A stretch of DNA of 64,000 bases from Pseudomonadota bacterium (lineage in GTDB: Bacteria > Pseudomonadota > Gammaproteobacteria > Burkholderiales > Burkholderiaceae_C): NCBI GenBank assembly GCA_020161145.1, contig JAIUPQ010000002.1, forward strand, positions 496,001-560,000. The letters are read 5' to 3'. Both the position numbers and the translations under genes were made by a program. The notes below the pieces were generated by a model. It was not told the DNA's origin. It saw only the letters and a program-made list of their open reading frames with translations, and made no database searches. Numbering within the stretch: the stretch's first letter is position 1; the number at the start of each line of letters is the position of its first letter. This document shows positions 1 to 64,000 of this stretch, piece by piece.

Positions 1-35
1 TGGCGCGGCGTTGCACCGGCTGACGCAGGCGCGGC

Positions 36-653
36 TCAGCCCAAAACCAGCCGCCCGGCCCGCGCCTGGGCCGTGGCGCCCAGCGGTTCGTGGCTGGTGA
101 CGATCCAGATGCGCTCGGTCTGCGTGGCGGCGGCATCCAGCAGCGCGCGCAACTCGTCCTGACAGGCGGCATCCACGTTGGCCAGCGGTTCGTCCAGCAA
201 CAGCACCGCCGTGCCGGTGGCCAGCATGGCCGCCAGCGCCAGCTTGCGCTGGGTGCCGCTGGACAGTGCGGCGATGCGCGCGCCGCGCCATGGGGCCAGG
301 CCCAGGGCATCGGCCACGCGGTCGTAGATGGCCACGTCGAAGCGGGGGTAGAGCCCGGCCAGGAAACTGGCGTATTCATCCGCATGCAGGTGGCCAAACA
401 CCAGCGCGTCCGGCCCGCACCAGCCCACGGCCTGGCGCCAGGCCAGCGGGGCGTGGCGGGCATCGGTGTCCCCCAGCCGCAGCGTGCCGAACGGGGCGGG
501 CAGCGCCCCGCCCAACACCTTGAGCAAGGTGCTCTTGCCGCAGCCGTTGGGGCCTTGCACCCAGGTCAGGCCCGGCGCAAACGTGTGTGACCAGCCGGCC
601 AGCACCGGACGGCCCGGGTAGCCGGCATGCAGGCCGGTGACGGTGAGGTTCAT
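36..653 (-). CDS. ABC transporter ATP-binding protein
   Basis: This 205-aa protein is a compact ABC ATPase that would power a membrane partner. A Walker A motif (GPNGCGKST) lies near residue 35, an ABC-signature-like LSSGTQRK near residue 135, and Walker B with its catalytic Glu (VLLLDEP) follows. The length fits the short single-domain ATPases of the CcmA/heme-exporter and ABC-2 type. The ATG at 653 is chosen because it overlaps the stop of the upstream membrane gene (ATGA), which implies translational coupling. No ccmB/ccmC-like gene is visible, so a cytochrome c maturation role is not supported. The signature motif is slightly unusual (SSGTQ rather than SGGQ). The substrate is unknown. Confidence 0.8.
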   Translation of the reverse strand: MNLTVTGLHAGYPGRPVLAGWSHTFAPGLTWVQGPNGCGKSTLLKVLGGALPAPFGTLRLGDTDARHAPLAWRQAVGWCGPDALVFGHLHADEYASFLAGLYPRFDVAIYDRVADALGLAPWRGARIAALSSGTQRKLALAAMLATGTAVLLLDEPLANVDAACQDELRALLDAAATQTERIWIVTSHEPLGATAQARAGRLVLG

Positions 654-1726
654 GGCATGACTTGTGAAGCAAAAGCAAAGGTCAGGGCGAGCACCAGCAG
701 CGTCCAGGCGGCATCGTGGTCGGCGCGCGCCGTGGGGGCGCTGCTGGCGCGCCAGATGGCCACGGCCATGCCCAGCAGCCAGCCGGCCAGCGGCAGCGGG
801 TGAGGGCGGTGAGCGCCCAACAGCACGGCCAGGGTGGCGGCCACACCCAGTGCGGCGGGGGCACAGACCAGGGTGCGCGCCGCGCGCGGCGGCGGGGTGC
901 GCAGCGGCAGGGCGGCGCAGGCGGCCCACAGGGGTGCCAGCTCATCGTGCAGCCGCCGCTGCAACTCGGCGGTGCCTGCCATGGCCAGCAGCGCCTGGGC
1001 GGCCAGCCACCAGCCGCCGTGGGCCGGCCAGCCCATCAAGGCCAGTGCCGGCAGCGGCGCGGCGGCCAGCAGCAGGGCCAGCGCGCGGCCGCTGCGCCGG
1101 GCCGGGCCGCGCCACAGCGGCCGCAGCAGCAGCGCCCACTGCGCGTGCTGGGCCTGTACGCCCTGGGCCAGCGTGGCGGGGCCGTCCGATGCATGGCCCG
1201 GTGCAGCGGCGGCCCGCCAGCGGCGCAGCAGCGCGCGTGCCAGCACGGCGGCCGCCAGCGCGGCCAGGGCCAGCGCGGCCACGGCCAGACTGCGTGTGGC
1301 GTGCAGCCCGGGCGGATCCAGCGCCCACAGCAGCGCCGCACCCAGCGCCAGCAGGCCTTGCAGCGGCAGCCAGCCCCAGCGCAGGCAGCGCCGGTCGGAC
1401 GCGCGCAGCACGCTGGCGGGCAGCGGCAGCGCGCGCTCGGCTTCGGCCCAGCGCGCCGGCCACCACAGCGGGCGGGTCAGCCACACGGGCAGCACGCCCG
1501 CCAGCGCATAGGCCAGCGTGGCGCCCGCCAGCGGCCAAGGCCCTTGTGCCGCAGCGCTGAACAGCGGCAGCGCCAGCGCCACGGGCAGGCCGGCCAGCAA
1601 GGCCAGCGGGTCGTTGGCGCCCATGACCAGCAGGGCGGCGAAGGTCAGCAGCCACAGCCCCCAACGCTGCAGACCGGCGGCGAGGCGGCTGCGGGCGTGG
1701 CGCATGCGCATGGCGTGGTAGTCCAT
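650..1726 (-). CDS. multi-span membrane protein, putative ABC-2-type permease partner
   Basis: I do not recognise this 358-aa protein. It is dominated by Ala/Leu-rich hydrophobic stretches that look like about eight to ten membrane spans, with short Arg-rich loops between them. Its stop codon overlaps the start of the ABC ATPase by 4 bp, so the two are probably made together and form one transporter. The start is uncertain: ATG at 1726 is used here, but ATG at 1735 or at the Met-Arg-Met cluster a few codons inside are also possible. It lies head to head with maf, with only 42 bp between the start codons. The membrane nature is seen in the sequence; the permease role is inferred from its neighbour. 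Confidence 0.6.
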   Translation of the reverse strand: MDYHAMRMRHARSRLAAGLQRWGLWLLTFAALLVMGANDPLALLAGLPVALALPLFSAAAQGPWPLAGATLAYALAGVLPVWLTRPLWWPARWAEAERALPLPASVLRASDRRCLRWGWLPLQGLLALGAALLWALDPPGLHATRSLAVAALALAALAAAVLARALLRRWRAAAAPGHASDGPATLAQGVQAQHAQWALLLRPLWRGPARRSGRALALLLAAAPLPALALMGWPAHGGWWLAAQALLAMAGTAELQRRLHDELAPLWAACAALPLRTPPPRAARTLVCAPAALGVAATLAVLLGAHRPHPLPLAGWLLGMAVAIWRASSAPTARADHDAAWTLLVLALTFAFASQVMP

Positions 1727-1768
1727 GCGGCCCATTGTGCAAGGGGTCGCCCAGGGGAGAATGCGGCG

Positions 1769-2386
1769 ATGTTCGATTGCATACACCTGGCTTCCCAGAG
1801 CCCGCGCCGCGCCCAGTTGCTGGCCCAGATCGGCGTGCGCCATGTGCCGCTGCTGCCGGGTGCCGACGAGGATGCGGAGGGTCTGGAGGCCGTGCGCCCC
1901 GGCGAGCCGCCGGAGGTTTACGTGGCCCGCGTGACCCAGGCCAAGCTGGCCGCCGCGCTGATGCGCCGCGTGCAACGCGGTGCCGCCGATTGGCCGGTGC
2001 TGTGTGCCGACACCACGGTGGCGCTGGACGGCGCCATTCTGGGCAAGCCGGCCGATGCCGCCGAGGCGCTGGCCATGCTGACGCGGCTGGCCGGGCGCAG
2101 CCACCAGGTGCATACCGCCGTGGCCGTGGGGCAGGGCGGGCGCGTGCTGGCACGCACCCAGACCTCCACCGTGCGCATGAGCGATCCGGGCGCGGCCCGG
2201 CTGGCCGCCTACGCGGCCAGCGGCGAGCCCATGGGCAAGGCCGGCAGCTATGCCATCCAGAGTGCGGCGGCGGCCTGGATCATGGAGATCCACGGCAGCT
2301 ACTCCGGCATCATGGGCCTGCCGCTCTACGACACGGCCGAGTTGCTGGCGGCCTTCGATGTGGTGGTGGGAGCGGGCCATGCATGA
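1769..2386 (+). CDS. maf: Maf family nucleoside triphosphate pyrophosphatase
   Basis: Maf proteins hydrolyse non-canonical or surplus nucleoside triphosphates (dTTP/UTP for the YhdE type) to monophosphates in the cytoplasm. The 205-aa product starts with the family hallmark LASQSPRR near residue 7, followed by the catalytic-Asp segment CADTTVALDG and the C-terminal GKAGSYAIQ and SGIMGLPLY motifs. Length matches the family. The ATG at 1769 places the SQSPRR motif at the usual distance from the N-terminus. The 3' end overlaps rng by 8 bp, the common maf-rng arrangement of proteobacteria. Confidence 0.93.
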   Translation: MFDCIHLASQSPRRAQLLAQIGVRHVPLLPGADEDAEGLEAVRPGEPPEVYVARVTQAKLAAALMRRVQRGAADWPVLCADTTVALDGAILGKPADAAEALAMLTRLAGRSHQVHTAVAVGQGGRVLARTQTSTVRMSDPGAARLAAYAASGEPMGKAGSYAIQSAAAAWIMEIHGSYSGIMGLPLYDTAELLAAFDVVVGAGHA

Positions 2387-3827
2387 AATCCTCATCAACT
2401 GGTCGCCGCAGGAGACGCGGGTGGCGCTGGTGGAGAACGGCGCGCTGCAAGAGCTGCACATCGAGCGCGCGCTGGAGCGCGGGCTGGTGGGCAACGTCTA
2501 CCTGGGCAAGGTGGCGCGGGTGCTGCCGGGCATGCAAAGCGCGTTCATCGACATCGGCCTGGAGCGCGCCGCCTTTTTGCACGTGGCCGATCTGCAGACG
2601 CCGTTCGGCCAGGGCCGCGACGTGCAGCCCATCGAGAAGCGCCTGTTCGAGGGCCAGAGCCTGGTCACCCAGGTCATCAAAGACCCGATCGGCTCCAAGG
2701 GCGCACGGCTGTCGACGCAGATCAGCATCGCCGGGCGGATGCTGGTTTTTCTGCCGCAGGACGACCACATCGGCATTTCGCAAAAGATAGGCTCGGCCGA
2801 GACGCGCGAGGCGCTGCGCTGTCGCATGCTGGCGCTGGTGGGCGAGGGGGGCGGCGGCTTCATCCTGCGCACCAACGCCGAGGACGCCAGCGACGCCGAG
2901 CTGGCCGACGACATCGCCTACCTGCGCAAGACCTGGGCCGACGTGCGCCAGCGGGCCAACGCCTTGCCGGCCGGCAGCCTGTTGCGTCAGGATTTGTCGC
3001 TGGCCGAGCGCGTGCTGCGCGACCTGACGGCCGACGAGACCCAGGCCATCCGCATCGACGCCAAGCTCCAGCACGACCGCCTCAAGGACTTTGCGGCGGC
3101 CTACATGCCGGCGGCCGGCGCCAAGCTCCAGCTCTACCGGGGCGAGCGGCCCATCTTCGACCTCTTCGGCATCGAGGACGACATCGCCCGCGCGCTGGCG
3201 CGCCGCGTCGATCTGAAGTCGGGCGGCTACCTCATCATCGACCAGACCGAGGCGCTGACCACCATCGACGTCAACACCGGCGGCTTCGTCGGGGCGCGCA
3301 ACTTCGACGACACCATCTTCCGCACCAACCTGGAGGCGGCCCACGCCATTGCCCGCCAGCTGCGGCTGCGCAACCTGGGCGGCATCATCATCGTGGACTT
3401 CATCGACATGGTGCAGGGCGAGCACCAGCAGGCCGTGCTGGCGGAGTTTCGCAAGCAACTGGCGCGCGACCGCACCCGCACCACGGTCAGCGGGTTCACG
3501 CAGCTGGGGCTGGTGGAGATGACGCGCAAGCGCACCCGCGAATCGCTGGCCCACATCCTCAGCGAGCCCTGCCCCACCTGCGGCGGCCAGGGCCAGGTCA
3601 AGACCGCGCGCAGCGTCTGCTACGACGTGCTGCGCGAAATCCTGCGCGAGGCCCGCCAGTTCGACCCCAAGGAGTTCCGCGTCATCGCCAGCCCCACCGT
3701 CGTCGAGATGCTGCTGGACGAGGAAAGCGCCCACCTGGCCGACCTCTCGGCCTTCATCGGCAAGCCCATCTCGCTGGCGGCCGAGCGGGGGATGAATCCG
3801 CAGCAGTACGACATCGTGTTGTTGTAG
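2379..3827 (+). CDS. rng: ribonuclease G
   Basis: RNase G is an endoribonuclease that trims the 16S rRNA 5' end and takes part in mRNA decay. The 482-aa product has the RNase E/G catalytic half without the long RNase E scaffold. An S1-like domain with the GNVYLGKV segment and AFIDIGLERAAFLH lies near residues 30-65, the metal-binding DNase I-like core contains TIDVNTGGF and IIVDFIDM, and the Zn-link cysteine pair CPTCGG lies near residue 405. The length is close to E. coli RNase G (about 490 aa). The start ATG overlaps the end of maf. The gene ends 50 bp before the convergent end of the STAND-nuclease gene. Confidence 0.95.
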   Translation: MHEILINWSPQETRVALVENGALQELHIERALERGLVGNVYLGKVARVLPGMQSAFIDIGLERAAFLHVADLQTPFGQGRDVQPIEKRLFEGQSLVTQVIKDPIGSKGARLSTQISIAGRMLVFLPQDDHIGISQKIGSAETREALRCRMLALVGEGGGGFILRTNAEDASDAELADDIAYLRKTWADVRQRANALPAGSLLRQDLSLAERVLRDLTADETQAIRIDAKLQHDRLKDFAAAYMPAAGAKLQLYRGERPIFDLFGIEDDIARALARRVDLKSGGYLIIDQTEALTTIDVNTGGFVGARNFDDTIFRTNLEAAHAIARQLRLRNLGGIIIVDFIDMVQGEHQQAVLAEFRKQLARDRTRTTVSGFTQLGLVEMTRKRTRESLAHILSEPCPTCGGQGQVKTARSVCYDVLREILREARQFDPKEFRVIASPTVVEMLLDEESAHLADLSAFIGKPISLAAERGMNPQQYDIVLL

Positions 3828-3877
3828 GAAGAGGGGACGTACGCGGGGGAGGCTGCACTCAGCGTCAAATTGAGTCG

Positions 3878-6800
3878 TTACTCGAACCGCTCATTGGCGG
3901 CTCGATGTTCCTCAAGTTCGCGACGTGCCTCGCGATCAATAGTCTGCTTCAGCTCATTTGTCCAGCCTGCAACTCGGTCCGCATGTTCTGGCCCAAGGAC
4001 GTGGGCCAACTCGTCGAGAAGTGGCAACTGCCGCCGAATGGTTCCTGCCAAGGATCCCCACCAACTCGGCGGAACAATGCGCGAAACCATGGATTCCGCT
4101 AGCCTGGCTGGCTCTGGGGCGTGTCGCAGCAGACAAAGTACGTGCTCAGACCATCGAGGGCCTTGCGAAGGGTTTTCTGATCCGAACGCGGGAACGAGAA
4201 GGGCGACGTGGATCCATCGGTCGGATGGACCATCCTGGCACCATTGCACAAGCGTGGCCACCGGAACCTCAGCCAAGACGCTGGGCCTGTTCCTATCTGC
4301 GAGTAAATGGCGACGCTCACAAGCACGGTCATCGGTTTCGTCACCGACTAGCGTGTCCAGGGCGATCAAAGGCTGTACACGGCATAAGGCAGCGAGCGAT
4401 TCGTTCAGTTCGTGACGGGAAAGTGTGAAATTCTCTAGCCCTTCTCGCAGAGCCGTCAGGATTCCGCGTGCTGCAGGTTCACCGTCAGGTCCGGCGGCAA
4501 ACTTTCCAATCACCTCAGCCAGTTCGTGATCGATGTGGCTACCGTGCTTGGATAGCGGCGCATGTGCGATCAAGTTGCGAGCCACATCGATGACAAGTGG
4601 CCCAATCGGGTTGGGGTTGTCGTAGATGTGCATATACAGGATGCCAATCACGACAGCCTCTCCGTCAGGCTTGATGCTCAAGCGCTGAAGGAGCTCTGCC
4701 AGATTGCGATCCGCAAGGCAATGGGTTGCGCGACCTGAGTCGAGGTCTTGGAACATCCATGCAGATACGGCTGGGTCATTCATCGACGCCAACAAGCGAG
4801 CACAGCCAAGTTCGTCCAGAGGCGCACTCAACTGCAGCACTGGCACCCACTGGGCCAAGGCGGCGCGTCTCATGGCGTCATCAAGGATGTGCTCGAACGT
4901 GCTGCGATCGCGCTTGAATACCTCGCTCAGGAAGCCGCGAAGGGTCTGCACATTGCGTTGCTCCTCAGGCGCAGCCTCGAGCGCCTGGGTTAGCGCGTTC
5001 CAGCATTTCTCAATGTCTACCACCTTGCTTGCCAAGCCAGCGCCGAACATTCGATGTCGACCCTGTCGCTTGATGACAATCAACGGCAGGACAGTTTTGA
5101 ACGCATCGGCGTCGGTCGCCACAGACTCGCCGAGTTCGCGTGCAAGTAGCTCTGCACGCTCATAGCTGGATGAGGCGCTCTCCCCGTCGGAATAGCCCAA
5201 TCCAGCCGAATGCCCATCCAGCACGATTGCTTTGACGCGCGCAACCAGCGTTTTCGGACGTGCACGCTCCTCAAGCTTGTGCAGACGAGTCCTGATGTCT
5301 GCGGGAAGCGTCTTGCTATCAAATCTAATGGTCTGTTGGACGGCAAACCACCCCTGTTCCCATCCCGCGTCCAGCAGTGGACCAGCGGCGACTTCCAACA
5401 CGTCCGCCATCCCCGCTGCCGTCCAAAGCGATCGGAAGTGTCGAGCGAGAAGTTCGCGGGCGCCATCGGCCCAGAGGTGGTCGCCTTGTGCGATTTCGAC
5501 GGCGAGTTCGATGAAGGTCCTAAACCAGGCCTGTATGTCCGCGCCGCGCGGGTTGGCACCGTAGTCGCGTACGCGTGCGCCGAACTCGAATCCGTAATGC
5601 GAGGAGAAGTGATCGGACCCTAGCGCCGATGAGAGTGCATTGAGGCCGATGGTGCCCAGCTGTGCGTCACCCGATTGGAGCGCTTTTCGAATCCAGTCGG
5701 CACGCTGGCTCTTCGTCGCATGCGTACCAGAAAGGTATGGCGTAAAGAGCGAGGCAATCACCGGTCGGGTTGGATTCGTTCTATTGTCTTCGGGCTCGGC
5801 GCGAGCGAAGGCCTCCAGCACCTCCAGGCAGTCCTCGAAGAACTCCGGCTCATACGCGATTGACCGGACGAGTTTGACCAGCCGCGACCGTGATGCGTTT
5901 GACGCCGACAGAATGTCGGCGCGCCGCTGTCCATTGACGCCACGTCTAAGCGCCTGGAGCGAGGCTGCTGGATCCACGGGTGCGACGTTGATCAAGACGT
6001 CAAGCAGACGCGGCGAAAGCCCAGCAACATCACCCAGAAATCCATCCTCGGAGAGCCAGTCGCGAACGATGCTCACGGCCCTCTGCGAGGCGTGCAGGTA
6101 GCCCAGCCGCCGAGAGAACGAGCTAAGCAAGCGACTCCGCGATGCCACTAACTTCTCGTGGATCAGCGGATATGGGATGGCTTCGAGCGCCTGACACGCC
6201 AAGGCGTTGGAGATGGCATGCGGAAGCACGGCACGCCAGCGTCCGCGGCGTTGGATCAGACCGCGGTTCTGCAACTCACTCACAGGACGGTACAGCGACT
6301 GCGCCGACCTCCCAGCAAGTGCAGCAAGCGCGCTCAACTCGCCCTCGATGTCCTCTCCATCGAAGGAGTAGACGAGTGCGCAGGCCTCTGCCGCAACCTT
6401 TAGTTCTTGCTGTACCTCTTTGCCGAGCCAGAAGAGTCGGTCGAACAGCTCTCGGTCGGTCAGGCCAGCCAGTGAGTCGTTCGTGTCCATCGTGTTCGCG
6501 AGGGCGGCTGCAACCCGGGAATTGCCGTCAGCAAAGTCGGCGATCGTCCGCACGTTCACCGGAGATATGTCCGGAAATTGCTGCTTGATCAGCTTCTCAA
6601 TGAGTTCGGACGACGCTGCCTCAAGCAGGAATACGTTGGTCTCTTGAGGCAGGTCTTCGCGTATGTCGTACTCGATGGTCAGCAGGCTGACCAGGCCCGA
6701 CTTCTTGCAGCGGGTAGTGAGTTGGTTGTGCAACTGCGATCCGCAGTTGTCAACGATCAGGATGGCGCGGCGCTGCGTGGTAATCAGCTCGTCCAAGAGC

Positions 6801-7642
6801 GCCAATGGGGATGGTTCCGGACTGTGCGCCGTATCGGTATAAGCCGCCACATCTTGTGGCAGCGCCCCTGACGCGGCGCTTTCCTCAAAGAGGGCCTGAG
6901 CAAACCGCGTCTTGCCGGTGCCAGACAACCCCGTCAGTCGAACCGACCTACCGCCAGTGCCAAGTATCTGGCGGACGCGCTGCAGTCCATCCACAAGAGA
7001 AAGCAACCGCTTGCGATCGAGCGGGTCGGAAAGGCGGTGTTTGTCATCTGGGAGGAACGGTTGTGCTATTCCACCTCGCGTGTCCGCCCATTGTCCGTAC
7101 GGCTGCCAACCTTGGCGCGGCCGACCGAGTTGGTGCTGAACCCACGCGATCAAGCCTGGGTGCCGATTCGTCCAATCGGCCAACCGCTGGGCATCGTAGA
7201 AATCACACTTCACCTTCGGAAGGTCAAACTCCGAAATGGCAGCTTGCATGGCTGCGACGCGCTTGTTGTACTCGCTATCGGTGGCAGAGTCGGACGTTGC
7301 GATGATGTAGGCGCCCTGGCCCAGGATCAGTTCCCGAATCGATGGCCTCAGCAGACCGCCAGGGCACATTTCCTTCCGAATGTCGTTGACGCGCATTCTC
7401 GTCGCCTTGACCTGGTAGCCGACGACGCTTGCAGGAAAGCAGGCTCGTTGAGCATCTGCATCCGAAAGCTGAACCCGAACGTCGATGCCACCGTCAGGTG
7501 CACGCTGGTCTCCGCCCCAGGTAACAGGGTCCGACGGCAACCCCGCGTCGGCAAGCCGTGCAATGCAAAGCCGTGCAACCAAGCTTCGGAGGTCGGCATC
7601 CGATAGCTTGGCGATATCGTGGGTGGAGACCTCGAACAACAT
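3878..7642 (-). CDS. STAND-type NTPase with N-terminal PD-(D/E)xK-like nuclease domain; candidate antiphage protein
   Basis: No close family name is recognised for this 1254-aa protein, but its plan is readable. Residues 1-180 resemble an Mrr/Cap4-type nuclease: an acidic DGGIDV segment (Asp50, Asp54) is followed by YQVK (Gln77-Lys79), the D...QxK form of the PD-(D/E)xK core. A P-loop NTPase follows, with Walker A GLSGTGKT at 238-245 and Walker B ILIVDN at 294-299, and then a winged-helix-like segment. The remaining 800 residues or so look alpha-helical and repetitive, like a sensor. STAND antiphage proteins (Avs family) share this effector-NTPase-sensor order. The gene stands alone between rng and smc, and its base composition is clearly more A/T-rich than its neighbours, which suggests transfer. 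ATG 7642 is used because upstream in-frame codons lie in or next to the glycosyltransferase relic; a longer form cannot be excluded. The defence role is inference. Confidence 0.7.
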   Translation of the reverse strand: MLFEVSTHDIAKLSDADLRSLVARLCIARLADAGLPSDPVTWGGDQRAPDGGIDVRVQLSDADAQRACFPASVVGYQVKATRMRVNDIRKEMCPGGLLRPSIRELILGQGAYIIATSDSATDSEYNKRVAAMQAAISEFDLPKVKCDFYDAQRLADWTNRHPGLIAWVQHQLGRPRQGWQPYGQWADTRGGIAQPFLPDDKHRLSDPLDRKRLLSLVDGLQRVRQILGTGGRSVRLTGLSGTGKTRFAQALFEESAASGALPQDVAAYTDTAHSPEPSPLALLDELITTQRRAILIVDNCGSQLHNQLTTRCKKSGLVSLLTIEYDIREDLPQETNVFLLEAASSELIEKLIKQQFPDISPVNVRTIADFADGNSRVAAALANTMDTNDSLAGLTDRELFDRLFWLGKEVQQELKVAAEACALVYSFDGEDIEGELSALAALAGRSAQSLYRPVSELQNRGLIQRRGRWRAVLPHAISNALACQALEAIPYPLIHEKLVASRSRLLSSFSRRLGYLHASQRAVSIVRDWLSEDGFLGDVAGLSPRLLDVLINVAPVDPAASLQALRRGVNGQRRADILSASNASRSRLVKLVRSIAYEPEFFEDCLEVLEAFARAEPEDNRTNPTRPVIASLFTPYLSGTHATKSQRADWIRKALQSGDAQLGTIGLNALSSALGSDHFSSHYGFEFGARVRDYGANPRGADIQAWFRTFIELAVEIAQGDHLWADGARELLARHFRSLWTAAGMADVLEVAAGPLLDAGWEQGWFAVQQTIRFDSKTLPADIRTRLHKLEERARPKTLVARVKAIVLDGHSAGLGYSDGESASSSYERAELLARELGESVATDADAFKTVLPLIVIKRQGRHRMFGAGLASKVVDIEKCWNALTQALEAAPEEQRNVQTLRGFLSEVFKRDRSTFEHILDDAMRRAALAQWVPVLQLSAPLDELGCARLLASMNDPAVSAWMFQDLDSGRATHCLADRNLAELLQRLSIKPDGEAVVIGILYMHIYDNPNPIGPLVIDVARNLIAHAPLSKHGSHIDHELAEVIGKFAAGPDGEPAARGILTALREGLENFTLSRHELNESLAALCRVQPLIALDTLVGDETDDRACERRHLLADRNRPSVLAEVPVATLVQWCQDGPSDRWIHVALLVPAFGSENPSQGPRWSEHVLCLLRHAPEPARLAESMVSRIVPPSWWGSLAGTIRRQLPLLDELAHVLGPEHADRVAGWTNELKQTIDREARRELEEHRAANERFE

Positions 7643-7713
7643 GGTCCCGGAAGTATCAAGCCTAGTTCGGACAACCGGTTCGGTCTGGCGCGCCAGTTGC
7701 CGCCTCGCGCCAC

Positions 7714-8271
7714 TCAGGGCCTTGCCGACAGCTCCGCCAACCACCCCTCGAACCATCGCACCAGCGCCGTCACGGTGCAATGGGTGTGGGCATACGTTTG
7801 GCTTGCGCGGCCCAGGCAATCGGCCGGTTCGGACTGCTGCCACAACCTGCGGATGGCGTCAGCCAGCGTCTGGGCATCTCCGCTGGGGCACAACAGGCCG
7901 CTTTCACCGTCGCGCACGTAGTCGTGCAGGCCTTCGGAGTCGGTGGTCACCAGCGCTTTGCCTCGCGGCATGGCGGTCGAGGTGGTGACTTGGCTGCATG
8001 GCACTTGGTCATGGACCGGCGACAGCACCGTGAAGCGGGCGTTGGCGTAGGTGCTGATGTTCTCAGCCTCGGCCAACGGCAAGCGGCCGCACACCTGCAC
8101 GTTGGGCGGTATGGTCAGACCAACGCGGCAGCGTGTAGTTGAACGAGAACCTCCGCACCGGAACGCGCGGTGCCCACGCAGGTCGTTGCGGGGCAGGGCG
8201 CCCCGCCGCCCCTGCCAGTCGGGCGCGAGTTCGCGGACGTTGAGGTTGAGGATCGGAGCTGCGGTGACCAT
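7714..8271 (-). pseudogene. glycosyltransferase (GT4-like) relic, N-terminally degraded
   Basis: The last 110 residues or so read like the C-terminal half of a group 1 glycosyltransferase: an ANARFTVL segment, HDQVPC, then a KALVTTDSEGLHDYV stretch and GESGLLCPSGD, which correspond to the nucleotide-sugar binding half. The preceding residues do not continue as a plausible N-terminal domain, and a family member should be roughly twice as long or more. The frame therefore looks like a 5'-truncated or scrambled remnant. It lies 71 bp upstream of the STAND-nuclease gene and just before smc, so it probably marks the site where the older locus was disrupted. The nominal ATG at 8271 is only the first Met in frame. 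Confidence 0.6.
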
Positions 8272-8378
8272 GGTGGCCCGGTGAGCCTGTCGCCAGGGCA
8301 CGGATGCTATGATCCAAGACCCCTGATCGGGCGCCTGAAACGGCAAAATCACACAGCAAATCAACGAGTTAGCAGGCC

Positions 8379-11300
8379 ATGCGCCTTCAGCACATCCGGC
8401 TTGCGGGCTTCAAGTCGTTCGCCGAACCCACCACCTTCCAGCTCCCCGGCCAGCGGGTCGGCGTGGTTGGCCCCAATGGTTGCGGCAAGTCCAACATCAT
8501 GGATGCCGTGCGCTGGGTGCTGGGCGAGAGCAAGGCCAGCGAGCTGCGCGGCGAGTCCATGCAGGACGTGATCTTCAACGGCTCGGGCCAGCGCAAGCCG
8601 GCCAGCCGCGCCAGCGTGGAGCTGGTGTTCAGCAACGAAGACGGCCGTGCGGGCGGCTCGTGGAACCAGTACGCCGAGATCGCCGTCAAGCGCGTGCTCA
8701 CGCGCGACGGCACCAGCAGCTACTTCATCAACAACCAGCCCGTGCGCCGGCGCGACGTGCAGGACGTCTTCCTGGGCACCGGCCTGGGCCCGCGCGCCTA
8801 CGCCATCATCGGCCAGGGCACCATCAGCCGCATCATTGAAAGCCGGCCCGAAGAGCTGCGCCTCTTTCTGGAAGAGGCGGCCGGCGTCAGCAAATACAAA
8901 GAGCGCCGCCGCGAGACCGAGAACCGGCTCAAGGACACGCGCGAAAACCTCACGCGGGTGGAAGACATCCTGCGCGAGCTGAACACCAACCTCGACAAGC
9001 TCGAGCGCCAGGCCGAGATGGCACAGCGCTACCGCGCGCTGCAAGACGAAGGCACGCGCAAGCTGCACCAGCTGTGGTTTCTCAAGCACCAGGGCGCGGC
9101 CAGCGAGGCCGAGCGCGTGGCCGTCGAGACGCGCGAGGCCGCCACGGCGCTGGAGGTCCGCTCGGCCGACCTGCGCCACACCGAGGCCCAGCTCGAAACC
9201 CTGCGCCAGCAGCATTACGCCGCCAGCGACGCGCTGCACCTGCGCCAGGGTGACCTGGCCCAGGCCGCACTGGAAGTCAGCCGGCTCGAAGAGCGCATCC
9301 GCTACGTCATCGAAGGCCGCAAGCGTGCCGAAGCCCGGCTGGCCGACCTCAGCGCGCAAAGCGAGCAGTGGCGGCTGCGCCGCACCGAGGCCGAGGCCGA
9401 GCAGACGCACATCGCCGAGCAACTGACCGCAGCCGACGAGCAGGCCCAGGTGCTGGCCGCCCAGGCCGAGGAGCAGGCTTCGGCCTTGCCCGGTTTTGAA
9501 GACGCGCTGCGCGCTGCCCAGATGGCCAGCAACAGCCAGCGCACCAGCGTGGCCCAGGTGCAGCAGCAAATCCAGGTGCTGGCGGCCGAGAGCCGCAGCG
9601 TGGACGAGCAAAGCCGCACGCTGCGCGCCCGCCGCGAGCGGTTGGCTGCCGAGCGCCAGAACCTGGCCGCCCCCGACACCCAGCGGCTGGCAGCGCTGCA
9701 GGCCCACAGCGCCGAGGCCGAGGCCCAGCGCGCCGGCACCGAGGCGCGGCTGGCCGAATTGGCCGACCAACTGCCACTGCTCGAAGCCGAGCGCCGCCGC
9801 CAGCAGGAGGCGGCCAACCATGAGGTGGCTCGCCAGGCCGACGTCAGCGCCCGGCTGGAGGCGCTGCGCGCGCTGCAAGAGAAGGTGCAGACCGGCGGCA
9901 AGCTGGGCGCCTGGCGCGACAAACACGGCCTTGGCGGCCTGCACAGCCTGTGGCAGCGGCTGCACGTGGAGCCCGGCTGGGAGGCCGCACTGGAGGCCGC
10001 GCTGCGCGAGCGCCTGCACGCGCTGGAGGTGAGCCGGCTGGACACCGTGCGCGCGTTTGCCACCGACCTGCCGCCCACCCGCCTGGCCTTTTACGCCACC
10101 GACGTGGCCACCCCGCCGGCCGCGGCGGGCCGCGCGCGCCTGCTGGATCGCGTGCGCACCCCCGAGGCCGGCGTGCAGCAGTTGCTGGCGCATTGGCTGG
10201 CCGGCGTCTACACGGTGGCCACGCTGGACGAGGCGCTGGCCCAGCGCCCGCAACTGGCGCCCGGCGAGGTGTTGATGACCCCAGGCGGCCATGCGGTGAT
10301 GGCCGGTGCGGTGAGTTTTTACGCGCCCGACTCCGAGCAGGCCGGCCTGCTGGCGCGCGCGCAGGAAATCGAGAACCTGACCCGCGAGGTGCGTGCCCAG
10401 GCGCTGCTGGCCGATGAAAGCCGGGCGGCGCTGGTGCGGCTGGATGCCCGCGTGACCGAGGCCCAGGCCCAGCTGGGCCAGGCCCGCCGCGAGGCCGGCG
10501 AGGCGCAAAGCCGCGCCCATGCCTTGCAGGTGCAGGTGCTGCAACTGGCGCAGCAGGCCGAGGCCGCCACCAGCCGGGGCGCCCAGTTGGCCGAGGAACT
10601 GGCCGAGGTGGATGGCCACCTGGAGGAGCTTGCCGAGCGCCGCGCCGTGGGCGAGGCCCGGTTTGAAGAGCTGGACGCCCAACTGGCCGACGCCCAGCAG
10701 CGCCATGCCGATCTGGACGACACCGCCATTGCCGCCGAGCGGGCACTCGCCGGTGCGCGCGACCAGCAGCGCGCGCTGGAGCGCCAGGCGCAGGACGCCC
10801 ACTACCAGCGCCGGGCGCTGGACGCGCGCCAGGGCGAGCTGGCCCGCGCGCTGGAGACGGCCAGCCAGCAAATGGCCGCCAACGCCCAGGCCGGCGAGCA
10901 GTTGCAGCTGGAGCTGGGCGGCTTCGACGACGTGGCCGCGCAAGAGGGCTTGCAGGGCGCACTGGCGCTGCGCACCGAGAAAGAGGCTGCGCTGTCGGCC
11001 GCGCGCCAGCACTATGACGAGCTGGCGGCGCAGTTGCGCAGCGTCGATGAGCAGCGCCTGGGCCACGAGCGCAGCCTGGAGCCGCTGCGCGCGCGCCTGA
11101 CGCAGCTGCAGCTCGACGCCCAGGCGGCCCAGTTGGGCGGCGCGCAATACCTGGAGCAGTTGCAGGCCGCCGAGGTGGACCTGGCCGTGCTGGCCGCCCA
11201 GGTGGCGGCCGACGGCGTGGTGCTGCACGGCCTGCAGGCCGAGATCGACCGGCTCCAGCGCGAGGTCAACGCGCTGGGGGCGGTCAACCTGGCGGCGCTG

Positions 11301-11890
11301 GACGAGCTGGGCGCCGCGCGTGAGCGCAAGACGTTTCTGGATGCCCAATCGGCCGACCTGCTGGACGCCATCACCACGCTGGAAGACGCCATCCACAAGA
11401 TCGACCTGGAGACGCGCGAGCTGCTGATGACCACCTTCAACCAGGTCAACGAGGGCTTTGGCCGCATGTTCCCCAGCCTCTTTGGCGGCGGTCAGGCCAA
11501 ACTCATCATGACGGGCGACGAGGTGCTGGATGCCGGCGTGCAGGTGATGGCGCAGCCGCCCGGCAAGAAGAACGCCACCATCCACCTGTTGTCCGGTGGC
11601 GAGAAGGCGCTGACCGCCATCGCGCTGGTGTTTGCCATCTTTTTGCTCAACCCGGCGCCGTTCTGCCTGCTCGACGAGGTGGACGCGCCGCTGGACGACG
11701 CCAACACCGAGCGCTACGCCAAGCTGGTCACCGAGATGTCGGCCGGCACGCAGTTCCTCTTCATCTCGCACAACAAAATCGCGATGGAGATGGCCGAACA
11801 ACTGATCGGCGTGACCATGCAGGAGCAGGGCGTCTCGCGCATCGTGGCGGTGGATATGCAGGCCGCCGCCCATTTGATGGAGAAAGCCGC

Positions 11891-11894
<4 letters not shown>
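8379..11894 (+). CDS. smc: chromosome segregation protein SMC
   Basis: SMC is the ATPase core of bacterial condensin. It works with ScpA and ScpB (scpB is at 32455) to organise and separate the chromosome. The 1171-aa product has an N-terminal Walker A (GPNGCGKSN) near residue 32, long Glu/Ala/Gln-rich coiled coils on each side of a hinge near residues 500-650, and a C-terminal ABC signature LSGGEKAL with Walker B CLLDEVDAPLDD. Length fits the family. ATG 8379 puts the conserved IRLAGFKSF segment at the very N-terminus. A TATGAT at 8308-8313 could be a -10 element. The stop overlaps zipA by 4 bp. Confidence 0.97.
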
Positions 11895-15351
<3,457 letters not shown>

Positions 15352-15357
15352 GGTCGT

Positions 15358-16539
15358 TCAGCGGCTGGGCGGCGCGGAGGGACCTTTGTCCTCGTAGTAA
15401 TTGACCCGGCGTGCAAAGTAAGGCGAGGTGCTGCCATCGGCATTTTGGTAGACCTCGGTCTCGAACACCCATTGCTTGTTGCCGTAGCGGGCCAGGGGTT
15501 CCCAGGTGCGGACGCGCGTGTAGCGAGGGAATACGGTTGTAATGGCCACGTTGTCCATGTCCAGAATCCAACTCACGTTCGGGTTGCAAATCCACGAGGG
15601 AGAGTCAGGAAACTTGTCGCATCGCTTGGCCGTGTGATCCGGGAACAGCGTGAAGCCGAACAGGCCATTGGCGTGGAAGCTGCTGCGCCAAGTGCGAGCG
15701 GCACCCTCTTCACCACCAAAGCTGGCGCCCGCCATGGGTTTGACCATATTGGTCTGATCCACCCATTTGAGCTCGTTGCCCTGCATGTCCCCCATGAGCC
15801 AGATTTCGCGGCCATTGCGCGCATCGGTGGCCATGCGCCGGTAGGCACGTGGCCCTGAAGGCAGTTCCATCACCACCCAGCCGCTTTGGCGCAGATGGGC
15901 AGGATAGGCGCGCTCCGAACGCTCGAATCGGACGGTGCCTGGCAGGCCCGAGAAGGTCACCGTATCCACGGGCGGCCCGTAAGGGTAGAGCTGCCTGTCG
16001 TCGGGCTCTTCGCTCAACCCAGCCAGCTGCGTGCCCGCCACCAGGTCGGAGACGTCCACGGGGGTGCTCAAGGACTGGCGCTGCCGTGGACGATCGGCGC
16101 CATCGGTTGCATAGGGTTCGCTGACGCCGTCATCACAGCCGCCGACCCAGGTCATTGTGCCGACGACACCCACAATCGTCTTCCCGGTTCGGGGGCGTTG
16201 ATCCAGGTCGCGGTAGATGACCTGGGTTTGGTCGTCGCGCAGCGTGGCCCACTCTCCGCATCGATCGCTTTGATCGACGGAGGTGGTAATGGGTACGTCG
16301 TACGTCAAAACCCTGCCGCCGTTGCCGTCGCTTGTGTAGGAGCCGCTTCTGACTCCCAGCCTATCGGTTTCCTTGGCCCGGCCCGCAGCCGCATCCCAAT
16401 GCACCACGCTGGCAACGCTCATCTCCATACCGATGCCGTAATAAGCCACCCGCTGCACCTGCGCCAACGCGCCGCCGGTCCATGCCAGCAGCCCAGCAGC
16501 TGCAATGGCCGCAGCCACCTCTTTTCTTGTCAACTTCAT
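15358..16539 (-). CDS. secreted protein of unknown function
   Basis: I do not recognise this 393-aa protein. It starts with a clear signal peptide: a Lys/Arg-containing start, a hydrophobic Ala/Leu core and an ALA-Q cleavage site near residue 27. The mature part is soluble, rich in Asp, Arg, Trp and Tyr, and has several Cys residues that could pair in the periplasm (for example RCGEW, GGCDDG, KRCDKF, WICNP). The ATG at 16539 has a GGAGG ribosome site 7 nt upstream. It is convergent with ligA, 6 bp beyond it, and divergent from the hybrid kinase. No enzymatic motif could be identified. It could be a periplasmic or exported protein that responds to the neighbouring sensor, but that is only context. 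Confidence 0.7.
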   Translation of the reverse strand: MKLTRKEVAAAIAAAGLLAWTGGALAQVQRVAYYGIGMEMSVASVVHWDAAAGRAKETDRLGVRSGSYTSDGNGGRVLTYDVPITTSVDQSDRCGEWATLRDDQTQVIYRDLDQRPRTGKTIVGVVGTMTWVGGCDDGVSEPYATDGADRPRQRQSLSTPVDVSDLVAGTQLAGLSEEPDDRQLYPYGPPVDTVTFSGLPGTVRFERSERAYPAHLRQSGWVVMELPSGPRAYRRMATDARNGREIWLMGDMQGNELKWVDQTNMVKPMAGASFGGEEGAARTWRSSFHANGLFGFTLFPDHTAKRCDKFPDSPSWICNPNVSWILDMDNVAITTVFPRYTRVRTWEPLARYGNKQWVFETEVYQNADGSTSPYFARRVNYYEDKGPSAPPSR

Positions 16540-16789
16540 CAAAAACCTCCGTGAAGCCCCAATCCCTATCGGGGCTGTGCGCAGTGTCCTGTCACAAATC
16601 CATACATCAAACAGTGCTTTCCCTAGCGCTGAAGGGCAGGTGGTACGAGCCGCGCAAGAGGTGCTGGCGGCGGTAATTCAGGGTTTTGTTGGCGAAAGAG
16701 CGGCGATGGGTGGGTGTTTTCAGACAATGAATTTGGCTGTGCCCTTCACAATAAGAAACCCACGTCCATCAACCTAGGGCCATACCCCG

Positions 16790-20121
<3,332 letters not shown>

Positions 20122-20125
<4 letters not shown>

Positions 20126-21123
20126 GCAAGGAGGCGACCGACAACCGCCCCAGGCTGCTGGTGGTCGACGACCAGCCCACCAACCTGCAGGTGCTGCGCC
20201 AGGCGCTCCAGCAAGACTACCGCCTGCTGTTTGCACGAGACGGCCACAAAGCCCTGGAGCTGGCACGCACCGAGGCGCCGCAGCTGATTTTGCTGGACGT
20301 GATGATGCCCGAGATGTCAGGCCTGGACGTGTGCCGCGCGCTGAAGGCCGAGGCCGCCACGCGGGCCATTCCGGTGATCTTCGTCACCGCACTGTCCGAA
20401 TCCCAGGACGAAGCCCTGGGCTTCGACGTCGGGGCCGTGGACTACATCACCAAACCCATCAGCCCCACCATCGTGCGGGCGCGGGTGCGCACCCACCTGT
20501 CGCTGGTGCGCGTCGAAGAGCTGCGCGCGACCCGCCTGCAGATCGTGCAGCGCCTGGGGCGCGCCGCCGAGTACAAAGACAACGAGACCGGCCGCCATGT
20601 GCTGCGCATGAGCCACTATGCGCAGATCCTGGCCCGCGCGACGGGGTGGGGCGAGCAACAGGCCGAAGAACTGCTGCATGCCGCGCCCATGCACGACGTG
20701 GGCAAGCTGGGCATCCCGGACGCCATCCTGCGCAAGCAAGGGCCGCTGACCGAGGCCGAATGGGCGGTGATGCGCCGCCACCCGCAAATCGGTGCCGAGA
20801 TTCTGGGTGAGCATGAGCACGGCCTGCTCGTCATGGCTCGCCACGTGGCCCTGGCCCACCATGAGAAATGGGATGGCAGCGGCTACCCCTTTGGCCTGGC
20901 CGGCGAGGCCATCCCCGAAGCGGCCCGCATCGTCGCCATCGCCGACGTGTTCGACGCCTTGACCAGCGTACGCCCCTACAAGCCGGCCTGGCCCATTGAG
21001 CAGGCGGTGGACTTCCTGCGCGAGCAGGCCGGCCGCCACTTCGACCCGCGCCTGGTGCCGCTGTTCATTGCGGAGCTGCCGGCCTTGTTGGCGGTGCGGG
21101 AGCGGTTTTTGGATGAGGGGTGA
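20122..21123 (+). CDS. response regulator with HD-GYP cyclic-di-GMP phosphodiesterase domain
   Basis: The 333-aa protein joins an N-terminal receiver domain (VVDDQ acid pocket, phospho-Asp near residue 59 in LLDVMMP, Thr in VTALS, Lys in TKP) to an HD-GYP domain. The metal and substrate motifs are present: HDVGKLGIPD (near 191), HHEKWDGSGYP (near 253) and ADVFDALTS. HD-GYP enzymes break down cyclic-di-GMP to GMP, so the pair with the upstream MHYT kinase probably lowers c-di-GMP in response to the kinase signal. The GTG start overlaps the kinase stop, which implies coupled translation. All catalytic residues seen here look intact. Confidence 0.94.
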
Positions 21124-21144
21124 GGGGCGCTGCCGCTGGGTGCC

Positions 21145-21918
21145 TTGGCTCGTCGTCGCGGCACTTTTGCAACACCTCTGGCCAATGTGTGCTGCGAGCA
21201 ATGCGGAGATGAGACGCCACGCGAGGCGTTCTGGATGGCCGCCGGCTGTTCATCCACGTTGTGCTGGGCGTCATTGCTCGGGTCACCCTTCTCCTCTGGC
21301 CCACCTCTTCGCCCTCGGCTTTCCCATCACTTGCTCAACAATGCCAGGTATTACGATGCTTCCACCGGTCGGTATATCTCCAGCGATCCGATTGGGTTGG
21401 CGGGGGGGATTAATACGTTTTCGTATGTGGGAGGTAGGCCAACTGGCCTTGTGGATCCTTGCGGTTTGTATTGTTTGACGAATGATCAAATTTCGGCACT
21501 AGGTGCAGCAATTGGTGCGGGGACCGCATCTGCAATAGAGGGAGGGGTGAAAGGTTTTGCACTGGGTGGTGGAATTGGGGCAGCGGTAACCGGCGCATCT
21601 CAAGGGATGCGTGGGTTTGGTACCGGAATGATTGCTGGGGTGGCCGCGACGAAAGCAGGTCCTACAGGGGAGGCGGTTGTATCAGCGGTAACTACAGCGG
21701 GGAATTGGACTGAGCAGGGGCTAGCTGCGCTTGGCGCATTTACAGGAAGCAGCTTTACATCTTTCGCCGACTCAGATGTCAGGCACGCGACAGAAGGGGC
21801 TATCTTGGGTGCCATCATGTCTGGCAACAACGCAGCCACAGCTGCTCCAGGAGGGATTGTGGGTACGCTAGCCGCTTCCGCAGTAAAAAATGGCAATGAT
21901 TGTGGGTGTGGCAAGTGA
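21145..21918 (+). CDS. orphan RHS C-terminal tip with Gly/Ala-rich toxin-like domain
   Basis: Only the end of an RHS protein is present. From about 21340 the frame reads RYYDASTGRYIS, SDPIGLAGG and YVGGRPTGLVDPCGL, the standard RHS repeat-associated core that precedes a variable toxin domain. The 1000 or more residues of YD-repeat shell that should come before it are absent, and the codons before 21340 do not look like RHS. After the VDPCGL boundary comes about 150 residues of Gly/Ala-rich sequence with glycine-zipper spacing, ending in NDCGCGK. Such tips often act on membranes, but no enzyme motif is visible. The DNA is much more A/T-rich than its surroundings. It is followed by an overlapping small membrane protein. 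The true start is unknown; it may be a silent cassette or a pseudogene. Confidence 0.6.
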   Translation: MARRRGTFATPLANVCCEQCGDETPREAFWMAAGCSSTLCWASLLGSPFSSGPPLRPRLSHHLLNNARYYDASTGRYISSDPIGLAGGINTFSYVGGRPTGLVDPCGLYCLTNDQISALGAAIGAGTASAIEGGVKGFALGGGIGAAVTGASQGMRGFGTGMIAGVAATKAGPTGEAVVSAVTTAGNWTEQGLAALGAFTGSSFTSFADSDVRHATEGAILGAIMSGNNAATAAPGGIVGTLAASAVKNGNDCGCGK

Positions 21919-22208
21919 GAGGGCAGCAAATTGGAATTTGCCCCTCTTGTGGAACAAGATTGCCACTACTAAGTAGATTTGTTGTGTCTCGGCGGCGTGG
22001 TGTTTTGTGTCAAAATTGTGGGAAAAATATATTCAGCGCGACTGGATTCGGTGTACTTGATGGTTTATTGTTGTTTATTTTTGCCATATCACTTCCTCGA
22101 TTATTTGTGGCGAATGGTTTGATCTGGATCGTATTTTTTGTTATTTCCTTGATTGCATTTTTGCTGCTTGTGTGGGTTCAGCTATCCAGGCCGCTGATGC
22201 TGGAATAA
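21915..22208 (+). CDS. small zinc-ribbon membrane protein, candidate immunity protein
   Basis: This 97-aa protein has two CxxC pairs (CPSC near residue 10 and CQNC near residue 33) that look like a small zinc ribbon, followed by two strong hydrophobic spans. The GTG at 21915 overlaps the RHS-tip stop (GTGA), so the two are probably co-translated, as toxin and immunity genes usually are. A TTG at 21900 would extend it by five codons. The region is A/T-rich like the tip. I do not recognise a named family. The immunity role is inferred from position and from a membrane location that would suit protection against a membrane-active tip. Confidence 0.55.
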   Translation: MRGQQIGICPSCGTRLPLLSRFVVSRRRGVLCQNCGKNIFSATGFGVLDGLLLFIFAISLPRLFVANGLIWIVFFVISLIAFLLLVWVQLSRPLMLE

Positions 22209-22634
22209 ATTGAGTTGGCCCTGCAACGTTAGATATGGTCGCGATCGATTTGACAGCTGGGATGTGATTGAAAAAGTCGTTTGGGATGCGACGTAGACCG
22301 ATGATTGCGGATTCAGGAGATGAGCGAAGCTATAGCAATGATGGAAGGGCCGACTCAACCTTGAAGTGCGACACCCCGCATCCGATCAAGTGATGCCGTG
22401 ATGGAACACACGACCCGCACCTGACCCTGATCGACCGTCACCGGATTGCCGCGTTGCACGCCCAAGGCTTGAGCGCCTGCGCGCTGCGGCGCGACTGGTA
22501 TTGACGCGGGCGGGTGGCGGCTCGGCAGGGGTTGCGATGCGGGTCTCTGTCCCGTCTGGTTCAGTCGCGAAGAGCCAGCGCCATCGGTTACCGTACACGG
22601 CTCAACCCAGCCCACCCGACGAGGAGAGCCCCCC
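22209..22634. other. gene-poor gap between RHS tip module and paaZ
   Basis: This 426-bp stretch changes from A/T-rich (RHS module side) to G/C-rich at about 22400. I see no intact gene in it. The right half contains a short transposase-like frame (22403-22504) and, next to paaZ, a GAGGAG ribosome site. Confidence 0.6.
22403..22504 (+). mobile_element. possible IS30-type transposase N-terminal scrap
   Basis: A frame from about 22403 to the stop at 22504 reads HLTLIDRHRIAALHAQGLSA, which resembles the N-terminal helix-turn-helix start of IS30-family transposases (typically L-T-x-x-x-R-x-x-I-x-x-L). It then breaks down within ten residues and stops. No inverted repeats or further transposase sequence follow. 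It is probably the trace of an element that helped bring in the RHS module, but the match is short. Confidence 0.4.
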
Positions 22635-24683
22635 ATGACCGCCCCCACCCTGCAAAGCCACATCGCCGGCCGCTGGATTGGCGCCGAGCCGGCGCAGACG
22701 CTGCGCTCGGCCATCAACGGCCGGGCCGTGGCCGCCACCCATGCCGAGCGGCCCGATTTTGCCGAGGCCTGCGACCACGCCCGTCGCGTCGGCGTGCCGG
22801 CGCTGGCCCGGTTTGACTTCCAGCAGCGCGCGGCCCTGCTCAAGGCGCTGGCCAAACACCTGATGACGCGCAAAGAGGCGCTCTATGCCATCAGCGCGCA
22901 CACCGGCGCCACGCGGGCGGACTCGTGGATCGACGTGGAGGGCGGCATCGGCACGCTGTTTGCCTACGCCAGCGCCGGCAGCAACGAGCTGCCCAGCAGC
23001 AACGTGTTGCACGAAGGGCCGGTGCTGCCGCTGGGCAAGGGCGGGCAGTTCATGGGCACCCACATCCTGGTGCCGCGTGGTGGGCTGGCGGTGCACATCA
23101 ATGCGTTCAACTTCCCCATCTGGGGTCTGCTGGAAAAGTTCGCGCCCAGCTTTCTGGCCGGGCTGCCCTGCATCGGCAAGCCGGCCACCGCCACCAGCTA
23201 CGTGACAGAGGCGCTGCAGCGCGAGATCGTGGCCGCCGGCATCCTGCCCGAGGGCGCGCTGCAACTGGTCATCGGCTCCACCGGCAACCTGCTGGATTTG
23301 CTGGACGGCCGCGACGTGGTCACCTTCACCGGCTCAGCCGCCACGGCCGCCAAGCTGCGCGTGCACCCCAATCTGATTGCCCACAGCGTGCCCTTCAACG
23401 CCGAGGCCGATTCGCTGAACTGCGCCATCCTGGCGCCCGACGTGACGCCGGACGACCCCGAGTTCGACCTCTACGTCAAAGAGGTGGCGCGCGAGATGAC
23501 GGCCAAGGCGGGCCAGAAGTGCACGGCCATCCGCCGCGCCATCGTGCCGGCCCACCGGGTGGATGCGGTGGTCGAGCGGCTGGTGGCGCGGCTGGCCAAG
23601 ACGGTGGTGGGCGACCCGGCGGTGGAGGGCGTGCGCATGGGTGCGCTGGCCTCGCACGAGCAGCAGGCCGACGTGCGCGCCGCCATTGCCCGCCTGGCCG
23701 AGGAGGCCGAGGTGGCGTTTGGCGCCGGCGAGCTGGCGCTGCAGGGCGAGGGCGTGGCCGAGGGGGCGTTCATCTCGCCCACGCTGCTGGTCGCGCGCGA
23801 TGCGGCGCGGGCCACGCGCGTGCATGAGGTGGAGGCCTTCGGCCCGGTCAGCACCGTCATCGGCTATGCCGATGAAGACGAGGCGGTGCGGCTGGCCGAG
23901 CGCGGGCGCGGCAGCCTGGTGGGCTCGCTGGTCACCAAAGACTCAGCCACGGCGGCGCGCCTGGTGCCGCGCCTGGCGTCGCTGCACGGCCGCATCCTGG
24001 TGCTGGAGCGCGAGGCGGCGGTGGAATCCACCGGCCACGGCAGCCCGCTGCCGCAGCTCAAGCACGGCGGCCCGGGCCGCGCGGGTGGGGGCGAGGAGCT
24101 GGGCGGCATCCGCGCCGTCAAACACCTGCTGCAGCGCACGGCGGTGCAGGGCTCGCCCACCATGCTGGCGGCCGTTACCGGCGAGTACGTGCGCGGCGCG
24201 GCCAGGATAGAGACCGAGGTGCACCCGTTCCGCCGCCACTTTGAAGACCTGCGCATCGGCGAGAGCCTGCTGACCCATCGGCGCACCGTCACCGAGGCCG
24301 ACATCGTCAACTTCGGCGGCGTCTCGGGCGACTACTTCTACATGCACTTCGACGACATTGCCGCCAAGGACACCTTGTTCGGTCAGCGCATCGCGCATGG
24401 CTACTTCGTGCTGTCGGCGGCGGCGGGCCTGTTCGTCAGCCCCGGCCCCGGCCCGGTGCTGGCCAACTACGGGCTGGACAACCTGCGCTTCGTCAAGCCC
24501 GTGCCCATTGGCACCACCATCCAGGCGCGGCTCACCGCCAAGCGCAAGATCGACCGCATGAAGGTCGATGAGAAAGGCCGTGGCCACGGCGTGGTGGCCT
24601 GGGACGTGGAGGTGCGCGACCAGGACGGCGACCTGGTGGCCAGCTACGACATCCTGACGCTGGTGGCCAAGCGCAGCGCCTGA
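22635..24683 (+). CDS. paaZ: phenylacetate degradation bifunctional protein PaaZ (aldehyde dehydrogenase / oxepin-CoA hydrolase)
   Basis: PaaZ opens the oxepin-CoA ring in aerobic phenylacetate breakdown and oxidises the resulting semialdehyde with NADP+. The 682-aa product has an N-terminal aldehyde dehydrogenase domain (INAFNFPIWG, general-base Glu in FNAEADSLN, catalytic Cys in GQKCTAIRR) and a C-terminal MaoC-like hydratase domain from about residue 535, with SGDYFYMHFDD and FGQRIAHGYFV carrying the Asp/His pair. Length agrees with PaaZ of E. coli (681 aa). A GAGGAG ribosome site precedes the ATG at 22635. No other paa genes are in the window, so it stands apart from the rest of its pathway here. 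Confidence 0.94.
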   Translation: MTAPTLQSHIAGRWIGAEPAQTLRSAINGRAVAATHAERPDFAEACDHARRVGVPALARFDFQQRAALLKALAKHLMTRKEALYAISAHTGATRADSWIDVEGGIGTLFAYASAGSNELPSSNVLHEGPVLPLGKGGQFMGTHILVPRGGLAVHINAFNFPIWGLLEKFAPSFLAGLPCIGKPATATSYVTEALQREIVAAGILPEGALQLVIGSTGNLLDLLDGRDVVTFTGSAATAAKLRVHPNLIAHSVPFNAEADSLNCAILAPDVTPDDPEFDLYVKEVAREMTAKAGQKCTAIRRAIVPAHRVDAVVERLVARLAKTVVGDPAVEGVRMGALASHEQQADVRAAIARLAEEAEVAFGAGELALQGEGVAEGAFISPTLLVARDAARATRVHEVEAFGPVSTVIGYADEDEAVRLAERGRGSLVGSLVTKDSATAARLVPRLASLHGRILVLEREAAVESTGHGSPLPQLKHGGPGRAGGGEELGGIRAVKHLLQRTAVQGSPTMLAAVTGEYVRGAARIETEVHPFRRHFEDLRIGESLLTHRRTVTEADIVNFGGVSGDYFYMHFDDIAAKDTLFGQRIAHGYFVLSAAAGLFVSPGPGPVLANYGLDNLRFVKPVPIGTTIQARLTAKRKIDRMKVDEKGRGHGVVAWDVEVRDQDGDLVASYDILTLVAKRSA

Positions 24684-24704
24684 TCGAAGTGGCCCTCGTG
24701 GGGT

Positions 24705-24721
24705 CTTAGGCCGGCCTTAAG
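24705..24721 (+). promoter_or_regulatory. possible PmrA/QseB-type box before the ArnT-like operon
   Basis: CTTAGG (24705-24710), five bases, then CTTAAG (24716-24721) form two half-sites one helical turn apart, matching the known CTTAA-N5-CTTAA layout of PmrA/QseB sites with one mismatch. The target would be the ArnT-like gene starting at 24745, a classic PmrA-regulated class. The same bases also lie in an imperfect palindrome (24709-24728) that could simply be a hairpin after paaZ. Confidence 0.4.
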
Positions 24722-24744
24722 GTCGGCCGCCCAGAATCGGCAGG

Positions 24745-26121
24745 GTGACGAGAGTTGACCCTGTTTCACGCCGCTGGTGGTGGGTACTGGTGGCTGCCGT
24801 GGCACTGCGTCTGGTGACGCTACCGCTGGCCCCGCTGGCCGACCAGACCGAGGCCCGCTATGCCGAGATTGCCCGCCTGATGCTGACGCTGGGCGACTGG
24901 GTCACCCCGCACATCTCACCCGACCAACCCTTCTGGGGCAAACCGCCGCTGGCCACCTGGGCCCATGCGGCGGCCATGAGCTTGTTTGGCATCAGTGCCG
25001 GCGCGGCGCGGCTGGGCTCGCTGGCCTGGGCGCTGGCCGGTCTGGGCGCCTTCGCCTGGTTGCTGCGCGGCACGGCGCAGCGGCCGGTGATGCTGGTGGC
25101 CTGGTGGCTGACGCCGCTGGCGTTCATCAGTGCCGGCGCGGTGATGACCGACGCCACGCTGGCCGCCTGCGTGCTGGCCGTGCAGGCGGCCTGGTGGCAG
25201 GCTGTGCAGGCGGTGGATGCGCCGGGCCGGCGCCGGGCCGGGCGGTTGATGGCCGTGGCGCTGGCACTGGCGCTGCTGTGCAAAGGGCCGGCGGCCGGTG
25301 TGCTGGCGCTGCTGCCGGTGGCGCTGCACGCGGCGTGGCGGCGCCATGGCGGGGTGTTGGCCACCCTGCTGCGCGACCCGCTGGCCTGGGGCCTGCTGCT
25401 GGTGCTGGCGCTGCCCTGGTACGTCTGGGCGGAGTGGCGCTCACCCGGGTTCTTGCAGTACTTCCTGCTGGGCGAGCACGTGATGCGCTTCATTCAGCCG
25501 GGCTGGCAGGGCGACCGCTATGGGTTTGCCCATGCCCAGCCGCTGGGGGCCATCGTGGTGTTCGTGCTGGTGGCCAGCGCACCGTTGTCGCTGGCCGCGC
25601 TGCTGCGCTGGGTCTGGCGGCGCGGCGGCGTGGTGGCCGATGTGCGCACCGTGCTGCCAGGCGATCTGCTGGCGCTTGCGGTCTGCATCGTGGCCGGGCC
25701 GCTGCTGTTGTTCGGCGCGGCGCGCAACATCATCTGGACTTATGCCGGCACCGCCTTGCCCGGTGTGGTCATGCTGGGCTGTGCGGCCTTTGGCACGGCC
25801 ACGCTGGCGCGGCCGCGCGCGCTGGGCGTGGCGGCGGTGTTGGTGGTGCTGTATGCGGCCGCATTCGGCTGGGTGGTGCCGCGGCTGGCCGAGGGCTACT
25901 CCGACCGCGGGCTGGTAGCCGCCTGGCAGGCTGCCTGCCCAGACGGCGGCTGTCCGCTGGCCTATGCGGGGCGGCCGACCTATTCGGCGCAGTTCTACAC
26001 CCAGGGTGCGCTGTACGCGCGGCCACAACCGGGGCCGGGTTTCACCGTGCGCCAGCGCCGGGAGTTGCACGGCGCTTCCGCGCTGGCCTGCAACCGGGCC
26101 CGCTGCCTCGTCCATGACTGA
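24745..26121 (+). CDS. ArnT-like (GT83/PMT superfamily) membrane glycosyltransferase
   Basis: This 458-aa integral membrane protein belongs to the lipid-linked sugar transferases. After the first span it has DQTEARYAEIAR, the luminal acidic motif used by ArnT-type enzymes (D-x-x-E-x-R-Y), then QPFWGKPPLATW, which matches the conserved fourth-loop motif. About ten further hydrophobic spans follow, and a short periplasmic C-terminal domain. ArnT moves aminoarabinose from undecaprenyl phosphate to lipid A; the sugar and acceptor here are unknown. The start is a GTG at 24745. The 3' end overlaps the GT2 gene by 8 bp. The operon (GT2, GtrA, deacetylase-like) supports a full undecaprenyl-sugar path for envelope decoration. 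Confidence 0.8.
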   Translation: MTRVDPVSRRWWWVLVAAVALRLVTLPLAPLADQTEARYAEIARLMLTLGDWVTPHISPDQPFWGKPPLATWAHAAAMSLFGISAGAARLGSLAWALAGLGAFAWLLRGTAQRPVMLVAWWLTPLAFISAGAVMTDATLAACVLAVQAAWWQAVQAVDAPGRRRAGRLMAVALALALLCKGPAAGVLALLPVALHAAWRRHGGVLATLLRDPLAWGLLLVLALPWYVWAEWRSPGFLQYFLLGEHVMRFIQPGWQGDRYGFAHAQPLGAIVVFVLVASAPLSLAALLRWVWRRGGVVADVRTVLPGDLLALAVCIVAGPLLLFGAARNIIWTYAGTALPGVVMLGCAAFGTATLARPRALGVAAVLVVLYAAAFGWVVPRLAEGYSDRGLVAAWQAACPDGGCPLAYAGRPTYSAQFYTQGALYARPQPGPGFTVRQRRELHGASALACNRARCLVHD

Positions 26122-27082
26122 CGCGCTTGCCCTGACGCGCCCGCCGCCAGCGTTGCTGTCCGTCGTGCTGCCCGCGTACAACGAAGCCGCCAGCCTGCCC
26201 ACGGTGGTGGCCGACATCGCCACCGCTCTGGCGCCGCGCGCGCAGCGGCTGGAGTTGATCGTGGTGGACGATGGCAGCCGTGACGCCACGGCCCAGGTGG
26301 CGCTGGATCTGCGCGCGGCTGGCTGGCCGCTGCGGCTGATCCGCCTGTCACGCAACTTCGGCAAGGAGGCGGCGCTGACGGCCGGGCTGGATGCCGCCGA
26401 GGGCGACGTCGTGCTGTGCATGGACGGCGACGGCCAGCAACCGCTGGCGACGGCGTTGCAGATGCTGGATGGCTGGCAGGCGGGTGACGAGGTGGTTTAC
26501 GGCGTGCAGACCGGGCGGCGTGCGTCCCAGTCCTGGCGGCGGCGGGCGTTCACGGCGGTGTTCTATCGGTTGATGCGCAGCGGTGCACGTTTCGAGCTGC
26601 CACCCGATGCCGGTGACTTCCGCCTGCTGGACCGGCGCGCCGTGCTGGCGCTGCGCCAGTTGCCCGAGCGCACCCGCTACATGACGGGCTTGTTCGCCTG
26701 GGTGGGCTTTCGCACGCGCGGCGTCACCTTCGAGCCTGCGGCGCGGGTGGCCGGCGAGAGCCGCTTTTGCTTTACGCAACTGGCGGGGCTGGCGCTCACC
26801 GGCCTGACGGCCTTCAGCAAGGCGCCGCTGCGCGCGGTGTCGGTGCTGGGGGTGTTGGTGTCGGGCCTGTCGCTGCTCTTTGGGCTGTGGATCGTGGCCG
26901 AGAAGCTGTTTCTGGGCAATCCCATCTCGGGCTTTGCCACGCTGGCGGCGTCCATCACCTTCCTGGCCGGGGTGCAACTGCTGTGCCTGGGCATCACTGC
27001 CGAATACCTGGGGCAGGTGTTCGACGAAGTCAAAGGCCGGCCGCTGTACCTGGCCGATGAGCTGACGCCGCCCCTGCCATGA
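26114..27082 (+). CDS. GT2 family glycosyltransferase (ArnC/DPM1-like, membrane-anchored)
   Basis: The 322-aa enzyme has a GT-A fold domain with the polyprenyl-phosphate glycosyltransferase motifs: VVLPAYNEAASL near residue 20, VVDDGSRD, SRNFGKEAALTAG, the DXD-like CMDGDGQQP and DAGDFRLLDRR. Two C-terminal hydrophobic spans (from about residue 240) anchor it in the membrane. Enzymes of this kind load a sugar on undecaprenyl phosphate on the cytoplasmic side, providing the donor for the ArnT-like enzyme upstream. The ATG at 26114 overlaps the ArnT-like stop, and the stop overlaps the GtrA gene (ATGA). The sugar is unknown. Confidence 0.87.
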   Translation: MTDALALTRPPPALLSVVLPAYNEAASLPTVVADIATALAPRAQRLELIVVDDGSRDATAQVALDLRAAGWPLRLIRLSRNFGKEAALTAGLDAAEGDVVLCMDGDGQQPLATALQMLDGWQAGDEVVYGVQTGRRASQSWRRRAFTAVFYRLMRSGARFELPPDAGDFRLLDRRAVLALRQLPERTRYMTGLFAWVGFRTRGVTFEPAARVAGESRFCFTQLAGLALTGLTAFSKAPLRAVSVLGVLVSGLSLLFGLWIVAEKLFLGNPISGFATLAASITFLAGVQLLCLGITAEYLGQVFDEVKGRPLYLADELTPPLP

Positions 27083-27498
27083 GCGGCGCCAGCGTGCTGT
27101 GGTTTTTGGCCGTGGGCGGTGCGGCTGCAGCGGTGCATCTGGCCACGGTCTGGTGGTTGGTGGGCGCGCTGGGCTGGTGGCCGCTGGTGGTCAACGTCAT
27201 GGCCTTTGGAGTGGCGTTTGGAGTGGCGTTTGGTGTGGCGTTTGGTGTGGCGTTTGGTGTGAGCTTTGCCGGCCATCGCGGGTTGACGTTCGCGGCCCAG
27301 CGCGCGCCGCTGGCGCAGGCGCTGCGGCGCTTTGCGCTGGTGGCAGTGGGTGGCTTCGTTCTGAACGAAGGGCTCTATGCCGGGCTGCTGTGGGCAGGCT
27401 GGGGCTACCGGCTGGCGCTGGTCACGGTGCTGGCTGCCGTGGCGGTGGTCACTTACGTGGCCAGCCGCTGGTGGGCATTCCGGGGCAGGGCGGCATGA
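27079..27498 (+). CDS. GtrA family membrane protein with repeat-expanded helix
   Basis: GtrA-type proteins are small four-span membrane proteins thought to flip undecaprenyl-phosphate sugars across the inner membrane. This 139-aa product has four hydrophobic segments, the basic GHRGLTF loop motif and the YVASRWWAF C-terminal motif seen in the family. The second span is odd: it consists of FGVA units repeated about five times, encoded by a 12-bp tandem repeat (27205-27264). It is linked by ATGA overlaps to the GT2 gene before it and the ChbG-like gene after it, completing a load-flip-transfer set. Confidence 0.83.
   Translation: MSGASVLWFLAVGGAAAAVHLATVWWLVGALGWWPLVVNVMAFGVAFGVAFGVAFGVAFGVSFAGHRGLTFAAQRAPLAQALRRFALVAVGGFVLNEGLYAGLLWAGWGYRLALVTVLAAVAVVTYVASRWWAFRGRAA
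27205..27264 (+). repeat. 12-bp tandem repeat, five units, inside the GtrA gene
   Basis: Units of TTTGG(A/T)GTGGCG occur four times in a row, plus a fifth with a diverged end (GTGAGC). Two units have A and the others T at the sixth base. Each unit adds Phe-Gly-Val-Ala to a membrane helix, so copy-number change keeps the frame. Confidence 0.9.
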
Positions 27499-28300
27499 CA
27501 CCGGTGACCGTGATTGCCGACGACTTCGGCTTTGATGCCGGTGTGTGTGCGGGCATTCTGGACGTGCTGGCCACTGGCCGCGTCGATGGGACGGGCTGCA
27601 TGGTGGCCGCGCCGGCGTTGGCATCGCACGCGCCCGCGCTGCGCGGGACCGGGGCGCAGATCGGTCTGCATCTGGACCTGAACACCTTCACGGGCTGGCC
27701 GGGCATGTCCATGCTCAGTTGGTGGTGTAGGCCTATGCGGGCAGGCTGGACGTGGCCCACCTGCGCGATTGCGTGCGCCAGCAACTGGATGCGTTCGAGC
27801 GACACCTGCAGCGCCTACCGGATTTCATCGATGTCCATCAGCATGTGCACCAACTGCCTGCTGTGCGTCAGGTGCTGCTGGCGGAGCTGGCCCAGCGCCA
27901 GGGCCAGCCCACGCTGCGGCGCACGCGAGGTGCGCACTGGCGCGGCGCCAAGGCGGCACTCATCGGCGGCCTGGGTGGACGGGCGCTGGAGCAGTTGGCG
28001 GCGGCGCAAGGCGTGGCCATGCAGAACACCGACTTTGCCGGTGTCTATGCATTCGACGACCGGCAGCCTTATGCCCGGCACGTGGCGCGCTGGCTGGCCA
28101 GCCTGGACGCGGGTGGGCTGCTGATGACCCATCCGGCGCGCCCCGGCGCGGCCAGCGCGCACGACGCCATCCGCGAGGCCCGCTGGCGCGAGCACGCGTT
28201 CTGGTTGTCGGGTGAGCCGGCGGCGCTGCGCTGCGGTTGGCAGGGCGCGTCAGCGGCCGTTCGCGGTCAGTCGCCTCAGCGGCCGGAGCCGGAGGGGTAG
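27495..28300 (+). pseudogene. ChbG/HpnK (YdjC-like) carbohydrate deacetylase, frameshifted
   Basis: The first 75 codons or so read as a YdjC-family deacetylase: VIADDFGFDAG with the metal-binding Asp pair, and IGLHLDLN with the metal-binding His. The frame then leaves the family near 27715-27730. The continuation is in another frame from about 27731 (AYAGRLDVAHLRD, then FIDVHQHVHQLP and LLMTHPARPG) down to the stop at 28300. At the junction that second frame has a TAG at 27728, so at least a one-base shift and possibly a nonsense change separate the halves. The ATGA link to the GtrA gene shows it belonged to the operon. It is either a recent pseudogene or a sequencing error. Confidence 0.75.
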
Positions 28301-28479
28301 ACGGCGAGGAATTGCGCCGCGGCGTCGGCGCGGGCGTCGTGGCGGTCGCGCGGGCTGAACCAGCGACGGGGGGCGGCTTTGCTGCCGGCCTCGTGTTCGT
28401 GGGCGCTGTCTTGCGCGTGTTCGGTGGCGTGAACGATGGCGGTGCGCAGGGCACCGTAGGTGGCGTGAATCGAGTTCAT
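28276..28479 (-). CDS. small hypothetical protein
   Basis: A 67-aa frame rich in Ala, His and Arg, starting at ATG 28479 and overlapping the convergent end of the ChbG-like gene. It contains HATEHAQDSAHEHE and a WFSPRDRHDARADAAAQFLA stretch. I do not recognise it, and there is no strong ribosome site. Its composition is more protein-like than random antisense frames nearby, and it sits in an otherwise empty gap between two genes. Reality is uncertain. Confidence 0.4.
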   Translation of the reverse strand: MNSIHATYGALRTAIVHATEHAQDSAHEHEAGSKAAPRRWFSPRDRHDARADAAAQFLAVYPSGSGR

Positions 28480-28529
28480 GGGGTGCGATGGCGCCTCGTG
28501 AGCGCCCCGTCCTTGCGAGACAAAGTAAG

Positions 28530-30095
28530 TTAAGGGTTAACCCTTGTATTGTAGCCGTGTGTGTGCTCGGGATGCAAGCCCGCGGGGTTCAGGTAAGCGT
28601 GCAGGAAGTTGGCCAGGGTGCCGGTTTGCGCCGCCTCGATCTGTTCGCGATGGGTGTCCGAGTCGGCGGCCAGCCGTGCCCAATGGGCTTGCCGCTCGGG
28701 GGGCAGGGCTTGGGCCAGCAGGCCGGCACGGTGCTGGGTGGAGATGGCGTTGCCAAAGCCCATCAGCGCGCGCTCGGGGCGTGCGGCCAGGTCGGCCAGC
28801 ACGCGTGCCGACGGCAGCCAGTCGGCATGGGCCAGGCGACCCAGCGCACCCGCCAGGGCGTCGCGGTAGAAGGCGCCGCCGTGCAGGTGGTCGAGCCGGT
28901 CGGCCAGCGGCAGGCAGCCGTCCCACCAGACCGCCGCCGCTTCATGCAGCGACCAGGGGCCGGCCTCGCAGGCCGTCGGCTCCAGCAGCAGTTCGGGGTC
29001 GCGCCCCTGGGCTGCCGTGCGCAACTGGTTGCGTGCCAGGCAGGCGATTTCCTGCGGTGTGTCGGGCGGGCTGGCGTTGAGGGCGCAGCGCAGCAGGAAG
29101 AGGTCCAGCACGCGCATGGTGGCTTCGGAGATGCCGGCCGGATCGAAGGGGTCGAGATCCATGCTGCGCAATTCCACATAGGCCACGCCGCGCTCGCGCA
29201 GCGCGTGCAGCGGGCGCTCGCCCCGGCGGATGGGCTGCTTGGGGCGGATGACGCCATAGAACTCGTTTTCGATCTGCAGCAGGCTGGTGGTCAATTGCTG
29301 CCAGACGCCATCGGCGTCCACGGTGCCGATGCGGGCGTAAGGCGGGTAGGGCTGGGTCAGCGCGCGCTCGATGGCCTCGCCGTAGGCGCCCAGGTGGTTG
29401 TAGCCGGCACCGATGCCGGCCTGGGCGTCGCTCTGGTAGCCCAGCCGTCCCATGCGCAGCGAGGTGGCAAAAGGCAGGCCCAGCGCGCCGGGGGCCACCG
29501 GCGCGAGGCCATGCTCCAGCCCCTCGACGAAGCAGGCGTTGACGGCGGGCGAGGCCCCGAACAGCAGCAGCAGCAGCGGAATCTGCCGCCGCACGTTGCG
29601 GATCAATGCAAAGTAGTCGGCGTCAGACAGCCCGGGCAGCGACCAGTTGTAGTGGATGCCCGAAATGGTCTGCATGCGCCGGCCATAGCGGTTGGCCAGG
29701 CCCCGGCGGTAGATGGTCTTGGTCTGGCCGATGTGCGAGGGGCCGTACTGGCCCAGCCGGATGGCGGCCTCATCGGGCAGATGGCAGGGCATGGAATAGC
29801 CCCAGAGCCGCTCCTCGCCCATGGCGGCCAGCGAGGTCTGGTGCAACTCGACCAATTCGCCGCGGCAGTCTTGCGGCGTGGCGTGCACACCGGTCACCAA
29901 CTCCACCTGGGCCTCGGCAAAGTCGGTGGTGATGTTGGGGTGCGTCAGCGGCGAGCCCAGCGCCGCCGGGTGCGGCGTGGTGGCGAGTCGGCCTTGCGCG
30001 TCCACGCGCAGGCTTTCTTTCTCGATGCCGCGGCGCATGCCCAGCAGGCGTTGCGGGCTGATGTCGGTGAGGGCTTGGGTCAGGGCGCAGGGCAT
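28530..30095 (-). CDS. gshA: glutamate-cysteine ligase
   Basis: GshA makes gamma-glutamylcysteine, the first and rate-limiting step of glutathione synthesis. The 521-aa product is the length of the E. coli-type enzyme (about 518 aa). Family motifs include RGIEKESLRVD near residue 20, TDFAEAQVELVTG, the GIHYNWSLP segment, QIENEFYGVIRPKQP and YVELRSMDLDPFDP. ATG 30095 is chosen because RGIEKE then falls at the normal distance from the start; the frame stays open a further 18 codons, but into the rpsT terminator. It follows rpsT on the same strand behind that terminator. Confidence 0.95.
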   Translation of the reverse strand: MPCALTQALTDISPQRLLGMRRGIEKESLRVDAQGRLATTPHPAALGSPLTHPNITTDFAEAQVELVTGVHATPQDCRGELVELHQTSLAAMGEERLWGYSMPCHLPDEAAIRLGQYGPSHIGQTKTIYRRGLANRYGRRMQTISGIHYNWSLPGLSDADYFALIRNVRRQIPLLLLLFGASPAVNACFVEGLEHGLAPVAPGALGLPFATSLRMGRLGYQSDAQAGIGAGYNHLGAYGEAIERALTQPYPPYARIGTVDADGVWQQLTTSLLQIENEFYGVIRPKQPIRRGERPLHALRERGVAYVELRSMDLDPFDPAGISEATMRVLDLFLLRCALNASPPDTPQEIACLARNQLRTAAQGRDPELLLEPTACEAGPWSLHEAAAVWWDGCLPLADRLDHLHGGAFYRDALAGALGRLAHADWLPSARVLADLAARPERALMGFGNAISTQHRAGLLAQALPPERQAHWARLAADSDTHREQIEAAQTGTLANFLHAYLNPAGLHPEHTHGYNTRVNP

Positions 30096-30147
30096 GTAGG
30101 CCTTTCTGGCGGGGCAGCAACCCATGAGTCTAGGCCCGGCGCGCAAC

Positions 30148-30169
30148 AAAAAACCCGCCGCAGCGGGTT
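30148..30169 (-). terminator. rho-independent terminator of rpsT
   Basis: On the minus strand AACCCGC, a four-base loop and GCGGGTT form a seven-pair stem followed directly by a run of T residues. It starts 27 bp beyond the rpsT stop. Confidence 0.85.
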
Positions 30170-30195
30170 GTTTGCTTCGTGCACGCCAGCAGTCT

Positions 30196-30492
30196 TCAGG
30201 CGGCGATGGCCTTGATGCGGGCCGACAGGCGGCTCTTGTGGCGAGCGGCCTTGTTTTTGTGGAAGATGCCTTTGTCGGCGATCGAATCGATCACGCGCTG
30301 GGCGCTCTTGAAGGTCTCGCTGGCCTTGGCTTTGTCACCGGCTTGCACGGCCTTCAGCACGGCCTTGATGGCGGTGCGGAACTTGGAACGCAGCGACGAG
30401 TTCGCGGCGTTGATCTTGACGTCTTGGCGCACGCGCTTGCGGCCCGACGCCAGGCGAACGGTCTTTTTCTTGGCTTTGGAAGAAGTGGCCAT
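30196..30492 (-). CDS. rpsT: 30S ribosomal protein S20
   Basis: S20 binds 16S rRNA and helps assemble the small subunit. The 98-aa product is Lys/Arg/Ala-rich with the typical [14 protein letters not shown] and [15 protein letters not shown] segments. Length is slightly above E. coli S20 (87 aa), as usual in this order. It has its own promoter (TATAAT at 30530-30535) and a strong terminator, so it is transcribed as a single gene between bamD and gshA. Confidence 0.97.
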
Positions 30493-30529
30493 GTTGGTTC
30501 AGTATGCCCAGGGTGCACGAAAGGATGGA

Positions 30530-30535
30530 ATTATA
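30530..30535 (-). promoter_or_regulatory. -10 box of the rpsT promoter
   Basis: A perfect TATAAT on the minus strand lies 38 bp upstream of the rpsT start, giving a leader of about 30 nt. The -35 element is not clear. Confidence 0.65.
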
Positions 30536-30556
30536 GCACGCGCTTGACAGGCGTGC

Positions 30557-31345
30557 TTACCACAGCTGCCACCAGGGCTTGTCTTCCTCGTCCAGGCCGC
30601 GCGTGAGGAAGCGGCTGTCCGGGAAGTTGGCCGCCAGCACCAGCCGGGCGTCGTCGCGCAGTGGCTCCAGGCCCAGCTTGTCGTAGGACTGCATCATGAT
30701 GTAGAGCGCTTCTTCCAGCGCTGGCGCCTGCGGATAGGTCTTGAGCGCGTACTGGGCCCGGTTGACGGCCCCCAGGTAGACGCCGCGCCGGAAGTAGTAG
30801 CGGGCGACCAGCACCTCGTACTCGGCCAGCGCGTTGACGATGTAGTCCATGCGCAGGCGCGCATCGGCAGCGTACTGCGAGTTCGGGAACTGTTCGGTCA
30901 GCTGACGGAACGACTGGTAGGCGTCCAGCGAGGCCTTCTGGTCGCGCTCCGAAAGCTTCTGGCGCGACAGCCCGCTCAAGAACCCCATGTTGTCGTTGAA
31001 GTTGACCAGCCCGCGCAGGTACAGCGCATAGTCCATGGCCGGGCTCGAGGGGTTGAGGCGGATGAAGCGGTCGAGGGTCGAGAGCGCCTGCGCCTTGTCG
31101 CCGCCCTTCCAGTGGGCATAGGCCAGATCGATCTGGGCCTGCTGCGCCAGCAAGGTGCCGCCAGCGCGGCCTTCGACGCGCTCCAGCAGCTTGGTGGCCG
31201 CGTCCCAGCTGCCGCTCGCCATCTCGTCCTTGGCGTCTTTGTACAATTTTTCGGCCGAACCCTTCACATCGCCGTCGTCTGGGGTAGAGGAGCAAGCGGC
31301 AAGCACCGCCACGGCGGCAATGACAGACAGACGGCGCAGATTCAT
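30557..31345 (-). CDS. bamD: outer membrane protein assembly factor BamD
   Basis: BamD is an essential outer-membrane lipoprotein of the BAM complex that inserts beta-barrel proteins. The 262-aa product begins with a lipoprotein signal ending in LAAC (Cys near residue 18), followed by TPR-type helices: YKDAKDEMASGSWDAA, YAHWKGGDKAQAL and the conserved RQLTEQFPNSQYAADARLR. Length agrees with the family. The gene is divergent from rluD with just 12 bp between the start codons. Its likely -10 box (31374-31379) therefore lies inside the rluD coding region. BamB, another subunit, is at 41383. Confidence 0.95.
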   Translation of the reverse strand: MNLRRLSVIAAVAVLAACSSTPDDGDVKGSAEKLYKDAKDEMASGSWDAATKLLERVEGRAGGTLLAQQAQIDLAYAHWKGGDKAQALSTLDRFIRLNPSSPAMDYALYLRGLVNFNDNMGFLSGLSRQKLSERDQKASLDAYQSFRQLTEQFPNSQYAADARLRMDYIVNALAEYEVLVARYYFRRGVYLGAVNRAQYALKTYPQAPALEEALYIMMQSYDKLGLEPLRDDARLVLAANFPDSRFLTRGLDEEDKPWWQLW

Positions 31346-31357
31346 GGACAACCCACA

Positions 31358-32323
31358 ATGACAATGGCGGGCGATTATAGGCAGCCACCCCCGGCTGACC
31401 TCGCCCCCGATGCCGAGCGCCGCGAGGCCGGCATCCCGCACGAACAGCAGGGTTGGCGCCTGGACAAGGCGCTGGTGGCGCTGGCGCCGGAGTTCTCGCG
31501 CAGCCACCTGCAAACACTGATTGCCCAAGGCCTGGTGGAACTGGGCGGGGTGCCGGCGCGCACGGCGTCCAAGCGGGTGCAGGCGGGGCAGCGGCTGGCG
31601 GTGGTGCTGGCGCCTCCGGCCGAGGCCTCGGCTTTTCTGCCCCAACCCCTGCCCATCGAGACGGTCTATGAGGATGAGCACCTGCGCATCATCAACAAGC
31701 CGGCCGGCCTTGTCGTGCACCCTGCGCCCGGCAACTGGTCGGGCACGCTGCTCAACGGCTTGTTGGCGCTGGACCCACCGGTGGCCGCGCTGCCGCGAGC
31801 CGGCATCGTGCACCGGCTGGACAAGGACACGTCGGGGCTGATGGTGGTGGCGCGCACGCTGGTTGCGCAGACCGCGCTGGTGCGGGCCATGGCCGCGCGC
31901 GAGATCCACCGCCAGTACCTGGCTCTGGCGCACGGCGACGTGGGGGCGGCACCGTTTTCCGTGACCGTGCCTGTGGGCCGCGATCCGGTCTCGCGCGTGC
32001 GCATGGCCGCCGTGGCCAGCGGCAAGCCGGCCCGCACCGACGTGACGCCGGTGGCCCGGCAGGAAGGCGTCAGTGCCGTGGTCTGCGTGTTGCACACCGG
32101 CCGAACCCACCAGATTCGCGTTCACCTCAGTCATCTGGGGCACCCCCTGGTGGCCGATGCCGTCTATGGCGGCCGGGCCGCCCTGGGCCTGACGCGCCAG
32201 GCGTTGCATGCCACCGAACTGGCTTTGGCGCACCCCGTCACCGGCGTACCGCTGCGCTTTCACGCGCCACTGCCGGCCGATCTGGCGCAGGCTTGGGTTA
32301 CAATTACGGGAGAGACACGTTGA
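31358..32323 (+). CDS. rluD: 23S rRNA pseudouridine synthase RluD
   Basis: RluD converts uridines 1911, 1915 and 1917 in helix 69 of 23S rRNA to pseudouridine. The 321-aa enzyme has an N-terminal S4 domain (GWRLDKALVAL, SRSHLQTLI) and the RluA-type catalytic domain with HRLDKDTSG carrying the catalytic Asp. RTHQIRVHLSHLGHPLVAD follows near the C-terminus. ATG 31358 is used; ATG 31364 is two codons later. It diverges from bamD at a very short spacing, as is common in the order. Confidence 0.93.
   Translation: MTMAGDYRQPPPADLAPDAERREAGIPHEQQGWRLDKALVALAPEFSRSHLQTLIAQGLVELGGVPARTASKRVQAGQRLAVVLAPPAEASAFLPQPLPIETVYEDEHLRIINKPAGLVVHPAPGNWSGTLLNGLLALDPPVAALPRAGIVHRLDKDTSGLMVVARTLVAQTALVRAMAAREIHRQYLALAHGDVGAAPFSVTVPVGRDPVSRVRMAAVASGKPARTDVTPVARQEGVSAVVCVLHTGRTHQIRVHLSHLGHPLVADAVYGGRAALGLTRQALHATELALAHPVTGVPLRFHAPLPADLAQAWVTITGETR
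31374..31379 (-). promoter_or_regulatory. -10 box of the bamD promoter, within the rluD 5' end
   Basis: TATAAT on the minus strand sits 29 bp upstream of the bamD ATG. It overlaps codons 6-8 of rluD, which runs the other way. Confidence 0.6.
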
Positions 32324-32454
32324 ACGTTGCTTCCGTGCCCCGCCTGCCGGCCTCACCGGCGGGCCGCTGCCCTGGGTCTGTTGATGAACGGGGCGCCCCC
32401 TGACTGAACCTGGTATGCCTGCCGCGTGAGCGACGGGCCTTGGCGTCCAACCCG

Positions 32455-33162
32455 ATGCAAACCGACGAAACCAAGCGCGTGCTGGAAACCGCGCTCATCT
32501 GTGCAAGCGAACCCCTGGCCTTGCGTGAGATGCGTGTGCTGTTCGACGATGGCGTCGACGACGGCCTGTTGCGCGCCTTGCTGGCCGAACTGGCTGCCGA
32601 CTGGCAGGGGCGCGGCGTGGAGCTGGTTCAACTGGCCTCCGGCTGGCGGTTCCAGAGCCGGCCCGAGATGCGCGTGTTTCTCGACCGCCTCAACCCCGAG
32701 AAGCCACCGCGTTACTCGCGCGCCGTGCTGGAGACGCTGGCCATCATCGCCTACCGTCAGCCGGTCACGCGTGGCGACATCGAAGACATCCGCGGCGTGG
32801 TCGTGGCCACGCCCATCATCAAGCAGCTCGAAGACCGGCAATGGGTCGAGGTCATCGGCCACCGGGATGCGCCTGGCCGGCCGGCGCTCTATGCCACCAC
32901 GCGCCACTTCCTGGACGATCTGGGCGTCACCACGCTGGCGGACCTGCCGGCGCTGGACGGCGTGGCCAGCGCCCAGACGCTGGCGCTGCTCGATGGTGAG
33001 GCTGGCTCCGACGGGCAGGCCGAGCTGATTGCCGATCAGGCCGCGTTGTCCCTGGAGGCGCCCGAAGCCGCACCGGACGCCAACCTCGAATCCCCCACCT
33101 GTCCCCCCTCTGAAACCGAACCCACCCTCATTGCCGATGAACACCGAACCGACACGGCCTGA
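32455..33162 (+). CDS. scpB: segregation and condensation protein ScpB
   Basis: ScpB binds ScpA in the SMC condensin complex (smc at 8379). The 235-aa product has the two winged-helix domains of the family, seen in [15 protein letters not shown] at the start, [23 protein letters not shown] in the middle and the [21 protein letters not shown] segment. The ATG at 32455 is chosen because family members begin only a few residues before KRVLE; a TTG at 32440 would add five residues. No scpA is nearby. The C-terminal tail of about 50 residues is acidic and low-complexity, and overlaps the start of rluB by 26 bp. Confidence 0.92.
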
Positions 33163-34789
33163 CGGCCCCCTCGACGAAGCCACGCCCGCCCCGGCGCCGC
33201 AGACCGACGCGGCGCCTGTGGCCGACGACGGTGGCGGTCAGCCCCGCCGCCGCAGCCGTGGCCGACGCGGAGGATCCAGCAAGACCGAGGCCGCACCCGA
33301 GGCCCGCTTCACGCTGGCCGAACCCGCCGAGGCGGTGCCGTCGCCCGCCGTGCCTGACGCAGGCGACCTGTTCGCCGCCGTGTTGTCTGGCGACTTCGAC
33401 CAGCAGCTGGAAGCGCCTGCCGACGACGCCCCAGCGGCGCCTGCCGATGTGGGCGAGCCGGTCGAGGGCGCACCCGAAGAGACCGGTGACGACGCCGCTA
33501 AGCGTGTGCTGTTGCCCGACCCTGATGCGCCCAAGCTGCACAAGATGCTGGCCCAGGCCGGGGTGGGCTCGCGCCGCGACATGGAGCAGGCCATCGAAGA
33601 GGGTCGCGTCACCGTCAACGGCGAGGTGGCGCACACCGGCATGCGCATCTCGTTTGGGGACCGCATCGAGCTCGACGGTCGGCCGGTGCGCGTGCGCATC
33701 GCTCCGGCGCCGGCCCGCGTCATCGCCTATCACAAGCCCGTGGGCGAAGTGGTCACCCGTGAAGACCCGCAGCAGCGGCCCACGGTGTTTCGCAACCTGC
33801 CGCGCCTGGCGCATGGCAAATGGCAATCGGTGGGCCGGCTGGACATCAACACCGAGGGGCTGATGCTGTTCACCACCTCGGGTGACTTGGCCAACAACCT
33901 GATGCACCCGCGCTTTGGCGTGGAGCGCGAGTACGCGGTGCGCGTGCTGGGCACGCTGGAAAAAGAAGCCCGCGAGCGGCTGCTGGCTGGCGTCGAGATC
34001 GATGGCCAGAGCGCCGCCTTCAAAAGCGTGGAAGAGGGCGGCGGCGAGGGCGTCAATCGCTGGTACCGGGTGGTCATCACCGAAGGCCGCAACCGCGAGG
34101 TGCGCAAGCTTTTCGATGCCGTGGGCCTGACCGTCAGCCGGCTGATCCGGGTGCGCTACGGCTGCGTGGTGCTGCCCAAGGGGCTCAAGCGCGGGGCCTG
34201 CGTCGATCTGCCCGAGTTTGATGTCAAGGCCTTGCTGCAACTCACGGGCAGCGGCCGCTCCGCCCACCAACGCGGCAGCGACCCCCAGCGCAGCCGCAAC
34301 GAGGCGCGCAAAGACCCGCGCAAGGACGGTCCGCGCCCCTCGCGGCCGCCCGAGCCCAAGAAAACGAGCAAGGGCCGCGGCGATCGCGGTGAGCGTGGCG
34401 ACACCCTGTCGCGCGAGGATCGCGAGCCGGGCGACCCCAGCCGCATCCCCAACCCGCTGCAGCAGACCTTTGATCGCCGCGCCATCCAGGCCGAGCGGCG
34501 CAGTGGCGGGCGCGACATCGACTACGAAAACGGCCCCATTCCCAACCCCCTGCAGCAGACCTACGACAAGCGCTTCGTCCAGGGTGGCAAGCCCGCGAGC
34601 CCGTTCGGTAAGCGCGCCAGCGGTGGTGGTGGCGGTGGCGGCGGCCAGCCCGATCCCATGCGCACGGCGGTGGGCTACATCGGCGCCGATGCCTTTGTGC
34701 GCAAGCTCTCGGGCTCTGGCGGGCGTGGCGGCGGCCGAGGGGGGAGCGGCGGCGGCGGCGGTGGCGGTGGCCGCCGGGGCGGACGCTAA
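33137..34789 (+). CDS. rluB: 23S rRNA pseudouridine synthase RluB with long low-complexity tails
   Basis: RluB modifies U2605 of 23S rRNA. The core (about residues 130-370) has an S4 domain ([26 protein letters not shown]) and the RsuA/RluB catalytic motif [15 protein letters not shown] with its Asp, then [15 protein letters not shown]. At 550 aa it is far longer than the core: a Pro/Ala/Asp-rich N-terminal tail of about 125 residues and a basic C-terminal tail that contains the motif IPNPLQQT twice and ends in Gly/Arg-rich runs. Such tails are common in betaproteobacterial RluB and may bind RNA. The start overlaps the end of scpB. Confidence 0.92.
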
Positions 34790-34835
34790 AATCCCATCCT
34801 TTTACTGAATTTCCAACTCCCTGCAGGACACCTCC

Positions 34836-35261
34836 ATGGCTATCGAACGCACCCTCTCCATCATCAAGCCCGACGCCGTCGCCAAGAACGTGGTCGGCCA
34901 GATCCTGGCCCGCTTTGAGGGCGCCGGCCTGAAGATCGTTGCCGCCCGCATGATGCATCTGTCGCGCCGTGAAGCCGAGGCCTTCTACGCCGTGCACAAA
35001 GAGCGTCCCTTCTTCAAGGACCTGGTGGACTTCATGATCTCCGGCCCCGTCATGGTGCAGGCGCTGGAAGGCGAGGGCGCCATTGCCAAGAACCGCGAAC
35101 TGATGGGCGCCACCGACCCCAAGAAGGCCGACAAGGGCACCATCCGCGCCGACTTTGCCGATTCCATCGACGCCAACGCCGTGCATGGCTCCGACGCAGC
35201 CGAGACCGCCGCCGTTGAAGTGGCGTTCTTCTTCCCCGGCATGAACGTCCACGCGCGCTGA
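34836..35261 (+). CDS. ndk: nucleoside diphosphate kinase
   Basis: Ndk balances nucleotide pools by moving phosphate between NTPs and NDPs through a phospho-histidine. The 141-aa product shows [15 protein letters not shown] at the start, the [14 protein letters not shown] loop and the active-site segment [10 protein letters not shown] with the catalytic His. Length is standard. A CTAAAAT sequence overlapping the rluB stop may serve as a -10 box. It starts the long ndk-to-purA series of core genes. Confidence 0.97.
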
Positions 35262-35269
35262 TCGGCAAC

Positions 35270-36451
35270 GTGGCGGTCAACCTCCTCGACTTCGACCTGG
35301 AAGGGCTGGCCGCCTATTGCGAGCGGCTGGGGGAAAAGCGCTTTCGCGCCACCCAGCTGTTTCGCTGGATACACCAACGCGGGGCTGGCGATTTCAGCCA
35401 GATGACCGATCTGGCCAAAAGCCTGCGTGACAAGCTGGCGGGTGAGGCGGTGATCCAGCCGCTGCCCGTGGCCAGCGAGCAGATCTCTGCCGACGGCACC
35501 ACCAAGTGGCTGTTCGACGTGGGCGGCGGCAATGCCGTCGAGGCGGTGTTCATTCCCGAGTACGGCGACGCCGGACCGGCCCAAGGCGCCGTACTGCCCC
35601 CTCGGGGGGCTGGCGCCGAAGGCGACAGGGGGTGGGCAAGCCTCGATAGAGGCACGCTGTGCATCTCCTCGCAGGCCGGTTGTGCCGTGGCCTGCCGCTT
35701 CTGCTCCACCGGCCATCAAGGCTTTTCGCGCAACCTCACCACCGGCGAAATCCTGGCCCAGCTCTGGTGGGCCGAGCACACGTTGCGGGCGCGGCTGCAA
35801 ACCAGCGAGCGCGTCATCTCCAACGTGGTGATGATGGGCATGGGCGAGCCGCTGCAGAACTATGCGGCGCTGGTGCCCGCGCTGCGCGTCATGCTCGACG
35901 ACCACGGCTACGGCCTGTCGCGGCGGCGCGTCACCGTCTCCACCTCGGGCGTGGTGCCCATGATGGACAGGCTGCGCGAGGACTGCCCGGTGGCGCTGGC
36001 CGTGTCGCTGCATGCGCCCACCGACGCCTTGCGCGACGGCCTGGTGCCGCTGAACCGCAAATACCCCATCGATGACCTGCTGGACGCCTGCAACCGCTAC
36101 CTGGATGCTGCGCCGCGCGACTTCATCACCTTCGAGTACTGCATGCTGGCCGGCGTCAACGACAGCCCCGAAGACGCCCAGGCGCTGCTGGCCCTGCTCA
36201 AGGGCCGCGTGCCCTGCAAGCTGAACCTGATCCCGTTCAACCCCTTCCCGGCCTCGGGCCTGGTGCGCTCGCCTGCCGAGCGGGTGCGTGCGTTTGCCCG
36301 CGTGCTGCAGGACGGCGGACTGGTGACCACCATACGCAAGACACGGGGCGACGACATTGCCGCCGCCTGCGGCCAGCTTGCCGGCGAGGTGCAGGACCGC
36401 ACCCGCGTGGCCCAGCGTCTCAAGCGCATCCACGTGCTGCACCCTTCATGA
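35270..36451 (+). CDS. rlmN: 23S rRNA (adenine2503-C2)/tRNA methyltransferase RlmN with in-frame insertion
   Basis: RlmN is a radical-SAM enzyme that methylates A2503 of 23S rRNA and A37 of some tRNAs. The 393-aa product has the iron-sulfur motif CAVACRFC (C-x3-C-x2-C), the [12 protein letters not shown]-binding segment, the VSLHAP motif and the C-terminal region ([19 protein letters not shown]) with the methyl-carrying Cys. A stretch of 28 residues (35561-35644), Gly/Ala/Pro-rich and carrying a CCCCCTCGGGGGG palindrome, sits between FIPE and DRGTLC, where family members continue directly. It lies just before the iron-sulfur motif. The GTG at 35270 is the likely start, 8 bp after ndk. Confidence 0.94.
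35561..35644. repeat. in-frame C-run/G-run insertion in rlmN
   Basis: An 84-bp stretch (exactly 28 codons) with a CCCCCTCGGGGGG core and a downstream CAGGGGGTGGG interrupts the conserved FIPE-DRGTLC junction of RlmN. It resembles the insertions in ligA in base pattern, though not base for base. Confidence 0.55.
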
Positions 36452-36465
36452 TGGAGAGGCCCCAC

Positions 36466-37266
36466 ATGACCCGAATCGTCTTCCTTGCGCTGGCGGCATG
36501 GTTGTTGACCGGCTGCGCCAGCACCGTGACGCCGGCACCGACCACCGCCAGCACCGAGTTGCCTAGCGCCGCGGGTGCGCAGCCCGACCGCGAGCGGCTG
36601 TCTCGGGTGCGGCTGGAACTGGCGACGGCCTATTTTGGCCAGGGCCGGTACGACACGGCGCTGCAAGAGGTCAATCAGGCCATCGCCGCGCGGCCCGACC
36701 TGGGTGCGGCCTACAGCTTGCGCGGCCTGATCAAGGCCGCGCAGCGCGACCCCCAGGGCGCCGAGGCGAGCTTTCGCGAGGCCTTGCGCATCAACCCGCG
36801 TGACGCCGACACCGCGCACAATTTCGGCTGGTTCCTGTGCCAGCAGCGCCGCTACGCCGAGGCCGACGCCCAGTTCGAGGCGGCCATAGCCCAGCCCACC
36901 TACCAGGCCGTGCCGCGCACCCTGATGGCGCAAGGCGTCTGCCACGCCCGCAACGACCGCCTGACCGATGCCCAGCGCCGGCTGCTGCTGGCACTGGAGC
37001 AAGAGCCTGGCAACCCGGCCATTGCGCTCAATCTGGCCGAGGTCATGTACCGCAGCGGCGAGTACGAGCAAGCGCGCTTCTACATCCGCCGCGTCAACGC
37101 CACCGACGCTTACATCACCGCGCAGACCCTGTGGCTGGCCGCGCGCATCGAACACAAGATGGGCCGCTTTGATCTGATCGAGCCGTTTGGCGACCAGTTG
37201 CGCCAGCGCTTTCCCCAAGCTCCTGAAACCCTGTGGCTGGAACAAGGCCGCTGGGACGCCCCATGA
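36466..37266 (+). CDS. pilF: type IV pilus biogenesis/stability lipoprotein PilF (PilW)
   Basis: PilF/PilW is an outer-membrane TPR lipoprotein that helps the PilQ secretin assemble. The 266-aa product begins with a lipoprotein signal ending in LLTGC, followed by about five TPR units (for example [50 protein letters not shown]). ATG 36466 has a GGAGAGG ribosome site and gives a clean signal peptide; a Met six codons earlier is less likely. It sits between rlmN and rodZ as in many proteobacteria and overlaps rodZ by 4 bp. No other pilus genes are in the window. Confidence 0.9.
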
Positions 37267-38134
37267 CCGAGGACCTGCGCAACGCCGCCCCTTCCCCCGC
37301 CGCCAGCGGCGCCACCGCCGGCAGCCTGTTGCGCGCGGCGCGCGAGGCCCAGGGCCTGCATGTGGCCGCACTGGCCATCCAGCTCAAGGTGCCCCCGCGC
37401 AAGCTGGAGGCGCTGGAGGCCGACCGCTACGACGAGCTGCTGGACCCCACCTTCACGCGCGCGCTGGCCCTGGCCGTCTGCCGCCTGCTGAAGATCGACG
37501 CCGCGCCCGTGCTGGCCTTGTTGCCCAAGCGCCCGCTGGACGACCTGGAGCATGTGGCTTCGGGCGGCATCAACACCGCCTACAAAGACCACGGTGGCCC
37601 GCCGCCCGAAGTGCGGCTGCCCATCGGCAAGGGGGCGCTCACCGCCCTGGGCGTCATCGTGCTGGCGGTGCTGGCACTGGTGCTGGCACCGGCCGATTTC
37701 GGCAGCCAACAGCTGGAGCAGTGGCTGCAGGCGGCCTCGGCGCCGGCCTCGGCCAGCGCCCCGCCCGAGGTGGTGCCGCCGCCGGATGCCGCGTCGGTGC
37801 CAGCCCTGGAGCCGGCCTCGGCGGTGACCGTCGTGGCCGCAATGCCAGCGGCATCGCAGGCGGCCTCGGCCGCCACCACCGAGGCCGCGGCAGGTCCGCT
37901 GGTGCTGACCGCTGTGCAGGCCAGTTGGGTGCAGGTGCTGGACGCCGATGCGCGGCCGCTGCTGATCCGCCAACTGGCTGCGGGCGAGTCGGTCAACCTG
38001 GACAACGCGCCGCCGCTGCGCCTCATCATCGGCAACGCCGCCGGCACCCGGGTCACCTGGCGTGGCCAGGCGGTGGATCTGGCGGCGCGCACGCGCGACA
38101 ACGTGGCGCGTTTCGAACTCACAGGCACCACGCC

Positions 38135-38138
<4 letters not shown>
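37263..38138 (+). CDS. rodZ: RodZ-like cell-shape protein (HTH domain, single span, DUF4115)
   Basis: RodZ links MreB to the membrane and shapes rod cells. The 291-aa product has a cytoplasmic helix-turn-helix domain ([17 protein letters not shown], near residues 20-90), one membrane span (about 125-145), a Pro/Ala-rich periplasmic linker and a C-terminal DUF4115 domain ([33 protein letters not shown]). The order pilF-rodZ-ispG-hisS is widely conserved. It is joined by ATGA overlaps on both sides. Confidence 0.9.
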
Positions 38139-39391
<1,253 letters not shown>

Positions 39392-39400
39392 GCAAACCCC

Positions 39401-40681
39401 ATGAGTGAAGCCTTGCGTGCCATCAAAGGCATGAACGACATCCTGCCGCCCGAGGGCGCGCACTGGGAGTGGGTGGAGGGGCGCATGCGCGTGCTGCTGG
39501 CCCGCTACGGCTACCAGAACCTGCGCACGCCCATCGTCGAGACCACGGATCTCTTCGTGCGCGGCGTGGGCGAGGTCACCGACATCGTCGAGAAGGAGAT
39601 GTACTCCTTCGAAGACAAGATGAACGGCGACCGCCTGACGCTGCGCCCCGAGGGCACGGCCGGCATCGTGCGCGCCATGATCGAACACGGCGTGCTGCAC
39701 CACGGCCCGCTGCGCGGCTGGATGATCGGCCCCATGTTCCGCCATGAGCGGCCGCAGAAAGGTCGCTCGCGCCAGTTCCACCAGCTCGACGTGGAGGCGC
39801 TGGGCTATGCCGGTCCCGACGTGGATGCCGAGCTCATCCTGCTGACGCGGGCGCTGTGGCGCGAACTGGGCCTGGTCGAAGGACGCGACGTGCGGCTGGA
39901 GCTCAACACCCTGGGCCAGCCGGCCGAGCGCCAGGCCCACCGCGAAGCGCTGGTGGCCTATTTCCAGGCCCACACCGAGCAACTGGATGACGACGCGCGC
40001 CGCCGTCTGCACACCAACCCGCTGCGCATCCTGGACACCAAGAATCCGGCCATGCAGGCCCTGGTCGAGGCCGCACCCAAACTGAGCGAGTTCCTGGGGC
40101 CCGAGTCGCTGGCCCACTTTGCCGGCCTGTGCGCCATCCTCGACGCCGCCGGGCTGGCCTACCGCGTCAACCCCCGCCTGGTGCGGGGGCTGGACTACTA
40201 CAACCTCACCGTCTTCGAGTGGGTCACCGAGCGGCTGGGCTCGCAAGGCACCGTTTGCGGCGGTGGCCGCTACGACGGCCTGATTGCCCAGTTGGGCGGC
40301 AAGGGCGCACCGGCGGCCGGCTTCGGCCTGGGGCTGGAGCGGCTGGTGCTGCTGCTGCAAACCTGCGAGTTGCTGCCGGCCCCGCTGGCGCCCGACGCCT
40401 ACGCCGTGGTGCCCGACGCGGCCGCCGCGCCGCGCGTGCTGCTGGTGCTGGAGGCGCTGCGTGCGGCCGGTGTGGCCGTGGTCATGCACGCAGGCGGCGG
40501 TGGCATGAAAAGCCAGTTCAAGAAGGCCGACGCCTCGGGCGCCCGGTTCGCGCTGATCTTTGGCGCCGACGAACTGGCCGCTGGTCAGGTGGCCGTCAAA
40601 CCGCTGCGCGACGGCGGCGAGCAGCGGCTGCTCGCCCTGGCCGACGTGGCGAGCTGGGCGGCCGAGCTGCGCACCGCATAA
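39401..40681 (+). CDS. hisS: histidine-tRNA ligase
   Basis: HisS charges tRNA-His with histidine. The 426-aa class II synthetase shows the start segment IKGMNDILP, motif 2 ([17 protein letters not shown]), the histidine-binding motifs [12 protein letters not shown] and CGGGRYDGL, and motif 3 (GFGLGLERL). A C-terminal anticodon-binding domain follows (from about residue 325). It starts 9 bp after ispG. The stop overlaps a CATAAT sequence that may act as a -10 box for the next gene. A paralogue lacking charging activity, hisZ, lies at 47662. Confidence 0.97.
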
Positions 40682-40708
40682 TCCCATCTTTCTCCCGTTG
40701 GACACCGC

Positions 40709-41386
40709 ATGGCGACCCATCTCGATCTCGAAGAACAAGAACAACTGGCCGAACTCAAGGCCTTCTGGGCCCGCTGGGGCAATCTCATCACCGGCACCCT
40801 GACCGTGGTGCTGTTGGCCTTTGCGGGCTGGAATGGCTGGAACTGGTGGCAGCGCGAGCAGGCTGCCAAGGCATCGGCGCTGTTCGACGCCTTCGATCGG
40901 GCCGTCGTCGCCGGCAACGCCGAGCAGGCCGGCCGTGCGTTTGGCGACCTCAAGGATCGCTATGGCCGCACCGTCTATGCCCAGCAGGCGGGCCTGTTGA
41001 ACGCCAAGCTGCAAGCCGACAAAGGCGAGACGGCCGCCGCCACCGCCGCGTTGCAGTGGGTGAGCGCCCAGGGCGATGCCCAGCACGCCGACCTGGCACG
41101 GCTGCGGCTGGCGGGGCTGCAACTGGATGCCAAGCAGTACGATGCGGCGCTGCAGACGGTGGATGCCATCAAGGCGCCGTCGTTTGCCGCCTTGGCCCAG
41201 GATCGCCGGGGCGACATCCTGGCCGCGCAGGGCAAGGCCGACGAGGCCGCCAAGGCCTGGCGCGCCGCCTGGGACGCACTGCCCACCGAACAAAACTACC
41301 GCCGCGTCGTCGAGGCCAAACTGGACCGGGCGGGCGTGGCGCCGCCGCTGCCGGCCTCGGCTGCGGCCTCGGGAGCCCAGCCATGA
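40709..41386 (+). CDS. yfgM: YfgM family TPR-like membrane protein
   Basis: YfgM is an inner-membrane protein with a periplasmic TPR-like domain that works near the Sec translocon with PpiD. The 225-aa product has a short cytoplasmic head (LDLEEQEQLAELKAFWARWG), one span (residues 29-50, GTLTVVLLAFAGWNGWNWW) and helical repeats after it (YAQQAGLLNAKLQADKG, LARLRLAGLQLDAKQYDAA). Position between hisS and bamB is the conserved one. The stop overlaps bamB (ATGA). Confidence 0.91.
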   Translation: MATHLDLEEQEQLAELKAFWARWGNLITGTLTVVLLAFAGWNGWNWWQREQAAKASALFDAFDRAVVAGNAEQAGRAFGDLKDRYGRTVYAQQAGLLNAKLQADKGETAAATAALQWVSAQGDAQHADLARLRLAGLQLDAKQYDAALQTVDAIKAPSFAALAQDRRGDILAAQGKADEAAKAWRAAWDALPTEQNYRRVVEAKLDRAGVAPPLPASAAASGAQP

Positions 41387-42492
41387 ACATCCGTTTGCTT
41401 GCGGCGGTGGCCGCCGCTGTGTGGCTGGCCGGTTGTGCCGCCGATCGGCCGCCGCCCGCGCCGCTGGAGACCGTGCAGGCCAAGATTGCCGGCCGTCAGG
41501 TCTGGTCGGCCCGCATCGGCAAGGTGTCGTTCCCGCTGGAGGTGATGGCACGTGGCGGTCGGCTGTATCTGGCCGCAGACGACGGCCAGGTGCTGGCGCT
41601 GGACGCCACCACGGGCGCCGAGGCCTGGCGTGCCCAGGTGGCCGGTGGCATCGCGGCCGGCGTGGGCAGCGACGGTCGGTTTGCCGCCGTGGTCACCCGG
41701 GCCAACGACCTGGTGGTGCTGGAGGCGGGCCGCGAGGTCTGGCGCACCGCCCAGCCCGGCCCGGTGGTGACACCGCCGCTGGTGGCGGGCGAGCGCGTCT
41801 TCGTCATGGGCAGCGACCGCATCGTGCGCGCCTACGACGCCCTCGATGGCCGCTACCTGTGGCAGTTCAAGCGCGCGGGCGATTCGCTGACGCTGGCCCA
41901 GCGGGGCGTGCTGGCGGCTTACCAGGACACCTTGCTGGTGGGGCAGGGTGCCAAGCTGGTGGCGCTGGATCCCACTGTGGGCACCGTGCGCTGGGAGGCT
42001 GCGGTGACGAATCCGCGTGGCACCAACGAGATCGAGCGCCTGGCCGATCTGGTCGGCCCCATCAACCGGGTGGGCGCCAGCTACTGCGTGCGCGCCTTCC
42101 AGTCGGCCACCGGCTGTGTGGACGCCACCAATGGCCGCGTGCAGTGGAGCCAACTGGGCGGGGGTGTGGAAGCGGTGGGCGGCCAGGCCGACGCAATCTT
42201 CGGTGCCGATGGCAGCGACCGCGTCAGCGCCCGCCGCCGTGACAAGGGCGACCTGCTGTGGAGCCATGAGCGCCTGCTGAATCGCCAGCTCTCGGCTCCG
42301 GCCGCCATGGGCACGGCGGTGGTGTTTGGCGACTTCGAGGGTTGGCTGCATTTCATGGACGCGGCCACCGGCCAGCCGGTGCTGCGCCTAGGTACCGACG
42401 GCTCGCGCATCGCCGCGCCGCTGGTGGTCGAGGGCACGACGCTGGTGGCTGTGACCGCCGACGGTGGTGTCTTTGCCTTCCGTCCCGAGTAA
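41383..42492 (+). CDS. bamB: outer membrane protein assembly factor BamB
   Basis: BamB is the beta-propeller lipoprotein of the BAM complex. The 369-aa product begins with a lipoprotein signal ending in LAGC (Cys near residue 18) and shows repeated PQQ-like propeller blades: DDGQVLALDATTGAEAWRAQV, SDRIVRAYDALDGRYLWQF, KLVALDPTVGTVRWEA and FGDFEGWLHFMDAATG. Length fits the family. Along with bamD it supplies two BAM lipoproteins in this window. It lies 18 bp before der, the usual neighbour. Confidence 0.94.
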   Translation: MNIRLLAAVAAAVWLAGCAADRPPPAPLETVQAKIAGRQVWSARIGKVSFPLEVMARGGRLYLAADDGQVLALDATTGAEAWRAQVAGGIAAGVGSDGRFAAVVTRANDLVVLEAGREVWRTAQPGPVVTPPLVAGERVFVMGSDRIVRAYDALDGRYLWQFKRAGDSLTLAQRGVLAAYQDTLLVGQGAKLVALDPTVGTVRWEAAVTNPRGTNEIERLADLVGPINRVGASYCVRAFQSATGCVDATNGRVQWSQLGGGVEAVGGQADAIFGADGSDRVSARRRDKGDLLWSHERLLNRQLSAPAAMGTAVVFGDFEGWLHFMDAATGQPVLRLGTDGSRIAAPLVVEGTTLVAVTADGGVFAFRPE

Positions 42493-42510
42493 CCAAGCGA
42501 TCAACAGTCT

Positions 42511-43854
42511 GTGAAACCCGTCATCGCACTCGTGGGCCGCCCCAACGTGGGCAAGTCCACGTTGTTCAACCGCATGACCAAGAGCCGCGACGCCATCGTC
42601 GCGGACTTTGCGGGTCTGACGCGCGATCGCCACTATGGCGATGGCCGGCTGGGCTCGCGCGAGTTCATCGTTATCGATACCGGTGGCTTTGAGCCCGAGA
42701 AACCCACCGGCATCGTCGCCGCCATGGCCAGCCAGACGCGCCAGGCGGTGGCCGAGGCCGACGTGGTGGTGCTGGTGGTCGACATCCGCGCCGGCCTTTC
42801 GGCGCAGGACATGGACATCGCCCGCTACCTGCGCCAGGCCGGCAAGCGCACGCTGGTGGCGGTCAACAAGGCCGAGGGCATGAGCGAGTCGCCCCATCTG
42901 GCCGAGTTTCACGAGTTGGGCATGGGCGAGCCTCATCCCGTCTCGGCGGCCCATGGTCAGGGCATCCGCAGCCTGCTCGAGGCGGTGCTCGACGATGTGC
43001 CCGAGCCCGAGGCTGAGGAGGGCGACGACGGTGAGGAGGCCGAGAGGCCCATCCGTCTGGCCGTGGCAGGCCGGCCCAACGTGGGCAAAAGCACCCTCAT
43101 CAACGCCTGGCTGGGCGAGGAGCGGCTGATCGCCTTCGACATGCCCGGCACCACGCGCGATGCCATCCGCGTGCCGCTGGAGCGCGACGGCCAGCGCTAC
43201 GAGCTGATTGACACGGCGGGCCTGCGCCGCAAAGGCCGGGTGTTCGAGGCCATCGAGAAGTTCTCGGTGGTCAAGACGCTGCAGGCCATCGCCGACGCCA
43301 ACGTGGTGGTGTTGATGGTGGACGCCACGCTGGGCGTCAGCGAGCAGGACGCCCACATTGCCGGCTATGTGCTGGACGCCGGCCGCGCCGTGGTCATTGC
43401 CATCAACAAATGGGACGCCATCGACAGCTACCAGCGCCAGATGCTGGAGCGCTCCATCGAATCGCGGTTGGCCTTCTTGAAGTTTGCGCCCATCGTCCAC
43501 ATCTCTGCCCTCAAGCGCCAAGGATTCAGCCCCCTATGGCAGGCCATTGCCCAGGCCCATGCCTCGGCCACGCGCAAGCTGTCCACGCCGGTGCTGACCC
43601 GCCTCGTCGCCGAGGCGGTCATCCACCAGGCGCCCAAGCGCGTGGGTGCGGTGCGGCCCAAGCTGCGGTATGCCCATCAGGGCGGCTCCAACCCGCCCAT
43701 TGTGGTCATCCATGGCAATGCGCTGGACGGGCTGACCGATGCGTATCTGCGGTATCTGGAAGGGCGTATCCGCCTGCATTTCAAGCTGGTGGGCACGCCG
43801 CTGCGGTTCGAGCTGAAAAGTTCGCGGAACCCATTCGACCCCAAAGCGTCTTAA
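42511..43854 (+). CDS. der: ribosome biogenesis GTPase Der
   Basis: Der (EngA) is an essential GTPase for 50S assembly. It uniquely has two GTPase domains in a row: GRPNVGKST near residue 9 with DTGGFE, and again GRPNVGKST near residue 190 with DTAGLRRKG and NKWD. A KH-like domain ends the 447-aa protein ([31 protein letters not shown]). Length is standard. The start is a GTG at 42511. Confidence 0.97.
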
Positions 43855-43892
43855 ACTGACCCGTTCGTTTTTTCTTCTTCGGAACCCATATC

Positions 43893-44138
43893 GTGAGCAA
43901 CAAAGGGCAACTCCTACAAGACCCGTTTCTGAACCTGCTGCGCAAAGAGCATGTGCCAGTGTCCATTTACCTGGTCAACGGCATCAAGCTGCAAGGCCAC
44001 ATCGAGTCGTTCGATCAGTATGTGGTGCTGCTGCGCAACACGGTCACGCAGATGGTTTACAAACACGCCATCTCCACCGTGGTGCCGGGCCGCGCGGTGA
44101 ATTTCCACCCTGCGGACAGCGGTACCGACGACGCTTGA
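43893..44138 (+). CDS. hfq: RNA chaperone Hfq
   Basis: Hfq is a hexameric Sm-like ring that pairs small RNAs with mRNAs. The 81-aa product has the Sm1 motif ([19 protein letters not shown]) and the Sm2 signature [10 protein letters not shown]. The start [11 protein letters not shown] is typical. It begins with GTG at 43893, after a 38-bp gap from der. The stop overlaps the start of hflX (TTGA), the conserved hfq-hflX-hflK-hflC order. Confidence 0.97.
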
Positions 44139-45325
44139 GCCCGGTCACTGTTTCCGACACCGCCCCCAAGGTGGTGTTGGTGGGGGTCGATTTCGGCCCC
44201 GGCTCCTCGTTTGAGCCCACCCTGGACGAGTTGGCGTTGCTGGCCGAGTCGGCCGGTGATGCGCCCGTGGCGCGCATCACGGCACGCCGCAAGTCGCCTG
44301 ACCCGGCCCTCTTCGTGGGCAGTGGCAAGGCCGACGAGATAAAGGCCGAGGTGGTGCTTCAAGGCGCCCAGGGCGTGATCTTCGACCAGGCCCTGTCGCC
44401 CGCCCAGCAGCGCAATCTCGAGCGCCACATGGGCGTGGCCGTCTCCGACCGCACGGCGCTGATCCTCGACATCTTTGCCGCCCGGGCCAAAAGCCACGAG
44501 GGCAAGCTGCAGGTGGAGCTGGCGCGGCTGCAATACCTGTCCACGCGCCTGGTGCGCCGCTGGAGCCACCTGGAGCGCCAGAGCGGCGGCATCGGCATGC
44601 GCGGCGGCCCTGGCGAGACACAGATCGAGCTGGACCGCCGCATGATTGGCGATCGCATCAAGTCGGTCAAGGCGCAGCTGGAGAAGGTCAAGCGCCAGCG
44701 CCAGACCCAACGCCGTGCGCGCGAGCGCAGCGGGGTGTTGCGCGTCTCGCTGGTGGGCTACACCAACGCCGGCAAGAGCACGCTGTTCAATGCCCTGACC
44801 AAGGCCCGCAGCTACGCCGCCGATCAGCTCTTTGCCACGCTGGACACCACCACGCGCGCGCTGTACCTGAGCGAGGCCCAGCGCTCGGTGTCGCTGTCGG
44901 ACACGGTGGGCTTCATCCGTGACCTGCCGCACAAGCTGGTCGAGGCCTTCCAGGCCACGCTGCAGGAGGCGGCCGATGCCGACTTGCTGCTGCATGTGGT
45001 CGATGCGGCCAACCCGCTGCTGCACGAGCAGCGCGCCGAGGTCGAGCGCGTGCTCGAAGAGATCGGCGCGCAGCAGGTGCCGCAGATTCTCGTTTTCAAC
45101 AAGATCGATGCCTTGCCGGCCAGCCAACGCCCGCGCACGCTGGTCGATGCACTGGAGCTGGCGCCCGGCCTGCGCGTACCCCGCGTGTGGGTCAGTGCGC
45201 TGACCGGTGAAGGCCTGCCGCAGCTGCGCCAGGCCATTGCCGAGTTCGCTGCGGCCCAGGCGCTCGCGCCGGCGCCGGCTGTGGCCGATCCCCGTTTTGA
45301 ACCCCTACCTGGTGCTGTGTCATGA
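44135..45325 (+). CDS. hflX: ribosome-rescue GTPase HflX
   Basis: HflX splits stalled 70S ribosomes after heat stress. The 396-aa protein has the N-terminal HflX domain ([36 protein letters not shown]) and a glycine-rich linker ([19 protein letters not shown]). The GTPase domain follows ([26 protein letters not shown]). The TTG at 44135 overlaps the hfq stop and is the only start that keeps the whole N-terminal domain. The stop overlaps hflK (ATGA). Confidence 0.95.
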
Positions 45326-46536
45326 ACCCACCTCGATTCCGCCTGCCCGGCATCTTCCAGCAGGGCCGCAACGACGGCCCGCCCGACCTCAACGAGGTCT
45401 GGGAGCGCTTCAACCGCCAGCTCTCTGGCCTGCTGGGCGGCAAACGCCCGCCGCCGCCACCGCCCAATCCGAACGGTAACGAGCCGCCGCAGTTCCAGCC
45501 CGATCTCAAGCACGCCGGGGCCGGCGTGGGCCTCGCCGTGGCGGCCGTGGTGGCGGTCTGGCTGCTGTCGGGTGCCTTCATCGTGCAGGAAGGCGAAGAG
45601 GCCGTGATCACCACCTTCGGCAAGTACACCAGCAAGGTGGGTGCCGGCATCCAGTGGCGCATGCCTTACCCCATTCAGCGTCACGAGACGGTGCCGGTGA
45701 CGCAACTGCGCTCGGTGGAAGTGGGCAATGACTCCTCGGTGGTGGCTGCCACCGGCCTGCGTGACTCGTCCATGCTGACCCAGGACGAGAACATCGTCGA
45801 TCTGCGCTTTACCGTGCAGTACACGCTGAAAGATGCGCCCGACTTCCTCTACCAGAACCGCTCTCCCGAGGTGGCCGTCAAGCAGGCGGCCGAGTCGGCA
45901 GTGCGTGAGATCGTGGGCAAGAGCCGGGTCGACGACGTGCTGTACGAGCGCCGCGACGCCATCGCCGCCGATCTGGTCAAGTCCATCCAGGCCCAGCTCG
46001 ACCGCCTCAAGGTGGGCGTGCAGCTCAGCAGCGTCAACCTGCAAAGCGTGCAGGTGCCCGAACAGGTGCAGGCCGCGTTCGACGACGCCGTCAAGGCCGG
46101 CGCCGACCGCGACCGCCTGAAGAACGAAGGCCAGGCCTATGCCAGCGACGTGGTGCCCAAGGCCCAGGGTCAGGCCGCCCGCCTGGACGAAGAGGCCAAA
46201 GGGTATGCGGCGCGCGTCGTGGCCACGGCCGAAGGTGACGCCCAGCGCTTTGCCTCGGTGGTGGCCGAGTACCAGAAAGCGCCCACCGTCACCCGCGACC
46301 GCCTCTACACCGACACCATGCGTGAGGTCTATGGCAACGTCAGCAAGGTCATGGTCGAGAGCCGCAGCAGCGGCAATCTGCTGTACCTGCCGCTGGACCA
46401 GTTGCTCAAGCAATCCGGTGCGACCTCACCGCCAGCGGCCACGCCAGCCGAGCCTACGCATGTGACGCCTGCCGACGCCGCTGCGGACGCGCGCGCGCGT
46501 GACACCAGCCGCAGCCGCGAGCGCGACAGCCGTTGA
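45322..46536 (+). CDS. hflK: FtsH protease modulator HflK
   Basis: HflK and HflC form a membrane cage around the FtsH protease and limit its access to substrates. The 404-aa product has a Pro/Gly/Asn-rich cytoplasmic start (PPPPPNPNG), one span near residues 70-88, and the SPFH/prohibitin domain (EEAVITTFGKY, GIQWRMPYPI, LTQDENIVDLRFTVQY). A helical Ala/Glu-rich segment follows. The C-terminal tail is Asp/Arg/Ser-rich. The ATG overlaps the hflX stop. Confidence 0.95.
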   Translation: MNPPRFRLPGIFQQGRNDGPPDLNEVWERFNRQLSGLLGGKRPPPPPPNPNGNEPPQFQPDLKHAGAGVGLAVAAVVAVWLLSGAFIVQEGEEAVITTFGKYTSKVGAGIQWRMPYPIQRHETVPVTQLRSVEVGNDSSVVAATGLRDSSMLTQDENIVDLRFTVQYTLKDAPDFLYQNRSPEVAVKQAAESAVREIVGKSRVDDVLYERRDAIAADLVKSIQAQLDRLKVGVQLSSVNLQSVQVPEQVQAAFDDAVKAGADRDRLKNEGQAYASDVVPKAQGQAARLDEEAKGYAARVVATAEGDAQRFASVVAEYQKAPTVTRDRLYTDTMREVYGNVSKVMVESRSSGNLLYLPLDQLLKQSGATSPPAATPAEPTHVTPADAAADARARDTSRSRERDSR

Positions 46537-46559
46537 GCCCGGGAAGGACACCAAACGCC

Positions 46560-47432
46560 ATGAATCGCATTGCCCTAATCGCCGCCGGCCTCGTGCTCGC
46601 GCTGATGGCCGCCGCCTCCACCATGTTCGTCGTCGACCAACGGCAGATTGCCGTGGTCTATTCGCTGGGTGAGTTCCACGACGTCATCCAGGACCCGGGG
46701 CTGAAGTTCAAGCTGCCGCCGCCGTTCCAGAACGTGGAATTCCTCGACAAGCGCATCCAGACGCTGGACAGCCCCGAGTCGCGCGCCATCTTCACGGCCG
46801 AGAAAAAGAGCCTGGTCATCGACTGGCTGGTCAAGTGGCGCATCACCGATCCGCGCCAATACATCCGCAACAGCGGCACCGACCAGCGCAACCTGGAAAA
46901 CCGCCTCTCGCCGGTGGTGCAGGCCGCGTTCAACGAGGAGATCACCCGCCGCACCGTGGGCGGCGTGCTGGCCACCGAGCGCGAGCAGATCATGCAGGAG
47001 GTCAAGAACCGCCTGGCCAACGACGCCAAATCGTTCGGCATCGAAATCCTGGACGTGCGCATCAAGCGCGTGGACTTCGTGGCCAGCATCACCGATTCGG
47101 TCTACCGCCGCATGGAGTCCGAGCGCAAGCGCGTGGCCAACGAGCTGCGCTCCACCGGCCAGGCCGAGGGCGAGAAGATCCGCGCCGACGCCGACCGCCA
47201 GCGCGAGGTCATCCTGGCCGAGGCCTACCGCGACGCCCAGAAACTCAAGGGTGAGGGCGACGGCCAGGCCAATGCCATCTACGCCCAGAGCTTTGGCAAA
47301 GACCCGCAGTTTGCCCAGTTCTACCGCAGCCTCGAAGCCTATCGCGCGAGCTTTCGCAACAAGGGCGACGTGATGGTGGTGGACCAGAGCAGCGACTTCT
47401 TCAAGGCCATGCGCTCCACCGGCAGCAAGTGA
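46560..47432 (+). CDS. hflC: FtsH protease modulator HflC
   Basis: HflC is the partner of HflK. The 290-aa protein starts with a signal anchor (residues 4-22), followed by the SPFH domain (DQRQIAVVYSLGEF, GLKFKLPPPFQNV, DWLVKWRITDPRQYI) and a long charged helix ending in a FKAMRS tail. ATG 46560 has a GGAAGGA ribosome site; the frame is open nine codons further up to the hflK end, but that stretch lacks the anchor start. The stop overlaps the DUF2065 gene (GTGA). Confidence 0.95.
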   Translation: MNRIALIAAGLVLALMAAASTMFVVDQRQIAVVYSLGEFHDVIQDPGLKFKLPPPFQNVEFLDKRIQTLDSPESRAIFTAEKKSLVIDWLVKWRITDPRQYIRNSGTDQRNLENRLSPVVQAAFNEEITRRTVGGVLATEREQIMQEVKNRLANDAKSFGIEILDVRIKRVDFVASITDSVYRRMESERKRVANELRSTGQAEGEKIRADADRQREVILAEAYRDAQKLKGEGDGQANAIYAQSFGKDPQFAQFYRSLEAYRASFRNKGDVMVVDQSSDFFKAMRSTGSK

Positions 47433-47617
47433 GTGGCTGGGATTGGCTGCTGACGGCGGCCGGGCTGATGCTGATTGCCGAAGGGCTGCTGCCCTTCGTC
47501 AATCCCGACGCCTGGCGGCGCGTCGTCGAGCAGGCGCTGCGGCTGCCCAATGCGCAGTTGCGCCTGATCGGCCTGGCGTCCATCGGTGCGGGCGTGCTGC
47601 TGTTGCTGTGGGTCTGA
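47429..47617 (+). CDS. DUF2065 (YjeT-like) small membrane protein
   Basis: This 62-aa protein has two hydrophobic segments around a conserved central motif (IAEGLLPFVNPDAWRR). It matches the YjeT/DUF2065 family found directly after hflC in many proteobacteria. Function is unknown; the position suggests a role near the FtsH-HflKC complex. The GTG start overlaps the hflC stop. Confidence 0.88.
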   Translation: MSGWDWLLTAAGLMLIAEGLLPFVNPDAWRRVVEQALRLPNAQLRLIGLASIGAGVLLLLWV

Positions 47618-47661
47618 ACGGGCCATCGGTACAATGCCGTTTTTAACCCCCCGGTGAATTT

Positions 47662-50186
<2,525 letters not shown>

Positions 50187-50232
50187 CTGTCTGGTGGCGT
50201 GCTTCGGACTCGGTCACGCGTAGCGCGACCCC

Positions 50233-50254
50233 GGCCGGCCTTGCAAGGCCGGCC
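50233..50254 (+). terminator. perfect palindrome after purA, possible terminator hairpin
   Basis: GGCCGGCC-TTGCAA-GGCCGGCC is a perfect 22-bp palindrome 47 bp after the purA stop, followed by TTTCG. It could end purA transcription, though the T run is short. A related sequence (GGCCGGCCTT, then AAGGTCGGCC) lies after paaZ. Confidence 0.5.
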
Positions 50255-50318
50255 TTTCGAGTCCTATCGCCAGGCGCGCAGGCGCCTGGCTCCTCCTGGA
50301 CACCCCATCCCCAAAACA

Positions 50319-50346
50319 AAAAAGCCGACACTTGCGTGTCGGCTTT
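50319..50346 (-). terminator. rho-independent terminator of tRNA-Leu
   Basis: AAAAGCCGACAC, a four-base loop and GTGTCGGCTTTT form a twelve-pair stem. On the minus strand it is followed by more T residues (TTTGTTTTG), so it best serves the tRNA. It may also block read-through from purA. Confidence 0.85.
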
Positions 50347-50356
50347 TAGGGGGATG

Positions 50357-50441
<85 letters not shown>

Positions 50442-50597
50442 TTTCAGGATTTGTTTTCTCTAAGCAGCATGCGCTGCACAGAAAGATAGGACTTTATCAT
50501 CAAAACGCAAAACAACACCAGCGGCAGCGAAAAAAACGTCGCCCTGCTGGGTGACATCGAGGGCATCGTCTGGGGTCACCGCGATGGCCACGGTTTC

Positions 50598-52754
50598 GTG
50601 CGCCGCGAAGGCGAGGCGGACGTGTGGCTGTCGCCCTCCGAGATGGCCACCGTCATGCATGGCGACCGCGTGAGCGTGCGCATCGTGCGGCTGGACCGCA
50701 AGGGCCGCCCCGAAGGCCGGGTGCTGGACATCCTGGAGCGGCGCAAGCGCGCCATCATCGGCCGCCTGCTGCTGGAAAAAGGCATCTGGCTGGTGGCGCC
50801 CGAGGACCGGCGCTTCGGGCAGGACATTCTGGTGCCCAAGAACGCCACTGCCGGCGCACGCGCCGGCCAGGTGGTGGCGGTGGAGTTGACCGAGCCGCCG
50901 CTGCTGCATGCGCAGCCCGTGGGCCGCATCACCGAGGTGCTGGGCGAGATCGACGACGCCGGCATGGAGATCGAGATCGCCGTGCGCAAATACGAGGTGC
51001 CGCACCAGTTCAGCCCGGCCACCCAGGCCGCTGCCGAGGCGCTGCCCGACCACGTGCGCGCCATCGACATGCGCCGCCGCGTGGATTTGACCGACGTGCC
51101 GCTGGTCACCATCGATGGTGAGGACGCGCGCGACTTCGACGATGCCGTCTACTGCGAACCCCACGTGCAGGGCAAGGGCAAGCACGCCAGGAGCGGCTGG
51201 CGCCTGCTGGTGGCCATTGCCGACGTCAGCCACTACGTCAAGCCCGGCGAGCCACTCGACGCCGACGCCTACGAGCGCGCCACCTCGGTCTACTTCCCGC
51301 GCCGCGTCATCCCCATGCTGCCGGAGAAGCTCTCCAACGGGCTGTGCTCGCTCAACCCCCTGGTGCCCCGGCTGACGCTGGTGTGCGACATGCTGGTGAG
51401 CGCCACCGGCGACGTGGAGGCCTACCAGTTCTACCCCGCCGTCATCCAGTCGCATGCGCGGCTGACCTATACCGAGGTGGCGGCGGCGCTGGCCAACGCC
51501 CACGGTCTGGAAGCCCAGCGGCTGGCGCCGCTGCTGCCGCATCTGCGCCACCTGCACGACGTCTATCGCGCGCTGCTCAAGGCCCGGGGCCAGCGCGGCG
51601 CGGTGGATTTTGAGAGCACCGAAACCTACATCGTCTGCGACGACCAGGGTCGCATCCAGCGCATCCTGCCGCGCACCCGCAACGACGCGCACAAGCTGAT
51701 CGAAGAGGCCATGCTGGCCGCCAACACCTGCGCCGCCGACTTCATCGCCGGCGCCGAGCATGCCGGCCTTTACCGCGTGCACGAAGGCCCGACGCCGCCC
51801 AAGCGCGAGGCGCTGCAAAACCAGTTGCGGGCGCTGGGGGTGGGCCTGTCCATCAGCGACGACCCCACGCCCAAGGAATACCAGGCCATTGCCCACGCCA
51901 CGCAGGAGCGGCCCGACGCGCAGCAAATCCACACGCTGCTGCTGCGCTCCATGCAGCAGGCCATCTACACGCCGGTCAACAGCGGCCACTTCGGCCTGGC
52001 CTATGAGGCCTACACCCACTTCACCAGCCCCATCCGCCGCTACCCGGATCTGCTGGTGCACCGGGTCATCAAGGCCATCCTGGCCGGCAAGCCTTACCGC
52101 CTGATCGGTGGGCGCAAGGCGGCCGGTGCGCAGGCCGAGCAGGCGCGCTGGGAAGAGGTGGGCGCGCATTGCAGCGCCAACGAGCGCCGCGCCGACGAGG
52201 CCTCGCGCGATGTCACGCTGTGGCTCAAATGCCAGTACATGCGCGAGCACCTGGGCGAGGAGTACGCCGGCACCGTCACGGCGGCCACGCCGTTCGGCAT
52301 CTTCGTCACGCTGGACGAGCTCTACGTCGAAGGGCTGGTGCACATCACCGAACTGGGCAGCGAGTACTTCCGCTTCGACGAGGCGCGCCAGGAGTTGCGC
52401 GGCGAACGCACCGGCATCCGCTACGCCATCGGCAGCCGCGTGCGGGTGCAGGTGATGCGCGTGGATCTGGACGCGCGCAAGATCGATTTCCGCCTGATCA
52501 ACGAGAGCGGCGGCGAGCATCGCCCGGGCGGCCGTCCCACCAAGGCCGGCGAGCAACTGGCCCAGGTGCAGGCGGCCGACCGGGCCCTCAAGCGCCAGCG
52601 GCGCGAGGCCGCCGCCGAGGCCAGCGCCAGTCCTCGGGGGGGGCAGCGCAAGGGGGCCGCCAAGGCATCGCACAAGGCATCTGGCAAGGCGCCCAGCAAG
52701 ACGGCGCAAAAGGCTGCTCACAAGAAAACGCCGGGTCGCCCCAAGTTTTCTTGA
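50598..52754 (+). CDS. rnr: ribonuclease R; start codon unresolved
   Basis: RNase R is a 3'-5' exoribonuclease that digests structured RNA. The frame has cold-shock domains (MHGDRVSVRIVRLDRKGRPEGRV), the RNB catalytic core with VTIDGEDARDFDDAVYC carrying the metal-binding Asp cluster, HFTSPIRRYPDLLVHR and an S1 domain (EYAGTVTAATPFGIFVTLDE), then a Lys/Ala-rich tail. The first normal start in frame is GTG 50598, used here. However, the frame is open from 50490 and the upstream codons read DIEGIVWGHRDGHGF, which is conserved RNase R sequence. The true start is probably upstream at a rare codon such as ATC 50499, which has a TAGGA element 7 nt before it. The last codons and stop lie in a dispersed repeat (52743-52806). 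Confidence 0.92.
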   Translation: MRREGEADVWLSPSEMATVMHGDRVSVRIVRLDRKGRPEGRVLDILERRKRAIIGRLLLEKGIWLVAPEDRRFGQDILVPKNATAGARAGQVVAVELTEPPLLHAQPVGRITEVLGEIDDAGMEIEIAVRKYEVPHQFSPATQAAAEALPDHVRAIDMRRRVDLTDVPLVTIDGEDARDFDDAVYCEPHVQGKGKHARSGWRLLVAIADVSHYVKPGEPLDADAYERATSVYFPRRVIPMLPEKLSNGLCSLNPLVPRLTLVCDMLVSATGDVEAYQFYPAVIQSHARLTYTEVAAALANAHGLEAQRLAPLLPHLRHLHDVYRALLKARGQRGAVDFESTETYIVCDDQGRIQRILPRTRNDAHKLIEEAMLAANTCAADFIAGAEHAGLYRVHEGPTPPKREALQNQLRALGVGLSISDDPTPKEYQAIAHATQERPDAQQIHTLLLRSMQQAIYTPVNSGHFGLAYEAYTHFTSPIRRYPDLLVHRVIKAILAGKPYRLIGGRKAAGAQAEQARWEEVGAHCSANERRADEASRDVTLWLKCQYMREHLGEEYAGTVTAATPFGIFVTLDELYVEGLVHITELGSEYFRFDEARQELRGERTGIRYAIGSRVRVQVMRVDLDARKIDFRLINESGGEHRPGGRPTKAGEQLAQVQAADRALKRQRREAAAEASASPRGGQRKGAAKASHKASGKAPSKTAQKAAHKKTPGRPKFS

Positions 52755-52806
52755 CCCCCGCGGGGGGGCAGGCTGGGCGCAGCCGGGGCCTGGGGGCGCT
52801 CACAAC
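52743..52806 (-). repeat. dispersed repeat copy at the rnr 3' end
   Basis: Read on the minus strand this block begins GTTGTGAGCGCCCCC, contains a CCCCCCCGCGGGGG core and ends TCAAGAAAACTT. The same start, core pattern and end occur in ligA at 14437-14497 on the plus strand. Here the last three rnr codons and the stop lie within it. Confidence 0.65.
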
Positions 52807-52881
52807 ACCTCGCGCAAGGTGGGGGGCCGAGGGCGGTAGACCGTACGGCCAGCCCGTCCCCCACCCCATGGGATGGGGGCG

Positions 52882-54027
52882 TCAGGGGCCTGGCGCGTTC
52901 CACCAGGCCTCGAAATGCTGTTGGTCGTCCCCGATATCGACGACTTGTCCCATGCGCGGTGTCAGGAGACGGAATGCCTTGCCCTGGCTGGCCGCACTGA
53001 TGCGTTGATACGGGTCGTCCCAGGCGTGGCTGGCCAGCGCAAAGCGGCCGGCATGAACGGGCAGGACGGAGTGGGCGCGCAGGTCCTGCGCGGCCTTGAC
53101 CGCCTCCTCGGGCAGCATGTGGATCTGCGCCCAGCGGGTGTCGTACTGGCCGTTCTCCAGCAATGCCAGGTCGATGGGGCCGAAGCGCTTGCCGATCTCG
53201 GCGAAGTGCGGACCGTAGCCGCCGTCGCCGCTGTAGAAGACTTTGCGCTGCGGGGTCTCGAACAGGAACCCCGCGAACAGGGTCCGATTGCTGCGCAGGC
53301 CGCGTCCCGAGAAGTGACGTGCGGGCAGGACGTGCACCGTGAGACCCTGTGCAATGGCGACATGCTGATTCCAGTCCAGCTCGTGGATCACCTCGGGCGC
53401 GTAGCCCCAGCGCTCAAGGTGTGAGCCGATGCCCAGCGGAACCACGATGGCCTTGACCTTGGACCGCAACGCGCCAAGAGTGGGATAGTCAAGGTGATCC
53501 CAGTGGTCGTGGGAGATGACCAGGACATCGATCGCTGGCATGTTGGCGTCCGAATAGGGATAGTCACCGTCGAAGGCGCTGTAGATGAAAGAGATCGGCG
53601 ACGCCTGCGCGCTGAAGTTGGGGTCGATCAGGATGCGCTTGCCGTCCAGTTGCAAAAAAGCCGACGAGTGGCCGAGCCAGACGGCGACATCCTTGCCTGG
53701 CTCCAGGCCAGCAAGATCGGTTTTGTCGATCGGCAGCGGAAGCGACGGGCGAAGGTGCTCCTTGGTCTCGGAGAAGGAGTCGCGCAGCCAAGAACCTGCG
53801 CTCGCATCGTTGGAGTACAGCGAGGTCGGCTCCGTGTAGTGGAACTCGCCGCTGAGGTAGTTCGCCGAGGCTTCGATGCGTGTCTGGCGCTCGCCTTGCG
53901 GCAACTCGCCGAAGCTGGGCAGCGTGGCGAGCCAGACGAGCATCACGGCTGTGCCGAGCAGCATGACAAGGCCCCCGAGGCCGCGCAGCCAACGACTGGT
54001 GCGGGTTTTGATTGGTGTGTTCGACAT
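52882..54027 (-). CDS. metallo-beta-lactamase-fold hydrolase (RomA/NAPE-PLD-like), membrane-anchored
   Basis: The 381-aa protein begins with one hydrophobic span (residues 17-34) and continues with a metallo-beta-lactamase domain. It has GHSSAFLQLDGKRILIDPNF, the zinc motif SHDHWDHLD (HxHxDH, near residue 173), ARHFSGRG, SGDGGYGPHF and a late PVHAGRF histidine. This pattern matches the N-acyl-phosphatidylethanolamine phospholipase D-like/RomA group, often in the periplasm or on the membrane face. The substrate is unknown. A TCACTCA operator-like motif (54060-54070) lies 33 bp upstream of the ATG, shared with the TetR gene and the alpha/beta hydrolase, so TetR control is likely. Confidence 0.85.
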   Translation of the reverse strand: MSNTPIKTRTSRWLRGLGGLVMLLGTAVMLVWLATLPSFGELPQGERQTRIEASANYLSGEFHYTEPTSLYSNDASAGSWLRDSFSETKEHLRPSLPLPIDKTDLAGLEPGKDVAVWLGHSSAFLQLDGKRILIDPNFSAQASPISFIYSAFDGDYPYSDANMPAIDVLVISHDHWDHLDYPTLGALRSKVKAIVVPLGIGSHLERWGYAPEVIHELDWNQHVAIAQGLTVHVLPARHFSGRGLRSNRTLFAGFLFETPQRKVFYSGDGGYGPHFAEIGKRFGPIDLALLENGQYDTRWAQIHMLPEEAVKAAQDLRAHSVLPVHAGRFALASHAWDDPYQRISAASQGKAFRLLTPRMGQVVDIGDDQQHFEAWWNAPGP

Positions 54028-54035
54028 AAGGTCAT

Positions 54036-54070
54036 CAATCTTGATTGGTTAATGCGCGACTAGTCACTCA
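54036..54070 (-). promoter_or_regulatory. palindrome and TetR-operator-like site before the MBL-fold hydrolase
   Basis: CAATCTTGATTG (54036-54047) is a perfect palindrome 8 bp upstream of the start. Beyond it CTAGTCACTCA (54060-54070) matches the motif at the other two promoters in its TCACTCA core and in position next to an A/T-rich -10-like stretch. Confidence 0.45.
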
Positions 54071-54262
54071 AAATGAAGAGCAGGCGTATTCGCGCATTGC
54101 ATGCAAAAACCGAAGTCACGCGTCAGCCCAAATCCGGCAGTTGGACGCGCCCGAGCGAGCCGGCATCGGACGGGCTGGCAAGGCGCGACGTAGCAGCGGG
54201 CCGATGTCCGCCATGAGGCGCAACACCGTCAGCGCGTTCAAGGGCGGTTTGATCGGGTGCGG

Positions 54263-54844
54263 TCAACTGCCGGGTTTAGGGTCAGTGAACATCGTCCACA
54301 TGGCGGCGAAACCGCTGGCCTTGTAGGCCTTCGCCTTCTTGGGATCGCGCGCTGCAAACCGCATGGTCACATCCGCCAACGCGACAAAGATGGCATCACT
54401 GAAGGCTTCTGGCAGTTTCGCAAAGACGGTGTTGGACGCGTAGCCTGAAGCGATGCCGGTGTCCGGGAAAAGCGCATGGCCCCTGGCGCGCGTCTCCGAC
54501 ATGAGCACCTCGGAAACCTCCAGTTGATTCAGTGCGCTGTTGGCTGAAGCATTGGCGATGCCCCAATCGATGTAGCTGTTCCAGAGCGCCTGGGCGCGCA
54601 GCCGCAGTTCTTGCGTCGGCACGAAATGCGCAGTCATGGCTTCACACATGTTCTGCTTGATGTGCAGGTACAACTCGTTGAGCAACGCGTCCTTGGTCGG
54701 GAAGTAACGAAACAGCGTTCCTTCGGCGACGCCGGCCTGCATGGCGATGCGCGAGGTGGGCGCGCCCAAACCGTGGGCTGCAACCGCTTCGGTCGCTGCG
54801 TCCAGCAAGGCCAGTCTTTTGTCTTCACTTCTCGGGCGTGCCAT
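54263..54844 (-). CDS. TetR family transcriptional regulator
   Basis: The 193-aa product has an N-terminal TetR DNA-binding domain: RLALLDAATEAVAAHGL, then the helix-turn-helix SRIAMQAGVAEGTLFRYFPTK (about residues 28-48), followed by KDALLNELYLH. The rest is a helical ligand-binding domain with little conserved sequence. ATG 54844 starts the protein at MARPRSEDK, a normal TetR beginning; the frame is open further up but carries no family sequence. It probably represses itself and both neighbouring hydrolases through the shared TCACTCA motif. The inducer is unknown. Confidence 0.9.
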   Translation of the reverse strand: MARPRSEDKRLALLDAATEAVAAHGLGAPTSRIAMQAGVAEGTLFRYFPTKDALLNELYLHIKQNMCEAMTAHFVPTQELRLRAQALWNSYIDWGIANASANSALNQLEVSEVLMSETRARGHALFPDTGIASGYASNTVFAKLPEAFSDAIFVALADVTMRFAARDPKKAKAYKASGFAAMWTMFTDPKPGS

Positions 54845-54910
54845 CGGTCTTCCACTCTCGAGGCGCAATCGGGCAGGTCGCCGATGCGGGGGACATTGGT
54901 TTATTGCGAA

Positions 54911-54930
54911 TGTACTCACTCATTATAGGG
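54911..54930 (-). promoter_or_regulatory. TetR promoter/operator, copy upstream of tetR
   Basis: GTACTCACTCATTATA (54912-54927 on the plus strand) is, on the minus strand, a TATAAT -10 box running straight into TGAGTGAGTAC. The same 16-bp string with one change lies before the alpha/beta hydrolase. A repressor bound here would cover the transcription start. Confidence 0.6.
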
Positions 54931-54996
54931 AATGCCGGCCCGGGCCGCCATGTATGAGCCGTTTCATGTCGAATCCCTTTCCTGGAGCGCGCACCG

Positions 54997-55896
54997 TCAG
55001 GCGGCAAGGTGCTTTTCGTAGAAGCCGGCGAGCTTGTCGATGGCCTTCGAGACGAACGCGTCCTTGTAGTAGAGGTCCATGTGCGAGGCGCCCTCGATGT
55101 CGAACAGCTCGGCCGTCTCGCCGGCACGCGCCACGGCGGCCTCGCTGAAGTGACGGGTGTCGGCCTCGGTGCCCGCGATCATCAGCAGCGGACGGGGTGC
55201 GATCCAGTCGATGTGCTCGAAGGGCCTGAAGTGGGCCAGCACATCGAACTGCAGCAGTCCCCATCCGGTGGAGTTGGCGTGCTTGCCGATGCCGTCCACG
55301 TAGTAGTCGTAGCACTCGCGGAACATGCTCCGTGCCGGATAGGCTTCGGCCTCGGCCCGGGTGCCGGGGTTTACGTGGGTCAGGAACGGGCCTTCGCCCC
55401 GTCCTTCAAGGTTGCGCAGCAGGCCGGCCTGGTTGAGCAAGGCCTCACGGGTCTCGGGATGCTCCAGCAGTTCAGCCGCAGGATCGACCGCGCTCACGGT
55501 GGCGACCGCGCGCATGCGCCGGTCGGTCTGGGCCGTGTAGGACACGTAGCTGCCGCCCGCGCACACGCCGAGGATGCCGACGCGGCGCTCATCCACGAAG
55601 CGGCGGGTCGACAGGAAGGTGACGGCGCTGCGGATGTCTTCGGCACGCTGGAAGGGGTCTTCCAGGCCGCGCGGGGCACCGCCGCTCTCGCCCTGGCGGG
55701 CGGCGTCGAAGGTGAGCGTGGCAAAGCCCTTCCTGGAGAGATCCTCGGCATAGCGGCCTGCGGTCTGCTCTTTGACGCCGCCGGCGGGATGCGCGACAAC
55801 CACGCCCGCTAGCGGGCGGCCATCGTAGTCGTCAGGCAGGTAAAGAACGCCAGCGATCTCGATGTTGTGGCTGAGGAAGGTGACAGGGGATTTCAT
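54997..55896 (-). CDS. alpha/beta hydrolase (dienelactone-hydrolase-like)
   Basis: The 299-aa protein is an alpha/beta-hydrolase fold enzyme: an early AGVLYLP strand, VVVAHPAGG with the oxyanion region, FDAARQGESGG, and a nucleophile elbow at GVCAGGSYV, which has Cys instead of the usual Ser as in dienelactone hydrolases. Acid and base residues are probably in GTEADTRHF and EGASHMDLYY. ATG 55896 directly precedes KSPVTFLSHNIEIAG. Substrate is unknown. Its promoter carries the same operator as tetR, the next gene on the strand, so induction by the TetR ligand is likely. Confidence 0.87.
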   Translation of the reverse strand: MKSPVTFLSHNIEIAGVLYLPDDYDGRPLAGVVVAHPAGGVKEQTAGRYAEDLSRKGFATLTFDAARQGESGGAPRGLEDPFQRAEDIRSAVTFLSTRRFVDERRVGILGVCAGGSYVSYTAQTDRRMRAVATVSAVDPAAELLEHPETREALLNQAGLLRNLEGRGEGPFLTHVNPGTRAEAEAYPARSMFRECYDYYVDGIGKHANSTGWGLLQFDVLAHFRPFEHIDWIAPRPLLMIAGTEADTRHFSEAAVARAGETAELFDIEGASHMDLYYKDAFVSKAIDKLAGFYEKHLAA

Positions 55897-56232
55897 GATT
55901 GGTTTCCTAGATTTGCAGGATGGGTGCAACGTAAATTGCGGGAGTGCTCACTCATTATATGGGTGGCGATCAGGTCCGAGCAAGTCCCTGTCATCACGGG
56001 TCTTGTGGCCTCCGTGGCGGTGTTCCGTTGGGGCAACCGCATGAATTCCCGGCTGCACGGATGCAGTTTGGGGCGATCGACCCGTCAGATCGTGCGGGCT
56101 TGGCGTCACGCCTAGCGCACCGGGGTTGCGCGCAATCCGGCTGATGCGCAAGTTGCCTCAGCGATCAAACACTACACTTGATTGCGCCTGGGTGGCCAGA
56201 CCTTGGCCCCTTGCAACCAACGGGAGACCACC
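55897..56232. other. intergenic region between the alpha/beta hydrolase and the M15 peptidase
   Basis: This divergent 336-bp gap holds the TetR promoter/operator (55938-55965) on its left side. The rest shows no gene. A GGGAGA ribosome site precedes the peptidase ATG at 56233. Confidence 0.6.
55938..55965 (-). promoter_or_regulatory. TetR promoter/operator, copy upstream of the alpha/beta hydrolase
   Basis: GTGCTCACTCATTATA (55944-55959 on the plus strand) differs from the tetR copy at a single base, and ATTGCG precedes it in both. On the minus strand it reads TATAAT then GAGTG-AG-CACTC, a short perfect inverted repeat just after the -10 box. TTGCTC, 18 bp further up, could be the -35. Confidence 0.65.
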
Positions 56233-56841
56233 ATGCGCATCGAGGAGATGATTGCCGAGGTTCAGCAGGTGCTGGGCGTCACGGTGGACGGCCGGGCAGG
56301 GCCGCAGACCTGGGCCGCCATTTATGCGCGCCTGGTCAGCAAACGGATCGATGGCCTGAGGCCCGCCGAGGCGCTGACCCCGGTGGACAGCCGCAGCGAG
56401 GCGCAGATCGCCACGCTGCAGGCCGCCGTGCGGCCCATGGCGCGGGCGCTGGTGCACAAGGCGGCGACGGCCGGCATCACCATCAAGGTCATCAGCGGTC
56501 TGCGCAGCTATGCCGAGCAAGACGCGCTCTACGCCAAGGGCCGCACCCAGCCCGGCCCCATCGTCACCAAGGCCCGCGCGGGGCACTCCAACCACAACTT
56601 CGGCATCGCCTTTGACGTGGGCGTGTTCGAGGGCAACCGCTACCTGGGCGATTCGCCCAAGTACAAGGCCGTGGGCGTGCTGGGCATGGACCTGGGGCTG
56701 GAGTGGGGCGGCAACTGGAAGACCATCATCGATCAACCCCACTTCCAGTTGCGCCCGGCGTGGGCCGACGACCTGACCGAGCGCCAGATGCTGGCCGAGC
56801 TGCGCACGCGCACGGCAGCCGGCGCGCCCCTCTACGCCTGA
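56233..56841 (+). CDS. M15-type peptidase (L-Ala-D-Glu / D-Ala-D-Ala endopeptidase-like)
   Basis: The 202-aa protein has an N-terminal peptidoglycan-binding-like segment (VQQVLGVTVDGRAGPQTWAAI, residues 7-30) and a VanY/endolysin-type M15 peptidase domain. The metal motif is SNHNFGIAFD (S-x-H-x-x-G-x-A-x-D), and the second His is in PHFQL near residue 172. Such enzymes cut peptide stems of peptidoglycan. There is no signal peptide, as in phage endolysins, and no other phage gene is near, so it may be a domesticated lysin or be exported by another route. ATG 56233 has a GGGAGA ribosome site. Confidence 0.85.
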   Translation: MRIEEMIAEVQQVLGVTVDGRAGPQTWAAIYARLVSKRIDGLRPAEALTPVDSRSEAQIATLQAAVRPMARALVHKAATAGITIKVISGLRSYAEQDALYAKGRTQPGPIVTKARAGHSNHNFGIAFDVGVFEGNRYLGDSPKYKAVGVLGMDLGLEWGGNWKTIIDQPHFQLRPAWADDLTERQMLAELRTRTAAGAPLYA

Positions 56842-56855
56842 GGCAGAACGCAACC

Positions 56856-57218
56856 ATGGCGACCACCGCTGATTTCATCGCCTACGTGGCCGAGCAGGCC
56901 GACTTCGGCGCGCGCCTGACGCACAAGAAGATGTTTGGCGAGTACGCGCTCTACCTCGACGGCAAGGTGGTGGCTTTTGCCTGCGACAACAGCTTGTTCG
57001 TCAAACCCACGGCGGCCGCCACCGCGCTGGCCCCGCACCTGCCGCAGCGCCCGCCATACCCCGGCGCCAAGCTCTACCCGGTGGCCGATGAACTGCTGGA
57101 CGACACCCAGGCGCTGCGCCGGCTGCTGACGGCCACGGCCGAACTGTTGCCGCTGCCCAAGCCGAAGAAGCCCAAGGCCCCCAAGGCCCCGGCCTCGCGC
57201 AAGCCGCCGGTGCGCTGA
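56856..57218 (+). CDS. TfoX/Sxy N-terminal domain protein
   Basis: This 120-aa protein matches the TfoX N-terminal domain: KKMFGEYALYLDGKVVAFACDN, then LFVKPT and PGAKLYPVADELLDD. It ends in a Lys/Pro/Ala-rich tail (KPKKPKAPKAP). TfoX itself promotes natural competence with CRP, but single-domain members are of unknown function. It starts 14 bp after the M15 peptidase and may be co-transcribed with it. Confidence 0.85.
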   Translation: MATTADFIAYVAEQADFGARLTHKKMFGEYALYLDGKVVAFACDNSLFVKPTAAATALAPHLPQRPPYPGAKLYPVADELLDDTQALRRLLTATAELLPLPKPKKPKAPKAPASRKPPVR

Positions 57219-57225
57219 CGGTGTC

Positions 57226-58221
57226 TCAGGCGGGTGGCGCGCCCAGCAGGCCGGTGACGAAGCGGTTGCGGCCGCCGGTCTTGGCCGCGTACAGCGCCTC
57301 GTCGGCGGCTCGCAGCAAGGCCTCGCTGGTGACGAACTGATCCGGCACCACGGTGACCATGCCGCCCGAGATGGTGACGTGGGCGGCCACCGTGGATGCC
57401 GGGTGGGGCAGGGCGGCGGCGGCGAACATCCGGGTCAGCGATTGCGACAGCGTCAGGGCGCTGCTGCCCGGTGTCTCGGGCAGCACCAGCGCAAACTCCT
57501 CGCCGCCGTAGCGGGCCACGGCGTCGTAGGGACGGCGGGCACTGTGGCGCAGCAGCGTGCTCACCCGGCGCAGGCAGTCGTCGCCGGCCGGGTGGCCCAG
57601 GCGGTCGTTGTAGCTCTTGAAGAAGTCCACATCGCACATGGCCACCGTCAGCGGGGTCTGCAGGCGCTGGGCGTGGCGCAGGGCGGCGTCCAGCCGGTCG
57701 GCCAGGCCGCGGCGGTTCAGCAGCCCCGTCAGCGGGTCGTGCTCGTTCTGGCGGTGCAACTCCTCGTTGGCCTGGCGCAACTCGGTCGAGAGGCGCAGCA
57801 GCTTGTGGTGCATGCCGCGCAGCCGGGACATGGTCTGAATCTTGGCCTCCAGCACCACCGGGTGGATGGGCTTGAGCACGTAGTCGTCGCCGCCCGCCGC
57901 CACGCCTTCGGCCACGTCGGCTTCCGAGGACAGGCCGGAGAGAAAGATGATGGGCGTCCAGGAACTGGCTTGCTCGGCCTCGTGGGCGCGAATCTGGCGG
58001 GCCAGCCAGTAGCCGCCGTGACCCGCCATGACGATGTCGGTAAACACCAGGTCGGGCTTGTAGCGCCGGTACAGCTCCAGCGCCCATTCGGCATCGCCGG
58101 CTTCGATGACGCGGTGGTTGCGGCCGTCTACCAGCGCGGCGATATGGGCACAGACTGAGGGGTCATCATCCACCACGAGGATGCTGATGGGCTCGCGCGG
58201 TGCGCTATCTGTTGGGGACAT
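57226..58221 (-). CDS. response regulator with GGDEF diguanylate cyclase domain
   Basis: The 331-aa protein joins a receiver domain (VVDDDPSVC, phospho-Asp in LVFTDIVM near residue 62, Lys in VLKPIHP) to a GGDEF domain (DPLTGLLNRRGL, then the active site RYGGEEFALVLP). It would make cyclic-di-GMP when phosphorylated. The usual RxxD inhibitory site five residues before GGEEF is not evident here (it reads YDAVARY). No partner kinase is adjacent. It opposes the HD-GYP phosphodiesterase at 20122 in effect. Confidence 0.93.
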   Translation of the reverse strand: MSPTDSAPREPISILVVDDDPSVCAHIAALVDGRNHRVIEAGDAEWALELYRRYKPDLVFTDIVMAGHGGYWLARQIRAHEAEQASSWTPIIFLSGLSSEADVAEGVAAGGDDYVLKPIHPVVLEAKIQTMSRLRGMHHKLLRLSTELRQANEELHRQNEHDPLTGLLNRRGLADRLDAALRHAQRLQTPLTVAMCDVDFFKSYNDRLGHPAGDDCLRRVSTLLRHSARRPYDAVARYGGEEFALVLPETPGSSALTLSQSLTRMFAAAALPHPASTVAAHVTISGGMVTVVPDQFVTSEALLRAADEALYAAKTGGRNRFVTGLLGAPPA

Positions 58222-58298
58222 GCAGGCCGCCTGTCGATTTTTGTTTTGGATGAGCCGTTATCGGTCGGGAGGATATAGGCTTAAGAATCGTATGGGTA

Positions 58299-58901
58299 TT
58301 ACTGCCCGGAGGCGGGTGGCGTGCGCTGGCCCAGCAGCAGGTTGCGCATGTCATCGCACTGATGGCTGGCCAGCACATGGATGGGAAAGCTGGCGCGCTG
58401 GGCCAGGTTGGCAAAGGGCGCATCAAGGACGCCATCCTGACACAACTGGGCCAGGCTGCGACCGCCCGCCGGCACGCGCTTGACCACGACCAGCCGCTCG
58501 GCATTGAGCCGCTCGGCCAGTTGCAGCGCCAGGCTGTCGCTGGTGTAGCTCCAGTTGGTGGTGGCGTCTGCCGCACTGCGCAACTGGTTCAAGGGGCACC
58601 ACAAGGCCGTTTTGCCCCGGCGCAGGGCGCTGGTGATCAGCGGCTCGTCGGTGGCCAGGTACAGGGCGGATTGCAGGGCCTGCATCAGGTAGGCCGTCTG
58701 GGCCATGGCCAGCACGGCCATGTTGTGGGCCGCCAGGTCATCGAACTGCCAGGTGCCTTGCAGCCGCCGCACCTCGTCGGCCAGGGTGCCGCCGCCGGGC
58801 ACGATGGCCACGCGACCGCTGCCCAGATGGGTCAGCAGCTCCAGCCAGCGCGGCAGATCGGCGTCGGCCGTCAGGCTGCCGCCCAGTTTCACAACCCACA
58901 T
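58299..58901 (-). CDS. amino-acid-kinase-family protein of the H4MPT cluster (orf7/MfnE-like)
   Basis: The 200-aa protein starts WVVKLGGSL and has AIVPGGGTLADEVR, then KTALWCPL and LVVVKRVP: the fold of aspartate/uridylate kinases. In methylotrophs this COG2054-type gene is called orf7; its archaeal relative MfnE phosphorylates a furan intermediate of methanofuran synthesis. Its neighbours (orf5- and orfY-like, fhcB, fhcA) support a role in making the methanofuran analogue used by the Fhc complex. The ATG overlaps the upstream gene by 13 bp. The exact substrate in bacteria is inferred. Confidence 0.78.
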   Translation of the reverse strand: MWVVKLGGSLTADADLPRWLELLTHLGSGRVAIVPGGGTLADEVRRLQGTWQFDDLAAHNMAVLAMAQTAYLMQALQSALYLATDEPLITSALRRGKTALWCPLNQLRSAADATTNWSYTSDSLALQLAERLNAERLVVVKRVPAGGRSLAQLCQDGVLDAPFANLAQRASFPIHVLASHQCDDMRNLLLGQRTPPASGQ

Positions 58902-59974
58902 GGCAACCTCCCTTGGTCTTGCAGATAGAGCGCCGCCACGGCCACGCTGGGCGCACAGACGCTGGCCATGGTGGCGTCGGCATAAGGGTACACGGCGATG
59001 CCCGCCGCGCGGGTGCCGAAAGCCAGCCGCAGCACCTCGGGCACGAGGAAGGCACCGCAGCCGGCCGTCACCACCCGGGCGGGCGGTGCGCCGGGGCGCC
59101 AGACGCGGCGCAGCGCCGTGGCCATCAGGCCGGCCTGGGCACCGCGCCAGTGCTGCGCCAGCGCCAGCCATTGGGCGGCGCTGGCGTCGGCCGCGTCGCA
59201 GCCCACCATATGGGCCAGGCGGCGGCGCGTGGCCGGCAGGTCTTTGCCGCCGCCGTCGGCGGCCGGGTGCAGGTCATGCGCGGCATCCAGCTCGCCGGTC
59301 AGGCGGTAGACGTCGGCCGTGGTGGCAAACCACTCGTTCATCACGTTCAGCGCCTGGCCAGCCAGCGGCACCCGCTGGGCCAGCGCGCACAGCGGGGTGC
59401 GCACCACACCTTGATAGACCAGCTCGCCGCTGGCCAGCCGGTCGCGGTCGGTCTGGCTGGTGGTGTCGGCGCCGCCATCCCTCAGGCGGATCAGGTCGGT
59501 GGTGGTGCTGCCCACATCCACCAGCAGCCCGGCACCATGCACCAGGCCTGCGTGGTGGGCGCTGGCCAGCCAGTTGGCCGATGCGATGTGCGTCCAGGCA
59601 CGGGCGGCCTCGTCGGCGCCCACCCAGGCCCGTTGGGCGCCCGCCGGTGCAAACAGGCGCACCGGGCCGGGCAGGGCGGTTGTCAGGGCGGTGGCGATCC
59701 GGGCCACGCCTTCGGCGCGGTCGGCAAAGCCGTCGGTCATCTCGCCGGTCATGGTCACGGCGTGGTGGCCCGCCATGGCCTCGGGCCAGCGCGCCTGGGC
59801 GGCGGCCACAGCTGCGTGCAGGTGATCCATGCCCTTCCACAGCGGGCAAGCCCATTGCGCCACGTCCTGCAGCCGCCCATGTGCATGCCAGGCGGCCTTG
59901 AGGTGGGCGCCGCCCACGTCCCAGCCGATGACGTTCTCAAGAAGCCCCCCGGCTTTGGGGGCGCTCACAGCCAC
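58889..59974 (-). CDS. H4MPT-linked C1 transfer pathway protein (orf5/MfnF-like)
   Basis: The 361-aa protein has an ASKHA/hydantoinase-like fold: VIGWDVGGAHLKAAW near the start (phosphate-binding loop with Gly-Gly-Ala), TMTGEMTDGF, GLLVDVGSTTTDLI and a late VVTAGCGAFL. This is the COG1548 family found only with H4MPT genes. The archaeal MfnF joins the furan and tyramine parts of methanofuran. The start is GTG 59974, overlapping the ATP-grasp gene by 10 bp. The first dozen residues are encoded by a C-run/G-run repeat (59935-59974) and look added to the normal N-terminus. Confidence 0.82.
   Translation of the reverse strand: MAVSAPKAGGLLENVIGWDVGGAHLKAAWHAHGRLQDVAQWACPLWKGMDHLHAAVAAAQARWPEAMAGHHAVTMTGEMTDGFADRAEGVARIATALTTALPGPVRLFAPAGAQRAWVGADEAARAWTHIASANWLASAHHAGLVHGAGLLVDVGSTTTDLIRLRDGGADTTSQTDRDRLASGELVYQGVVRTPLCALAQRVPLAGQALNVMNEWFATTADVYRLTGELDAAHDLHPAADGGGKDLPATRRRLAHMVGCDAADASAAQWLALAQHWRGAQAGLMATALRRVWRPGAPPARVVTAGCGAFLVPEVLRLAFGTRAAGIAVYPYADATMASVCAPSVAVAALYLQDQGRLPCGL
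59935..59974 (-). repeat. repeat-like block at the orf5-like 5' end
   Basis: On the minus strand GTGGCTGTGAGCGCCCCC, then AAAGCC and GGGGGG, resembles the start of the repeat seen in ligA and after rnr (TGTGAGCGCCCC shared). It encodes the first dozen residues of the orf5-like protein and includes the upstream gene's stop. Confidence 0.45.
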
Positions 59975-60840
59975 CTCCCGGCCAGGTTGTGGCCCAGCCG
60001 GGCCGACAGCCCCACATAGCCGCAGGTCACGCGCGGGTTGACCTCGATCACCACCGGGCCGAACGCAGGGCTGGCCACGTAGTCCACACCCACGTAGCCC
60101 GCCAGTCCCGGCATGGCATCGGCCACGGCCTGGGCCAGCGGGGCCAGGTGGGCGTCGAGCGGTGCGGCGGCGAGGCCCAGGTAATGGACCTGCCCATCAC
60201 CCGCCAGCTCGATCTGCTGGGCATTGACGGCCAGCAACTCGGCACGGCCCGCCGTCACCCACAGGCCCAGACTCATGGGGACACCCTCCACCCAGGGCTC
60301 GATGGTGAAGCCGGGCGCGGGCGCCGGGCGTTCGGCAAGGCGCTGCGTGGCCACGCTGCCCGCGCCGTCGTCAGGCTTGCGCACCACGTGGCTGGCGGCA
60401 GCGCTCACGTCGGCGCGCAGCGGGGTGGCAATGCCTGCTGCGTGCAGCGCAGCCAGCGTGCGACTCTTGCTGGTGGCCAGGCTGATGGCGGCTGGCGCGC
60501 AGCCCAGCCAGCGGGCATGCGGCGCCACGGCCGCGTGGGCGGCCAGCAGCAAGCCGTCCGACTCGGGTGCCACGGCGCAAACGGCGTCGTGCTGAGCGGC
60601 CCAGCGCGCCAGTGCGGCCAACGGGGCCTCGCCGGGAGCCGCCTGCAGCGCCGCGGCCGGGCCGCTCCAGGGCGCGTCGGCGCAGGCGGCCACGCTGAGC
60701 TGCACGCCCGGCAGGGCGGCGAAATCGGCCGCCAGCGCGGCGCGCATGGCGGCGCCCATGGGCATCAGTTCGACCGCCAGCGCCGGCTCATCCGCCAGCG
60801 CCCCGGCACTGACCCACTCGTGCACCAGAATGCGCGTCAT
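59965..60840 (-). CDS. ATP-grasp family protein of the H4MPT cluster (orfY/MfnD-like)
   Basis: The 291-aa protein shows ATP-grasp features: SKSRTLAALHAAGIATP (ATP-binding start), HVVRKPDDGAGS (glycine-rich loop with Lys), FTIEPWVEGVPMSLG, and the metal-binding end VIEVNPRVTCGYVGLS. COG1821-type proteins of this kind are called orfY in methylotrophs. The archaeal relative MfnD ligates glutamate to tyramine for methanofuran. It is divergent from the orf17-like gene with 12 bp between start codons, and overlaps the orf5-like gene downstream. Confidence 0.8.
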   Translation of the reverse strand: MTRILVHEWVSAGALADEPALAVELMPMGAAMRAALAADFAALPGVQLSVAACADAPWSGPAAALQAAPGEAPLAALARWAAQHDAVCAVAPESDGLLLAAHAAVAPHARWLGCAPAAISLATSKSRTLAALHAAGIATPLRADVSAAASHVVRKPDDGAGSVATQRLAERPAPAPGFTIEPWVEGVPMSLGLWVTAGRAELLAVNAQQIELAGDGQVHYLGLAAAPLDAHLAPLAQAVADAMPGLAGYVGVDYVASPAFGPVVIEVNPRVTCGYVGLSARLGHNLAGRWL

Positions 60841-60852
60841 GCGGAACCCATC

Positions 60853-61539
60853 ATGCAAGTGATCCCCGTGCTGGACCTGGCCGCCGGCCAGGTGGTGCAC
60901 GCGGTGCGTGGCCACCGCGCGCGGTATGCGCCGGTGCGCTCGCGATTGTGCGAGGGTGCCGCCCCCCTGACCGTGGCCCGCGCGTTGCTGGCCCACAGTG
61001 GCGCAGCCACGCTGTACGTGGCCGATCTGGACGCATTGCAAGGCGGCGCACCGCAATGGCCGGTGGTGGCCGCTTTGCAGGCCGCGCTGCCGGGTACCAC
61101 CCTCTGGCTGGACGCGGCTTTCAGCACGCCCGCTGCCGTGCGGGCAGCCCAAGCGCTGGGCGTGCTGCCGGTCATCGCCAGCGAGGTGTTGCCCGACGCG
61201 GCGGCCGCCGCCGCACTGCTGCCCACGCCGCGCGCCGAGGGCGTCATCCTGTCGCTGGACCGGCGCGCCGGCCAGATGCTGGACGCGGCCGGCCTGTGGC
61301 AACGCCCGGCCCATTGGCCGCGCACCGTGTTGATCATGACGCTGGAGCGGGTGGGCACCCACACCGGGCCCGACCTCACCACATTGGCCGCACTGCGCGC
61401 CCAGGCACCCGACGTGCGCTGGGTGGGTGCGGGCGGCTTGCGCCATGCCCAGGATGCCGCGCAGGCAGGCGCCGCTGGCGCGCAGGGCTGGCTGGTGGCC
61501 AGCGCGTTGCACGCGGGGGTGAGGTTCGACCAAGCATGA
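60853..61539 (+). CDS. HisA-related TIM-barrel protein of the H4MPT cluster (orf17-like)
   Basis: The 228-aa protein resembles HisA (proFAR isomerase) in its opening strand VIPVLDLAAGQVVHAVRG and in segments such as LYVADLDALQGG, TTLWLDAAF and VRWVGAGGLRHAQD. It belongs to the COG1411-type family that sits with methanopterin or methanofuran genes rather than with the his operon. The phosphate-binding loops seem only partly kept, so a true histidine role is unlikely. Its reaction is unknown to me. It is the first plus-strand gene of the divergent cluster, 139 bp before fhcB. Confidence 0.75.
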   Translation: MQVIPVLDLAAGQVVHAVRGHRARYAPVRSRLCEGAAPLTVARALLAHSGAATLYVADLDALQGGAPQWPVVAALQAALPGTTLWLDAAFSTPAAVRAAQALGVLPVIASEVLPDAAAAAALLPTPRAEGVILSLDRRAGQMLDAAGLWQRPAHWPRTVLIMTLERVGTHTGPDLTTLAALRAQAPDVRWVGAGGLRHAQDAAQAGAAGAQGWLVASALHAGVRFDQA

Positions 61540-61678
61540 CGCACTCTAAATGGGCATTCAGGATTCGTGCCACGCGACGCACCGATCCGCCCGGCAAAAA
61601 GCGACACAATCTGTGGCGTTCCGCCTGCGTTGCCGGTGGTGGCAGGTGGGTGGCACATGTATTGCGTTTGGACTGCCC

Positions 61679-62875
61679 ATGACTGCGGCCCTCCCCATCT
61701 GGACCTGCCCCTACTGTCCGCTGCTCTGTGACCGCTTCACGCTGGAAGCCGGGCTGACGCTGCGAGGCAGCACCTGCGCCGTGGCCGAGGGTGGCCTGGG
61801 CCATGCCCGTGCGGCGCCCGGCACACCGCAGGTGGCCGGCCAGCCCGTCACGCTGGACGCGGCCCTGGCCGCTGCCGCCGATTTGCTGCGTGCCAGCCGC
61901 CAGCCGCTGCTGGCCGGCATGGGCACCGACGTGGCGGGCGCCCGCGCGCTGCATCGGCTGGCCCGCTCCAGCGGCGCGCAGACCGACGCCTTGAACGGCC
62001 CCGCCTTGATGCAGGCGGTGCGCAGCCAGCAGGACAAGGGCGGCTACACCACCACGCTGGCCGAGATCCATGAGCGCGCCGACCTCATCGTCCTCGTGGG
62101 CAGCTGGCCCCTGGCGCGCGCCCCCGAGTTGCTCAACCGCCTGCGCCGCGACGGCGGCTCGCTGCCACCGCTGCGCCTGCTGGGCGAGCGTGCCGAAGGC
62201 GTGACCGGCGTGGCCGCCGAGGCGGACGTGCCGGCCAGCCTGGCCGAGTTGTGTGCCCATGTGGCCGGCCGCAGCGTGCGCACGGCCACGCCCGAGCTGG
62301 CGGCGCTGGCGGCCGAGCTGCGCGCCGCCCGCTACGCCGTGCTGATCTGGGAGCCGGCGCAGCTGGGGCCGCAGGCGGCGCTGGTCATCGAGCGCGCCCA
62401 GCATCTGGTGGGTTTGCTCAACCAGACCACCCGTGCGGGCGGCTTCGTGCTGGGGGCAGGCGAGGGCGCCTCCACCGCCAACCAGGTCTTCCTCTGGCTG
62501 GACAGCCTGCCGCTGCGCACCCGCCGCACGGCGCTGGGGCTGGAGCACGAACCCCACCTGGGCGCCGCCGAGCGCGTGCTGGCGGGTGGCGCGGCCGACC
62601 TGCTGCTGTGGGTGGCGCAGTGGCAGCCGCGCACGCCGCCCGCCGGCTGGCGCGGCCCCACCATCGCGCTGGGCCTGCCGGCGCTGGGCGCGGCGGCGGG
62701 TTTCGTGCCCGATGTGTTCGTGCCGCTGGCCATCCCGGGCATCGACGTGGCTGGCCACCTGTTCCGCAGCGACGGCGTGGTGCTGCTACCGCTGCACGCC
62801 CAGCGCGAGTCTGCGCTGCCCACGCTGGCCCAGGTGGCCGAGCGGCTGGCGGCAGCGCTGGAGGCACAGCCATGA
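61679..62875 (+). CDS. fhcB: formyltransferase/hydrolase complex subunit B (FwdB homologue)
   Basis: FhcB belongs to the Fhc complex, which releases formate from the formylated methanofuran analogue in bacterial H4MPT-linked formaldehyde oxidation. The 398-aa product resembles formylmethanofuran dehydrogenase subunit B. It keeps an N-terminal cysteine pattern (CPYCPLLC, C-x2-C-x3-C, and a fourth Cys near residue 33), but the segment where archaeal enzymes hold the metal-ligand Cys reads YTTTLAEIHERADLIV. A redox role thus looks lost, as expected for Fhc. ATG 61679 puts the Cys motif near residue 10; the frame is open upstream without family sequence. The stop overlaps fhcA (ATGA). Confidence 0.88.
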   Translation: MTAALPIWTCPYCPLLCDRFTLEAGLTLRGSTCAVAEGGLGHARAAPGTPQVAGQPVTLDAALAAAADLLRASRQPLLAGMGTDVAGARALHRLARSSGAQTDALNGPALMQAVRSQQDKGGYTTTLAEIHERADLIVLVGSWPLARAPELLNRLRRDGGSLPPLRLLGERAEGVTGVAAEADVPASLAELCAHVAGRSVRTATPELAALAAELRAARYAVLIWEPAQLGPQAALVIERAQHLVGLLNQTTRAGGFVLGAGEGASTANQVFLWLDSLPLRTRRTALGLEHEPHLGAAERVLAGGAADLLLWVAQWQPRTPPAGWRGPTIALGLPALGAAAGFVPDVFVPLAIPGIDVAGHLFRSDGVVLLPLHAQRESALPTLAQVAERLAAALEAQP

Positions 62876-64000
62876 GCCGCACCGTTCGCCTGACCGGCGG
62901 CCTGGTCATCGACCCCGCCCACCCCGGCAGCGGCCAGGTGCGCGACGTGGGCATCCGCGCCGGCCGCATCGTCGCCCTGCAGCCCGGCGAGCCGGTGCAT
63001 GAGACGCTGGACTGCACCGGCTGCGTGGTCATGGCCGGCGGCATCGACCTGCACACCCACATCGGCGGCGGCAAGGTCAACCTGGCGCGGCTGCTGTTGC
63101 CCGAGTTGCAGCGCGAAGGCATGAACCCGCTGGCGCCCATCCCGGAGGGCCTCTACGACCCCTGCTGCCCCGTCACCCCCGGCACCGTGGCCACCGGCCT
63201 GCGCTATGCGCAGATGGGCTACACGTCGGCCTACGAACCGGCCATGGTGCCGGCCAATGCGCGCCATGCCCACATGGAGATGGGCGACACCCCCATCCTC
63301 GACCACGGCGCCTACGTGATGCTGGGCAACGACGAGCTGTTTTTGCGCATGATGGCCGAGGGCCGGTCCTTCGAGCAGATCCGCGACTACATGGGCTGGA
63401 CCATCCACGCCAGCAAGGCGCTGGGCGTCAAGGTGGTCAACCCGGGCGGCATCTCGGCTTTCAAGTTCAACCAGCGCAAGCTGGACGTCAACGAGCCGCA
63501 CGTGCACTGGGGCGTCACGCCGCGCCAGATCGTCCACACGCTGGCGCGCGGCCTCAAAAGCCTGGGCGTGCCGCATCCGCTGCACATCCACGGCAGCAAC
63601 CTGGGCGTGGCGGGCAACATCGAAAGCACGCTGGAAACCATCGCCGCGCTGGAAGGGCTGCCCGCTCACCTGACCCACATCCAGTTCCACGCCTATGGCA
63701 ACGAGGGGCCCAAGAAGTTCTCCAGCGCCGCGCTGCAACTGGCCGAGGCCGTCAACGCCAACCCGAACATCTCCATCGACGTGGGCCAGATCATGTTCGG
63801 CCAGACGGTCACGGCCTCGGGCGACACCATGCGCCAGCACGCCAATGCCGGCATTGCCAACCCGCGCAAATGGCTGGGCGCCGACATCGAGTGCGATGCC
63901 GGCTGCGGCGTGGTGCCCTTCAAGTACCGCGAGCAGAGCTACGTCAACGCCCTCCAATGGGCCATCGGGCTGGAAATCTTCCTGCTGGTCAACGACCCCT
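62872..64000 (+). CDS. fhcA: formyltransferase/hydrolase complex subunit A (FwdA homologue), cut by the window edge
   Basis: Only the first 376 codons are present. FhcA is an amidohydrolase-fold subunit that hydrolyses the formyl group to formate. Visible motifs are GGIDLHTHIGGGKVN with the metal-binding HxH near residue 60, GYTSAYEPAMVPANARHAH, HIHGSNLG, THIQFHAYG and IECDAGCGVVPFKYR. These match FwdA/FhcA throughout, with no internal stop. The ATG overlaps the fhcB stop. The remaining Fhc genes (fhcD, fhcC) probably follow beyond the window. Confidence 0.95.
   Translation, partial: MSRTVRLTGGLVIDPAHPGSGQVRDVGIRAGRIVALQPGEPVHETLDCTGCVVMAGGIDLHTHIGGGKVNLARLLLPELQREGMNPLAPIPEGLYDPCCPVTPGTVATGLRYAQMGYTSAYEPAMVPANARHAHMEMGDTPILDHGAYVMLGNDELFLRMMAEGRSFEQIRDYMGWTIHASKALGVKVVNPGGISAFKFNQRKLDVNEPHVHWGVTPRQIVHTLARGLKSLGVPHPLHIHGSNLGVAGNIESTLETIAALEGLPAHLTHIQFHAYGNEGPKKFSSAALQLAEAVNANPNISIDVGQIMFGQTVTASGDTMRQHANAGIANPRKWLGADIECDAGCGVVPFKYREQSYVNALQWAIGLEIFLLVNDP

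Follow-up and report, generated by a model that had tools for sequence, protein, structure and literature searches.

The window analyzed here, a 64,000-nucleotide stretch of DNA, carries a minus-strand gene between two genes that we take, by recognition, to be rng (stop at 3827) and smc (start at 8379). Its open reading frame runs from an ATG at 7642 to a stop at 3878 and encodes 1254 amino acids. The features of the locus, in window positions, are as follows.

3878..7642, minus strand: PD-Lambda-4_A-like gene, an open reading frame of 1254 amino acids matching PADLOC model PDLC03991 (E = 7.5e-288) over residues 2-1254, without PD-Lambda-4_B
7043..7642, minus strand: N-terminal Mrr-like nuclease region, residues 1-200, by hhalign to 29 Mrr catalytic domains
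7481..7495, minus strand: D50-G-G-I-D54, putative catalytic acid motif; D50, G52, and D54 in 78/78 full-length and 18/18 diverse sequences
7406..7414, minus strand: Q77-V-K79, putative catalytic QxK; Q77 and K79 in 78/78 and 18/18
6905..6931, minus strand: Walker A, G238-LSGTGKT-R246; G238, G241, K244, and R246 in 18/18
6746..6763, minus strand: Walker B-like ILIVDN, residues 294-299; D298 in 18/18 and 77/78
6515..6526, minus strand: GNSR, residues 373-376, which we take to be sensor-2-like; G373 in 18/18 (among the 78, the search pattern itself partly sets this motif)
6173..6415, minus strand: putative winged-helix-like segment, spanning about residues 410-490; HTH_Crp_2 matches 438-468 below threshold and CARF3 matches 436-481 weakly
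3881..6040, minus strand: C-terminal presumed sensor, about residues 535-1254; lower conservation, and a drop in identity between E. coli-type members
3881..3886, minus strand: conserved C-terminal F1253-E1254; 78/78 full-length sequences, and 13/18 in the set that takes in distant members and one broken copy
7714..8364, minus strand: glycosyltransferase group 1 remnant; Glyco_trans_1_4, profile positions 54-141 of 142, E = 2.8e-11

An alternative in-frame start, a GTG at 7843, lies upstream of the ATG at 7642, but we favor the ATG because similarity begins at residue 2 for the PADLOC model and at residues 1-3 for most relatives; starts in the homologue set were placed by script near that ATG and carry no independent evidence on the start site. 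The original prediction of a 1254-aa gene at 3878-7642 with D...QxK, GLSGTGKT, and ILIVDN motifs was borne out, and the motifs lie at residues 50-54 (DGGID), 77-79 (QVK), 238-246 (GLSGTGKTR), and 294-299 (ILIVDN). Residues D50, G51, G52, D54, Q77, K79, E91, R235, G238, G241, K244, R246, D298, and G373 are invariant in 18 diverse homologues, and therefore these motifs are not a matter of chance. A motif scan with the patterns GLSG[VT]GKTR or [EDR]F[SA][GDE]GN[AS]R[VI]A found 359 encoding stretches in 84,980 species genomes, and the named loci are the best 80 of these 359. Since the patterns contain Walker A and GNxR, the invariance of those two motifs among the best 80 is partly built in, while D50, D54, Q77, K79, and the FE end are absent from the patterns. 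The 78-sequence full-length set leaves out L145, L166, and L169, which have no match past residue 1190, and L087, with a split A gene, was left out of the alignments and the tree; among the named loci, L147 and L037 appear to be one and the same, as do L136 and L085.

The protein matches the PADLOC model for PD-Lambda-4_A over its whole length (residues 2-1254 against positions 3-1283 of 1283, 956 bits, E = 7.5e-288), and judged by this full-length match it is a member of the PD-Lambda-4_A protein family. A table in PMC10952713 credits the PD-lambda-4 system to Vassallo et al. 2022 and places it under P-loop NTPases; in the source work, according to part of its text, clones were selected for phage resistance (PMC9519451), and the term "PD-lambda-4" was not found in that text, figures aside. 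The original prediction could not place the protein in a named Avs group. That stood insofar as no Avs model matched, but the protein can be placed, in PD-Lambda-4_A. Avs models were missing among the PADLOC matches of the protein at E up to 1 and from a PADLOC scan of family consensus segments (E up to 10, although the filters of that scan drop most matches above about 0.1), and PDB sequence searches returned no Avs or nuclease chain; we presume that both libraries contain Avs entries. Membership of Avs (AVAST types 1-5) by sequence was rejected, as no Avs model or solved Avs protein matched.

The NTPase region is less readily named. In Pfam, no nSTAND model matched any of the 18 members at E up to 0.01, a threshold at which AAA_16 was found in 7 members and AAA_22 in 4. 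For the window protein AAA_16 fell below the cutoff, and Pfam gave sub-threshold AAA matches only; the family consensus gave NACHT at E = 0.12, with RapZ and SbcD_C matches below the cutoff. A PDB search with the N-terminal half had MsbA as its best match (E = 0.0041, in the P-loop), with the plant NLR Roq1 at 0.14. The GNxR motif is closer to AAA+ sensor 2 than to the STAND GxP motif. STAND is no more than a plausible label for the NTPase.

We found that the N-terminal head resembles the Mrr type of PD-(D/E)xK nuclease, with an acid-QxK motif and an Mrr-like profile, at moderate probability. In hhalign comparisons with 29 Mrr catalytic domains, the probability was 64-69% (E of about 5e-5 to 7e-5), with DGGID and QxK aligned; the Mrr profile had dropped one of 30 loci (L190), in which no frame with the motif was found, and because frames were accepted on the motif, agreement at the motif was favored. 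The head-Mrr score of 34.1 compares with 19.3 for the best of 200 column shuffles, and a reversed-alignment control gave a probability of 0.1%. The predicted Mrr-like nuclease head is thus upheld as a profile likeness, against controls that were shuffled or reversed, Cap4 being the only unrelated real family used. With three Cap4 sequences, one of them cut 47 codons off its match, the head aligned over 9 columns at a probability of 0.6%, and the same set also failed to join Mrr and Cap4 (0.17%). Pfam assigned no nuclease or STAND domain; the top match of the head consensus was a sub-threshold glycosyl hydrolase (E = 0.0066), and the best PDB match of the head profile was ribosomal S6 (E = 0.24).

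For the C-terminal part, a PDB search with E up to 1 returned nothing, and Pfam gave only a sub-threshold NPHP3_N match (E = 0.056) and no DNA-binding domain. Mean column identity was 45% in the C-terminal half versus 62% in the N-terminal half, the halves compared overlapping at residues 470-560. The imbalance is also seen among E. coli-type members: the A protein of genome G701 is 87-99% identical to the E. coli proteins over residues 1-500 and 51-68% identical over residues 501-1200, and against an Enterobacter plasmid copy the values are 64-78% and then 40-61%. Because the E. coli proteins are 94-100% identical among themselves, this step amounts to one independent comparison plus one milder one. 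Divergence of the C-terminal part in the E. coli-type members would fit a diversifying sensor. Of the effector-NTPase-sensor plan, the Mrr-like head and the P-loop have support from the sequence, and we infer the sensor role from the divergence. The original prediction of this plan and of an antiphage role gains support from the PD-Lambda-4_A homology, the Mrr-like profile similarity, and the identity drop past about residue 500 in E. coli-type members.

The same architecture might instead belong to a type IV-like restriction enzyme, in which an Mrr-like head and NTPase would cut modified or marked DNA and the C-terminal part would read DNA and not a phage protein. In favor of this explanation are the profile similarity of the head to Mrr, itself a type IV restriction enzyme, and the P-loop NTPase that McrBC contains. 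The screen that yielded PD-lambda-4 also speaks for it, though not for PD-lambda-4 specifically: direct immunity came from 7 of its 11 systems with features of DNA binding or cleavage, according to part of PMC9519451. However, the C-terminal part lacks a DNA-binding domain in Pfam and, in E. coli-type members, diverges while the head stays fixed, which better fits a changing ligand. We regard a restriction enzyme of this kind as unlikely.

The gene had been described as alone; by profile search, PD-Lambda-4_B (PDLC03992) is absent from the genome. Multi-gene systems were counted only when all components lay in one region (PMC9519451, in part of its text), and here B does not lie next to A; that PD-lambda-4 has two genes we take from the existence of the B model. 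That a second gene belongs to the known E. coli system and is missing here counts against our best explanation, a single-protein receptor. In G701, the PD-Lambda-4_B gene starts 28 nt past A, and B-like genes come after A in three E. coli records, in two of which the product has 248 instead of 303 amino acids; one control E. coli genome likewise has a match to the B model but none to the A model.

This arrangement raises the possibility that the window gene is an orphan which, lacking a B-type partner, is inactive or left over from a two-gene system, an idea favored by the B genes following A in G701 and the E. coli records and by their absence here. Yet the reading frame is unbroken and keeps every putative catalytic residue, the B-like gene itself is short in those two records, and B is missing in 20 of the 21 genomes or records with A that were tested, among them both Enterobacter plasmids nearest the G701 protein, as well as at 80/80 relatives' loci (the best 80 of 359). 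The 21 comprise 16 of 18 A-bearing genomes from the family, order, and phylum samples (all but G483 and G517, which carry fragments) together with 5 of the 42 plasmid records, for which the plasmid alone was searched; they include G424, with a split A, and the distant members G182, G256, G606, and G962. An orphan state seems to us improbable.

The composition of the gene is foreign. Described earlier as A/T-rich, it has a GC content of 59.9% and a third-position GC of 66%, the latter compared to 94.8% for rng, 90.5% for smc, and 91.3% for the nearby presumed ligA, and the gene was probably acquired horizontally. It had also been described as wedged between the core genes rng and smc; it does lie between them, but this is not an interval conserved in relatives, as none of the 12 genus-mates examined has an rng homologue in the 7 kb or so upstream of smc (of 13 with an smc match; G003, on a short contig, was left out). 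The site therefore looks like a rearrangement junction, and insertion into a conserved rng-smc interval was rejected. The glycosyltransferase remnant, 71 bp upstream of the gene on the smc side, had no match upstream of smc in the 12 genus-mate stretches and is part of the junction, not of the system. Terminal repeats bounding the gene were also rejected, short repeats being all that was seen; a promoter scan found 0 sites versus 0.7 expected, and there were 3 terminator-like sites versus 4.0 expected.

Occurrence is patchy: counting its own genome in each sample, the gene was found in 1/16 genus, 9/399 family, 3/399 order, and 8/398 phylum genomes, and it is missing from all 15 other genus genomes (two under 90% complete). 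Presence at a fixed site in most relatives, which would speak for a housekeeping or regulatory role, was not seen. Relatives lie on 42 plasmid records; searches of viral contigs, with a single-protein query that reaches close relatives only, and of phage records gave no lead. An integrase gene is near A in two of three E. coli records examined, one of these integrase genes adjoining ssrA, and one relative sits after BrxC/D-like and helicase genes. A conserved neighbor gene was rejected, no neighbor cluster occurring at more than 3/80 loci (best 80 of 359), at several of which flanks are incomplete because contigs are short. By recognition, we take the two largest clusters to resemble integrases, as the family scan supports, and type I methylases. 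Among the 106 of 553 neighbor ORFs scanned, called crudely, scattered defense genes were seen among the matches listed (25/158 families). The Pfam matches, all of them weak AAA ones, would suit a housekeeping or regulatory ATPase whose nuclease-like N terminus has degenerated, but patchy occurrence, foreign composition, plasmid carriage, conserved nuclease-like residues, and homology to a selected defense system make such an ATPase very improbable.

The explanation we prefer, and hold to be reasonably likely, is that the gene was acquired horizontally and encodes an antiphage receptor of the PD-Lambda-4_A family that acts as a single protein, with C-terminal sensing, an NTPase switch, and an Mrr-like DNA-cutting head. 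The C-terminal part (about residues 535-1254) would recognize a phage product; the P-loop NTPase and the winged-helix-like module would then switch state, probably through oligomerizing, and the Mrr-like PD-(D/E)xK head (D54, Q77, and K79) would cut DNA. Nuclease activity, oligomerization, the kind of ligand, and the death or survival of the infected cell are what we infer here.

More broadly, we put at about even chances that PD-Lambda-4_A, instead of being half of a two-gene system, is central to a large class of NTPase immune receptors with Mrr heads, mostly encoded by single genes and apart from Avs1-5. Rules that ask for two genes would overlook any of the 359 stretches that have no B. 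On this reading PD-lambda-4, although known in E. coli as a two-gene system, would be mainly a one-protein receptor across many phyla, and counts demanding both genes would miss most of it. Faster change in the C-terminal half than in the head would imply many phage triggers, and the well-kept effector half and divergent C-terminal half of the E. coli-type members could provide a handle on the trigger.

Among known systems, Cap4 (the CBASS effector nuclease, PF14130) is likewise a nuclease with a QxK motif. With Mrr (Mrr_cat, PF04471), the head shares the DGGxD...QxK arrangement and a profile similarity well above shuffled controls, but none of the 18 family members has Mrr_cat among its matches at E up to 0.01, and the Mrr restriction enzyme has neither an NTPase nor a long C-terminal part. 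Avs4, which carries an Mrr-type head, and other Avs (AVAST) proteins are laid out along the same general lines, with a nuclease head, an NTPase, and a long C-terminal part, whereas the window protein matches no Avs model in PADLOC and no Avs chain in the PDB. The nuclease effectors of Avs1-Avs4 act upon recognition of terminase, portal, or Ksap1, according to parts of PMC12931631 and PMC12724215; our literature search found no paper joining Avs4, Mrr, and portal. Compared to PD-lambda-4, the window gene is solitary in a genome without PD-Lambda-4_B, and its protein falls in a different clade from the E. coli-type A proteins, with clade-mates labeled Acidovorax, Paraburkholderia, Dyella, Frateuria, Pseudoxanthomonas, and Xanthomonas (support, 1.0), but it has the same motifs and shares 31% identity with the A protein of G701, which is of the E. 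coli type.

The window carries an intact minus-strand gene for a protein of 1254 amino acids, as originally predicted, and a gene remnant lies upstream of it.

3878-7642, minus strand: PD-Lambda-4_A-like gene, intact, 1254 codons
7714-8364, minus strand, upstream of the defence gene: truncated group 1 glycosyltransferase remnant, in the interval that separates the defence gene from smc

We found that PADLOC model PDLC03991 (PD-Lambda-4_A), for one gene (A) of the anti-phage system PD-lambda-4, covers residues 2-1254 of this protein (E = 7.5e-288), with two shorter PADLOC A models also matching, so the protein can be placed in a known family, a new branch having been raised earlier as a possibility. 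The accompanying view that no named Avs group fits was borne out, as no Avs model was among the PADLOC matches of the protein, which included a weak CARF3 match (E = 0.024). Nothing in NCBIfam or Pfam exceeded the cut-off for the whole protein. Family consensus segments, scanned with PADLOC at E up to 10 (filters remove most matches above about 0.1), matched solely PD-Lambda-4_A models and the weak CARF3 model. The gene is real and is a defence candidate that is probably functional.

Head residues invariant across 18 diverse homologues include D50, G51, G52, D54, Q77, K79, and E91. Scanning named species genomes yielded 359 encoding stretches, and D50, G52, D54, Q77, K79, and E91 are kept in all 78 full-length sequences, made up of 77 of the best 80 of these relatives plus the window protein. 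When hhalign was run with a head profile (residues 1-200, 31 sequences) against 29 Mrr catalytic domains, the family DGGID fell on the Mrr DGGID and QVK on QxK, with a probability of 64-69% (E of 5e-5 to 7e-5) in an alignment limited to residues 12-82. The score of 34.1 exceeds the highest of 200 column shuffles, 19.3, and a reversed-alignment control gave 0.1%. Comparison with three Cap4 sequences, a weak test, gave 0.6%. By the profile comparison proposed with the original prediction of an Mrr/Cap4-like head, the head is Mrr-like in sequence, though the head consensus matched no nuclease in Pfam (its top match was a sub-threshold glycosyl hydrolase) and the head profile matched none in the PDB.

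Invariant NTPase residues across the 18 homologues include R235, G238, G241, K244, R246, D298, and G373; Walker A and GNxR counts among the 78 sequences are biased because the loci were located via those motifs. At E up to 0.01, Pfam AAA_16 matched 7 of 18 members and AAA_22 matched 4, with no nSTAND model matching any, and weak matches mark a winged-helix-like stretch after the NTPase. Judged by this layout, assignment to the STAND class appears reasonable.

The C-terminal part matched nothing in the PDB at E up to 1 and gave a single, sub-threshold match in Pfam. In 100-residue segments, the A protein of G701, a genome with E. coli-type A plus B (the second PD-lambda-4 gene), is 87-99% identical to three E. 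coli proteins up to residue 500 and 51-68% identical over residues 501-1200, which counts as one independent comparison since the three are 94-100% identical to one another. Against an Enterobacter plasmid copy the identity is 64-78%, then 40-61%, and the window's own clade has a milder trend whose lowest values fall in the final two segments (39-50% in residues 1101-1200). A DNA-level A plus B query matched 145 of 5,426 E. coli genomes, never spanning more than 80% of the query, and 7 of the 8 matches listed end at base 1641, corresponding to residue 547. A sensor would be expected to show this pattern, in which the effector-NTPase half is well conserved and the C-terminal half changes faster. 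The final F-E (window 3881-3886) is present in 78 of 78 full-length sequences and in 13 of 18 once distant members and one broken copy are counted.

The defence gene has a GC content of 59.9% and a third-position GC of 66%, compared to 94.8%, 90.5%, and 91.3% in the genes that we take to be rng, smc, and ligA, in agreement with its predicted A/T richness. Of 16 genomes in the genus, 1 has the gene, namely, the window's own. The gene is therefore not common to all relatives, nor is its composition ordinary. It does lie between rng and smc (3827-8379), but that pairing is not conserved: comparison of this interval across relatives showed that the roughly 7 kb upstream of smc held no rng homologue in any of 12 genus-mates read, while rng is present somewhere in all 16 genomes. 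In those upstream stretches of the 12 genus-mates, the glycosyltransferase remnant likewise had no match. In one genus-mate (G010), a presumably dapE-like gene and its neighbours lie upstream of smc; they are on another contig in the window's genome. Some of this block also lies close to smc in G005, and in G006 it was not seen at all. The smc flank therefore varies, and with no rng near smc in the genus-mates read, the position of the gene looks like a point of chromosomal rearrangement.

Matches, some of them fragments, occurred in 9 of 399 genomes sampled from the family, 3 of 399 from the order, and 8 of 398 from the phylum, each count including the window's own genome. The best 80 of the 359 stretches bear names that we take to represent Proteobacteria, Firmicutes, Chloroflexi, Bacteroidetes, Acidobacteria, and other phyla. 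Matches were found in 42 plasmid records, with none in phage records or, in a search suited to close relatives only, in viral contigs. In the tree, the window protein clusters with relatives labelled Acidovorax, Paraburkholderia, Dyella, Frateuria, Pseudoxanthomonas, and Xanthomonas (support 0.94-1.0), and this grouping of sequences suggests horizontal spread. One homologue (L037:724-5637, genome G220) lies between inverted repeats about 4.3 kb apart (131 nt at 98% and 82 nt at 94% complementarity). These repeats might delimit a mobile unit consisting of one gene. Another (L041:3613-7118) follows genes for a BrxC/D-like ATPase and a helicase, a defence-island setting.

The partner model PD-Lambda-4_B (PDLC03992) has no match in the window's genome, consistent with the prediction of a solitary gene. 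The test for B took in 21 A-bearing genomes or plasmid records (16 of the 18 genomes found and 5 of the 42 plasmid records), and of these G701 alone has the gene, beginning 28 nt past the A stop codon. The Enterobacter plasmid homologues, sister to G701 A and 56-57% identical to it, have no B on the plasmid. A tblastn search with the G701 B protein (E up to 0.01) found nothing in any of the 80 named loci, although the flanks of some are short, and no neighbour cluster was common to more than 3 of the 80. In a control E. coli genome, the B model matched and the A model found nothing, so relatives of B may occur without A. Three E. coli records have a B-like gene after A; it measures 303 aa in one of them and 248 aa in the other two. 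The 248-aa genes, each followed by a small ORF (L208:9894-10806 and L210:9898-10810), lie beside intact A, and B may be dispensable.

A table of PMC10952713 places PD-lambda-4 under P-loop NTPases, crediting Vassallo et al. 2022. In PMC9519451, multi-gene systems were counted only with every component present, so single A genes would have gone uncounted if PD-lambda-4 was handled as a two-gene system, which we assume since a B model exists. The protein family of the window gene is already known, being modelled in PADLOC; the new points are modest, namely, the Mrr-like head by profile, the faster C-terminal divergence, and the one-gene form as the rule among the relatives examined.
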